Origin: Spirochaetota bacterium
GTDB taxonomy: Bacteria > Spirochaetota > UBA12135 > COTS27 > JAFLEE01
Reading direction: 5' to 3'
Length of the DNA stretch: 35,977 nt
NCBI GenBank assembly: GCA_017302015.1
Contig: JAFLEE010000055.1
Span: 1-35,977, forward strand
Of the stretch, positions 1-35,977 are shown one piece after another. Under the pieces are notes generated by a model that did not search any database, was not told where the DNA came from, and worked only from the letters and a program-made list of their open reading frames with translations. Within the stretch, counting starts at the first letter, position 1; each line of letters opens with the position of its first letter. Both the position numbers and the translations under genes were made by a program.

Positions 1-130
1 GGGTGCGCGCCCCCTCCCGGGCCGCGGCGACCGCCGCCCCGATGCCGCCCGGGCCCCCGCCGACGACGAGCACCTCGGCCTCGTGCTGGAGCGGGACGGT
101 GGACGGCAGGTTCACGCGCATGGTTTTCAT
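1..130 (-). CDS. FAD-dependent oxidoreductase, N-terminal fragment
   Basis: Only the first 43 codons are inside the window; the gene runs off the left edge. The visible part reads MKTMRVNLPSTV, then a beta strand and the dinucleotide-binding loop VVGGGPGGIGAAVAAA, a GxGxxG Rossmann motif that binds the ADP part of FAD. The wording of this loop resembles the FAD_oxidored (PF12831-like) or related flavoprotein reductase families, but the substrate cannot be inferred from so little sequence. The ATG at 128-130 is preferred because a promoter-like pair (137-165) places its -10 box exactly 6 nt upstream; a second in-frame ATG lies at 119-121. The gene lies downstream of the acyl-CoA dehydratase activase on the same strand, 107 bp away, and seems to have its own promoter. 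Confidence 0.8.
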   Translation of the reverse strand, partial: MKTMRVNLPSTVPLQHEAEVLVVGGGPGGIGAAVAAAREGART

Positions 131-136
131 GCCTCA

Positions 137-165
137 AGCATAGGCCGCGGAACCCGCCCTGTCCA
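137..165 (-). promoter_or_regulatory. Candidate leaderless promoter of the FAD oxidoreductase
   Basis: On the minus strand TGGACA (160-165), a 17-bp spacer and TATGCT (137-142) resemble a sigma70 -35/-10 pair. Only 6 nt separate the -10 box from the ATG at 130, so transcription would begin at or next to the start codon. The position of the start codon fits that of a leaderless mRNA. No -10 activity is proven. Confidence 0.5.
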
Positions 166-237
166 CCCGCCACGGGGGAAGCAAGCGGGATGGACTTGGA
201 CTGAATCGAACATCCCCCCCGACGGCGGAGGAGCGGC

Positions 238-3200
238 CTAGCGGGCCGCCGCTGGCTCCCGGGGCGCGGGGACGGCCGGGCGCTTGGATTTGCGGTCGAT
301 GCGCCCCGTCTCGGTCTGGTGGGCCCCGATGACCAATTTCCCGAGATCGGGGTTGCGCCGGTGGCGCAGGACGTTGAGCATGAAGATGTCGAGCTTGTTG
401 ATCACGGAGGGCGGCAGGAGGTTGCCGTCGATCTCCACCGACATCACGGGGTAGCGCCGCTCGCGGAACCAGGGCGTCACCAGGCCCTCGATGACGCGCC
501 CGATGAGGCACGCGAAGGGCGCGATGTTCACGACCCCGGAGTAGTCGGCCAGCATCGCCGAAGCCGCCGCGCCCGTGGAGATGGAGATCTCGGACTGCAG
601 GTCGGCGGAGACGAACTCCCCCTCGGCCCGGGCCATGATCTGGTACATATCGTGCGGGCTCGACGGGATGAGGCCCGTCGCGTCGAGGAGGCGCTTCACC
701 TTGTGGTCGACGTGGAGTTTCCAGCGCTGCTCGATCTTGTAGTCGAGGAGTTCCTTGAACTCGCGCGAGGCGAAACGCCTCCAGAGGGGGACGCGTCCGA
801 GGGCCTGCTTCAGTTCGCGCTCGCGCACGAAGTCGCAGTAGTAGATCCACTCGGCCATCCCCGAGACCTTCCCGATGATGCCGCGGGCGGCGAAGTGCTG
901 GATGAGCTCGTCCACCGCGAAATCGTCGCGGCGCACGTAGATCTCCCCGACGACGAGGACCTTGGGGGATTCGGCCACGGGGACCTTGAGGGGGATGGCG
1001 GCCAGGCGCCGCGCGGCGTCCTTCAGGGCGGGAAGGGTGTTGCCGTGGCTGGCGCGCACGCGGTCCACCAGGCCGCGCCAGACCTCGTCGTAGAGGCGGA
1101 TGGCGGCCACCGGATCCTTGGCGCAGGCGCGCAGCGCGCTCTCGATATCCTTCATGTAGTCGGCGATGACGGTGCCCCACCACATCTGTTTGGAGAAGTC
1201 GGGCCCGAGTTCGGTGTAGGACTTGTCGGAGGAGAGGATGAAGATGCACACGTTCTCCACCCGGAGGTCCTTGAAGAGGTTCTGGTAGTAGACGTAGTAT
1301 TGCCCCGTGCGGCAGGGGCCCGTGGTGATGGGGACGAAGAGGAGGTAGATCTCGTCCTTGCGGTACTTCGGCGAGTTCAGGAACGCCAGGGCGTTGCCCA
1401 GCACCAGGAGCGCGGGCACGCATTCCTTCCCCGAGGCGTGGTCGCGGGCGCGCTGGAGCACGTGGATGTCGGGCACGGGGAGCACTTCGGCGTTCACCCC
1501 CGTGGTGCTCACGGCGGCCCCGATGAGTTCCGTGGTGAGGTTGCCCATATTGGAGAGGAGCACCTTCACCTTCGGGTTATTCCGGATAAAGTGCTTCGCC
1601 CCCGTGTGGCGGTCGAGGACGTGGAGGTCCTCCTTGCCGTCGTTGACGAAGGTGAGGCCGTTGTCGTAGCGCGCCTCGGTCTCGCCGCCGGTCTTGGACC
1701 GGTAGCCGTCGATGATGTCGAGGAAAGCCTCGACGCGGGTGTCGATGCCGGCGTCGGCGGAATGGGAGTCGAGTTCGAGCACGAGGAAGGGCTTCGTCCC
1801 CATCATCCACTTCACGTAGTGGAGCATGAACGAATCGGGCGCGCAGGAGAAGTTCGAGATCCACGTGAGGAAGATATTGTCTTCCTTCTTGATGAGCGAC
1901 GCGGCCTTCATGTCCTGCTGGCCGTAGTACCAGTACATGTTGTCGTAGATGTCCTCCCCTTCGAAGGGGAGGATATCGAAGGGCACGACGCTGAAGCCGC
2001 GGGAGGTGAACTTGCGCGGGATGCCCATATTGGCCTCGGGCACGAAGGCGTTATAGGGCCGGCCGAGGACGGCGATGACCGGCTTGGACTCCTTGCGGGA
2101 GGCCTCCAGGGCGAGATGGCCCAATTCCCGGGCGCGCTGGAAATAGGCGAATTGCTTCTCGGCCGCGTCGCGGTAGGCCGCCCGGGTCTCGGCGGCGGAA
2201 AAGCCCAGGCGCGCGCCGACCTGGAGGAACTCGGCCTCGGTCTCGCCCTCGCCGAACTTGTAGTGGACCACCGGGGAGAGGATGCGGCCCTCCTCGATGT
2301 CGGGGAAGGCCTTGCGGATATAGAACGGGAGGGTCTGGGTGATGGGGCAGAAGGTCGCGTGCACCTTCTTCTCGTAGCTCGGCATCGATTTGAAGTAGGG
2401 GATGAAGAGGTAGTCGACCCCGTGGTCGAGGATGTCCTGCACCGCCCCGTGGGCGATCTCGGCGGGGAAGCAATAGGCGCTCTCCATGCGCGCGGTGCCC
2501 TCGGGCGAGATGTTCTTGGACATCACCGTCTGCACGCCGAGGTTATGGAAGAACCAGGAATAGAGCGGCCAGAGCGTGTGGACGGAGAAGGCCCGGGGCA
2601 CGCCGACGGTGACCGTCTTCTCGGCCGCGGGCGCCCGCACCGGCAGGGTCTCGGGGGCCGCGCATTCGGTGTAATGGAGCTGGTTGCGCGCCTCCACCCA
2701 GTCCACGGCGGCGGCGATCTCCTTCTTCTTGCGCAGGTTGGCGTACTTGTTGCAGCGGCCGCCGAACATGTACTTGCTGCCGTTGACGGACAAGGGACGG
2801 ATCGGGCAAAGATTATCGCAGGCGTGGCACTTGAACTCGGCCCCGGCGACGATCTCGGTGGCCAGGATGCGCTCCACGTCGAAGAGGCCCTTGTCGACGA
2901 GGCCCTCCGCGAGCTTGCGCTTGGCGAGGATGCCGACGCCGAAGCAGCCCATGAGTTCGGGATCGGGCGGGATGAGGATCGGCTTGCCCAGGAGCGCCGC
3001 GAAGGCCAGGGGCACGGCGTGGTTCTTCGCCACCCCGCCCTGAAGCACGATGCGCCGGCCGATGGTGCGGTTGCCCACCACCCGGTTGAGGTAGTTCGAG
3101 ACGATGGAGGCGACGATCCCCGCCGTGATATCCTCGCGGGTGGCGCCCTGCTGGATCGCCTTGCGGATGTCGGAATTGATGAAGGCCGAGCAGTGCTCCC

Positions 3201-4602
3201 CGAACTTCAGCGGCGCCTCGGCCTTGGCGGCGATGGCGCCGATGTCGCGGCAATCCTTGATGTTGAGGTCGCCCGCGGCCGATTCCTCGATGAAGGAGCC
3301 GGTGCCCGCCGAGCAGGCCTCGTTCATGGCGTAGTCGATGGGCACCTGGTTCTTGATGAGGGCGTACTTCGCGTCCTGCCCGCCGATCTCGAAGAGGGTG
3401 TCGATCTCCGGGTCGTAGAAGGTGGTGCCCACCGCGTGGGCGATGATCTCGTTGTAGACCGCCCCGGTCTCGAGGAACACCCCGAGGATCTCGCGGGAGG
3501 AGCCGGTGGTGGCGGCCAGGGTGATGCGCAGGTCGCGGGCGAGGTCGAGGCCCTGGGCGGCGAGCTCCTTCTGGAGTTCGGTCAGGCAAAGCTTGAGCGC
3601 CTTCACGGGATCGCCGTGGGTGCGCCCGTAATGGCTGGCGACGATCTCGTGGGTGTCGATGTCGATGAGAGCGGCCTTGGTCGTGGTCGAGCCGCCGTCC
3701 ACACCCAAGATATACTCGCCGCCTTTCTTCGCCCGGCCGCGCTTGCTAGGGAGGTAGCTCACCAGGGATTCGGCGTCGGAGAGCCTGGGGTAGCGCTCGA
3801 AGGCGACCTGGTGGGGCTTGATGAGGGCCTCGGGGGGGGGGAGGATGCTGCCGTGCTTGCGCGCCAGGAGCGCCGCGCCGTAGGCCTCGAAGTACGCCGC
3901 CTGCTCGGGGACGATGAAGGCGATGTCGGGGAAGCGCTCGCGGATGAAGTGGACGATGAACGGGTTCTGGGTCACCCCGCCGACGAGGAGCACCTTGCCG
4001 CGGGTGACCTTGGCCCGCCGCAGGAAATCGACGACCTTATTGGCCATGACGTCGGAGAGGGAAACGACGATGTCGCCCTTGGTCGCCTCGCTCTTGTTGA
4101 GCTTGTGGGTGCAGTCGCTCTTCATGAAGACCGAGCAGCGGCTGGAGAGCTTCTTCACCGAGCACCCGGCGCCGACGTCGGGCACCTCGTCCAGGGTGAG
4201 GTCCATGCGGCCGAGCTGTTGGCGGAAGAACTCGCCCGTGCCCGAGGCGCATTTGTTCCCCGAGAAACTGTTCTGGATCTTCTTGTCCTTGTCGATGGCG
4301 TAGAGGATGAGGTCCTCCCCGCCCATGGAGACGACCGCGTCGATGTCCTCGTGGATGTGGCCCAGGGCCTCCTCCACGCAGATCGATTCGATGACGTTAT
4401 TCACGGCGAGGATCTTGCGGCCCTCCGTGCCCGTGGCGAGGCAGTGGAGGTCGGCCGGGAGGTCCATCTCGGCGAGCACGCGCTTCAAGGTCTCCTTGAA
4501 ATTGCCGTCGTGGGCCACGACTTCCGCGAGGCCGATGGCGTCGCCCTCGAGGAGGACGGCCTTGATGCTGGACGAACCGACATTGATGCCGAGACTGCGC
4601 AT
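238..4602 (-). CDS. Acyl-CoA dehydratase activase-related protein (two-ATPase-domain form)
   Basis: A 1454-residue cytoplasmic protein of the BadF/BadG/HgdC activase superfamily. The first ASKHA ATPase domain starts with GINVGSSSIKAV (about residues 5-16) and has MGGEDLI (about 93) and NKCASGTGEFF (about 115), where the Cys ligates the [4Fe-4S] cluster shared by activase dimers. A second ATPase domain has GVDGGSTTTKAAL (about 300), FEIGGQDAKYAL (about 402) and NEACSAGTGSF (about 425). A Cys-rich segment KCHACDNLCPI follows near 590, then a DUF2229-like region and a C-terminal HgdB/D-like dehydratase-component region. Known activases use ATP to drive an electron into a 2-hydroxyacyl-CoA dehydratase or benzoyl-CoA-type reductase; this long form is common in anaerobes but its own substrate is unknown. 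The ATG at 4602 is chosen over upstream starts because GAGGAG lies 4 nt before it and the family homology begins there. No separate dehydratase subunits are nearby. Confidence 0.9.
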   Translation of the reverse strand: MRSLGINVGSSSIKAVLLEGDAIGLAEVVAHDGNFKETLKRVLAEMDLPADLHCLATGTEGRKILAVNNVIESICVEEALGHIHEDIDAVVSMGGEDLILYAIDKDKKIQNSFSGNKCASGTGEFFRQQLGRMDLTLDEVPDVGAGCSVKKLSSRCSVFMKSDCTHKLNKSEATKGDIVVSLSDVMANKVVDFLRRAKVTRGKVLLVGGVTQNPFIVHFIRERFPDIAFIVPEQAAYFEAYGAALLARKHGSILPPPEALIKPHQVAFERYPRLSDAESLVSYLPSKRGRAKKGGEYILGVDGGSTTTKAALIDIDTHEIVASHYGRTHGDPVKALKLCLTELQKELAAQGLDLARDLRITLAATTGSSREILGVFLETGAVYNEIIAHAVGTTFYDPEIDTLFEIGGQDAKYALIKNQVPIDYAMNEACSAGTGSFIEESAAGDLNIKDCRDIGAIAAKAEAPLKFGEHCSAFINSDIRKAIQQGATREDITAGIVASIVSNYLNRVVGNRTIGRRIVLQGGVAKNHAVPLAFAALLGKPILIPPDPELMGCFGVGILAKRKLAEGLVDKGLFDVERILATEIVAGAEFKCHACDNLCPIRPLSVNGSKYMFGGRCNKYANLRKKKEIAAAVDWVEARNQLHYTECAAPETLPVRAPAAEKTVTVGVPRAFSVHTLWPLYSWFFHNLGVQTVMSKNISPEGTARMESAYCFPAEIAHGAVQDILDHGVDYLFIPYFKSMPSYEKKVHATFCPITQTLPFYIRKAFPDIEEGRILSPVVHYKFGEGETEAEFLQVGARLGFSAAETRAAYRDAAEKQFAYFQRARELGHLALEASRKESKPVIAVLGRPYNAFVPEANMGIPRKFTSRGFSVVPFDILPFEGEDIYDNMYWYYGQQDMKAASLIKKEDNIFLTWISNFSCAPDSFMLHYVKWMMGTKPFLVLELDSHSADAGIDTRVEAFLDIIDGYRSKTGGETEARYDNGLTFVNDGKEDLHVLDRHTGAKHFIRNNPKVKVLLSNMGNLTTELIGAAVSTTGVNAEVLPVPDIHVLQRARDHASGKECVPALLVLGNALAFLNSPKYRKDEIYLLFVPITTGPCRTGQYYVYYQNLFKDLRVENVCIFILSSDKSYTELGPDFSKQMWWGTVIADYMKDIESALRACAKDPVAAIRLYDEVWRGLVDRVRASHGNTLPALKDAARRLAAIPLKVPVAESPKVLVVGEIYVRRDDFAVDELIQHFAARGIIGKVSGMAEWIYYCDFVRERELKQALGRVPLWRRFASREFKELLDYKIEQRWKLHVDHKVKRLLDATGLIPSSPHDMYQIMARAEGEFVSADLQSEISISTGAAASAMLADYSGVVNIAPFACLIGRVIEGLVTPWFRERRYPVMSVEIDGNLLPPSVINKLDIFMLNVLRHRRNPDLGKLVIGAHQTETGRIDRKSKRPAVPAPREPAAAR

Positions 4603-4929
4603 GGGGCTCCTCAATTGCGGGAAGCGCCCGATTCCAACCGGGCGCGGGCGTGATTCGAACCCCGGGAAGAACGCGGCCGAAGCGGCCGGGCCCCGGGACC
4701 CTTTGGTGGCGCGGTGTGTGGCAACCGCGGCTTCCGACCCGCCAGGTGGCGGGCCAACCCGATGGGTCATTTTACCACCCCTTGGCGGTTTTTGGATCCA
4801 CTTTATCCAGAATCAAGACTGAATTAGTCCTATTAATTTCCCCGGAAAATCCGGAGTCCATTCACGCTCAAGGTTGTCGTGATCGACGGGAATGAAATTG
4901 GAAACCATCGGTGATTCGATTTCGGGTCG
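4603..4929 (-). other. Noncoding upstream region of the activase gene, rich in hairpins
   Basis: No gene was recognised here. On the minus strand, leading into the activase, there are perfect hairpins at 4738-4753 (6-bp stem, 4-nt loop), 4674-4688 (CGGCCG arms, 3-nt loop) and 4624-4645 (7-bp stem GCGCCCG/CGGGCGC, 8-nt loop); the last ends 22 nt before the start codon. I did not find a convincing -35/-10 pair. The stretch 4775-4925 is noticeably more AT-rich than its surroundings, so the promoter is probably there. Hairpins arise easily in GC-rich DNA, so a regulatory role is only inferred. Confidence 0.4.
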
Positions 4930-5122
4930 GTAAAAATGGAATTCCGATTCTCCTCACCTACCTTCAAAAGGCGAAGCCTTTTACCTGGCCGTCGACGGTG
5001 GTAGCCTTCTCCAAAGCGGCAGGTGGGAGTCCCCGGAGGAGCGCATCAGCGCCACCGACAATAATGCACCCGGGCCAAATGGCTGGCGCTGCGGCGCGAC
5101 GGAGGGGATTCCCACCTGCCGC
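4930..5122 (-). repeat. Solitary diverged copy of the structured 188-bp repeat family
   Basis: Read on the minus strand, this element has the same parts in the same order as the tandem array at 35.2-36.0 kb. First comes a long stem-loop: arms 5104-5122 and 5016-5034 pair over 19 bp with one mismatch, and inner arms continue the pairing. A CCACCG segment follows, then an A/T-capped hairpin at 4966-4982, then an AT-richer tail. Stretches such as GATGCGCTCCTCC here match GATGCGCGCCTCC in the array. It begins 65 bp after the stop of the glycoside hydrolase gene, on the sense strand. The outer arm sequences differ from those of the array but still pair. No conserved reading frame was seen. Confidence 0.7.
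4966..4982 (-). terminator. Hairpin at the end of the solitary repeat, possible terminator
   Basis: AAAAGGC and GCCTTTT form a perfect 7-bp stem around a 3-nt loop (TTC on the minus strand). It lies downstream of the glycoside hydrolase stop at 5188 and is the equivalent of the AAAAAGC/GCTTTTT hairpin in every array copy. The T run is short (4), so intrinsic termination would be weak. It could equally be an RNA 3'-end stabiliser. Confidence 0.4.
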
Positions 5123-5187
5123 GGGGAAAACGCAAGCCCCTTCGAGGTCAGGGTTTCAAAAATCCCCAATTTCCGCCCGACGGGCTC

Positions 5188-8100
5188 CTAGCGCGGCTCC
5201 GTTTTCCCGAAGGCCGCCGGATTCTTCTCCCCGCCGATGCCGGACGACCATTCCAGGAAGCCGGATCGGCCCTTGCCGTCGTTATTGTTCACGAGCACGG
5301 AGAAGCGCAGCAGCCTGGTGGAGCCGGCGTCGAAGGCGAAGGGATAGAGTTCGGTGCCGTCCAGATGCACCCGGTAAAGGGTGCGGCCGCCCTCGCGCAA
5401 GACGACCGCCTTTCCGTAGGCGACGAGCTTCCCGGCGGGGGTCCAACCCTGGGGAATATCGCCGCCGATATTTCCGGCCAGGGTCTTCACGAGCACGGCG
5501 CCGCCCTTTTGGCCGCTGACGACGAACTCGCTCTGGGAACCATTTTCGCCCTTCCCCTCCAGGTCGAGGGCGAATTGCAGGCTATCGCCGTTCCAGTATT
5601 CCGTCCCCTGGTCGATGACGATATGGTTCGGGTCGTCGACTTCGGCGAGCAGATCGAGGCCCCGGGCCGACATGGACCAGGCGTAGCGGGCCTTGAAACC
5701 GGCGGGCGCCTTCTCGGAGGCGATCCCCCGCCAAGCCCAATCGCCTTCGTTCCAGACGACGGGGACAGCGGCGGGGCTCAAATCGTTCTCGAGGACGCGC
5801 CCCCGATTCCAAACGCCGGCGGGCACGGGCCCGGCGACCGCCTTCATCTGGAGGGCGGGGTTGAGGGCGACCGCGGAGGGCGCCAGGGCCCGCAAGACGG
5901 GGGCGGGCAAGCCCTTGATGAAGAGCATCCGATCGGCGTGGACGGCGGGCGCGGGGGAGACCGGGAGGGGCGCCCCTTCCCACGAGGTCAGCTTCGCGCC
6001 CCCGAGGGCTTTTTGGATGCGCCCATCGAGGGGGGCCGGGGCCTTGGAGAGGCTCCACACCACCGCGACCGTCTTTCCCGCGTCTTCGAACCACAGGAGG
6101 CGCTGCCCCCCGTCGAGGTCGGCCACGCCCCGGTAGACGAGGCGGTCCTCCACCTGGTCGATGAAGGTGCGCAGCACGGCCGCGCACAAGCGGGGCTCGC
6201 GCCAGGGATTGCGGCGGAAGAGCCCGAAGGATTGCTGGAAGGAACCGTCGCCGACGGCCAGGGGAAGGAGTTCCTTCTCGCCGTGGCCCTCGCTCATGGT
6301 GAAGAGCGACACGCGCTCGGCGCCGTTCTGGAATTGCTCGCAGAGGTCGAGCACCATGCGCCGGGCGAGTTCCGCCTCGCTGGCCGCCTTGTCGCTGGCG
6401 TTAAGCAGCACCGCGTGCCACTCGGTGGACATCCACGGTTTGCTCGGGACCTTGAACTCCTTCTCCATCTCGCGGAAACCGCCGACGGCGGGCCAGGAGC
6501 CGTGCATGGTGAGCCGGTCGAAGGGCGCGCCGCCGGCCTTGAGGAACTCGCGGTAGAAGGGGAAATAGCGCTTGCCGCCCTGGCCCCCGAGCATCACCGT
6601 GCAGCCGGGCTGCACGCGCTTCAAGGTCTCGTAGCCGCTCTTCACCAACTCGGCGTACTTGGGGGTCTCGTCCCGCCAGAACACGCTGCCGGTGGGCAGG
6701 TGGGGTTCGTTCCATAATTCCCAGGTGGGGATGCGCTTGCCGTAGCGCCCCGAGATGGCCTCGAGGAACGCGGTCCAATCCCCCATATCTTTCGGCGCGT
6801 AGGCCGCGAACCGGCGCACGCAGATGTCGAGCTCCTTGCGGTCGGGGAAGGGGGAGGCCCAGGCCGGGGTGCCGAAGAGCGTCATGAAATTATCCCGATA
6901 GCCCAGGTGTTCGACGACGTCGAGGTCGCGGTCGAGATGCTTCCATTCGTAGCGGCCCCGGGCCGGGTTCACGATGAGCGTGGGGTCCCAATGGTCCCCC
7001 CAATTCACCCACAGGCGGGCGAAACTGAAGCCGATGTCGGCCCCGATGCGCAGCAAGCCCTCTTCCGCGTCGTCTTGGCAGACGCCGAATTGGGGGGGGC
7101 GCTTCGTCGTGCGGGGCGCCATGACCGCGACATTCTGCCGCTCCCGCTCGAAGCGCTTGGTCGTGCCGCGGCTGGTCTGGAGATTGTAGCCCCACACGAT
7201 GGGGGTCTCCTTCCCGTCGGCGACGAAGGCGAAGGCGAGTTCGTAGAAGCCCGGGTCCGTGGGCGACCACGACCAGGCGCCGGACCTCAGTTGGGCCCGG
7301 GTGGCGACGGCCTCGCCCACCTTCTTCCCGGAGGCGTCGTAGGCGCGCCCCCTGAGTTCGGTGATGGCCTCGGGCACCACGCCCCCTTCGGCGAGGAACG
7401 TCACCGGCTTGCCGAAGGCGAACCAATTATAGTCGGCCCCGGAGCGCAGATGGAGGGCGAGGGTTCCCTTGCGCCGCGCGCCTTTCTCGCCGGCGGCGGC
7501 GGGGGGCAGCGGGGCGGCCTTCGCCAAATCCGCGACCTCGTCGGGGGCGAGCACTCGATCGTAGGCGCGCACCTCGTCCAGGTCGCCCTTCATGGCGCGC
7601 TTGGGCCCGCCTGCATCGGCTTGGCCGAGGGAGACCCGCTGCGCCTCCACGAACGCCTGGTGGACGACGGTGCCCGTCCCCGCGGGAGAACCGTCGAGGT
7701 AGAAGGCGTAGCGGCCCGAGGCCCCGTAACTCACGGCCACGTGGGTCCACTGGTCGCGCTTCACGGCGTCGCGGCTCGACGCCACCACGGCGATATCGCA
7801 GCGCACAAGGCAGAGTTTCCCGTCTTTATTGACGCGGAAGAGCGGGCACCCGCGGACATCGCCCGCATAGAGCGAATGCTGGCCCTCCACGGAGTGGGCC
7901 GTGTCCTCGAGATGGGAAGTTTTGAACCAGGCGGCGAGGGTGAAGTTCTGCCCGAGCACAGGGGCCTCATCCCCCACCAGCCGCCCATTGACGCCGTCGA
8001 ACCGCACGGCGCGCCCCACGCGCCCGTCCACATAGATCGATCCCGAGCTCAGGTCGCCCGTGGACGCGCCGGCGCGGTCGAAGACCGTGAAGGCATCGGC

Positions 8101-8673
8101 GTCCGACTCCTCGAAGGTCCAGCACGCCACGGGGCCGCTGGCACCCATGCGCCTGGGGTTGGGGGCCAGGGTGGACTTCGCCGGGGCGCCCACCGGCTCT
8201 AGGGCGACGTCGCAGATCTCGAACCAACCCGCTGTTTTATAGAAGAGAAAATTGACGGTAAGGGCGGTGGACCCGTTGGAGATGGCGAGGGTGCGCGCGA
8301 TCTCTTTCCACTCGTCGCCCAAGACCCCCAATGGCTGCATTTCTTTCACCGCGGGTTTCGCCTCGGTCCCGTACTGGAAGAAATGCCCCTGCAGGGCTCC
8401 CTGGCCCCGGACTTTGAAGGTGAGCACCCATTTGCTCGCTTCGGGCACGGGAAGTTTTTGGGAGACCAGGCCGCCCATTCCCTGCGCATCGGGGAAGGCC
8501 AATTTGAGGGATGGACTGCCGCCCGATCCTCCCGTGAGTGTTTCGGCCTTCACGCCCCAGGCGCTCCAAATTTTCGAGTCCGGAGAGAGGCTATTCTTGT
8601 CGAGGAGCTTCTCGGCCCCCAGGGAGGCGGGAAGAATCGCGCAGAGGAACAGGATTACTAAAACGTTTTTCAT
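5188..8673 (-). CDS. Secreted multidomain glycoside hydrolase (LamG + clan GH-A barrel + CBM9-like)
   Basis: A 1161-residue exported protein. The N-terminus MKNVLVILFLCAILPASLGA is a clear Sec signal peptide. Next come a short carbohydrate-binding-like region, a LamG/concanavalin-like domain (about 165-395, with VACWTFEE, VDGRVGRAVRFDG and FTLAAWFKT), and a TIM barrel resembling GH39-type enzymes (about 510-840). In the barrel WELWNEP supplies the probable acid/base Glu656 and MSTEWHAV the probable nucleophile Glu751. The C-terminal region (about 1010-1161), with VDDPNHIVIDQ and YWNGDSLQFALD, resembles a CBM9-like sugar-binding fold. It probably cleaves an extracellular or periplasmic polysaccharide; the exact substrate is unknown. 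The ATG at 8673 has AGGGAG 5 nt upstream and begins the signal peptide. It lies 169 bp downstream of the polysaccharide polymerase and may be co-transcribed. The family assignment is by motif only. Confidence 0.85.
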   Translation of the reverse strand: MKNVLVILFLCAILPASLGAEKLLDKNSLSPDSKIWSAWGVKAETLTGGSGGSPSLKLAFPDAQGMGGLVSQKLPVPEASKWVLTFKVRGQGALQGHFFQYGTEAKPAVKEMQPLGVLGDEWKEIARTLAISNGSTALTVNFLFYKTAGWFEICDVALEPVGAPAKSTLAPNPRRMGASGPVACWTFEESDADAFTVFDRAGASTGDLSSGSIYVDGRVGRAVRFDGVNGRLVGDEAPVLGQNFTLAAWFKTSHLEDTAHSVEGQHSLYAGDVRGCPLFRVNKDGKLCLVRCDIAVVASSRDAVKRDQWTHVAVSYGASGRYAFYLDGSPAGTGTVVHQAFVEAQRVSLGQADAGGPKRAMKGDLDEVRAYDRVLAPDEVADLAKAAPLPPAAAGEKGARRKGTLALHLRSGADYNWFAFGKPVTFLAEGGVVPEAITELRGRAYDASGKKVGEAVATRAQLRSGAWSWSPTDPGFYELAFAFVADGKETPIVWGYNLQTSRGTTKRFERERQNVAVMAPRTTKRPPQFGVCQDDAEEGLLRIGADIGFSFARLWVNWGDHWDPTLIVNPARGRYEWKHLDRDLDVVEHLGYRDNFMTLFGTPAWASPFPDRKELDICVRRFAAYAPKDMGDWTAFLEAISGRYGKRIPTWELWNEPHLPTGSVFWRDETPKYAELVKSGYETLKRVQPGCTVMLGGQGGKRYFPFYREFLKAGGAPFDRLTMHGSWPAVGGFREMEKEFKVPSKPWMSTEWHAVLLNASDKAASEAELARRMVLDLCEQFQNGAERVSLFTMSEGHGEKELLPLAVGDGSFQQSFGLFRRNPWREPRLCAAVLRTFIDQVEDRLVYRGVADLDGGQRLLWFEDAGKTVAVVWSLSKAPAPLDGRIQKALGGAKLTSWEGAPLPVSPAPAVHADRMLFIKGLPAPVLRALAPSAVALNPALQMKAVAGPVPAGVWNRGRVLENDLSPAAVPVVWNEGDWAWRGIASEKAPAGFKARYAWSMSARGLDLLAEVDDPNHIVIDQGTEYWNGDSLQFALDLEGKGENGSQSEFVVSGQKGGAVLVKTLAGNIGGDIPQGWTPAGKLVAYGKAVVLREGGRTLYRVHLDGTELYPFAFDAGSTRLLRFSVLVNNNDGKGRSGFLEWSSGIGGEKNPAAFGKTEPR

Positions 8674-8842
8674 GGGAACTCCCTGTGGAATCGTGCCCCA
8701 AAAAGGCGCGGATCTCTTGGACGAAAGCGCATGGGGGCGAGCTTTCCGGGGTTCGGGACGGATTCGTCTATGGCCACGTCCTTCGCCGAGGAAGGTCAAC
8801 CCGTTTTTCGCACCACCGCCGGGGGGGCTGCGGAGGGGCCAT

Positions 8843-10096
8843 TCAACCCAGATTCTTCGGCCGATGGCCGGCGAGCGCCCCGACGAGGATCCCCAACCAG
8901 GGGAAGGCGAGCGGGAGGGCCATCCACGGGAGCGTCAAGAGGAGCAGGAATTGGGGGAGGCGCGCTCTCCGGTCCGCCGGCGAGCCGGAGCGCGCGCACC
9001 AGAGGAAAGAGATCGGCACGAGGGTTCCGGCGAGGCCGAGTTCGAACAGGGCGGAACCGTAGCCGCTCATCACCCGGTCCATCGGGAAGAACACGAAGAT
9101 GAACGGTCTCCATTCGGAGACATGGAGGCTATAGAACTTGGAGAACGCGGCGAAGCCCTGCCCGCCGGGAAACCCGTCCCAGAATCCGTGGAGCGAAAGG
9201 AAAATATGCGAGAGGCGCTGATTGGTGCTGACGTCGGAGGTCAGCTGGCCCACGGGATCACTTACGAGCATCTTGAAGAATCGCGTCAAGCGCAGCCCGT
9301 CGTCACCCGGATCATCCGGCACGAAATGGTACCCATAACCCCCGATCGTGAGAAGGAAAAGCGCGACCCCCGTAAGCGACAGGAGGCACAACGCGGCCCG
9401 GGGGTGCTTCGAGAATCCCAGGCAAACGAGGTAAAACGCCAAAAAGAGTACGGCGATGGGAGCGCGCGACAGGAAAAGGATCGCCCCCACGCTGACGACC
9501 GCAAACCACCGGTTCCGCGGGCGCAGCACGTGGAGGGCCCCGAGGAGAAGCAGGAGCGCCAGCCCGAAATAACTCGGTTCGCTGAACAGGGAGCAGACGC
9601 CCCGCACGGTCAACCGGGCCGTGTCGGAGCGGGATAGCCAGGCCCCCGAAAATCCGGGAAGGATCGTCGCTTGGAGGAGGGCGACCCCGACGAACGCAAA
9701 GAGGGCGACCATCAGAAAACGAAGGAAATCCCCCTCGTATTCCCTGATCCACGCCCACGAAGAGACGACGATCAGATAGAGCGCCACGTAGTTATAGAAG
9801 CCGCGGATCCCCAGCAGGGTCCATCCGCCGGCGGCGAAATAGAGCGAAGCGAAACCCGTGGCGATGAGGAGCAGGTTCACCGAAGCCGGCGGCAAGGAAC
9901 GCCGGGCGAGCAACGAAAAGAAGACGAGCCCCCCCCCGAAGAGGGGCCATGGCTGCATCTCCGAATGGAATTTCAGGGGGAAGGGATTGAGATAACCGCA
10001 GAGGCAGGTCAAGCCGAAGAGCCAATAGAGCGGTCGGGAAAACCGGCGGGATAGCCCATCCAGAATCGGGAGCACTTCAATGGCGGGGCGGGTCAT
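8843..10096 (-). CDS. Wzy-like polysaccharide polymerase / O-antigen ligase-type membrane protein
   Basis: A 417-residue polytopic inner-membrane protein with about ten hydrophobic helices spread over the length. A larger loop in the second half (about 245-330) carries charged and aromatic residues, as in Wzy/WaaL-type proteins. The segment CSLFSEPSYFGLALLL recalls the SEPS-F/Y-G signature found in exopolysaccharide polymerases. Such proteins join undecaprenyl-linked repeat units on the outer face of the inner membrane. No other capsule or O-antigen gene is in the window, so the assignment to a particular polysaccharide is open; the neighbouring secreted glycoside hydrolase may act on the same polymer. 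The start at 10096 has no good Shine-Dalgarno, so the true start is uncertain, but a sigma70-like promoter lies at 10163-10191. Confidence 0.75.
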   Translation of the reverse strand: MTRPAIEVLPILDGLSRRFSRPLYWLFGLTCLCGYLNPFPLKFHSEMQPWPLFGGGLVFFSLLARRSLPPASVNLLLIATGFASLYFAAGGWTLLGIRGFYNYVALYLIVVSSWAWIREYEGDFLRFLMVALFAFVGVALLQATILPGFSGAWLSRSDTARLTVRGVCSLFSEPSYFGLALLLLLGALHVLRPRNRWFAVVSVGAILFLSRAPIAVLFLAFYLVCLGFSKHPRAALCLLSLTGVALFLLTIGGYGYHFVPDDPGDDGLRLTRFFKMLVSDPVGQLTSDVSTNQRLSHIFLSLHGFWDGFPGGQGFAAFSKFYSLHVSEWRPFIFVFFPMDRVMSGYGSALFELGLAGTLVPISFLWCARSGSPADRRARLPQFLLLLTLPWMALPLAFPWLGILVGALAGHRPKNLG

Positions 10097-10162
10097 GGAT
10101 CAGGGAGACGGAAGGCCCCGCGGCGCGCGCGGCGGCGCATGGAGCGCAGGAAGTCCAAGCCA

Positions 10163-10191
10163 ACTATACCCTAGCCATTTCAATTACTCAA
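10163..10191 (-). promoter_or_regulatory. Sigma70-like promoter of the polymerase gene
   Basis: On the minus strand TTGAGT (10186-10191), a 17-bp spacer and TATAGT (10163-10168) make a good -35/-10 pair. Transcription would start near 10156, giving a leader of about 60 nt before the ATG at 10096. It is divergent from the A2M promoter. Confidence 0.55.
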
Positions 10192-10318
10192 TCCGCCCGG
10201 GTCGCGCCTCGCGGGCCCACGAATGGCGGCGGGCGGAACCGGCGCGCAAGCGGCCCCTCCACGCCCATTCCATTCCCGCGAGGGCGCGATGCTCCGCGCC
10301 GCGGATCCCCTCCAAATT

Positions 10319-10350
10319 CCCCGCGAATCCGCGGGGGGGCACGTTATAAT
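10319..10350 (+). promoter_or_regulatory. A2M operon promoter with palindrome over the -35 region
   Basis: A perfect TATAAT (10345-10350) lies in the 387-bp divergent gap. No consensus -35 hexamer is visible; its place (10322-10327) is covered by a perfect palindrome CCCCGCG-AATC-CGCGGGG (10319-10336). This arrangement suggests an operator or activator site that controls this promoter. The rest of the gap, 10192-10318, shows nothing recognisable. Confidence 0.5.
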
Positions 10351-10356
10351 CCCTGT

Positions 10357-10480
10357 TCAGCGTTGGTTCGAGACCCTCCCCCCGTCCCGACGTGCGACGG
10401 GGAAAGCCTCGAAGGAGTCGGGAAGACTCCCGCAAGGTCGCCGCGGCAGGAAGCCGCCATCCGGCGCCTCCATAGGAGTC
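10357..10480 (+). promoter_or_regulatory. Structured 5' leader of the A2M operon, candidate cis-regulatory RNA
   Basis: Between the TATAAT and the A2M start lie about 125 nt with several perfect stems. TTCGAG (10367-10372) pairs with CTCGAA (10408-10413) and encloses CCCCGTC/GACGGGG (10380-10386 with 10396-10402). These are followed by GGAGTC/GACTCC (10414-10419 with 10425-10430, loop GGGAA) and GCGGC/GCCGC (10443-10447 with 10453-10457, loop AGGAA). The ribosome binding site reads GGAGTC at 10475-10480, identical to the 10414 arm, so the GACTCC arm can pair with either one. A local CTCC/GGAG hairpin (10468-10478) can also mask the site. It matches no riboswitch consensus I know. Confidence 0.45.
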
Positions 10481-10483
10481 CCC

Positions 10484-13400
10484 ATGTTCAAGCCGCTTCC
10501 CTCCCTCGCGATCTTGGCCCTCTGCGCCCTTCCGCTCGCGGCCGAGAAACTCGAGATCCTCGCCGCCCTCCCCTCCGGCGAACTCGACACCCAGGAATGG
10601 TCCCGCGAGGTGAAGATCGTCTTCAACCAGCCCATGGTGGCCCTGCAGCAGGTCGCCCGCGACCTCGCCATCGATGCCGTAGCCGCTCAGCCGCCCCTTC
10701 CGGGCACCTGGCGTTGGGCGGGCGGCGATACCCTGATCCTGCGCGTGACCAATCGCCTCGCGTGGGCGACGTCCTACGCCGTCGAGGTGGGCACCGGGAT
10801 CGCGTCCCTCTCCGGGGAGCGCCTCGCCCAGCCCTACCGCTTCACCTTCAATACCCCGCGCCCCCGCCTCGTGGAGCAGGACCCCTCCCCCAACGCGGTG
10901 GACACCCCCCTCTCCCAGAATGTCGTGCTCGCCTTCGACCAGGAAGTTCAGGCGAAGGGCAGTTCCGCCTACCTCGACCTCTTCGCCACCGGGAACAAGC
11001 AACTCGGCTATCGTTGGTCCGAAGGCCGCATCAACGACGAGGTCTACGGCATGAGCCCCGAGCTCAAGGCGCGCATGGTCGAGTGGCGGGACCGCGTCGC
11101 CGACAGGAAACGGTCGAGGGTCGTCTTCCGCGTGTCCTACGGCCACAGCAACGAGCGAGAGATCCAGGAATGGAAGACGGGGCGCCTCGCGGGCGCGGTG
11201 AAGCCCGCCATCGGCGCCATCGACCGCCGCGTGCTCGTCCTCGAGCCCCTGGAGCCCCTGCCGCGGAGTTCCAAGATCCAGGTGATCGTCTCCGAGGGCC
11301 TCAAGGGCCTGGAGGGGAACCTGGGCGCCAAGGGCCGCCGGTTCGAGTTCAACACCTTCCACGAGTTCTTCGTGCAGGACGCCCCGGTGAAGGCCGTCAA
11401 CCCCTTCAATCCCGGCGCGCTCCAATTCACGACGGCGGTCTCGCCCGAGGCCCTGCGCCCCTACCTCTTCCTCAACGAGTACGACCCCCAGAACCCGACG
11501 GTGAAGGTGCGCACCCTGCCCTGGCCGAAGAAGGATGGCGGCCATAGCACGGGCAACCAGTTCTGGCTCTCCTCCTGGCAACTCGAGCCGCTCACCCCCT
11601 ACGAACTCGTGGTCGTGAAGGGCCTCACGAACGTGTGGGGCGACGTGCTCCCCGAAACCTTCACCCACCGGTTCACCACCGCCAATGCGCCCGCCTACGT
11701 CGATCTCCCCACGGGCACCCTGCTCCTCGAGGCCTATTTCCCCCGCAAGCTCCCCCTCGCCGTCTGCAACGTGAAGACCCTCGTCGTCGGCCGCCGGGCG
11801 CTCTCGGGCGACGAGGTGGGCGCCTTCGCCGGCTACCCGATGGCCAAACTCCCCGCCGGCGACTTCAAGCTCGTCGAACTTCCCGCGAAGCAGAACAAGC
11901 CCCTGGCCACCGACCTCGAACTCCCCGGGGAGGCCGGGGAAGATGTGGTGGTGGCCTACCAGGTCACCCCGAGGGATTTCTACACCGACAGCTTCGCCGA
12001 CAAGAAGCCCTCGACCTGGAGCGGGCTGGTGCAATTCACCTCCCTGGCCATCGGCGCCAAGGCCGGCGGCCATGAGACGCTGGTCTACGTCACCGACATC
12101 AGCAATAACAAGCCCATCGCCGCCGCCCAAGTCTCCGCCTACCAGAAGTCGGGCCGGCTCGCCTGGAAGGGCCGCACCGATGAGCGCGGCTTCGCCCGGG
12201 CGCCCGGGCGGGAGCAGCTCGGTAGTGGCGACTGGTGGATCTGGGTGGAGAGCGGCAAGCGGCGCGGCTTCGTCCACGCCGATTTCTCCCAAGACCTCGA
12301 CTCCTGGGGCTTCAATATCCCCCGGGAATACCAGGAGAACCCCGACCGGGCCCTCGGCTACCTGCTCACGGACCGGGGCGTCTACCGCCAGGGCGAGACC
12401 GTCTACGTCAAGGGCATCCTTCGGCGCATCACCAACGAGTGCTTCGCCCTGCCCGAGGGTTCCCTGGCCACGGTCACGGTGCGCGACCGAAACGGCGGCG
12501 AGGTCTTCACCAACCGGGTGCGCCTCTCCGAGTTCGGCTCCTTCGATTTCTCCTTCGACCTTCCCAAGGACCTTCCCCTGGGAACCTGCTCGGTGCGCGC
12601 GGTGTGGGACGGCGAGAGCGCCGGGTGCGAGTTCCTCGCCACCCAATTCCGAGCCCCGCTCTTCCGCAATCTCGTCGCCGCCGGCGGGGGCCTGCGCTTC
12701 CTCGGCGACCGGGAACGGTTCACCGTGAAGGGTCAGTGGCTCTTCGGCGCGCCCATCCCCGGCGCCCAGGTGAATTGGTTCCTCACGTCGGAGGAGACCG
12801 CCTTCGCCCCGCCCCTCCCGGGCGAGAAGGCGGAAGCCTGGTCTTTCGCCGACGAAATCGAGAGCGCCGATCCCCGCGCCCGCGGCCACCGGCGCGCCTC
12901 CGAAGCCCGGCAATCCGGCCAGGGGCTCCTCTCCGCGGAGGGGCTCTTCACCGCCGAACTCGCCCTCGGCCCGGCCCCGGGCGCCGCGCCGCGCCTGTGG
13001 AACTTCGAAGCCGAGATCCAGACCCCCGACAAGCAGACCGTGGCCGCCCGCGCCAGCCGCCTCGTCCACCCCGCTTCCGCCTATGCCGCCCTGAAGCGCG
13101 CCAAATACTTCGTGGACAGCACGGCGCCCCTTTCTTTCCAAGCGGGCGCCGTTACCCCCGAGGGCCGCTGGGCCCCGGGCCTGAAAATGGAATTGCGCCT
13201 CTATCGCCGGTCGTGGAAGACCGCCCTGCGCCGCGGCATGGCCGACGCCTGGCGCAACGAGAACACCCTCGTCGACGAGGAAGTCTGGCGCAGCGACGTC
13301 GCCTCCACCGGCGGCCCGCTCGCCCTGGGCGCGAAACTCACCCAATCCGGCTACCATATCCTGCGCGCCCGGCTGAAGGACGCCGCCGGCCGCGAAAGCG

Positions 13401-16255
13401 CGGCGGCCTTCGATTTCTACGCGCTCGGGGGCGGGGCCTCGCCCTGGTGGTTCGCAGACGGCGACCGCATCGAAATCACCCCCGAACAGGACCGCGCCAA
13501 ACCGGGCGACGTGGTGCGCGTGCTGGTGAAATCTCCCTGGGAGCGGTGCCGCGCCCTCGTGACCCTCGAACGGGGCAAGGTGCTCGAGCAATTCTGGCGG
13601 GATTTCGAGGGCTACATGCCCACCTTCGAGGTCCCCATCCGATTCGAGCACGCGCCCAACATCATCGTCGGCGTTCTCCTCATGAAGGGCCGCGAGACCT
13701 TCGAGGTCACCGAGGACCACCTCGACAAGGGCGTGCCCGTGGTGAAGCTCGGCTACGCGGCCATCTCGGTGGTGCCCGACGCGGCCCGCCTCACCGCGGA
13801 ACTCACCCCGGCCCGTGCCCTCTACGAGCCCGGCGAGACCGTGGAACTGGGCGTGCGGGTGAAGGCCGCCTCCGGCGCCGGCGTGCGCAGCGAGGTCACC
13901 CTCTTCGCCGTGGACGAGGCCATCGTGAACCTCACGGGCTATCGTCCCCCCGATCCCCTCGCCTTCTTCTACGAGCCCCGCGGGCTCAACGTGAACACCG
14001 TGGACAACCGGCCCTACGTGCTCAAGCAGCGCCTCTTCGGCAGCAAGGGCGACGAGGCCGGCGGCGGCGGGGGCGAAGACCAGGGCATGGGCGGCGCGGT
14101 GCGCAGCGATTTCCGCGTCACGCCGTTTTGGACCGGCAGCCTCGTCACCGGGGCCGACGGCGGCGCCCGGGCCTCGTTCAAATTGCCCGACAACCTCACC
14201 ACCTTCAAGATCTTCGCCGTGGCCGCCGACGCCGCGCGCTTCGGAAGCGGCGATTCCCAGGTGACCGTGCGCAAAGACTTCATGCTTACCCCGTCGTTCC
14301 CGCGCTTCGCCACCCGGGGCGACCGATTCGCCGCGGCGGTCCAGGCCCATAACCTCACCGGCGAGGCGGGTTCGGTCACCCTCTCCGTCGCCCCGCCGGC
14401 GGGGGTCGCGGTGGATGCGCCGACCCTCTCCTTCCGTCTCCCCGCGGGGAGTTCCACGAACCTGCGCATCCCCATGCGGGCCGTGGGCCTCGGCGAGGCG
14501 CGCTTCACCGTGCGCGGCGAGTTCAAGACCGCCGCCGCCGTGAAACGCGACGCCTTCGAGCACCGCCTCCCCCTCCTGCAACCCGCGGTCTCCGAATCGG
14601 CCGTGGTCTGCGGGGCGCTGCGCGAACGAAGCGACCAGCGCCGCGAGCAGATCCTGCTGCCGACGAACGCCTACCCCGACGCCGGCGGCCTCAGCCTCCA
14701 GACGGCCTCGAGCCTGATGCAAGACCTCAAGGTGTCCCTCGACTACCTGCAGGGCTATCCCCACGGCTGCGTCGAGCAGACCGCCTCGCGCCTATGGGCC
14801 GCCGGTGTGCGCTACCGCCTGCAGGAAGACTTCAAACTCGAGGGCGACCGCGTCGATTTGCCCCTCCTGAGTTCCATCCTCGCCCACCTCTACAAGTTCC
14901 AGACCGAGGATGGCGGGCTTTCCTATTGGCCGGGCCTCGAGCGCTCCAACCCCTGGGGCACCGCGTGGGCCCTGCTCGCGCTCAAGGGCCTCGCGCGCCA
15001 GGAGATCCCGCTGCGCGAGTCCTTCGTGAAAAAAGCCCTCGATTATCTCGCCCAAGAGGCGAAGAAGCCCGGCGATAGCCAGTGGTGGGGATGGACCTTC
15101 TCCGCCTCCAGCCGCGCCTTCATGCTCCTCGCCCTCGCCCAGTGGGACCGTTTCGAGCCCTCCGTGGTGGATTCCCTGGAACCGCGCCTCGACGACCTGT
15201 CCATCCTTTCCCGCGCCCAACTCCTGGAAGTGCTGGCCCTGCAGAAGGCCAAACTCGGCCGCACGAGCGAAGGCTTCATGGCCAAACTGAAGCAGTCGGT
15301 CATGAACAGCGCGGTCATCGAGGGCGCGCAGGTCTCCTTCCGCGAGCGGCCCTTCGAGAATTGGGAATACCTCTTCTACACCGACAACCGCACCACCGGG
15401 GGGGTGCTTTCCGCCCTGGTCGCCGCCGAACCCCGTTCGCCCCTCTTGCCGAAAATCGTCGCCTTCCTCCAACAGGCGCGGAAGAACGGGCGTTGGCTCA
15501 ATACCCAGGAGAACGCCTTCTGCGTGCGCGGCCTGTTCGACTATTACCGCGTGGTCGAGAAGGATGCCCCGTCCTTCACCGCCACCGTGGCGATGAAGGG
15601 CGAGACCCTCAGCCAGACCAGATGGACCGAACGCACGATGCGGGTGGAGAGGCAGGAGTTCCCCATGGCCGACTTGGCCGCGCGCCTTTCCCCCGGCGTT
15701 CCCGCCGACCTCGTCTTCGCCAAGGAGGGCCCCGGCGTGCTCTATTACACCGCGCGGCTTTCCTACGCGCCGCTCCCCGGCGCCAAGCCCGCCCTCGCGG
15801 GGTTCCGCCTCGAGCGGAAGTACTTCCACAACGAGGGCCCGAAGGCGGGCCAGAGCGATACGGTCTTCCGGGCCGGCGAGACCGTGAAGGTGGTGCTCAC
15901 CCTGTCCACCCCCTCCCCCCGCCAGTTCGTGGCGCTCGTCGATCCCCTGCCCGCGGGCTTCGAGATCCTCGACGACCGGCTCCAGACCTCCACCCGTGCC
16001 CTCATGCAGGAGGCCACCCCGGCGCAGGAGGAGGGTTGGCACTGGTTCCCCACGGGGTGGACCTACCGCGAAGCCCACGACCACCAGCAGACCGCCTACG
16101 CCGACCGCCTCCTCCAGGGCGAGCGCGCCTTCGTCTACGTCGTGCGCGCCACCACCCCCGGCGTCTTCGCCGCCGCCGCCGGGAAGGTCGAATGCATGTA
16201 CTTCCCGGAGATCTTCGCCACCACGGGAAGCGACCAGATCACCGTGAAGGAATAA
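10484..16255 (+). CDS. Bacterial alpha-2-macroglobulin family protein with thioester
   Basis: A 1923-residue exported protein of the YfhM-type bacterial A2M family. MFKPLPSLAILALCALPLAA is a signal peptide ending at Ala-Ala-Glu; there is no lipobox Cys, so unlike E. coli YfhM it should be soluble in the periplasm. MG-type beta-sandwich domains fill most of the chain. A Gly-rich stretch near 1191 precedes DFRVTPFWTGSLVTGADGG, a conserved segment of the family. The thioester motif GCVEQ puts the reactive pair at Cys1429 and Gln1432, inside the alpha/alpha-toroid thioester domain (about 1390-1690). Such proteins are thought to trap proteases that breach the envelope. The ATG at 10484 has AGGAG 5 nt upstream. 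The gene is first in an operon with an ankyrin protein and PBP1C, the usual partner. Confidence 0.93.
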   Translation: MFKPLPSLAILALCALPLAAEKLEILAALPSGELDTQEWSREVKIVFNQPMVALQQVARDLAIDAVAAQPPLPGTWRWAGGDTLILRVTNRLAWATSYAVEVGTGIASLSGERLAQPYRFTFNTPRPRLVEQDPSPNAVDTPLSQNVVLAFDQEVQAKGSSAYLDLFATGNKQLGYRWSEGRINDEVYGMSPELKARMVEWRDRVADRKRSRVVFRVSYGHSNEREIQEWKTGRLAGAVKPAIGAIDRRVLVLEPLEPLPRSSKIQVIVSEGLKGLEGNLGAKGRRFEFNTFHEFFVQDAPVKAVNPFNPGALQFTTAVSPEALRPYLFLNEYDPQNPTVKVRTLPWPKKDGGHSTGNQFWLSSWQLEPLTPYELVVVKGLTNVWGDVLPETFTHRFTTANAPAYVDLPTGTLLLEAYFPRKLPLAVCNVKTLVVGRRALSGDEVGAFAGYPMAKLPAGDFKLVELPAKQNKPLATDLELPGEAGEDVVVAYQVTPRDFYTDSFADKKPSTWSGLVQFTSLAIGAKAGGHETLVYVTDISNNKPIAAAQVSAYQKSGRLAWKGRTDERGFARAPGREQLGSGDWWIWVESGKRRGFVHADFSQDLDSWGFNIPREYQENPDRALGYLLTDRGVYRQGETVYVKGILRRITNECFALPEGSLATVTVRDRNGGEVFTNRVRLSEFGSFDFSFDLPKDLPLGTCSVRAVWDGESAGCEFLATQFRAPLFRNLVAAGGGLRFLGDRERFTVKGQWLFGAPIPGAQVNWFLTSEETAFAPPLPGEKAEAWSFADEIESADPRARGHRRASEARQSGQGLLSAEGLFTAELALGPAPGAAPRLWNFEAEIQTPDKQTVAARASRLVHPASAYAALKRAKYFVDSTAPLSFQAGAVTPEGRWAPGLKMELRLYRRSWKTALRRGMADAWRNENTLVDEEVWRSDVASTGGPLALGAKLTQSGYHILRARLKDAAGRESAAAFDFYALGGGASPWWFADGDRIEITPEQDRAKPGDVVRVLVKSPWERCRALVTLERGKVLEQFWRDFEGYMPTFEVPIRFEHAPNIIVGVLLMKGRETFEVTEDHLDKGVPVVKLGYAAISVVPDAARLTAELTPARALYEPGETVELGVRVKAASGAGVRSEVTLFAVDEAIVNLTGYRPPDPLAFFYEPRGLNVNTVDNRPYVLKQRLFGSKGDEAGGGGGEDQGMGGAVRSDFRVTPFWTGSLVTGADGGARASFKLPDNLTTFKIFAVAADAARFGSGDSQVTVRKDFMLTPSFPRFATRGDRFAAAVQAHNLTGEAGSVTLSVAPPAGVAVDAPTLSFRLPAGSSTNLRIPMRAVGLGEARFTVRGEFKTAAAVKRDAFEHRLPLLQPAVSESAVVCGALRERSDQRREQILLPTNAYPDAGGLSLQTASSLMQDLKVSLDYLQGYPHGCVEQTASRLWAAGVRYRLQEDFKLEGDRVDLPLLSSILAHLYKFQTEDGGLSYWPGLERSNPWGTAWALLALKGLARQEIPLRESFVKKALDYLAQEAKKPGDSQWWGWTFSASSRAFMLLALAQWDRFEPSVVDSLEPRLDDLSILSRAQLLEVLALQKAKLGRTSEGFMAKLKQSVMNSAVIEGAQVSFRERPFENWEYLFYTDNRTTGGVLSALVAAEPRSPLLPKIVAFLQQARKNGRWLNTQENAFCVRGLFDYYRVVEKDAPSFTATVAMKGETLSQTRWTERTMRVERQEFPMADLAARLSPGVPADLVFAKEGPGVLYYTARLSYAPLPGAKPALAGFRLERKYFHNEGPKAGQSDTVFRAGETVKVVLTLSTPSPRQFVALVDPLPAGFEILDDRLQTSTRALMQEATPAQEEGWHWFPTGWTYREAHDHQQTAYADRLLQGERAFVYVVRATTPGVFAAAAGKVECMYFPEIFATTGSDQITVKE

Positions 16256-16278
16256 TGAGCCCATCCAGGATCCCCCCC

Positions 16279-16845
16279 ATGACCCCATCCGCGCGCCTCA
16301 CCCTCCTCCTCCTGCTCGTCGCCGCTCCGGCGTTCGCCCTTCCCACCGCCGCCGAATGGGACCAGGCCATCCGCACCGGCAACTCGAACCAGGTAGAAGC
16401 GTGGATCTCCAATGCCGAGGCGCGGCAGGTGAAAAATAGCGAGGGCGAATGGCCGCTCCACCTCGCGGCCATGTACGGGCAGGTCGGGATCCTTTCGCGC
16501 CTCTTGTCGTTCGGCGACGACCTCAATGCCGCCAACGAGGCCGGCGAAACCGCCCTGTGGAAGGCGGTCTATTGGGGGCGCAATGAAGCCCTCGAGATCC
16601 TCCTCCCGAAGAAGCCCGATCTCGCCCTCCGCTACGAGCGGCGCGCCACCATCCTCCACATCGCCGTGAAGCGGAACCAGATCGCCGCCCTGCGCGCCCT
16701 GCTCAAATGCGCCCCGCCCCTCGAGGAGGAAGACGAGGATGGGCTCACCCCCCGCGGTTGGGCCCAGAAACTGAAGAACGACGCCGCCGAAACGGAACTG
16801 CGGAAGGCGGGCGCGCTCCAGACCAAGTTCGGCAATTCGGACTGA
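16279..16845 (+). CDS. Secreted ankyrin-repeat protein
   Basis: A 188-residue protein. MTPSARLTLLLLLVAAPAFA is a signal peptide, so the protein is periplasmic. Three to four ankyrin repeats follow, with WPLHLAAMYGQVGILSRLLS, TALWKAVYWGRNEALEIL and TILHIAVKRNQIAALRALL. An acidic EEEDED turn lies between the third and last repeats. Ankyrin repeats bind proteins and have no catalytic role, so it may bind A2M, PBP1C or a peptidoglycan factor. It sits between the A2M and PBP1C genes with 23 bp and 70 bp (or 10 bp) gaps. The start at 16279 has AGGA 8 nt upstream, like other genes here. An in-frame ATG at 16255 overlaps the A2M stop (TAATG) and is an alternative that would add 8 residues. Confidence 0.85.
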   Translation: MTPSARLTLLLLLVAAPAFALPTAAEWDQAIRTGNSNQVEAWISNAEARQVKNSEGEWPLHLAAMYGQVGILSRLLSFGDDLNAANEAGETALWKAVYWGRNEALEILLPKKPDLALRYERRATILHIAVKRNQIAALRALLKCAPPLEEEDEDGLTPRGWAQKLKNDAAETELRKAGALQTKFGNSD

Positions 16846-16915
16846 AGCGCGGGCCATGGCCCCGGCGCGGCTTGGGCCGCTACGAACCCGACTCGCGAGT
16901 GATCTCGCCCGCGCC

Positions 16916-19156
16916 ATGACGCTCACGCGTCGAACGCGCCTCTTCGCGGCGGCCATCCCCTTCGCCCTGGTCTTCCTTTGGGTGGTGCGGCCCGTGGGGT
17001 TCCGGGCGGTCTTGGAGGCATCCCCCGGCCCGGTGCGCCTCCTCGATTTCCAGGGGCGCCTCGTCGGGGAACGCTTCGGCTCCGGTGCGATGCGCCGAAA
17101 GACCATCGAGCCCGCCGACCTGGAGGAACCGCTCGTGCGGGCGATCCTGGCCGCGGAGGATCACCGTTTCTTCCGACATCCCGGTATCGATCCCCTCGCC
17201 GTCGCGCGCGCCCTCGCCGCCGACCTCCGCCGCTTCGCCCTCGTCCAGGGAGGCTCGACCCTCACCCAGCAGACGGCGCGCCTATGGCACCCGAGGGGGC
17301 GCCATCTTTGGGGCAAGGCGCTGGAAGCCCTCGATGCCCTGCGCCTGGAACTCTGGCTGTCGAAACGCGAGATCCTCGCCGCCTACCTGACCCTGGCCCC
17401 CTTCGGCAATAGGGTCCAGGGCGCCCGGGAGGCCGCCCGGATCTATTTGGGGAAGGACCTAAGCGTCTGCTCCCGGGGAGAACTCGCCTGGCTCGTGGCG
17501 ATCCCTTCGGCCCCCACGCGCCTGAATCCTTGGCGCCACCCCGAGCGAACCCTCGCGCGGCGCGACCGGATCCTGCGGCGCCAGGGGGCCCTCGGGCAGA
17601 TCGACGGGGCGACCCTCGAACGCGGCCTGGCGGAGCGGCCCTTGCTGCGTCCCGTGGAGGCGGCGGTCCTCGCCCCGCACTTCCAGGTCTTCCTCGAGGG
17701 GCGCTTCCCCGAACGGATGAAGGCCGCCGAGGTCCGCACGACCCTCGACGCCGACCTCCAGCGGGCCTGCGAGAAAATCCTCGCCGAGCAGGTATCCCGC
17801 CTCGCGGATCGCCATGTCAGCGGCGGCGCGGTCGTGGTCCTGGAGAACGAAAGCGGGGCCGTGCGCGCCTGGGTCGGAAGCCCCGATTGGGGCGAGGCCT
17901 CGGCCGGGCAGGTGGACGGGGTGGACGAACCCCGCCAGCCGGGCTCGAGTTTGAAGCCGTTTACCTACCTGCTGGCCCTGGAGGGCCCCTGGAACGCGGC
18001 GACCGTGCTCCCCGACGTGCCCCTCTCCTTCCCCGCCGCCACCGGGCCCTGGGAACCCCTCAATTACGGCGGGCGCTGGCGCGGGCCCGTGCGCCTGCGG
18101 GAAGCCCTGGCCAATTCCCTCAATCTCCCGGCGGTCTATACGCTCCAGCACGTGGGCATCGGCCGCCTCAAGGCCCTCCTCGTCGAACTCGGGGTCACCG
18201 ATCTCACCGAGGCCGAGGCCCATTACGGGCTCGGATTGACCCTGGGGAACGCCGAACTGCGCCTCTGGCAACTCGCCGGGGCCTACCGCGCCCTCGCGCG
18301 GGGGGGCCTCGCCTCGCCCCCCGTCTTCTTCGCCGGCGACCGCGCCGCGACGGAACGCCGGGTCTTCTCCCGGGAGGCCGCGTTCCTCATCCGCCACATC
18401 CTCGCCGACGACCGTTCGCGCAGCGGGGCCTTCGGCCGAGGAGGCGTGCTCAACCCCGGCTTCCCCGTGGCGGTGAAGACGGGCACCTCCCAGAATTTCC
18501 GCGACAACCTCACCGCCGGCTTCGACGACCGCTTCACGGTGGCCGTCTGGGTGGGCAACGCGGACGGCAGCCCCATGCGGGGCGTCTCGGGCGTCACGGG
18601 CGCCGCCCCCGTCTTCGCGGCGGTCTTCCAGGAACTCCGCCGCCGCCATGGATCGTCCCTCGACACGGGGGACCCCATGTTCCGCACCCACGACATATGC
18701 CCTATTTCTGGATTATTACCCGGCCCCCATTGCCGGGGACGCCTCTCGGAGCGCTTCATCCCGGGGCGCGAACCCGATCATGCCTGCGATTGGCACACGG
18801 CCTCGGGCCTGAAACTCCCCGGGATCTACGAGGCCTGGGGGAAGGACCGCGAACGCGCCCCGGGGGCGGAAGCCGCCGCCTTCTCGCGCGCACGGCCATT
18901 CTTCATCGCCAATCCGCGGGAAGGGGGCGTCTACCGCTTCGACCACCGCGTGGGGGAGGCGGGCTCGGGCCTTTCGTGCCTGGCGCGCAGCGACGCGCCG
19001 GGGTTGTACATCCGCTGGATCCTGGACGGCACGGAAATCGGGCGGAGCGCTCCGGATGAGGCCCTCACGCTCCGGCCCTCGAAGGGGCCCCATCGGCTGC
19101 GCGCCCGGGACGCCCTCGGCCGCGAGACGGAAGAAATCCGCTTCTCCGTGGAATGA
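16916..19156 (+). CDS. pbpC: Penicillin-binding protein 1C
   Basis: A 746-residue bifunctional class A penicillin-binding protein. A basic N-terminus and one membrane helix (about 8-26) anchor it in the inner membrane. The GT51 glycosyltransferase has AAEDHRFFRHPGID with catalytic Glu81, QGGSTLTQQTARL, and KREILAAYLTLAPFGNRVQG. The transpeptidase has SSLK (Ser344, Lys347), SLN (Ser401, Asn403) and KTGTS (Lys521). The last ~90 residues match the BiPBP_C-type C-terminal domain that marks PBP1C. It polymerises and cross-links lipid II in the periplasm and is often found beside A2M, which is thought to work with it in repair after envelope attack. Two starts are possible: 16916 gives a normal short N-terminus, 16856 adds 20 residues; neither has a strong ribosome binding site. 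Confidence 0.92.
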   Translation: MTLTRRTRLFAAAIPFALVFLWVVRPVGFRAVLEASPGPVRLLDFQGRLVGERFGSGAMRRKTIEPADLEEPLVRAILAAEDHRFFRHPGIDPLAVARALAADLRRFALVQGGSTLTQQTARLWHPRGRHLWGKALEALDALRLELWLSKREILAAYLTLAPFGNRVQGAREAARIYLGKDLSVCSRGELAWLVAIPSAPTRLNPWRHPERTLARRDRILRRQGALGQIDGATLERGLAERPLLRPVEAAVLAPHFQVFLEGRFPERMKAAEVRTTLDADLQRACEKILAEQVSRLADRHVSGGAVVVLENESGAVRAWVGSPDWGEASAGQVDGVDEPRQPGSSLKPFTYLLALEGPWNAATVLPDVPLSFPAATGPWEPLNYGGRWRGPVRLREALANSLNLPAVYTLQHVGIGRLKALLVELGVTDLTEAEAHYGLGLTLGNAELRLWQLAGAYRALARGGLASPPVFFAGDRAATERRVFSREAAFLIRHILADDRSRSGAFGRGGVLNPGFPVAVKTGTSQNFRDNLTAGFDDRFTVAVWVGNADGSPMRGVSGVTGAAPVFAAVFQELRRRHGSSLDTGDPMFRTHDICPISGLLPGPHCRGRLSERFIPGREPDHACDWHTASGLKLPGIYEAWGKDRERAPGAEAAAFSRARPFFIANPREGGVYRFDHRVGEAGSGLSCLARSDAPGLYIRWILDGTEIGRSAPDEALTLRPSKGPHRLRARDALGRETEEIRFSVE

Positions 19157-19167
19157 CCCGGACCCGC

Positions 19168-19659
19168 TTAATGGCGGGGGCGTTTTTTCTTCGCGGGTTT
19201 GGACGCCTTCTTCGGCTTCACCCCCGCCTTCTTGGCGGTGGCTTTCTTGGCGATCGCTTTCTTGGGCTTGGATCGGAGCGCCGCGGGGGCCTTTCCCCAA
19301 TTGCGCTCCCACTCCAGGGTCGCCAATTGGAGGCTCGTCGAGAAGACTTCGAGGGCCTTATCGCTCTCGAGGAGCTTCTTCGCCTCGGTCCTCCGGCCGG
19401 TGCGGGCCTTTTTCAGGATATCCTCGGCCAAGCGGTGGATCTCGGCGTGGAGGCTGCGGACCTTCATGAAATGGGCCCCGCGGCGCTCCCGGGCGGGCAC
19501 GGTCTCGCCGAAGAGCCAAGCGCCGAACGCGCACCGGTGGTCGTCGTTGACGGAGGGGGGAAGGGAGTCGACCTGGCCGGAGCGGATTGACTGGATGAAG
19601 GCGTCTTTCCAGGCGCCGTGGGCCGCGATCGCGGCGTGGATTTCATCGCTGGTTGACAT
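19168..19659 (-). CDS. CZB zinc-binding domain protein with histone-H1-like basic tail
   Basis: A 163-residue protein. Residues about 8-120 form a chemoreceptor zinc-binding (CZB) domain with His14 and Trp17 in HGAWKDAF, Cys43 in CAFGAWLFG, and His71 and His75 in HAEIH, the 3-His/1-Cys zinc site. CZB domains usually sit at the C-terminus of chemoreceptors or diguanylate cyclases and sense zinc or hypochlorite. Here no receptor is attached. Instead the last 33 residues hold 14 Lys and 2 Arg among Ala and Pro, in KKA/AKK-type repeats like bacterial histone H1-like proteins, so it may bind DNA or RNA. AGGAG 5 nt before the ATG fixes the start at 19659. It converges on pbpC with an 11-bp gap. The upstream 228 bp (19660-19887) hold no other gene I recognise. 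Confidence 0.85.
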   Translation of the reverse strand: MSTSDEIHAAIAAHGAWKDAFIQSIRSGQVDSLPPSVNDDHRCAFGAWLFGETVPARERRGAHFMKVRSLHAEIHRLAEDILKKARTGRRTEAKKLLESDKALEVFSTSLQLATLEWERNWGKAPAALRSKPKKAIAKKATAKKAGVKPKKASKPAKKKRPRH

Positions 19660-19887
19660 GAAGTCTCCTCTGGACGCGCCCGATGGGGAACGCCGAACGC
19701 CGCTCGCCCCCGGGGGGAAGCGTGTCGTCTAATGGAATGCGGAAATCCCGGGGCTTTCGTGCGCGACGACAGCCATCGCCGCGAGAACGCAAAAGAGTCC
19801 GCCACTGAAGTACACAATCCCCGGGGAATAAATTCAAATAGGGCCCGAGAGGGCAATACTCTCCATTCGTGTCGGATTTCAATCCGC

Positions 19888-20391
19888 CTACGGACTCGCG
19901 GGGTTGTCCGACCCCAATTCCTTCAGGAGGCCCCGCGCCCGCCCATAGAGGTCCCCGCGTTTCAGGATCTTCTTGCTTTCGGTGAACTGCGCCCCTTCGC
20001 ACAGGGCGCCGATGAGCGCCAGCCATTCGGGAGGCCGACGACCGGTGCGTTTCATGGCGAACAAGAGGTGCAGGCTGAAGATGCCGGACCGGCAGGCCGC
20101 GGCGAGGGGTGGGGCGAGTTCTTCGATGCTCGCGTATTCGAGGCAGACGCCCGGTAAGGTCCCCGCGAACCCCATGGGGTCTGCCAAGAGTTTCCGCAGA
20201 AAAAGGAGGACCGCGCCCCGCGCCTCGACGGAGGCCCCGTCCCAGCGGGCCAGGAGCTTCCCGAGAACCGCCGCCTTGTCATCCGGGGAATAGGACGGCG
20301 ACCAGTCGTGGTCGCTCCCGTACTCGCCCCACTCGGTGGCATCAATCTCGCGGACGGCCTCCTCGAGGCCGAGGGGGGGCAGCGTTTCCAT
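19888..20391 (-). CDS. Hypothetical protein, 167 residues
   Basis: I do not recognise the family. The protein is soluble, with no signal peptide or membrane helix. It is mostly helical and acidic at the N-terminus (METLPPLGLEEAVREIDATE), then has Leu-rich helices and a more basic C-terminus (KKILKRGDLYGRARGLLKE). The helical layout could be HEAT-like but no repeat is clear. The ATG at 20391 is preferred because TATAAT lies exactly 6 nt upstream and there is no ribosome binding site; longer in-frame extensions would run into the divergent oxygenase gene. It is divergent from the Rieske oxygenase across 96 bp. Codon use is like the neighbouring genes, so it appears real. Confidence 0.65.
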   Translation of the reverse strand: METLPPLGLEEAVREIDATEWGEYGSDHDWSPSYSPDDKAAVLGKLLARWDGASVEARGAVLLFLRKLLADPMGFAGTLPGVCLEYASIEELAPPLAAACRSGIFSLHLLFAMKRTGRRPPEWLALIGALCEGAQFTESKKILKRGDLYGRARGLLKELGSDNPASP

Positions 20392-20397
20392 GGGGCC

Positions 20398-20403
20398 ATT
20401 ATA
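20398..20403 (-). promoter_or_regulatory. Consensus -10 box 6 nt before an ATG (leaderless promoter)
   Basis: TATAAT on the minus strand is followed by GGCCCC and the ATG at 20391. No Shine-Dalgarno is present and the -35 region is not recognisable. The spacing places the transcription start at the start codon. Confidence 0.55.
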
Positions 20404-20448
20404 CCCGGCCACCGGGGCGGGAAATGGGGGAGGACTCCGGGGGGGAAA

Positions 20449-20481
20449 GGCTTCCACCCGAGATGGAAGCCATTCTACGAT
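20449..20481 (+). promoter_or_regulatory. Rieske oxygenase promoter with operator-like palindrome
   Basis: GGCTTCCA (20449-20456) and TGGAAGCC (20464-20471) form a perfect 8-bp inverted repeat with a 7-nt spacer. Four bases later TACGAT (20476-20481) is a -10-like box that ends 6 nt before the ATG at 20488. The palindrome covers the expected -35 site, the place for a dimeric regulator to bind. No regulator gene is next to it. Confidence 0.55.
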
Positions 20482-20487
20482 AAAGCC

Positions 20488-21546
20488 ATGATCCCAAATA
20501 TGTGGTATGTCATCCTGGCCTCCCGCGAAGTCAAGGCGGGGCGCATGGTCGCCGTGCGGCGCTTCGGGGAGAAACTCGTGGCGTGGCGCACGCCCGAGGG
20601 CGCCCTTTCCCTCCTGGCGGACCAATGCCCCCACCGCGGGGTCGCGTTCTCCGGAAAGAGCGAGGCCCACGACCGGGCCGCGCTCACGCGGAACTTGGCC
20701 ACCGGCGGGCCCGCCGCCGCCCGCATCCAGGACGGCTGCCTCGTCTGCCCCTTCCACGGTTTCGCCTTCGATACCGTGGGGAAATGCCGCGCCATCCCCG
20801 CCAACGGCAAGACGGCCGAACCCCCGAGGGGGTTCAAGGCGAAGTCGTACCCGGTCCGGGAGGCCAACGGCTTCATCTACGCCTGGTACGGGGAAACCCG
20901 GGAGGAATACCCGCCGATCCCCTGGTTCGAGGCCATCGGGCCGGGCTATTCCGTCACCACCTTCTTCGACCCCTGGGCCACCCATTATAGCCGCGGCCTC
21001 GAGAATCAACTCGACGTGGTGCACCTGCCCTTCGTCCACCACAACACCATCGGCCGGGGGAACGCCACCCTGGTCCACGGCCCCGTCGTGCGCCTCGAAC
21101 CGCGCCCCGGGGGCCACGATCTCATGAACCTCTGGGTGCGCAACGAGAAGGACCGCGGGCAGCCCCCCCTGCGCGCCGCCGAATTGCCCGTCCCCGAGCG
21201 CCATCCCTTCCTGCAATTCCTCTTCCCCAACCTCTGGCACAATTGGATCACCGACAAGCTTCGCCTCGTGGGGGCCTTCGTCCCCGTCGACGAGGGGCAC
21301 ATGATGCTCTACCTGCAGACCCACCAGAAATTCCTCACCGCGCCCCTGCTGCGCGGTCCAGTCGACCTGATGCTGCGGTACATGAACCTCGTCATCGAGC
21401 GCCAGGATAAGCGTATCGTGGAAACCCAGGCCCCCAAGCGCAGCGACCTGAAGGGCGGCGAACAGCTCATCCCGGGGGACGGCCCCATCATCGAGTACCG
21501 TCGGCGAAGGCAATCGCTCATCGACGCGGCGCGCCGGTCCCCCTGA
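20488..21546 (+). CDS. Rieske [2Fe-2S] non-heme iron oxygenase
   Basis: A 352-residue cytoplasmic oxygenase subunit. The Rieske domain (about 5-115) has C47-P-H49 and C87-P-F-H90 as cluster ligands. The catalytic domain has D176-V-V-H179-L-P-F-V-H184, the D-x2-H-x4-H mononuclear iron site. The overall length fits single-component terminal oxygenases of the pheophorbide a oxygenase/vanillate demethylase type, which hydroxylate or demethylate aromatic or cyclic compounds with O2 and electrons from a reductase. No reductase or ferredoxin gene is in the window and the substrate is unknown. There is no Shine-Dalgarno; the -10-like box 6 nt upstream supports the ATG at 20488 (MIPNMWYVI). The stop overlaps the apparent CTG start of the next gene. 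Confidence 0.88.
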   Translation: MIPNMWYVILASREVKAGRMVAVRRFGEKLVAWRTPEGALSLLADQCPHRGVAFSGKSEAHDRAALTRNLATGGPAAARIQDGCLVCPFHGFAFDTVGKCRAIPANGKTAEPPRGFKAKSYPVREANGFIYAWYGETREEYPPIPWFEAIGPGYSVTTFFDPWATHYSRGLENQLDVVHLPFVHHNTIGRGNATLVHGPVVRLEPRPGGHDLMNLWVRNEKDRGQPPLRAAELPVPERHPFLQFLFPNLWHNWITDKLRLVGAFVPVDEGHMMLYLQTHQKFLTAPLLRGPVDLMLRYMNLVIERQDKRIVETQAPKRSDLKGGEQLIPGDGPIIEYRRRRQSLIDAARRSP

Positions 21547-22478
21547 GGCTCCCCGTACCCCGCCGACTCGCCCCGTTCCTGGCGGCGCTCGTCCTCCTTG
21601 CGGGCACGCTCACCGCCGGACCCGAAGCGCTCGCGGCCTATTGCCGGCGGCATTGGGTGAAAATTCTCGCCCTCGACCTGGAGGGGCGGCGCATCGCCTT
21701 CGACTCCGACCGCGACTTCTTCTTCCGCGAGCCCGTCCTGCCGGGTTCCCTCGTGAAACCCATCGCGCTCCTCGCCATCGAGCGCGCGCAACTGGGCGGC
21801 GCCGGCGGCAGGGTCGTCTGCCCGCCCTCCGACTCCCGGGTCCCCTCGGTCCTCTCCTGTTGGGATCACCGGGGCCACGGGAGCATCGACCGGTCCCAGG
21901 CCCTCGCCTATTCCTGCAACCGGTTTTTCGTCGAGCGGGGGGCCGAGGTCCCCCCCGAAATCTTCGCGTCCACCCTCGCGGCCGTGGGCCTCTCCGGCGG
22001 ATCGGGGGCGCGCGCCTTCCCGCCCGGGGAGCGGGCGGCCCTCTGGTGCGGGGTCCATCCCGAGTTCCGGTGCCTCGCGGCCGAGCTCCTCACGGGCTTG
22101 CTGGCAGCGGCGGGCGAGGGTCTTTGGGCCTATTCCAACGAACGCCTCCTCCCGGTGAAAACCCGCGGGGCCCTCATCGACGAATGGGCGCGAGACCCGC
22201 AATCCCGCAAGGAAGTGGAGGCCGCCATCCGGGATATCCGCCGGGGCTTGGAAGGGACGGCCAGCTTCGGCACGGCCAAGGAAGCCCGCTGGCGTTGGCC
22301 CGCCCTGGTGAAGACGGGCACCTCCCCGGACGCGGCGGATCAAGGCACGGATGGATGGGTCTTCGTACTCACGCCGATCCAGAAACCCAAGACCGCCCTG
22401 CTCCTCTATCGCCCGAAATCCCGGGGAAAAGACGCCTGGGCCAGCGCCGTAGGCGCCCTGGCCCTCCTCCACCCCTAA
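21543..22478 (+). CDS. Secreted penicillin-binding transpeptidase-domain protein, probable CTG start
   Basis: A 311-residue single-domain penicillin-binding-type serine enzyme. It has PGSLVKP (Ser69, Lys72), YSCN (Ser124, Asn127) and VKTGTS (Lys257), the three active-site motifs of D,D-transpeptidases, in order and with normal spacing. There is no glycosyltransferase domain. The first ATG/GTG/TTG in frame is GTG 21657, but 38 codons before it the same frame encodes a typical signal peptide: basic RLPVPRR, then a Leu/Ala-rich core, then a small-residue cleavage region before AYC. Between the upstream stop (21408) and 21657 the best start is CTG at 21543, whose TGA overlaps the oxygenase stop as CTGA. 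It should cross-link or trim peptidoglycan in the periplasm. If GTG 21657 is used, the protein would be cytoplasmic, which makes little sense. Confidence 0.8.
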   Translation: MRLPVPRRLAPFLAALVLLAGTLTAGPEALAAYCRRHWVKILALDLEGRRIAFDSDRDFFFREPVLPGSLVKPIALLAIERAQLGGAGGRVVCPPSDSRVPSVLSCWDHRGHGSIDRSQALAYSCNRFFVERGAEVPPEIFASTLAAVGLSGGSGARAFPPGERAALWCGVHPEFRCLAAELLTGLLAAAGEGLWAYSNERLLPVKTRGALIDEWARDPQSRKEVEAAIRDIRRGLEGTASFGTAKEARWRWPALVKTGTSPDAADQGTDGWVFVLTPIQKPKTALLLYRPKSRGKDAWASAVGALALLHP

Positions 22479-22565
22479 GAGGCGATGAAAGCCGGCAATG
22501 GGACCCCGCTCGCGCAAATTCGACGCGGTTCGGCGGGATGGTATCCTTCCCCATGGCCTTCCTCT

Positions 22566-22577
22566 GCCCTTTTGGGC
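22566..22577 (+). terminator. Small GC hairpin, weak terminator candidate
   Basis: GCCC-TTTT-GGGC followed by GCATTTT lies 88 bp after the transpeptidase stop. The 4-bp stem is short and the T run is poor. It sits between the transpeptidase and sigma factor genes, where a transcript end is likely. A CATAAT sequence at 22620-22625 may be the -10 of the sigma gene. Confidence 0.25.
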
Positions 22578-22659
22578 GCATTTTCCGGGCCTCACCGCCC
22601 CGGGCGAAAGAAATCCCTTCATAATGGGCGCCCCCGGGCATCTCATGGGATGTTAGAAA

Positions 22660-23289
22660 GTGGAAACACCTGACGGAAATACCCGGGAGAGGGATGAGGC
22701 CTTGATCCGGGCCTTCCAGGCCGGCGACCCATCGGCCTTCAAAGAAATCTACGGGGCCCATATCGGGCCCCTGCACCATTTCGTGCGGCGGTTGCGCGCG
22801 GGAGAGTCGGAACGCATGGAAAGCATCGAAGATAGTTGCCAGAGCATCATGATGGCGGTCTACCGCCAATTGGGGCGTTTCGCTTTCCGCTCCAGCTTCA
22901 CCACCTATCTCTACAGCGCGGCCCTCAACCACGTGCGCAGCCTGCGCCGGCGCAAGCCCGTGCTCGAACTCGACGCCCCCGCCAGCCGCGGCCCCGAGGG
23001 CGACGGCGACTCCTTCAAGAGCCTCCTCGCCTCGGGTCGCGAGGGCCAGGATGAAACCCTCTGGCGCCGCGAACTCGTGGGCCTCCTGGGACGCGCCATG
23101 GAGACCCTGCCCGAGCGCGAGAAAGAGGTCTTCCTCCTGCGCGAGTTCGAGGGCCTCACCTTCGAGGCCATCGCCGAAGCGACGGACCAGACCCTGCGCA
23201 ACGTGCAACTCATCAAGGAGAAGGCCAACCTTCGCCTGCGGCGTTTCCTCGAGGCCCACGGGGTCCAGGCCGGGGAGGGCTCGCCATGA
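22660..23289 (+). CDS. ECF-family RNA polymerase sigma factor
   Basis: A 209-residue sigma70-family extracytoplasmic-function factor. Region 2 spans about 20-90 (GDPSAFKEIYGAHIG, then FTTYLYSAALNHVRSLRRR, the -10 binding and melting part). A variable linker follows, and region 4 spans about 140-205 (LPEREKEVFLLREFEGLTF, then the helix-turn-helix AIAEATDQTLRNVQLIKEKA). It directs RNA polymerase to a small regulon. The GTG at 22660 is the first start after an in-frame stop; the ribosome binding site is weak. The stop shares ATGA with the start of the FecR-like gene, so the pair is translationally coupled and the second protein is the probable cognate regulator. Confidence 0.88.
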   Translation: METPDGNTRERDEALIRAFQAGDPSAFKEIYGAHIGPLHHFVRRLRAGESERMESIEDSCQSIMMAVYRQLGRFAFRSSFTTYLYSAALNHVRSLRRRKPVLELDAPASRGPEGDGDSFKSLLASGREGQDETLWRRELVGLLGRAMETLPEREKEVFLLREFEGLTFEAIAEATDQTLRNVQLIKEKANLRLRRFLEAHGVQAGEGSP

Positions 23290-24563
23290 AGAAATCCCCC
23301 GCCCTCTCCACCCTCGCCCAGTGGACCCTCGACCAGGAGCGCCGATCTCCCCCCAATGTGGAGGTGCTGTGGCGCGATTTCGAGGCCCGCCTCGCCGCGC
23401 CCACGCCGAAGCCGCCGCGCTTGTGGCCCCAACTCGCCTTCGGCCTAGGGATGCTCTCCACCATGGCCGCGCTCATTGCCGTCGTCTTCCTGGCCCGGCC
23501 CCGTGCGTTCGAAGCCCAAACGATGGCCCGAAGCGTCCTGGCCGCCGACGAACTGAAGGCCGGGGTCGCCTACCGCTTCGAGAACGCCGCCGAACTGCGC
23601 ATCCCCGGCCACGCGGCCCTCTCCATCGACCGGGAGTCCATCCTCAGCGCGTCCAAAGAAAACCAGGTCTCCCTCGGGAAGGGTCGGGTGTCCTGCGCGA
23701 AAGCCTCCCACGTGTGCGTGGTCGTGCCCCTCAAGAACGGGCCCGTGCGCGTGCAGGGGATGGGCGCGGTCTTCGCCGTGGAACGCCAGCCCACCTTCCT
23801 CGAGGTCACCGTCGACCTCGGCCCGGTCTCCCTCACCGTGCCCGGGGAAGGCGGTCGCCGCGTGCTGGGGCCCGGTTCCCACCTCCGTCTGCCGTTGGAA
23901 ACTTCCGCCGATGGGCTCGAATCGGCCCTCGGCGAAATCGTCCCCACCGAAACGCCCGCGCTCACCGAGCAGACCTCGGGGCGCCTCCTCTTCGGCCGGG
24001 AAGGCACCCCCGCTTCCCTCGTGCTGGCCTCCCGGGCCCGCTCCGGCGCATGGCGGGTGGCCCTGCATTCCCGCAGCGACGCCCGGGGCGCCTACACCCT
24101 CGCGGTCCCCCGACGGACCGAGGGCACTTTCCTCTACGCCTGGGTGGACCATGATGGCGATGGCCGTTTGGGGATCGGCGACGAATTGGGTATCCTCCCC
24201 CTGGAGCCCACGGCCCGCCAGCCGGAGGCGGCCCTCCTCCCCGTACTCGGTCAAACCCGCGAACTCGCGGCGCTGACCCCCAAGGGCGACCGGCAGGCTT
24301 GGATCAAGGAACTCCTCGTGAAGTATCTCCTCTCGGGGAGCGGCTGGAACGCCCTTCCGGGCACGACCGCGGATGACGCCCTGCGCGCCGCCTTCGAGAA
24401 CGGCTTGGCGCGCTCCCGTGCTCCCGGCTTCTACCTCGTCGGGGGCTCCGATGAGCGCCTGGGGCCCCGGGCGGCGGGGGTGCAGCGCCTGGTGGCCGCC
24501 ACCTGGTCCCCCCAGAGCGGCGACGCCGAACTCTTCATCGCGGAGTTCCCCGAGTTCCCGTAG
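23286..24563 (+). CDS. FecR-like membrane regulator with Ca-binding-type loop
   Basis: A 425-residue single-pass membrane protein. The first ~45 residues are cytoplasmic and would contact the sigma factor; they lack the HxxxCxxC zinc motif of many anti-sigma factors. One membrane helix lies at about 47-70. The periplasmic part begins with a FecR-like beta domain (about 85-210: VAYRFENAAELRIPGHAAL, VRVQGMGAVFAVE, EVTVDLGPVSL). It continues with a beta-rich region holding VDHDGDGRLGIGDELG (Asp288, Asp290, Asp292), which looks like an EF-hand/dockerin-type calcium loop. FecR-type proteins pass a periplasmic signal to an ECF sigma factor. Translation is coupled to the sigma gene by the ATGA overlap. 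The signal sensed is unknown. Confidence 0.8.
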   Translation: MKKSPALSTLAQWTLDQERRSPPNVEVLWRDFEARLAAPTPKPPRLWPQLAFGLGMLSTMAALIAVVFLARPRAFEAQTMARSVLAADELKAGVAYRFENAAELRIPGHAALSIDRESILSASKENQVSLGKGRVSCAKASHVCVVVPLKNGPVRVQGMGAVFAVERQPTFLEVTVDLGPVSLTVPGEGGRRVLGPGSHLRLPLETSADGLESALGEIVPTETPALTEQTSGRLLFGREGTPASLVLASRARSGAWRVALHSRSDARGAYTLAVPRRTEGTFLYAWVDHDGDGRLGIGDELGILPLEPTARQPEAALLPVLGQTRELAALTPKGDRQAWIKELLVKYLLSGSGWNALPGTTADDALRAAFENGLARSRAPGFYLVGGSDERLGPRAAGVQRLVAATWSPQSGDAELFIAEFPEFP

Positions 24564-24581
24564 AAGCCGGGAACTTCCGCC

Positions 24582-25316
24582 CTATTTCTTGATCTCGTAG
24601 GTATTATTGGTGTCGGTCTCGAGGACTTTTTCCTTCGCCGAGCCGCCTTCGCCCAATAGGTCGCGCAGTTCGGCCTTCTTCTTGGCGATCGTCTCGGGGT
24701 AGAACTCGCTCTTCTGGTACTTCACCTCGACATCGTTGAGGTAGGCCATGGCGAGTTCCACCTGCTTGCGCCCCTCGGCGCCCTCGGCCTTGCGCAGGTA
24801 CTCTTCGACGGTGGGCAGGACCGTGGTGTAGATTTCGATATCCTTGGCGTCGATGGAGAGGGAGTCGGGATCGACCCAGGCGCCCTTCCAAAAATTGCCC
24901 TCCCGGAAGAGGATTTCCTGGGGACGCGTGAGTTTCTTGCCGCGCTTCACCAGCACCATGCTGGCGGGCTCGAGGAACCCCACGGGCGTGCCGTCGGCCC
25001 GGTCTTTATAGGCGACTTTTTCTTTGCCGGTCACGATGCCGGGCACCGTGGCGAGGATGACGACCGTCGAATAGACCCAACCCTTCGTCTTCCCGAACCG
25101 CACCGGGAGGAATTTGGCCTGACCCTCGCTCTTGGCCTCGCCGGTGACGTCGACCTCGTCGTACATGCGCAGCACCTTCACCGACGCGGCGCTCGCCTTG
25201 GGTTCGGCGCGCAGCAGGGTATTGGGGCCGTAGACGACGGTGGCGTGCTTCTCCCAATTCACCCCGCAGGAAGCGAGGAGCAGCAGGGCGGACAAGGCGG
25301 GGAGAATCATCTTCAT
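24582..25316 (-). CDS. Lipoprotein with bacterial SH3-type domain
   Basis: A 244-residue lipoprotein. MKMILPALSALLLLASCGVN has a signal peptide and the lipobox LASC, so Cys17 is lipidated. Residues about 25-95 look like a bacterial SH3 (SH3b) domain (VYGPNTLLRAEPKAS, FGKTKGWVYSTVV), which often binds peptidoglycan or peptides. A second beta region (about 98-150) is similar in style and may be another SH3-like fold. The C-terminal ~90 residues are helical and charged. GGAGG 4 nt before the ATG and a promoter at 25337-25366 fix the start. It converges on the FecR-like gene with an 18-bp gap. The role is envelope-associated but otherwise unknown. Confidence 0.82.
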   Translation of the reverse strand: MKMILPALSALLLLASCGVNWEKHATVVYGPNTLLRAEPKASAASVKVLRMYDEVDVTGEAKSEGQAKFLPVRFGKTKGWVYSTVVILATVPGIVTGKEKVAYKDRADGTPVGFLEPASMVLVKRGKKLTRPQEILFREGNFWKGAWVDPDSLSIDAKDIEIYTTVLPTVEEYLRKAEGAEGRKQVELAMAYLNDVEVKYQKSEFYPETIAKKKAELRDLLGEGGSAKEKVLETDTNNTYEIKK

Positions 25317-25336
25317 GGGGCCTCCGGGGCGGGAGA

Positions 25337-25366
25337 ATTATCCACTGGGAGCCGAACGAAATCCAA
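25337..25366 (-). promoter_or_regulatory. Promoter candidate of the SH3 lipoprotein gene
   Basis: On the minus strand TTGGAT (25361-25366), an 18-bp spacer and GATAAT (25337-25342) resemble a sigma70 promoter. The transcript would have a leader of about 15 nt that includes GGAGG. Confidence 0.45.
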
Positions 25367-25527
25367 GGGACGCAGAAGTCCGCGGGTCGCAACTCCGGTC
25401 GCGGCGGCGTCAACGCGGACCGCGCCGGGGAAATCCTTAGGCTCGGCGGGCGCCAAGATCGAACGGGACAGGAAACCGATGCCCGCCTGGGGATTTCCCC
25501 GATCCCGGCCGACGGGCGCGGGCGGGA

Positions 25528-28500
25528 TCAGTGCTTCTGCGTCATGCGGAACACGCCGTCCCATTTTTCGCCGGGGGGCACGGGCGGGTTCACCTTGAAC
25601 TCTTCGCAGCGCTCGATGTACATCTTGGACGGGGTGTACTTGTTCTTCTTGAAGAGTTCCATCTCTTTCGTGCGTTGGAAAATCCCCAGGGCCTTGTCCC
25701 ACTCGCACGCCTGGTAGGCCTTCACGCCCTCCTCGAAGAGGGTGAAGAGGGCCTGCTCCTCGGCCGAGATGTCGGATTCGCCCTTGATGCCGATCACCTC
25801 GAAGACCTCCACCGGCTCGCTCTTGCCGACGACGGTGATGCGGTCGATGAAGCGGGCGTGGACGAGGTCGCGGGTGAGGACTTGGGCGCCGGCCTCGTTG
25901 ACGAAGCGCTGGTCGAGGGTCATGCCGCTGACGAGGGTGTAGACGCCGAATTGCTTGGCGCCGGCCTCGAGGCGGGCCGCCAGGTTCACGGGGTCGCCCA
26001 TCATGGTGTAGTTCATGCGCATGGTCGAGCCCATGTTCCCGGTGACCATGTCCCCGGAATTGATCCCCACGCGCACGCGCATGTCGTAGACGATGACGGG
26101 CCATTTCTTGCCGGGTTCCCATTCTTCGGGGGGCAGGTTCTTGCTGTTTCGGTTCTCTCCGGGGGCGACCACCTCGGCCCGCCATTTCTCGCGCAGGCGG
26201 GCCAGGTTGGCCTGCATGCCCACCGCCACGCGCAGGGCGCGCAATGAGTGGTCGGCCAGGGGCATGGGCGCTCCGAAGATGCCGATGATGGCGTCGCCGA
26301 TGTACTTGTCGAGGGTGCCCTTCTCGTCGAGCAGGATATTGGTCATGGAATTGAGGTACTCGTTGAGGAGTTCGACGAGCTGCTCGGCGGTGAGCTTCTC
26401 GGAGAAGGTGGAGAAGCCCTGGATGTCGGTGAAGAAGGCCGTGCGGATGCCGGGCTCGCCGCCGAGCTTCGGCATGGTCTTCGACTCGTACATCTGGTTG
26501 ATGAGTTCGGGGGCCAGGTAACTTGAGAAGGTGGCCTTCAGGAATTGCTTGTCTTTCTCTTCGGTGAGGAGCTTGTAGATCAGGAGGGAGACGAAGAGCA
26601 CCAGGTTCGCGGCCACCAGGGGCACCACCTTGACCACGGTATTGGAGGCGTCGAAGGCGATGAAGGCCGTCACGAAGGTGCCCAGGGCCGTGCCGATGAA
26701 GACGAACATGCCGATGCGGATGTTCGCCATCCCGTAGACCGCGGCCAGCAGGAGGCAGACGAGGATGAGGAAGGCGAGTTGGGACCCGTCGCCCACGATG
26801 CGCAGTTGGCTCTCGGTGGCCACGGTCGAGAACGCCCAGATGATGGCGTTGATCCCGTACATCGTGCCGAAGGGGGTTTCGTGCATGTCGTCGGCCATCC
26901 CGGTGGCGTAGGCGGCGGTGAACACGAACTTGTTGTAGAAGGCGGAGAACTGGTCGAGCCACACGGTGTTGAGGGCCTCGAGGACGGATTTCTCGTTGAG
27001 CGCGAGGACCTTCAGGTCGGTCACCCCGACCTGCTTGAGCGCCTCGCCGAGGCCGAACTCGGGATCCTGGAGGAAGGCCCGGAATCCCGCGTCCCAGGTG
27101 CCGATGGGGGCCTGGGCGGCGCCCGCCACATTGGCGAAATAGAGGTCGATGAGGCAGTACTTGCCCAGTTCCGGGTTGACCTCGCCGGTGTACTTGACCT
27201 GCTCCTCGACGTCGGCCTTGCCGTACTTGGCCCGCACCCGCTCGTTGACCTTAGCGACCTGCTGCTGCAGGTGGCGGCCGATGAACCATTCCTTGAGGGC
27301 CTGCTGGTTATAACTGGCGAGGATGCGCCCCGAGGCATCGACGGGGGGGACCTCGGGGAGCCGGCCGATGCGATAAATTTCCTTCGCGGAGGTATTGGGG
27401 ATCGGGTTGACCACCTTCACGAGTTTGGAGGCCGGGTCTTTGAAGCGGTAGACCTGGGGCTGCCCGTAGTTGATGGGCATGCTGTAGGGCGCGCCGTCTC
27501 TCCGGAATCGGACGGTGAGGTCGCGCTCGGTGCACACGGAGGCCCGGACCTTCAAGGAGCCGAGGGCCACGGCGGCGTCCCAGATCTCACGGCCCTCGAG
27601 GATCTGGAATTTCCCGCCCTTGCTCAGGAGCACCACCGGCAGCACGGGGATCTTGTCTTTATCGTCGGGGTAGGTGACCCGGAACTCGTTGAGGAAGGCG
27701 CGGTGGAGGTTCTCGTTATAGTTCGCGGGACGGGGACCGAGCTCCAATTTGGCGCTCAGATCGCCCACCGCCATTTCGCGGATGGCCGTCTCTCCGGTCT
27801 TGGCGTCGATCAGCGGCACCTTGGCGCCCGTGATGACGAGTTGCTCCCGGGAGACGATCAGGCTGTTCTTCCCGACTCGGTAATAGGCCATGAGCATGCC
27901 GAGGGGGATCGACGCGTAGTTTTGGACCTTCTCGCCGGTGGTCTTGTAGGGGTGCAGCAGGGAGAAATTGCGCAGAACGCTGTCTTTGTCCTTCCAGACG
28001 TTGGCCACCAGGGGCTGGCTGACGCGGGCGAAATCTTCGAAGACCGGGGAGAGGGAGCCGTAGGAGGATTTGGCGTCGGCGTCGCCGAGTTGGGCGACGG
28101 GTTCCATGGCGCGCTCGGTGTTCGGGGCCCGGCGGACGTACTGCTCGTCGAAGCGCGGCGAATCGCTCATGAAGAGGTCGATGAAGTCGTTGGACATGCG
28201 ACCGAGGGCCGTGGCCATGCGCTGGTCCATGGCGGCGAACACGCCGAGGAGGGCCGTGAGGCTTCGGGGGTCGCCAGAAAGTTCGCGTTTGACCGTCTCG
28301 GGGGCCGGGGCGGGGCCGTCGAACATGACGTCGAGGTGCACCGCCCCCGGCGAGAATTGGGCGAGGTTCTCGAGGTAGCGGGCGTGCTCGTCGCGGTACC
28401 ACGGCCAACGGCCGATCTCGTTGATGGAGGCGTCGTCGATGGCCACCAGGCGCACTCGGTCGGAGAGCTGGCGCGGGCGTTCACCGGTGACGGGCTCGGG

Positions 28501-28659
28501 CTCGCCGGGGGCGCGGAACGTGAAGAGGAAATCGCCCCAGCGCCGCTCGAGGCCCTCGAGGAGGATCGTCTGGCTCGAGATGAACCAGGAGAGCGTAAAG
28601 ACCGCAGCCCCCGCGATCGCGGCGACGATGAGTTTTTTGCGGTCGATTTTGATCTTCAT
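25528..28659 (-). CDS. CHASE2-domain class III adenylate/guanylate cyclase
   Basis: A 1043-residue membrane receptor cyclase. An N-terminal helix (about 12-30) is followed by a large periplasmic CHASE2-type sensor (about 35-610, with VRLVAIDDASINEIGRWPW and VHLDVMFDG), then three membrane helices (about 620-700) and a cytoplasmic class III cyclase (about 730-960). Asp745 (FFTDIQGF) and Asp789 (IGDAIIG) bind the metals; Lys785 and Thr885 (NYTMMGDPVNLAARL) occupy the base-selecting sites, favouring ATP and hence cAMP. The VNLAARL segment carries the catalytic Asn and Arg. A charged, TPR-like tail follows (about 965-1043). The sensor is longer than the usual ~300-400 residues. The ATG at 28659 has AAGGAG 5 nt upstream. 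It follows a small lipoprotein gene by 19 bp. Confidence 0.9.
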   Translation of the reverse strand: MKIKIDRKKLIVAAIAGAAVFTLSWFISSQTILLEGLERRWGDFLFTFRAPGEPEPVTGERPRQLSDRVRLVAIDDASINEIGRWPWYRDEHARYLENLAQFSPGAVHLDVMFDGPAPAPETVKRELSGDPRSLTALLGVFAAMDQRMATALGRMSNDFIDLFMSDSPRFDEQYVRRAPNTERAMEPVAQLGDADAKSSYGSLSPVFEDFARVSQPLVANVWKDKDSVLRNFSLLHPYKTTGEKVQNYASIPLGMLMAYYRVGKNSLIVSREQLVITGAKVPLIDAKTGETAIREMAVGDLSAKLELGPRPANYNENLHRAFLNEFRVTYPDDKDKIPVLPVVLLSKGGKFQILEGREIWDAAVALGSLKVRASVCTERDLTVRFRRDGAPYSMPINYGQPQVYRFKDPASKLVKVVNPIPNTSAKEIYRIGRLPEVPPVDASGRILASYNQQALKEWFIGRHLQQQVAKVNERVRAKYGKADVEEQVKYTGEVNPELGKYCLIDLYFANVAGAAQAPIGTWDAGFRAFLQDPEFGLGEALKQVGVTDLKVLALNEKSVLEALNTVWLDQFSAFYNKFVFTAAYATGMADDMHETPFGTMYGINAIIWAFSTVATESQLRIVGDGSQLAFLILVCLLLAAVYGMANIRIGMFVFIGTALGTFVTAFIAFDASNTVVKVVPLVAANLVLFVSLLIYKLLTEEKDKQFLKATFSSYLAPELINQMYESKTMPKLGGEPGIRTAFFTDIQGFSTFSEKLTAEQLVELLNEYLNSMTNILLDEKGTLDKYIGDAIIGIFGAPMPLADHSLRALRVAVGMQANLARLREKWRAEVVAPGENRNSKNLPPEEWEPGKKWPVIVYDMRVRVGINSGDMVTGNMGSTMRMNYTMMGDPVNLAARLEAGAKQFGVYTLVSGMTLDQRFVNEAGAQVLTRDLVHARFIDRITVVGKSEPVEVFEVIGIKGESDISAEEQALFTLFEEGVKAYQACEWDKALGIFQRTKEMELFKKNKYTPSKMYIERCEEFKVNPPVPPGEKWDGVFRMTQKH

Positions 28660-28678
28660 GGGCACTCCTTGGGCGACG

Positions 28679-28924
28679 TTACAGGCGATCGAGGATCCGC
28701 CGGGCTTCCTGCTTGGCTTTTTCTTTTTGCGTGGGGGTGAGGTTATTGGTGAGGCGGGCGATTTCGGCCTCCACGCGCTTGGGGTCGATCTTCTGGGCCT
28801 CTTTTCCGACCCGGTCGAGGAGTTTGTCGGTGAGTTCCTCGGTCAGGCTTTTTTTGGGGCTGCAGGAAGCCAGCCCCCACGCGGCCACGGTCAGGAGGAG
28901 GACGGCGATCGGGAACGTTTTCAT
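28679..28924 (-). CDS. Small lipoprotein, first gene of the cyclase operon
   Basis: An 81-residue protein. The signal peptide ends in LASC, a lipobox with Cys21. The rest is a charged amphipathic helix (TEELTDKLLDRVGKEAQKID, then QKEKAKQEARRILDRL). I do not recognise a family. It is 19 bp upstream of the CHASE2 cyclase and shares its promoter, so it may be a partner of the sensor domain in the periplasm. There is no Shine-Dalgarno; a strong promoter at 28936-28962 puts the transcript start only a few bases before the ATG. Confidence 0.75.
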   Translation of the reverse strand: MKTFPIAVLLLTVAAWGLASCSPKKSLTEELTDKLLDRVGKEAQKIDPKRVEAEIARLTNNLTPTQKEKAKQEARRILDRL

Positions 28925-28935
28925 GCTTTTGCGAG

Positions 28936-28962
28936 TTTATATGAGGGTTTGGGGGATGTCAA
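28936..28962 (-). promoter_or_regulatory. Strong sigma70-type promoter, near-leaderless
   Basis: On the minus strand a perfect TTGACA (28957-28962) is followed by TATAAA after 15 bp (28936-28941), or TAAACT after 17 bp. The ATG at 28924 is 9-11 nt beyond, so the leader is about 2-5 nt. The rest of the 228-bp gap (28963-29152) shows no gene. Confidence 0.65.
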
Positions 28963-29152
28963 CAATGCGCGGTGCTGGCCCACCCCCTCTATTCAGGCCC
29001 CGTCCACGATGCGCCGCTTTCCGCGCTTGGATGGCCGGCCGTGGTCGCTCGTTCAAGCGCTGGACGATCCATGGAGACTGCCTCTTGGGGGCGTATGCGG
29101 GAGAAAGGCGCATTTTCCCGGCGTTCCCCGAAATCCGGAGACGGGAAAAGAC

Positions 29153-30505
29153 TCAAACCGCCAGGTAGCGGCTTCCCACCGGATCTCCGGGCCGGTCGAC
29201 GAGCCGGTAATCGCCCCCGGCTTCGTCGCGGAAAGCGGGCTTTTCGAAGCGGCTTTGGCCGTCTTGTCCGCTGGCTTTCTGGTAGCGCCCGAACGCTTCC
29301 CGGGGAAAATCCTCCCCCGCGAAGCGATTCAGGAGCGTGCCGCTGGATTGCCAATACAGGTTCCCATCCACGATGAACTTGCGTTCTTCCTCCGGAGGGA
29401 TGATGGAATAGAGGGCGGCCCCGTAGGGCGCCTCATGGAAGATATTGTGGCGGAGATAGACCGCCCCCGGTTGGGTGCCGGCTTCGATACGCCAGATGAA
29501 TACGTGGTGCCCCATGGGTTGGGGATGGATCTCGGATGGGCGGGGCGGCGCCTCGCCCTGCATGCTGAACCCGCCGCCCGCGTTCACGCAGGTATTATGC
29601 TCGAAATAGACTTCGCGGGAAGGTTCCCGGCACTCGTAGGCGGCCATGCCGCAATCGATGAAGAGGTTGTCGCGGAAATAGAGGTGGTGGGGTATGTGGA
29701 CGGTGCGCCCGCCCTGGTGGGTCACGCCCGAGTCGTAGATCTTGTCGAAGAGGCACCGCTCGACGGTGATGTCGTTGGCCCCGTCCCAAAACTCCACCGC
29801 ATTGCCGAAGCGGATGCGCCGCTCCAGGCTCCACACGGCGCCCCCGATGAAGCGGAAATCGCAGCCGCGGAGGGTGATGTGGTGCCCGTCGGTCTCGGCG
29901 AAACCGTGGACCCCCGCGTTCATGAAGGCCAGGTTTTCGAGGACGACATGGTGGCGACCGCTCGCCAAGCGTCGCTGGCCCCATAGGGCGCATTCGATGC
30001 CCGTGTAGACCGTGGCCGGGTTCCCCTTCGAATATATATAGAGGATTCCCGGAGGTCCCGAGACCACTTTTCCCCTTTCCCGCAGGGTATTCTCGCCGAA
30101 TTGGGTGTAGAACCACTCCCCTTGATGGCGGAGTTCGGCCAAACTCCAGCGCAGATTCCCCCAGGATTTTCCGCCGTCGAAGATGAGGTGGCAAACCTCG
30201 CTGGAAAAGGCCCCCGCATAGCGCCAAAGGGAGGGCTTTTCTTCCGTCCAATCCGCCGGATTCCCCGCGGCCACGGATCCCAGGAAGGCGGGCTTCGCCC
30301 CTTCGCCGTAGGCGCCATAGGTCATGGGCGCGCCCTCTTCGCCGCACCGCGTCCGCAGGGGCCCGCGGAATACGGAACCCCGCTTGAAGAGGACCGAGTC
30401 CCCGGGTTGGAGCGCCTGCTCGGCGAGGGCTTTCCACGGGCGCGCGGGGGAGAGCCCGTTGTTTAAATCATTCCCGAGTTCGGCATCGACGTGGTAGGTG
30501 GGCAT
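29153..30505 (-). CDS. Right-handed parallel beta-helix protein
   Basis: A 450-residue protein. It opens with YHVDAELGNDLNNGLSPARP, a common start of right-handed beta-helix proteins related to pectate-lyase-like folds and DUF1565-type families. The middle part (about 180-380) has short repeats such as HHVVLENLAFMNAGVHGF, HHITLRGCDFRFIGG, DITVERCLFDKIYDSG and HLYFRDNLFIDCGM, typical of stacked coils that hold a carbohydrate-binding or lyase groove. No signal peptide is visible, which is odd for a polysaccharide-active protein. AAGGA 7 nt before the ATG supports the start at 30505. The enzyme activity, if any, and substrate are unknown. It is on the same strand as the upstream tatD gene, 192 bp away. 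Confidence 0.8.
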   Translation of the reverse strand: MPTYHVDAELGNDLNNGLSPARPWKALAEQALQPGDSVLFKRGSVFRGPLRTRCGEEGAPMTYGAYGEGAKPAFLGSVAAGNPADWTEEKPSLWRYAGAFSSEVCHLIFDGGKSWGNLRWSLAELRHQGEWFYTQFGENTLRERGKVVSGPPGILYIYSKGNPATVYTGIECALWGQRRLASGRHHVVLENLAFMNAGVHGFAETDGHHITLRGCDFRFIGGAVWSLERRIRFGNAVEFWDGANDITVERCLFDKIYDSGVTHQGGRTVHIPHHLYFRDNLFIDCGMAAYECREPSREVYFEHNTCVNAGGGFSMQGEAPPRPSEIHPQPMGHHVFIWRIEAGTQPGAVYLRHNIFHEAPYGAALYSIIPPEEERKFIVDGNLYWQSSGTLLNRFAGEDFPREAFGRYQKASGQDGQSRFEKPAFRDEAGGDYRLVDRPGDPVGSRYLAV

Positions 30506-30697
30506 GGTTTTTCCTTGGGGATCGGAGGCTTAGGGGATGAGGAAATCGAGGGATGGGCGAGATCGACCATGGAGCATCGCAAGTCGCGTTCCAAACCCCT
30601 CCGCAACGGTTTCATCATAAGGGATGGGAAGCGCAGATGCTTGGAGGATCTTCCCACGCCTTAGCACCATATGGGCATTTCGACTGGCGACAAACCC

Positions 30698-31480
30698 TCA
30701 TCCCAATCCAAGGAGGGCTTCCGCATTGACGCGCACCGCCCGATGGACCGCCTGTTCCTCCAAGCCCCGGAGCGTGGCGAGGGCTCGATTGGTGTGGCGC
30801 ACCCAGGACGACCTATTTTTCTGGCCACGGTGGGGCATCGGAGCGAGCCACGGCGCGTCGGTTTCCGTGAGCACCCGGTCGAGGGGACAGAATCGTGCGG
30901 CCTCTTGGGTGGGTCGGGCGTTCTTGAAGGTGACGATGCCTGAAAAGGAAAGGTGGAAGCCCAGGTCGAGGAAGGCGCGGGCCTCGGGGACCCCGCCTGA
31001 GAAGCAGTGCACGGCCCCCCGGCGGACCCCGCTGGCGGCGACCAGTTCCCGGGCATCATCCCAGGCGTCGCGGATGTGGAGGAAGACCGGCTTATCGTAT
31101 TTCTTGGCGAGGGCCAATTGGGAGGAGAAGAGTTCCCTCTGGGCCGCCCGGTGTTCGCCCTGCTGGGCGTATTCGAGGCCGATCTCGCAGATCGCCGCGG
31201 GATCCTCCTCCCGCAGGATCTGTTCCACCCAGTCCAGATCGGCCGGGGTGGCCCGTTCGACCTCATGGGGAGCCAGGGCCACCCCGAGATGGTAGCGGGT
31301 GACGAACCCGTGGGCGGGGGAGAGGGCCGCCTTCCGCGCCGCGAAATCATCGGGATGGATGCCGGCGTCGAGGACCCAGGCCACGTTCCCCTCCCGGCAA
31401 TCGGCGTCGTAGCGGGCCGGGTCCAGATATTCCCCGCAGAGGGTGACGTGGGCGTGGGTGTCGATGACGGGCTCGTCCAT
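30698..31480 (-). CDS. tatD: TatD family metal-dependent hydrolase / DNase
   Basis: A 260-residue cytoplasmic TIM-barrel metalloenzyme. The metal sites of the family are all present: DTHAH (His9, His11), ICEIGLEYA (Glu near 99), LHIRDAWDD (His near 130), VHCFSGG (His near 155) and ETDAPWLAP (Asp near 205). TatD enzymes act as 3'-5' exonucleases or DNases in DNA repair and turnover; others in the fold act on different substrates. The length matches the usual ~260. The ATG at 31480 is chosen over 31503 since GGGA lies 7 nt upstream and homology starts with DTHAH. It is divergent from the secreted protein gene across 88 bp. Confidence 0.9.
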   Translation of the reverse strand: MDEPVIDTHAHVTLCGEYLDPARYDADCREGNVAWVLDAGIHPDDFAARKAALSPAHGFVTRYHLGVALAPHEVERATPADLDWVEQILREEDPAAICEIGLEYAQQGEHRAAQRELFSSQLALAKKYDKPVFLHIRDAWDDARELVAASGVRRGAVHCFSGGVPEARAFLDLGFHLSFSGIVTFKNARPTQEAARFCPLDRVLTETDAPWLAPMPHRGQKNRSSWVRHTNRALATLRGLEEQAVHRAVRVNAEALLGLG

Positions 31481-31568
31481 AGATTTTTCCCGGGGTTTTC
31501 CCATACTCCCGCCAATTCGGCCATGCGAGAATCCTTTAAATCGTAACATCCCGAAGCCGACGCCTTCC

Positions 31569-32585
31569 TTGAAAACACGTCCCCTCTTCCTACTCCCCTT
31601 GTGCCTCTGCCTGGTTGGCCTGGTCCACGGGGCGCCGAACCTATCGGTGGAGTTCGTCGTCGAGGCCCTCCCTTTGGCGGGTTTCGCATCGATCTCCAAC
31701 GACCTTTCCCGCTACCTGCTCGTCTCCCGGAAATCCGAGGCGCGCACGGCGCGGTTCGGAACCCTCGCCCCGATCCATTCCAACGACTTCGACTCCAACG
31801 AACTCAAGTTCGCCCCGATCCGGCCGCCCGAGTTCACCCTGAACCCGGCCTGGTTCGCCTTCGGCGCCCGGGCCCATTTCCGCGTGAGCCCGGCTTTCGG
31901 CCTGCTCGCCGAGGCCCTCTTCGCCCTGGCGACGGACCGCCAGGATGCCTTCGACAAATGGTACCTCACCGATCCCTCCGACGCGAAGCGCTACCTGGGG
32001 ACCCTCAGCGTCCAGGCGAGGGACCAGGGGTCGGGCACGGCCGCCCTCTTCTCCGCGGGATTCCGCCTCCAGCATCCGCGCTGGGTGTTCTTCGGTATCC
32101 AACCGTACTTCCAGGCCACCGCGGGCGGGGGGCCGCTCATTGGCTACACCACCACCTCCCGCTACCTGGCCGTGATGTACGAGAATTGGGTCGCGGGCGG
32201 CCCCACCGCCTTCTCCAATTTCCAGCAGACCGATCTGCGCCTCGTCCACACCCTCAGCGATGACGTGAGCATCACGCGCACCCTCACCGGGAGCCTCTTC
32301 CGATTCCAGGTCAAGGGGGGCTTCGCCTTCGCCGTGGACCCCCATTGGACCGCCCGGATCGAATTGGGCTTCCAAGGCTTCGGCCTCTGGGTCCATTCTT
32401 ACCGGGTCTCGGAACTCGTCAACCGGGGCGAGTTCGCCACCACGGGCCTCCTCATCGACCCGGTCACCTATCTCCCCACCGATTTCCTCGATTACCCCGG
32501 TACCGCCGTCACGCGCAGCGAGGCCACCTTCTCCCGCTTCCTCACCGGCATCGCCACCGCCGTCTCCGTGGAGCGGAGGTTCTAG
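31569..32585 (+). CDS. Exported protein, possible outer-membrane beta-barrel, TTG start
   Basis: A 338-residue protein of unknown family. Starting at TTG 31569 gives KTRPLFLLPLCLCLVGLVHG, a signal peptide. The mature part alternates polar and aromatic residues and has several amphipathic strands (FGARAHFRVSPAFGLLAEAL, GGFAFAVDPHWTARIELG), and it ends in VSVERRF with a C-terminal Phe, as in many outer-membrane beta-barrels. An ATG in this frame at 31464 would overlap the tatD start region and add a long unlikely extension, so TTG is preferred, although no Shine-Dalgarno is seen. It is followed 10 bp later by the helicase gene, so the two form an operon though their functions seem unrelated. 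Confidence 0.7.
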   Translation: MKTRPLFLLPLCLCLVGLVHGAPNLSVEFVVEALPLAGFASISNDLSRYLLVSRKSEARTARFGTLAPIHSNDFDSNELKFAPIRPPEFTLNPAWFAFGARAHFRVSPAFGLLAEALFALATDRQDAFDKWYLTDPSDAKRYLGTLSVQARDQGSGTAALFSAGFRLQHPRWVFFGIQPYFQATAGGGPLIGYTTTSRYLAVMYENWVAGGPTAFSNFQQTDLRLVHTLSDDVSITRTLTGSLFRFQVKGGFAFAVDPHWTARIELGFQGFGLWVHSYRVSELVNRGEFATTGLLIDPVTYLPTDFLDYPGTAVTRSEATFSRFLTGIATAVSVERRF

Positions 32586-32595
32586 GGGAACGACC

Positions 32596-35130
32596 GTGGA
32601 GGCCCTCGAGTACCTGAGCCCGACCGTAGCGGCCCGCCTGGCCCGGGAAATCGCGGGCTACCGCGGCCAGGAGATCTTTTTCGGGGGGAACCTGGGGGAC
32701 AGCGGCCTCGTGGAAGAGGTCGAACTTCTGGCCCGGGGGAACCCGCGCATGGTGCCCGTGCTCTTCGAGCGGGCGACGAGTTTCGATGTCGTCCTCCACA
32801 ACCATCCCTCCTCCATCCTGGAGCCCTCCGACGCCGACCTCGAGATCGCCGCGTCCCTGGGGAACCATGGCACCGGTTTCTACATCGTCGACAACGCGGC
32901 CGCCGAGATCAATGTCGTGGTGCCCCACCGGGAAGCCGAGGCCGTCGAACCCCTCGACGAGGAGGCCCTCGTCCACCTCTTCGGCCCCGAGGGCGAGGTC
33001 GCCGCGAAACTCCCCGGCTATGAATCGAGACCGAGCCAACTCTCCATGCTCCGCGGCGTCATCCGCGCCTTCAATCGGGGCGAGATCTACCTCTGCGAGG
33101 CCCCCACGGGGACCGGAAAATCCCTGGGCTACCTGGTGCCCGCGGCGCTCTGGGCCCACCGCAACCGCGAGAAGGTCATCGTCTCCACCCACACCATCGC
33201 GCTGCAGGAGCAGCTCATCACCCGCGACCTGCCCCGACTACGCGAGCTCCTCGGGGTGGATTTCTCCTTCGCCCTGGTGAAGGGCCGCAATAATTACCTC
33301 TGCCGGCGGAAATTCGGCGAGTTCGAGCACGATGGCGGCTTCTTCGCCGAGGAGGACGCCGGCGGGGAGGACCAACTCGCCACCCTCCTGGAATGGGGCA
33401 AGGCCACCGACAGCGGCGACCGGGCCGAACTCCCCTTCGTGCCCTCGCCCTTCCTATGGGACCGCCTCGCCAGCGAAAGCGACACCTGCCAGCAGAGCCG
33501 CTGCGCCCACGCCGACCGCTGCCACGTGCAGAAGGCGCGCCGCAAGAACTTCGCCGCCGATCTCCTCGTGGTGAACCACCATATCCTCTGCGCCGACATG
33601 GCGCTGAAGGCCAAGGCCGGGCGCTTCAACGCCCAAGCGCTGCTGCCCGCGTGGAAGCGCCTCGTGGTCGACGAGGCCCATAACCTGGAGGACACGGCCA
33701 CCGACCATTTCGCCATCGGCTATTCCTCCCTCGCCATCGCGCGCACGCTCAATCTCCTCTCGAGGCCCGCCCGGGGGAAGCAGGCGGGCAGCGGCCTGCT
33801 GCGCCTCATCGCGGGGCGCCTGGGCCAGGGCCACACGCGCCTGTCGGCGGACGACCAGCAGACCGCCCTCTCGCTCATCGACATGCTCGAGAAGGACCGC
33901 CTCCAGCACATGGATCGGGCCTCCGATTTCCACCTCACGCTCTTCCAATTCCTCTCGGGGAAGGAGGGCGGGGATTTCGGCGAGAAGAAGTGGCGCGTGA
34001 AGACCGGGGTCCACCGGGAAGCGGGATTCCACGAGGGGTTCCGGGAACCCGTGGAAGGGCTCTCGGCCTCCCTCGAGGGCATCCGGCGCCGCCTCGAGAA
34101 ACTCGTCAAGATCATCGAGGACGAGCGGGACGACCCCGAATGGGACCGCCTCATCACCGATGCCCAGGCCTACGGCAACCGCCTCGCCGAGCCCGCGGGG
34201 GTGCTGGAATCCCTCCTAGACGACGCGCCGGCCGCAGACGAGGGCCGGGTGCGCTGGGTGAGCGCGCAGAAACTATCCCGGGGAGCCCTCCTCGTCCAAG
34301 CCTCGGTCTCACCCCTCGAGATCGGGACGCAACTTCGCGAGGCGCTCTTCGAGCCCGCCGCGACGGTGGTGCTGACCTCCGCCACCCTCACCGACCACCG
34401 CGGCTTCCAGTTCCTTCGCCAACGTCTCGGGCTTACGGCCGAGGGCGCCGAGTCGCTCTTCCGCCCGGTGCTGGAGGAATCGCTCCCGGCCGTCTTCGAT
34501 TACCGGGTCCAGTGCGCGGCCTTCCTCCCCGAAGACCTCCCCCTGCCCCAGGATCCCGCCTTCAACGAACGCTCCTGCGGGATCATCCTCGAGGCGGCGA
34601 CCTTCTTCCACGGGCGCACCATGGTGCTCTTCACCTCCTACGGCCAACTCGCCGCCATGCGCCGCATCCTTTCCCCTCAGTTGGAGGCCCTCGGCATCAG
34701 GCTTCTGGCCCAGGGGGATGCGCCGCGCAACCGGCTTCTCGACGAGTTCCGCGGGGCCGCCCCTACCGTGCTCCTCGGCGTGAACTCGTTCTGGGAAGGG
34801 GTGGATGTGCCCGGCGAGGCCCTCTCCTGCCTCGTGATCGTGAAGCTCCCCTTCGCCGTGCCCAGCGAACCCCTGGCGGCCGCCCGCACCGAGGCCCTCG
34901 AGCGCGCCGGCCGAAATGCCTTCTCCGAATATTCCCTGCCCGTGGCCATCCTCCGTTTCCGCCAGGGTTTCGGGCGCCTCATCCGCACCCGCAGCGACCG
35001 GGGCCTCTTCGTGATGCTCGATCGGCGGCTCCTGGACAAGAATTACGGGAAGGATTTCCTCAAAGCCCTGCCCGCGCTTCGGATTTTTAAGGGGAATAGC
35101 TTGCAGGAGGCGGCCGAAACCGTGATGTGA
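32596..35130 (+). CDS. DinG/XPD-type Fe-S helicase with N-terminal JAMM (RadC-like) domain
   Basis: An 844-residue fusion protein. Residues 1-115 form a JAB/JAMM metalloprotease-like domain with the full signature H68-N-H70-P, seven residues, S78, two residues, D81; Glu26 is the likely catalytic Glu. The rest is a superfamily 2 DinG/XPD helicase. Walker A is PTGTGKS (Lys175), the [4Fe-4S] cysteines are C236, C298, C303 and C309, Walker B is DEAH (359-362), and the C-terminal motor has TSATL, FWEGVDVPG and RFRQGFGRLIR. DinG enzymes unwind DNA with 5'-3' polarity and resolve R-loops and stalled forks. The GTG at 32596 has GGGGA upstream. The protein is complete, with the JAMM residues intact. 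Confidence 0.92.
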   Translation: MEALEYLSPTVAARLAREIAGYRGQEIFFGGNLGDSGLVEEVELLARGNPRMVPVLFERATSFDVVLHNHPSSILEPSDADLEIAASLGNHGTGFYIVDNAAAEINVVVPHREAEAVEPLDEEALVHLFGPEGEVAAKLPGYESRPSQLSMLRGVIRAFNRGEIYLCEAPTGTGKSLGYLVPAALWAHRNREKVIVSTHTIALQEQLITRDLPRLRELLGVDFSFALVKGRNNYLCRRKFGEFEHDGGFFAEEDAGGEDQLATLLEWGKATDSGDRAELPFVPSPFLWDRLASESDTCQQSRCAHADRCHVQKARRKNFAADLLVVNHHILCADMALKAKAGRFNAQALLPAWKRLVVDEAHNLEDTATDHFAIGYSSLAIARTLNLLSRPARGKQAGSGLLRLIAGRLGQGHTRLSADDQQTALSLIDMLEKDRLQHMDRASDFHLTLFQFLSGKEGGDFGEKKWRVKTGVHREAGFHEGFREPVEGLSASLEGIRRRLEKLVKIIEDERDDPEWDRLITDAQAYGNRLAEPAGVLESLLDDAPAADEGRVRWVSAQKLSRGALLVQASVSPLEIGTQLREALFEPAATVVLTSATLTDHRGFQFLRQRLGLTAEGAESLFRPVLEESLPAVFDYRVQCAAFLPEDLPLPQDPAFNERSCGIILEAATFFHGRTMVLFTSYGQLAAMRRILSPQLEALGIRLLAQGDAPRNRLLDEFRGAAPTVLLGVNSFWEGVDVPGEALSCLVIVKLPFAVPSEPLAAARTEALERAGRNAFSEYSLPVAILRFRQGFGRLIRTRSDRGLFVMLDRRLLDKNYGKDFLKALPALRIFKGNSLQEAAETVM

Positions 35131-35161
35131 AAACCTTTGTCTCGGTGGGACTTGGCGTTCC

Positions 35162-35272
35162 GGGGATCTGGGGGCTTCCCTTCCGGCGCGCCGCGGCGAC
35201 CATCGGGGTTAGTCGCGTGCGGGTTTGGGTGGGGTCGCCGATGCGCGCCTCCAGGGACGCCCCCAGATCCCC
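35162..35272 (+). repeat. Long stem-loop opening the repeat array
   Basis: The arms 35162-35201 and 35233-35272 are inverted repeats of 40 bp with 34 matching positions. The outer 14 bp (GGGGATCTGGGGGC with its complement) are perfect. The loop is 31 nt. It starts 31 bp after the dinG-like stop. Only the first copy has such long arms, since the outer left arm precedes the repeated unit; the later copies keep the inner pairing (GGCGACC with GGTCGCC). Confidence 0.75.
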
Positions 35273-35977
35273 TTGAAGGGGCCTTCACCACCGAGGACAA
35301 AGTAAAAAGCTTGCGCTTTTTGATCGTGGGTATAAGAGAAGCCTACTCAATTAAATTTCGGGCATCCCTTCCGGCGCGCCGCGGCGACCATCGGGGTTAG
35401 TCGCGTGCGGGTTTGGGTGGGGTCGCCGATGCGCGCCTTCAGGGACGCCCGCAGATCCCCTTGAAGGGGCCTTCTCCACCGAGGACAAAGTAAAAAGCTT
35501 GCGCTTTTTGATCGTGGGTATAAGAGAAGCCTACTCAATTAAATTTCGGGCATCCCTTCCAGCGCGCCGCGGCGACCATCGGGGTTAACCGCGTGCGGGT
35601 TTTAGTGGGGTCGCCGATGCGCGCCTTCAGGGACGCCCGCAGATCCCCTTGAAGGGGCCTTCACCACCGAGGACAAAGTAAAAAGCTTGCGCTTTTTGAT
35701 CGTGGGTATAAGAGAAGCCTACTCAATTTCATTTTGGGCATCCTTTCCGGTGCTCCGCGGCGACCATCGGGTTTTGTCGTTTGCGGGTTTTAGTCGGGTC
35801 GCCGATGTGCTCCTTAAGGGCGCACGCAGATCCCCTTGAAGGGACCTTCACCACCGAGGACAAAGTAAAAAGCTTGCGCTTTTTGATCGTGGGTATAAGA
35901 GAAGCCTACTCAATTAAATTTCGGGCATCCCTTCCAGCGCGCCGCGGCGACCATCGGGGTTAACCGCGTGCGGGTTT
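35181..35977 (+). repeat. Tandem array of a 188-bp structured repeat (four units and a fifth partial)
   Basis: Units begin at 35181, 35369, 35557, 35745 and 35932 (188, 188, 188 and 187 bp apart) and the fifth is cut by the window edge. Each unit has inverted arms GGCGACC/GGTCGCC, a CCCCTTGAAGGGG-like hairpin, a CCACCGAGGACAAAGTA segment, an A/T-capped hairpin and an AT-rich tail (GGGTATAAGAGAAGCCTACT). The third to last part is almost invariant, the first part varies. A period of 188 is not a multiple of 3, so copies cannot encode one continuous repeated protein. The whole region 35131-35977 has no gene I accept. Confidence 0.9.
35304..35321 (+). terminator. AAAAAGC/GCTTTTT hairpin, first of four
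   Basis: AAAAAGC-TTGC-GCTTTTT is a perfect 7-bp stem with a 4-nt loop and a run of five T at its end. It recurs unchanged at 35492-35509, 35680-35697 and 35867-35884. It could work as a bidirectional intrinsic terminator of the dinG-like operon or as a structural part of the repeat. Confidence 0.45.

Follow-up and report, generated by a model that had tools for sequence, protein, structure and literature searches.

Tandem repeats behind the dinG-like gene

The window, that is the whole stretch of 35,977 nucleotides analysed here, comes from a Spirochaetota bacterium, and a repeat array (35130-35977) occupies its right end. The preceding gene on the plus strand (32596..35130, taken from the ORF list) is predicted from its sequence to encode a DinG-like helicase, and its stop codon (35128-35130) adjoins the array. 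A preliminary description of this DNA had reported a tandem array of 188-bp units, and this was borne out by TRF analysis of the window, which gave a 188-bp unit in 4.3 copies with 93% matches (35172-35977), and by mapping of the copy boundaries. The start of the array had been placed about 30-50 bp after the dinG stop, which was found to be wrong, as the first copy begins at 35130, the final base of the stop codon. The array does reach position 35977 as described, but this position is the end of the contig (C117) rather than a point within a longer sequence; the array runs into the contig end and may be longer.

The first, gene-proximal copy was resolved by mapping the family alignment onto the window. 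Its core (35130..35302, plus strand), which comprises the paired elements P1 and P2, scored 147 bits with the covariance model R1 and forms 41 of the 41 model pairs. The P1 5' strand (35136..35150) is followed by the P2 5' arm (35163..35201), the P2 apical loop (35202..35232), the P2 3' arm (35233..35271) and the P1 3' strand (35285..35301), and then by a small hairpin, P3 (AAAAAGCTTGCGCTTTTT, 35304..35321), which was read from the sequence and is kept in relatives. The three inverted-repeat elements per unit noted earlier were confirmed as P1, P2 and P3.

Alignment of the copies delimited the first repeat unit at 35172-35339, unit 2 at 35340..35527, unit 3 at 35528..35715, unit 4 at 35716..35902 and a partial unit 5, truncated where the contig ends, at 35903..35977, all on the plus strand. 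The outer P2 5' arm is absent from unit 2, and in the later units generally the tail of one unit runs directly into the interior of the hairpin of the following unit, so that the outer 5' arm is missing. The nearly invariant 3' half of the unit that had been pointed out earlier is indeed seen, but it arises from this junction. Unit 4 is the most diverged (89% to unit 2); in it GCGCGCC is changed to GTGCTCC in both hairpin arms, in the same direct orientation. Neither a terminal repeat nor a transposase relic of the kind found in relatives is present in the window array, and a search of the array for a terminator-like site found none. As had been proposed, CRISPR and integron could both be ruled out, since the array has no spacers and no cassette ORFs, and isolated copies lie behind ordinary genes.

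Related loci in the host genome

The family was built stepwise: a DNA search of the genome yielded dispersed copies that were aligned with their flanks, and further searches then used their consensus and a covariance model, R1. Other copies, for which a covariance-model search had been suggested as a check, are present; the consensus search and R1 together brought the number of related loci in the host genome, 5.4 Mb in size, to about 30, a census that rests on covariance-model and BLAST searches. Tandem arrays occur at no fewer than five of these loci (C117, C82, C57, C140 and C119) and probably also at C44, with units of 188 bp in C117, 247 bp in C82 (4.6 copies), 212 bp in C57 and 179 bp in C140.

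The window itself contains a second, solo copy of full length (4871..5191, minus strand), 84% identical to the family consensus and situated behind a minus-strand gene (5188-8799). It begins at a CTAG target (5188..5191) whose TAG is the stop codon of that gene, followed by a left terminal repeat of IS1182 type (GAGCCCGTCGGGCGG, 5173..5187), as judged by comparison with the end of the Komagataeibacter IS1182. Its core (4984..5157; 184 bits with R1) is followed by P3 (AAAAGGCTTCGCCTTTT, 4966..4982) and by the relic of a transposase start (ATGGTTTCCAATTTCATTCCCGTCGATCACGAC..., 4860..4908), which diverges soon after its beginning; all these features lie on the minus strand.

Some further features of individual contigs were recorded. 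The ends of contigs C33 (1-3000) and C23 (1-5000) are shared at a poly-C run inside a transposase relic, and the two contigs are probably neighbours in the genome. On C158 (about 1550-3420), an element with a transposase relic and a run of CCTT repeats is flanked by two ssb-like paralogous genes, which are 81% identical in DNA.

Anatomy and base pairing of the element

In 5' to 3' order, the element consists of CTAG and the terminal repeat (full-length copies only), an AAACC box with the P1 5' strand, a linker, P2, a further linker, the P1 3' strand, P3, and a tail that is G-rich and then pyrimidine-rich; about 10 copies continue, 3' of the tail, into the beginning of a transposase gene. P1 is the outer stem, P2 a long hairpin of 30 pairs and P3 a small hairpin. 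The model of P1 and P2 comprises 41 pairs, and 95.8% of its cells are paired. Compensatory changes, with both sides altered, were found in 28 of the 41 pairs, compared with 12 in shuffles and 9-14 in slid controls; none of 500 shuffles reached the observed value. Covariation thus lies above all shuffles and all slid controls. The earlier view of the repeat as noncoding and strongly structured is supported. Private compensatory changes are also seen in individual copies, for example in C40 and C139.

Selection acting on plus-strand RNA should favour G-U pairs, and selection on DNA pairing should not. In P1 and P2 together there are 13 G-U cells and 20 A-C cells, both small counts; because G-U does not exceed A-C, the pairing does not point specifically to RNA, and the covariation in P1 and P2 is equally expected for a DNA hairpin. 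On this strand, the P3 of one subfamily contains a C-A mismatch that is fixed.

Position behind stop codons

For 24 of the 30 loci, the gene immediately upstream runs in the same direction as the element and ends near the core, as expected from the earlier claim of a location at gene 3' ends; were orientation random, this would arise with a probability of about 0.0007. For these gene calls a simple codon score, with the window as its training sequence, was used in place of a full gene finder. Where the terminal repeat is present, its TAG is the stop codon, and at most of these loci the stop lies at -29 to -31 from the core. Five copies (C117, C139, C82, C133 and C140) have no terminal repeat, and their core starts within 3 nt of the stop, which may be TGA or TAA as well as TAG. 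On C119, at about 17.7-17.9 kb, a further element copy begins a short distance past the 3' end of a putative tRNA gene that lies on the same strand.

The window is strongly depleted in CTAG, with 8 sites against 36 expected from a Markov model or 111 from base composition; three of these 8 sites serve as stop codons of genes. Targeting of CTAG, together with loss of intragenic insertions, explains much of the anchoring at stop codons; it leaves the sense bias and the copies behind TGA and TAA unaccounted for. A role of the hairpin at mRNA 3' ends is possible.

Relationship to the IS1182 family

Full-length copies of subfamily A begin with CTAG|GAGCCCGTCGGGCTG, and C158b and C33 are similar. 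The ends of the Komagataeibacter IS1182, delimited from three identical copies, are CTAG|CAGCCTGTCGGGTTG ... CAACCCGACAGGCTG|CTAG; its left edge, CTAG|CAGCCTGTCGGGTTG, is resembled by that of our element, and CTAG stands at both of its ends. The relic downstream of the core encodes the beginning of a transposase of the IS1182 family, which over 103 aa shares 46% identity with that of the Komagataeibacter IS1182, and the consensus peptide of the relics matched DUF772 with 24 bits. In the Komagataeibacter IS1182, 58 nt separate the end from the transposase ATG; here the core sits between them, with terminal repeat and transposase start on opposite sides in a fixed order in several subfamilies. 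Both are absent from several copies.

Transposase starts are broken in all of the roughly 10 copies that carry them. No intact transposase was found in the assembly, where a transposase domain search gave a single broken remnant, and neither the searched regions nor the genome yielded an inverted right terminal repeat; a short similarity that C6 and C145 share downstream did not lead to a right end either. Since no right end was found and the domain search gave nothing but a broken remnant, the copies are left-end relics and not complete insertion sequences. An intact insertion sequence with a P1-P2-P3 leader was looked for and none was found. Core homology alone places the window array, putatively, in the IS1182-type family, and the array is most likely the left-end relic of an element of this type. 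The idea of an undescribed structured RNA is not supported, as a terminal repeat of the IS1182 family and relics of a transposase are present on full-length relatives; a match to a transposon end, named in the preliminary description as evidence against that idea, was found in the IS1182 left end of these relatives.

Retention of the stems

In eight copies that bear the relic, the P2 arms diverge by 3%, P3 by 0% and P1 by 4%, against 14-17% for the linkers and the loop, 15% for the region of the terminal repeat and 22% for the transposase relic. Gene conversion among copies would also homogenise the loop. In the arrays on C117, C82 and C119, the gene-proximal copy forms 41 of 41 pairs and full-length later copies about 24-33, although in units 2-3 of C117 part of the loss of pairing is the duplication junction itself; in C57 both tandem copies keep pairing equally. 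These data favour a constraint on the stop-adjacent copy, and the hairpin has probably been retained as a 3'-end hairpin.

Distribution in other genomes

A DNA search of 40 other genomes gave no relatives, nor did R1 applied to 392 other genomes of the phylum, with at most seven candidates scored per genome. Degenerate scans for the apical motif were re-scored with R1: among the matches listed, those from GTDB, like those from IMG/VR, were short and GC-rich only, with a best score of 27 bits, and three that were folded (L131, L147 and L207) showed no extension into P1 and P2. Searches of plasmids and phages by blastn gave no relatives, the transposase was not found in viral contigs, and comparison with Rfam, also suggested earlier as a check, gave no family match at the gathering score. 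The element is likely restricted to this lineage, the genomes searched including no close relative of the host.

Discussion

With the IS1182 family (the Komagataeibacter IS1182, ISKpn6 and IS1272) the element has in common the left terminal repeat, the CTAG target and the transposase start; it differs in the stems of about 200 bp between repeat and transposase, the missing right ends, the broken transposases and the retention at stops. IS1272, a member of this family, has been reported to target inverted repeats including terminators (PMC5678879, PMC4923244) and to have a left end of 25 bp that is duplicated in tandem (PMC5678879). MITEs are likewise short, noncoding and structured derivatives of insertion sequences, but here there is a left end only, right borders vary and no paired terminal inverted repeats were found. 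REP/BIME palindromes with RAYT are also extragenic, often behind genes, and clustered or tandem; the element here is much larger (about 170-300 bp), keeps one fixed orientation to genes, lacks a Y1 transposase and is linked to IS1182. A REP/RAYT system was rejected, as PF01797 (Y1 transposase) was unmatched in the genome while controls matched. No example of a large leader hairpin conserved and retained at gene ends came up in the literature searched, which was not exhaustive.

We consider it reasonably probable that the repeats are left-end relics of an IS1182-family element with a P1-P2-P3 stem leader of about 200 bp, whose hairpin has been kept as a 3'-end element. The insertion sequence would have inserted at CTAG, often a stop codon in a CTAG-poor genome; its transposase would then have decayed, and the hairpin beside the stop codon would have been kept, serving the upstream gene as a 3'-end element. 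It might do so by blocking 3' exonucleases, by forming the end of the transcript or, as has been suggested for REPs, as a hairpin site in DNA. Behind dinG, an old copy may have been amplified by tandem duplication, units 2-5 being by-products under relaxed constraint. The broader proposal is put forward tentatively: within a single genome, some two dozen unrelated genes would have domesticated the leader hairpin of a transposon as their 3' end, compensatory changes would have preserved it in each copy long after the death of the transposon, and tandem arrays would have arisen from it.

Strong P1/P2 covariation, the sense orientation behind stops at 24 of 30 loci and the conservation of stems in old copies would also suit a transposon-independent structured RNA of mRNA 3' ends, acting as a terminator, processing site or binding site, with tandem copies as extra sites. 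We regard this as unlikely: G-U cells (13) do not outnumber A-C cells (20), P3 of one subfamily has its fixed C-A mismatch on this strand, the array holds no terminator-like site, Rfam gave no match, and in several subfamilies the core lies between a terminal repeat and a transposase relic. The same arrangement, in fixed order, and the lack of a REP-associated Y1 transposase in the genome, speak against the core as an independent REP-like palindrome family that IS1182 used as an insertion target, the transposon link being secondary. Insertion sequences targeting REP palindromes are known, from five families (PMC1525189), IS1272 targets hairpins and terminators (PMC5678879, PMC4923244) and several copies have neither terminal repeat nor relic, yet we find such an origin quite improbable. 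Finally, the copies could be neutral fossils, remnants of a recently spread insertion sequence without function, in which low stem divergence mirrors the youth of the last active copies. Every transposase is indeed broken, the copies differ, and the arrays expand and decay; this explanation is nevertheless very unlikely, as the same copies differ by 22% in the relic and 17% in loops but only 3% in stems, private compensatory changes occur (C40, C139), and the gene-proximal unit of C82 keeps 41 of 41 pairs while older duplicates decay.

If the reading as a retained IS1182-type leader is true, the family would provide a case, open to test, in which an insertion sequence does little damage by landing on stop codons and the hairpins left behind are seemingly kept by the host genes. 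An internal control is built into the arrays: in three of them, full pairing is kept by the stop-adjacent copy alone. The family also shows how the ends of transposons can give rise to tandem arrays that resemble structured RNAs of a new kind.
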